Positions 1-5,254 of a DNA stretch of 5,254 nucleotides are shown piece by piece (position 1 is the first letter of the stretch; each line of letters starts with the position of its first letter). Under the pieces are notes generated by a model that worked only from the letters and a program-made list of their open reading frames with translations, was not told the origin of the DNA and searched no databases. The position numbers and the translations under genes were made by a program. Location: positions 1 through 5,254 of the forward strand of contig JALSNL010000042.1 of NCBI GenBank assembly GCA_026987055.1. Reading direction: 5' to 3'. This DNA is from Melioribacteraceae bacterium (GTDB taxonomy: Bacteria > Bacteroidota > Ignavibacteria > Ignavibacteriales > Melioribacteraceae).

Positions 1-60
1 AATATCAGTTATGCTAAAATAAGAATTGTAAAAGCAAAGCTGTTCCCTAAAAACAATTAA
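1..60 (+). CDS. C-terminal tail of a possible truncated gene
   Basis: Frame 1 of the plus strand is open from the window edge to a TAA at 58-60 and gives a 19-residue basic tail (NISYAKIRIVKAKLFPKNN). The other two plus frames hit stops within the first 21 bases. If real, this gene converges on the minus-strand lipoprotein gene, with only 13 bases between the two stop codons. Nineteen open codons can occur by chance and the product cannot be identified, so this is tentative. Confidence 0.35.
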   Translation, partial: NISYAKIRIVKAKLFPKNN

Positions 61-84
61 AAATTTTATTAAATTATTTTAATT
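55..84. terminator. AT-only inverted repeat between convergent stops
   Basis: AATTAAAA at 55-62 is the exact reverse complement of TTTTAATT at 77-84, with a 14-base loop. The arms cover the stop codon at 58-60 and lie at the end of the minus-strand gene stopping at 74. It could act as a weak bidirectional terminator, but it has no G:C pairs and such repeats are common in AT-rich DNA. Confidence 0.25.
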
Positions 85-442
85 TGGAAAATTTACTTGA
101 TTTTGGTTTTGACGATTTTTCATCTTTGAGATGTGCTTTCAGCGTATCCAAATATTCTTTTGAAAACTTAAAAAATTCTTCCCATTGCTCTTTATCATAT
201 TCCAAAGATTTTATAGCTTCCGTATAATTATCTTTTGTTACGGAATATTTTTTAAATATTTCGTCAGTTTTAAGCGCAAGGGAATCTGTATTGTGGTACT
301 GTTCTTCAATAATTAATTTATCAACATAAATTTTAGCCAGTTTTTCTTTATCTATTTTATTATTTGAAGAACAGTTTAGAAAAGAAACAGCAAGTAGAAC
401 AAAACTAAAAAATATTAAATATTTTGAATGTAACCTTTCCAA
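74..442 (-). CDS. Small predicted lipoprotein, unknown function
   Basis: This is a 122-residue protein that I do not recognise with confidence. Residues 1-24 look like a lipoprotein signal peptide: a short basic n-region (MERLHSK), a hydrophobic core (YLIFFSFVLLAVSF) and a Cys at 24 followed by CSSNN. Asn at -1 makes the lipobox (FLNC) relaxed compared with the usual Ala/Gly/Ser. The mature part is charged and probably helical, with a lysine/serine-rich tail. The pattern of an EE motif, IFKKYSVT, then a WEEFFKF...YLDTLK segment recalls small Bacteroidota lipoproteins of the DUF4296 type, but that is only an impression. The start is TTG at 440-442; no ATG or GTG is available before the signal peptide. 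It lies 3 bases after the rhomboid stop codon with no good Shine-Dalgarno site, so translation probably depends on coupling to the upstream gene. Expected location is membrane-anchored in the envelope. Confidence 0.7.
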   Translation of the reverse strand: MERLHSKYLIFFSFVLLAVSFLNCSSNNKIDKEKLAKIYVDKLIIEEQYHNTDSLALKTDEIFKKYSVTKDNYTEAIKSLEYDKEQWEEFFKFSKEYLDTLKAHLKDEKSSKPKSSKFSKLK

Positions 443-445
443 AAC

Positions 446-1351
446 TCAATTTCTTTTGCTGGCGTCAAAAAGTATTTTCTTTTCACGTTCCGTTAAATTT
501 TGATAACCGCTTCTGCTAATTTTATCAAGAATTTCATCAATTACTTGTTGGTCAACTTTTTCGGAATAATTAGTATCCGAATTAATTTCATAAAATTCCG
601 CATCTTCAACTTCCCTTTTCCCAAAACCGAATCCACGGGATTTCTTTTTAAATGAAGGCTGACTATAAGAGGAAGAAGTTCCGCTTTTAAATATTTCAAA
701 TAATCTATCGAAGTTATAATTATGTTTTCTATCCATCATTATAAAGAAAAATGCGGTAATTGCTCCACCCAGATGAGCTAAATGAGCTACAAGTCCACCA
801 TTACTTACAGACATAAATTCAATAACCATCAAAAATACAATAAGGTATTTTGCTTTAACGGGTAACAGAAAATAAATGTAAATTAATCTATTTGGGAAAT
901 ACATAGCAAAAGCAACCATAACACCAAAAACAGCTCCGGAAGCTCCAATTACAAACCCCGAAGAACTACCAAGCAGTATTTGTAATAAACCACCGCCAAT
1001 ACCGGAAAGTAAATAAAAAATTAGAAACTTACGTGAACCCATTATATTTTCTATTTCCATTCCAAACATCCAAAGCATAAGCATATTAAAAAAGATATGC
1101 ATAAAATTAGCATGTAAAAACTGGTATGTAATTAATTGCCATGGATAAAATGAAAAGTAGGGATGATTAAAAGGCACTAACGCAAAATATTGATCTATTA
1201 TTGCGCTAAATGGAACTCCATCAATTGCAATATTTTCCGCAATTACTGTAATAAAAAAAACTGCGGCATTAATTATTAATAACCCCTTAATTACCGGTGG
1301 AAAAAAACTAAATCCACCAAAACCACGTGGTCTGTATTCGTTATAAGACAT
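446..1351 (-). CDS. Rhomboid family intramembrane serine protease
   Basis: This is a 301-residue polytopic membrane protein. Rhomboids cut transmembrane substrates inside the bilayer with a Ser/His dyad. The predicted nucleophile is Ser138 in GASG (136-139), and the partner is His193 in AHLGG (192-196). His85 and Asn89 in the segment FLHANFMHIFFN match the family's oxyanion-stabilising residues. Hydrophobic segments lie near residues 20-38, 73-99, 108-128, 133-151, 156-178 and 187-206, which is consistent with the six-helix rhomboid core. After the core comes a cytosolic tail: a basic, Ser-rich linker (about 207-247) and a conserved-looking end at 266-301 (DEILDKISRSGY, LTEREKKILFDASKR). I associate this tail with Bacteroidetes/Ignavibacteria rhomboids (DUF6576-like). 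The ATG at 1349-1351 is preceded by AAGG about 10 bases upstream, a long spacing. The gene stops with TGA directly before the lipoprotein gene. The substrate is unknown. Confidence 0.93.
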   Translation of the reverse strand: MSYNEYRPRGFGGFSFFPPVIKGLLIINAAVFFITVIAENIAIDGVPFSAIIDQYFALVPFNHPYFSFYPWQLITYQFLHANFMHIFFNMLMLWMFGMEIENIMGSRKFLIFYLLSGIGGGLLQILLGSSSGFVIGASGAVFGVMVAFAMYFPNRLIYIYFLLPVKAKYLIVFLMVIEFMSVSNGGLVAHLAHLGGAITAFFFIMMDRKHNYNFDRLFEIFKSGTSSSYSQPSFKKKSRGFGFGKREVEDAEFYEINSDTNYSEKVDQQVIDEILDKISRSGYQNLTEREKKILFDASKRN

Positions 1352-1400
1352 TAAACTACTACCTTGCTATGATATAAATAAATTCTTAAAATGAATTTAC

Positions 1401-1408
1401 CAAAATTA
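1401..1408 (-). promoter_or_regulatory. Possible -7 element for the rhomboid-lipoprotein unit
   Basis: On the minus strand TAATTTTG fits the Bacteroidota -7 consensus TAnnTTTG and lies about 50 bases before the rhomboid ATG. No convincing TTG element is present 19-21 bases upstream of it, so the site is weak. An alternative sigma70-like pair (TTGGTA, 17 bases, TATTTA) closer to the gene is also poor. Confidence 0.3.
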
Positions 1409-1440
1409 TCGTAAAAAAACTTATTCTTCTTAAATTGTAT

Positions 1441-1474
1441 AAACCTCTGCAATCAAAAATGAGAACAGAGGTTT
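1441..1474 (-). terminator. Hairpin downstream of pgk, probable terminator
   Basis: AAACCTCTG (1441-1449) pairs perfectly with CAGAGGTTT (1466-1474) around a 16-base A-rich loop. It lies 59 bases after the pgk stop. On the minus strand the stem is followed only by TTTATACAATTT-like sequence, so the U-tract is short and broken. Termination may be incomplete or factor-assisted. The stem separates pgk from the rhomboid unit. Confidence 0.55.
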
Positions 1475-1533
1475 TGTTAGTGTATAAAAAATTTTTGTAG
1501 GTTAGACCATATTCAACGGAAAATGTTCCTAAT

Positions 1534-2730
1534 TTATTTATCGGTTAAAGCTGCGACACCGGGCAAGGTTTTCCCTTCCAAAAATTCCAAAGATGCACCG
1601 CCACCGGTAGAAACATGAGAAACTTTATCTGCTAATCCGGCTTTTTTAATTGCTGCGGCAGAATCTCCACCGCCGATAATTGTTATTGCACCGTTTTCAG
1701 TTGCTTCTACTAATGCTTCGGCAATTGCATTTGTTCCTTTTGCAAAATTTTCAAATTCAAAAACTCCCATTGGACCGTTCCACACAACCGTTTTACTTTT
1801 AACTATAACTTCTCTAAATAATTCAATAGACTTTGTTCCAATATCAAGTCCCATTTTATCTTCCGGTATTTCACTCGTTGGTACAACTTCCGATGGTGAA
1901 TCGTTACTAAACTCGGCAGCTATTCTTACATCAACAGGTAATAAAAAATTGACACTGCTGCTTTTTACTTTTTTTAAAATTTCTCCGGCTAATTCAATTT
2001 TATCTTCTTCCAGTAATGATTTCCCAATTTCCATACCTTGTGCTTTATAAAAAGTATAAGCCATTCCGCCGCCAATAATCAAATTATCTACTTTGTTTAT
2101 CAAGTTTTGTATTACATCTATTTTACCGGAAATTTTTGCACCGCCCAAAATAGCTGTAAAAGGTTTTTGAGGATTTGCAATAGCTTTGCCAAGATAATCC
2201 AATTCTTTCTTCATTAAATACCCGGCGGCACATTGGTCAAAATATTTTGTAACTCCTTCTGTAGAAGCATGGGCACGATGAGCTGTTCCGAAAGCATCAT
2301 TTATATAAACATCACCAAGTTCCGCTAATTGTTTGGCAAACTCCGGGTCATTCTTTTTTTCCTCGGGATGAAATCTTAAGTTTTCCAAAAGAACAATATC
2401 CCCTTCTTTCATTGAATCAACTATTTCTTTTACTTCATCTCCAATGCAATCATTAGTAAACCTAACTTCTGTATTTAATAGTTCACTCAATCTTTTTGCA
2501 ACAGGCTTAAGACTAAATTTAGGATTAGCTTCTCCTTTTGGTCTTCCAAGATGACTCATTAAAATGGCTGCCCCGCCTTCTTCCAAAACTTTTTTAATTG
2601 TGGGAAGTGCCGAGGTAATTCTTATATCATCCGTAATTTCAAGGTTTTCATTTAACGGGACGTTAAAATCAACTCTTATTAAAACCTTTTTCCCTTTAAG
2701 ATTTAAATCTTCAATAAATAATTTATCCAT
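1534..2730 (-). CDS. pgk: Phosphoglycerate kinase
   Basis: This cytoplasmic glycolytic enzyme transfers phosphate from 1,3-bisphosphoglycerate to ADP, giving 3-phosphoglycerate and ATP; the reaction reverses in gluconeogenesis. At 398 residues it is the normal monofunctional length. The N-domain substrate site is intact: RVDFNVP (19-25), Arg37 in DDIRI, SHLGRP (59-64), Arg119 in ENLRF and Arg152 in [14 protein letters not shown] (144-157). The C-domain nucleotide site is intact: [10 protein letters not shown] (196-205), GGGMAYTF (220-227), [10 protein letters not shown] (316-325), GGGDSAAA (353-360) and [14 protein letters not shown] (374-387). The start is ATG at 2728-2730, with GGAGAG four bases upstream (2735-2740). 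It lies downstream of gap on the same strand, but an intrinsic terminator sits between them and no clear promoter fits in the short gap, so expression may come from read-through. No truncation or missing key residue was seen. Confidence 0.98.
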
Positions 2731-2769
2731 TTTACTCTCCGTTAAAAAAAACGATTAAAAAATATCTTT

Positions 2770-2810
2770 AAAAAAAAAAGACGCAGAAATTAAAAAAATA
2801 ACTGCGTCTT
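2770..2810 (-). terminator. Intrinsic terminator of gap
   Basis: AAGACGCAG (2778-2786) and CTGCGTCTT (2802-2810) form a perfect 9-bp stem with a 15-base A/T-rich loop. On the minus strand the stem is followed directly by a run of about ten T (complement of the A-run at 2770-2779). This is a textbook rho-independent terminator located 25 bases after the gap stop codon and about 47 bases before the pgk start. Confidence 0.85.
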
Positions 2811-2835
2811 AAAAATAAACATATTCTTAGCTTAA

Positions 2836-3831
<996 letters not shown>

Positions 3832-3852
3832 TTATGCTCTCCATTTTTTAGT

Positions 3853-3868
3853 AAATAAATATTTATTT
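3853..3868. promoter_or_regulatory. 16-bp AT palindrome in the gap leader
   Basis: Bases 3853-3868 form a perfect 16-bp palindrome (AAATAAATATTTATTT). It lies between the proposed gap -10 element (3880-3885) and the Shine-Dalgarno site (3837-3842), at about +5 to +20 of the transcript. It could be an operator or a weak leader hairpin. With only A and T it may also be chance. Confidence 0.3.
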
Positions 3869-3877
3869 TATCGATGC

Positions 3878-3908
3878 CAAATATAATGTTTATGCAAAGT
3901 AAATTCAA
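3878..3908 (-). promoter_or_regulatory. Probable gap promoter
   Basis: On the minus strand TTGAAT (3903-3908) and TATATT (3880-3885) are separated by exactly 17 bases, a good sigma70-like arrangement. The downstream element reads TATATTTG, which also fits the Bacteroidota -7 consensus TAnnTTTG, with TTG 20 bases upstream. Transcription would begin near 3873 and give a leader of about 40 bases. Confidence 0.65.
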
Positions 3909-4061
3909 TTTAGTCGTGCGTAAATTTTATAAATATGAAAGAATGAAATTAAGAATTATCAGTCTATTTGTATAATTTTTGATTTATGAAAATTGTTTTA
4001 AGCTTATAGTTACATATTCCGGTTTTAAAAAGAATTTTTTTTTCTTTTTTTACAAGAAATA

Positions 4062-4092
4062 TTGACTAAATAAGTAAACAATATTATATTTC
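4062..4092 (+). promoter_or_regulatory. Probable tRNA-Gly promoter
   Basis: TTGACT (4062-4067) and TATATT (4085-4090) are 17 bases apart, close to the sigma70 consensus. In the Bacteroidota reading it is TTG, 20 bases, TATATTTC. The tRNA starts about 30 bases downstream, so a short leader would be removed by RNase P. Confidence 0.7.
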
Positions 4093-4121
4093 TAATCTAA
4101 ATTTTTTATTTATTGATATTT

Positions 4122-4194
4122 GCGGGAGTAGCTCAGTTGGTAGAGCATCACGTTGCCAACGTGATTGTCGCGAGTTCGAGTCTCGTCTCCCGCT
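4122..4194 (+). tRNA. tRNA-Gly (anticodon GCC)
   Basis: A full cloverleaf folds in 73 bases. The acceptor is GCGGGAG/CTCCCGC. The D-arm is GCTC/GAGC. The anticodon stem TCACG/CGTGA encloses the loop TTGCCAA, which gives anticodon GCC for glycine codons GGC/GGU. The T-arm is GCGAG/CTCGT with loop TTCGAGT. Base 73 is T, as in many bacterial tRNA-Gly. CCA is not encoded, so it must be added after transcription. A promoter lies upstream and an intrinsic terminator directly downstream, so it is probably a single-gene transcript. Confidence 0.97.
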
Positions 4195-4198
4195 CAAA

Positions 4199-4227
4199 AA
4201 AAAAATCCACTTTTTGTGGATTTTTTT
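4199..4227 (+). terminator. Intrinsic terminator of tRNA-Gly
   Basis: TCCAC (4206-4210) pairs with GTGGA (4216-4220) around a TTTTT loop. The flanking A-run (4199-4205) pairs with the T-run (4221-4227), extending the stem to 12 bp and supplying the U-tract. It begins five bases after the tRNA. The A- and T-runs would allow it to work in both directions. Confidence 0.85.
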
Positions 4228-4279
4228 ATTAGTTCTTTGTTTATTTTATAGTTGGTCAAAAGTCTTTTAAGATTTTTAC

Positions 4280-4310
4280 TTTGATTTTTTTATTTTTTTT
4301 ACTAACTTTA
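4280..4310 (+). promoter_or_regulatory. Candidate higBA promoter, Bacteroidota type
   Basis: TTTG at 4280-4283 is followed after 19 bases by TAACTTTA at 4303-4310, which matches seven of eight positions of TAnnTTTG. No good sigma70 -10 is present at normal spacing from TTGATT. The transcript would start just before the higB ATG at 4336. The -7 element is overlapped by palindromes, as expected for an autoregulated toxin-antitoxin promoter. Confidence 0.45.
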
Positions 4311-4324
4311 AACGTTAGTAACGT
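4301..4324. promoter_or_regulatory. Overlapping palindromes, candidate HigA operator
   Basis: Two inverted repeats share bases. ACTAAC (4301-4306) pairs with GTTAGT (4314-4319) across 7 bases, and ACGTTA (4312-4317) pairs with TAACGT (4319-4324) across one base. They lie over the proposed -7 element and end 11 bases before the higB start. HigA-type antitoxins usually bind such palindromes to repress their own operon; binding here is inferred from position. Confidence 0.5.
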
Positions 4325-4335
4325 ATTGAGTAATT

Positions 4336-4617
4336 ATGATAAAATCTTTTGGAGATAAAGAAACTGAAAAAATTTGGGATGGTATAAGAGTTAGAAATTT
4401 TCCAGCGAACATTCAAAATATTGCTCGAAGGAAATTGAGAATGTTAAATAATTCACAGAACATTAAAGATTTAAAAATTCCTCCATCTAATAGACTTGAA
4501 AAACTTAGTGGAAGATACAAAAGCTTTTACAGTATAAGAATCAACAAGCAATGGAGAATAATATTTAAATGGGCTGGCGGAAACGCACTTGAAACTAGAA
4601 TAGTAGATTATCATTAA
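4336..4617 (+). CDS. higB: HigB-type toxin, RelE/ParE superfamily
   Basis: This 93-residue protein is of normal HigB length. Members of this family are ribosome-dependent mRNA endonucleases that cut translated messages and stop growth until neutralised by HigA. The family pattern is visible: basic helix ARRKLRMLNNS (30-40), then LKIPPSNRLEKLSGRYKSFYSIRINKQWRIIFKW in the order expected for the PF05015-type fold, and the C-terminal RIVDYH (88-93). Arg74 in QWRI and the terminal Asp91-Tyr92-His93 correspond to residues considered catalytic in characterised HigB toxins, so the protein is probably active. The ATG at 4336 has no clear Shine-Dalgarno site. It is followed after 11 bases by the antitoxin gene. 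Toxin-first order is typical of higBA and unlike most other toxin-antitoxin operons. Confidence 0.93.
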   Translation: MIKSFGDKETEKIWDGIRVRNFPANIQNIARRKLRMLNNSQNIKDLKIPPSNRLEKLSGRYKSFYSIRINKQWRIIFKWAGGNALETRIVDYH

Positions 4618-4628
4618 AACAATAGAAT

Positions 4629-4928
4629 ATGAAAGAATTAAAGAATATACATCCTGGTGAAATATTACTTGAAGAATTTTTAAAACCTCTTAAAATTTCA
4701 GTTTACAGACTTTCAAAAGATACTTTTCTTCCTCAGACAAGGATTAGTGAAATTGTTAAGGGACGTAGAAGAATAACTGCCGATACAGCTTTAAGATTAT
4801 CTCGGTATTTTGGTAATTCTGCAAAATTTTGGCTTGGCTTACAAAGTGATTACGATATTGAAGAGGAAAAAATTAATAAAAAAACCGAGCTTGAAAATAT
4901 TCAAACAATAAATACCAGTGCAGCATAA
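4629..4928 (+). CDS. higA: HigA-type antitoxin, XRE family helix-turn-helix
   Basis: This 99-residue antitoxin should bind and neutralise the HigB product and repress the operon. The N-terminus NIHPGEILLEEFLKPLKIS (6-24) is the hallmark opening of the HigA/VapI family. A helix-turn-helix follows (about 24-50: VYRLSKDTF...TRISEIVKGRRRIT), then TALRLSRYFGNSAKFWLGLQSDYDI (53-77), the conserved second half of the domain. The last 20 or so residues are polar and variable. The ATG at 4629-4631 is 11 bases after the higB stop with no good Shine-Dalgarno site, suggesting coupled translation. No terminator is obvious downstream. Confidence 0.94.
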   Translation: MKELKNIHPGEILLEEFLKPLKISVYRLSKDTFLPQTRISEIVKGRRRITADTALRLSRYFGNSAKFWLGLQSDYDIEEEKINKKTELENIQTINTSAA

Positions 4929-5001
4929 TTTTATTTATATTAGAGTACTAAAAATATAGAAGTGTTAAAGTTCTGAAATGAACGGCAGTTCTTAAAAAAA
5001 C

Positions 5002-5103
5002 GGCGGCGTGGCCAAGTGGCTTAAGGTCCCACTCTAAATCAGCGGGATAAACTTCGGTCTGCAACCCGCCTTTGTTTTCGGCGGGCGAATCCGATCGCCG
5101 CAG
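5002..5103 (+). pseudogene. Aberrant tRNA-Cys-like element with remodelled middle
   Basis: The first 25 bases (5002-5026) are identical to the start of the intact tRNA-Cys downstream: acceptor 5' strand GGCGGCG, TG and most of the D-arm. The last 16 shared bases (5086-5101) match its T-arm and acceptor 3' strand. A central GGTCTGCAA (5056-5064) matches the Cys anticodon loop region. Between D-arm and that segment are about 28 extra bases that form their own hairpin: TCCCACT (5027-5033), loop CTAAATC, AGCGGGA (5041-5047), with one A:C mismatch. A second hairpin CCCGCC/GGCGGG (5065-5070 and 5080-5085) disrupts the T-arm, so the normal TTC of the T-loop is missing. The first acceptor pair is G:A and base 73 is G rather than the T expected for Cys. 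It is unlikely to be an ordinary elongator tRNA. It could be a decaying duplicate, a tRNA-like regulatory RNA, or an unusual adaptor. Confidence 0.6.
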
Positions 5104-5149
5104 ATGTTGATAATGTTTTGTATTTTGTATTTGTTCTTAAATTTTTTTT

Positions 5150-5223
<74 letters not shown>

Positions 5224-5254
5224 CTACTGATTCTTTTCGTAATTTTTTCTACAT

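Follow-up and report, generated by a model that had tools for sequence, protein, structure and literature searches.

A broken tRNA-Cys copy with GC-rich palindromes as a probable relic of a small GIY-YIG homing element at tRNA genes

Integrase elements at tRNA genes are recognised by an intact tRNA at one end of the insert and a 3' tRNA piece at the other. Rickettsia palindromic elements and other short palindromic repeats are short, dispersed palindromes that have inserted into genes. SegB of phages T4 and T6 is described, in the portions of the reports drawn on here, as a free-standing GIY-YIG homing endonuclease of the tRNA gene region that promotes amplification of a tRNA segment (PMC13096335; PMC2988022). 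In CPR bacteria, GIY-YIG insertion sequences have been reported in rRNA genes, where, according to the accessible part of that report, they lie at the top or base of stem-loops (PMC11270868). The locus described here holds a broken extra copy of tRNA-Cys that features GC-rich palindromes, and comparison with related genomes suggests that it is probably the relic of a small GIY-YIG homing element with tRNA genes as its targets. The nuclease of such an element would cut a recipient tRNA gene between the anticodon and the T loop, repair would copy the nuclease gene in along with tRNA sequence and leave tandem copies, and the extra copies would persist where a palindrome interrupts the cut site and would thereby block re-cutting. 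A different explanation is that an ordinary duplicated tRNA-Cys turned into a landing site for dispersed palindromes, with the GIY-YIG genes being mere neighbours and not the cause, which we consider unlikely.

The window, which is the whole stretch of DNA that was analysed, is a contig of 5254 bases (G000:C42) that ends 30 bases after an intact tRNA-Cys; the assembly to which it belongs is 2.35 Mb in 458 contigs and is 69% complete. Its features, in window coordinates, are the following:

4122..4195, + strand: tRNA-Gly (GCC), called by ARAGORN; the order tRNA-Gly to tRNA-Cys is kept in most relatives read
4336..4928, + strand: HigB-like toxin and HTH antitoxin genes (Pfam: PF05015, E 4.9e-24; PF01381, E 5.8e-6)
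5002..5026, + strand: 5' block of the copy, acceptor 5' strand and D arm of tRNA-Cys, 25/25 identity to 5150-5174
5027..5055, + strand: hairpin 1 (TCCCACT/AGCGGGA) and tail TAAACTTC, belonging in mutated form to the dispersed palindrome TCCCGC-n-GCGGGATAAACTCC
5056..5064, + strand: retained tRNA-Cys block GGTCTGCAA with the GCA anticodon, from the alignment
5065..5085, + strand: hairpin 2, which replaces the anticodon 3' arm, the variable region and the 5' half of the T arm
5086..5101, + strand: 3' block, end of the T loop, T stem 3' strand and acceptor 3' strand with the last base(s) lost, from the alignment
5150..5224, + strand: intact tRNA-Cys (GCA), source or target gene (ARAGORN; Rfam tRNA, 65.9 bits)

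The anatomy of the copy is established by comparison with the intact gene. Direct reading and alignment place it at 5002-5101, and its ends are base-identical to the gene at 5150, as the first-pass annotation had noted: 25 of 25 bases agree at the 5' end, and 5086-5101 consists of 16 bases, CGAATCCGATCGCCGC, of the intact tRNA-Cys. The copy is 100 nt long and the matching part of the intact gene is 72 nt, which gives the 28 extra bases that had been estimated. Both GC-rich hairpins that had been pointed out are present. The arms of hairpin 1, TCCCACT at 5027-5033 and AGCGGGA at 5041-5047, enclose a loop of 7 nt and include a single A.C mismatch, and the arms of hairpin 2, CCCGCC at 5065-5070 and GGCGGG at 5080-5085, enclose a loop of 9 nt. 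Hairpin 2 stands in for the 5' half of the T arm, which agrees with the disruption described earlier. The middle of the copy had been regarded as novel, and this holds for the two hairpins set into it; GGTCTGCAA with the GCA anticodon is kept at 5056-5064, however, so that the middle is partly old. The outermost acceptor pair is lost (A at 5102). Hairpin 1 is mutated (TCCCACT for TCCCGCT, and TAAACTTC for TAAACTCC), and these changes fit an ageing copy. By itself, the window element reads as a dead scar. The hairpins of the window exceed chance: the 2.35 Mb assembly has 3 occurrences of CCCGCC-N0-14-GGCGGG compared to 0 for the reversed control pattern, and a comparable hairpin is found in 70 of 3000 random stretches from the same loci. 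The other two CCCGCC-GGCGGG places (L069 and L070, G000:C220 and G000:C443) are in loci without a tRNA, where the hairpins lie within a longer shared repeat resembling an inverted-repeat element.

The same element is found next to tRNA-Cys in related genomes, and the prospect raised at first pass of a one-off absent from all close relatives was not borne out. Hairpin-bearing or interrupted tRNA-Cys copies are present in 12 of the 96 other genomes searched, six further genomes of the 96 having matched solely through an intact tRNA-Cys. Intact genes feature AACC-N10-GGTT, or a sequence near it, between the anchors GTCTGCAA and CGAATCC, whereas in the copies this stretch is mostly CCCGCC-nnn-GGCGGG with varying loops, once CCCGGC/GCCGGG and once CCCCGAT/ATCGGGG. 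The exact hairpin 2 pattern between these anchors was found in 18 stretches in named records, from Ignavibacteria and Melioribacter, Calditrichia and relatives, one WOR-1 genome and one record labelled Bacteroidetes; in viral contigs, the exact 27-nt element pattern gave 0 stretches. A second uninterrupted GTCTGCAA...CGAATCC stretch was seen in none of the Cys loci read, and a scripted recount with strict rules (21 broken copies in 15 loci) gave the same absence. Upstream copies mostly retain the 5' end, some of them in full like the copy in the window, and are often short of 3' bases, and downstream copies mostly retain the 3' end, minus about 8 to 55 bases at the 5' side, with most being without the 5' acceptor strand. 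The G036 copies have a T loop interrupted by a hairpin pair, and other copies are cut short. Copies of tRNA-Glu, tRNA-Ser and tRNA-Cys (L120, L127 and L031) share a T-loop insert of two hairpins, placed between GGTTC and GAATCC, with stems that differ in their letters.

The association of the broken copies with GIY-YIG genes is established by comparison of loci. In relatives the order is typically an intact tRNA-Cys, a GIY-YIG domain within about 50 nt, and then the 3' part of a tRNA-Cys, interrupted by a hairpin where the window copy is also interrupted. The tRNA-Cys-linked gene has about 80 codons; one of the proteins matches PF01541 with an E value of 1.8e-18, and many other PF01541 matches are present in relatives. 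By hand count, 15 of the 25 Cys loci with a broken copy feature a GIY-YIG gene, six end at or before the expected place of the gene (the window, L033, L044, L058, L060 and L063), and four have broken copies and sequence on both sides without a GIY-YIG gene (L031, L038, L040 and L041). These four loci count against the homing reading and in favor of the explanation by a duplicated tRNA. The small GIY-YIG genes taken from whole-genome PF01541 matches make up 75 rows, several of which are neighbours in one array and for which match ends were mostly taken as start + 210. A tRNA or tmRNA lies within 400 nt in 41 of the 75 rows, the nearest one always on the same strand, and no tRNA lies within 400 nt in 34, which counts against the homing reading. 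One of the underlying genome sets was mostly picked for prior element matches, one for hairpin 2 loci, and one was an even draw; the phylum-wide even draw alone gives 8 of 22 rows with a tRNA or tmRNA within 400 nt, where 22 of 28 new loci were used and six with long frames were excluded. Repeated loci, L187, L146 and GIY-YIG matches in long frames such as UvrC were excluded from the counts. Loci that combine a GIY-YIG gene and a tRNA hold broken copies of the same tRNA, and the gene usually has the intact tRNA on one side and a same-strand piece of that tRNA on the other. This arrangement argues against GIY-YIG genes as mere neighbours, as does the presence of 12 isotypes among the broken copies at loci that were reached by way of GIY-YIG genes. 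At two loci (L115 and L122, G036:C536 and G023:C44), GIY-YIG genes lie about 145 nt after a tmRNA, and their proteins group with tRNA-Ala-linked ones.

Hairpins are enriched in the broken copies, a perfect hairpin being one with arms of at least 6 bp. Loci L050-L067 are unusable for this comparison because they were fetched by requiring hairpin 2, hence the loci found through GIY-YIG genes were counted apart. In the latter, a perfect hairpin is present in 33 of 44 broken tRNA copies (12 isotypes) versus 6 of 26 intact partners. The counts over all sets are 60 of 75 broken copies versus 7 of 44 intact tRNAs, the 70 of 3000 random same-locus stretches given above, and 128 of 1500 letter shuffles. 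Hairpin 1 belongs to a family in which one palindrome recurs at many unrelated places: TCCCGC-n-GCGGGATAAA has 42 listed places in 22 of 58 genomes, and the reversed control has 1 match. The exact palindrome of this family was found nowhere in the window's own genome. The contexts of the 30 hairpin 1 loci read include broken copies of tRNA-Cys (L086, by eye only), tRNA-Met, tRNA-Pro (L085, a weak case) and tRNA-Ser, as well as stretches without a tRNA match. Hairpin 1 is a dispersed palindrome, already mutated in the window, and its dispersal, also far from tRNA copies, counts in favor of a duplicated tRNA-Cys that palindromes landed on. At two loci (L073 and L074, G071:C1 and G058:C1), two and three tandem units of about 320 nt resemble, by eye, tRNA-Ser pieces in antisense, with two palindromes each.

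The lineages of the nucleases are largely matched to their targets, as established by comparison of the proteins. The tree features 91 proteins and 88 columns, proteins of fewer than 60 residues having been dropped from 99 distinct ones, and many of its forks are open because there are only 88 columns. All 17 of 17 Cys-linked nucleases, from Ignavibacteria, Calditrichia and others, form one branch with an SH-aLRT support of 95, with four of the 17 Cys labels set by hand from the adjoining tRNA-Cys piece. The tRNA-Ala- and tmRNA-linked proteins form one other branch (SH-aLRT 99), and 3 of 5 Leu-linked proteins join with a support of 99. The tmRNA has an alanine-type acceptor domain. The tRNA labels require 24 changes on the tree, where the minimum possible is 21, the shuffle mean is 37.9 and 0 of 200 shuffles are as low; near copies inflate these label-clustering counts, but it was tRNA sequence, not protein, that led to the Cys loci. 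The match to targets is not one to one, with two changes each for the Ser-GCT, Pro, Asp and Asn labels and three for Val. Of the 35 rows without a tRNA label, 31 are on one branch (support 90) apart from nearly all labelled rows. The Cys-linked genes gave dN/dS values of 0.07-0.35 in 13 of 28 printed pairs, the other 15 being saturated, and therefore the Cys-linked nuclease proteins are constrained. Nuclease lineages thus tend, as far as the tree can tell, to match their tRNA targets, and this clustering of proteins by target is not what would be expected if the GIY-YIG genes were mere neighbours of a duplicated tRNA-Cys.

One clear empty site is established by comparison of two genomes of the same genus. 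At this site G043 carries a single tRNA-Cys without a GIY-YIG gene. G023 shares with it the tRNA-Gly, the spacer, the intact tRNA-Cys and the terminator; next in G023 come a GIY-YIG gene and a 3' piece of tRNA-Cys with a hairpin, and this piece runs on into a flank homologous to that of G043. G023 also features a broken copy with the tRNA 5' end directly after tRNA-Gly, as in the window minus the toxin pair. The broken pieces of G023 differ from its intact tRNA in the acceptor stem, which counts against a clear order of events and indicates that part of the material may be imported. The pair G050 and G006 is also compatible with an empty and a loaded site.

In the window, the toxin/antitoxin pair is placed between tRNA-Gly and the broken copy and is outside the proposed element. 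The relatives read have a short spacer where the window has this HigB-like toxin and HTH antitoxin pair (4336-4928), and elements of more than one kind may land in the spacer between tRNA-Gly and tRNA-Cys. A nuclease gene at the window locus is not visible because the contig ends 30 bases past tRNA-Cys; either the element has been lost and the window copy remains, or the nuclease gene is located past the end of the contig. The 69%-complete assembly has four PF01541 matches, none of which was tied to tRNA-Cys, a point against the homing reading. Contig C89 of the same genome was considered as a continuation of the window. It starts inside a GIY-YIG gene with no tRNA-Cys piece after it, and is therefore not the continuation. 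The window's own genome carries the system of GIY-YIG genes and broken tRNAs on other contigs. Contig C95 features a GIY-YIG gene flanked on both sides by tRNA 3' pieces with the hairpin ATTCGCCGCGGCGAAT, in tandem, and contig C395 features a GIY-YIG gene about 113 nt after tRNA-Ala.

The first-pass annotation had left a choice between a structured RNA under selection and a recombination product. Recombination is favored by the recurrence of the element beside tRNA-Cys in relatives and by other tRNA genes that are similarly broken in GIY-YIG loci, whereas a structured RNA found no support. A functional structured RNA on a tRNA-Cys scaffold, whether a decoy, a processed RNA or an unusual adaptor, is accordingly very unlikely. 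It would account for the replacement of arms by arms, and for stems that pair perfectly in almost all Cys copies next to variable loops, two of these copies having wholly different paired stems, a point limited by the fact that many loci were fetched by requiring one stem. The suggested check with tRNA and RNA-family models returned nothing for the copy: in the window ARAGORN called only the tRNA-Gly (4122) and the tRNA-Cys (5150), and cmscan against Rfam (E<=1) gave zero matches in the broken copy, so that these programs do not recognise a functional tRNA-Cys cloverleaf in 5002-5101. The RNA fold of the copy (-39.4 kcal/mol, z -1.88) is mildly unusual; 8 of 200 shuffles fold equally well or better, and therefore the whole fold is not exceptional. 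The roles proposed for such an RNA also fit poorly with the A.C mismatch and the lost outer acceptor pair in the window, with the many copies that are partial, most downstream ones being without the 5' acceptor strand, and with stems that come from a palindrome stock common to other loci, the hairpin 1 palindrome also being found outside tRNA copies. An Rfam search of 20 loci, mostly GIY-YIG loci for which an intact tRNA had yet to be identified, yielded tRNAs, two tmRNAs and a few matches that scored under the curated values. Two other tRNA types were considered and rejected. The sequence ACTCTAAATC resembles amber-suppressor or pyrrolysine-type anticodon loops, however, when read that way the stem is unpaired, and the loop is variable among relatives; a type II tRNA with a long variable arm had no tRNA model match. 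An assembly artefact at the contig end of a metagenome bin, which the position of the copy, 150 bases short of the end of its contig, might suggest, is scarcely credible given the same structures in many separate assemblies, including the single-contig genome G008.

The reading of the window element as a relic of homing can be extended to a chromosomal family of minimal homing elements, tentatively and at somewhat less than even confidence. Each lineage would be devoted to a single tRNA or tmRNA gene. An exchangeable GC-rich palindrome would blank the cut site of the tRNA copy that the element carries, so that this copy could act as a homology arm safe from the element's own nuclease, and hairpin-marked copies would be the fossils of this process. 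Taken jointly with this proposal, and held with the same reserve, genomes of several phyla may keep hairpin-marked tRNA copies as a fossil record of homing, of which the window is one case. If this is true, a large class of very small selfish genes targets the tRNA genes of these bacteria, and odd tRNA-like pieces beside tRNA genes are readable scars, which would explain a class of tRNA pseudogenes. It would also mean that there are natural nucleases with tRNA-isotype-specific DNA targets, and it raises the testable question of how palindromes replace the arms of a gene copy. Among open-licence papers, no report was found of hairpin-bearing tRNA copies beside bacterial GIY-YIG genes. The window opens onto a widespread tRNA-linked GIY-YIG system for which this literature yielded no description.

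In comparison with known systems, the 6-8 bp GC-rich cores described here are concentrated in broken tRNA copies, a description that would set them apart from Rickettsia palindromic elements and other short palindromic repeats. As in the integrase elements, the insert at these loci lies between an intact tRNA and a 3' tRNA piece; here, however, the inserted unit holds a single GIY-YIG gene (about 240 nt), and the DNA between the repeats showed no integrase. The CPR insertions are similar in that GIY-YIG genes are found inside or beside structural RNA genes; they differ in that the target is rRNA and not tRNA, that the GIY-YIG there was judged to be outside spread by homing, and that the accessible part of that report makes no mention of tRNA, palindromes or hairpins (PMC11270868). 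SegB likewise features a GIY-YIG gene beside tRNA genes that is tied to tandem amplification of a tRNA segment, and its kind is enriched near tRNAs in phage genomes, according to the portions of the reports drawn on here, in which hairpin-bearing broken tRNA copies are unmentioned for SegB (PMC13096335; PMC2988022). Unlike SegB, the present elements are in bacterial chromosomes, encode about 80 amino acids and belong to lineages tending to match one tRNA; only 2 phage records matched a Cys-clade protein, both below 60% identity. What would be expected of a SegB-like element is found here as a GIY-YIG domain in the linked gene (in relatives, not in the window), a gene beside its presumed tRNA target, and empty sites in relatives. 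SegB is a precedent for the proposed mechanism.
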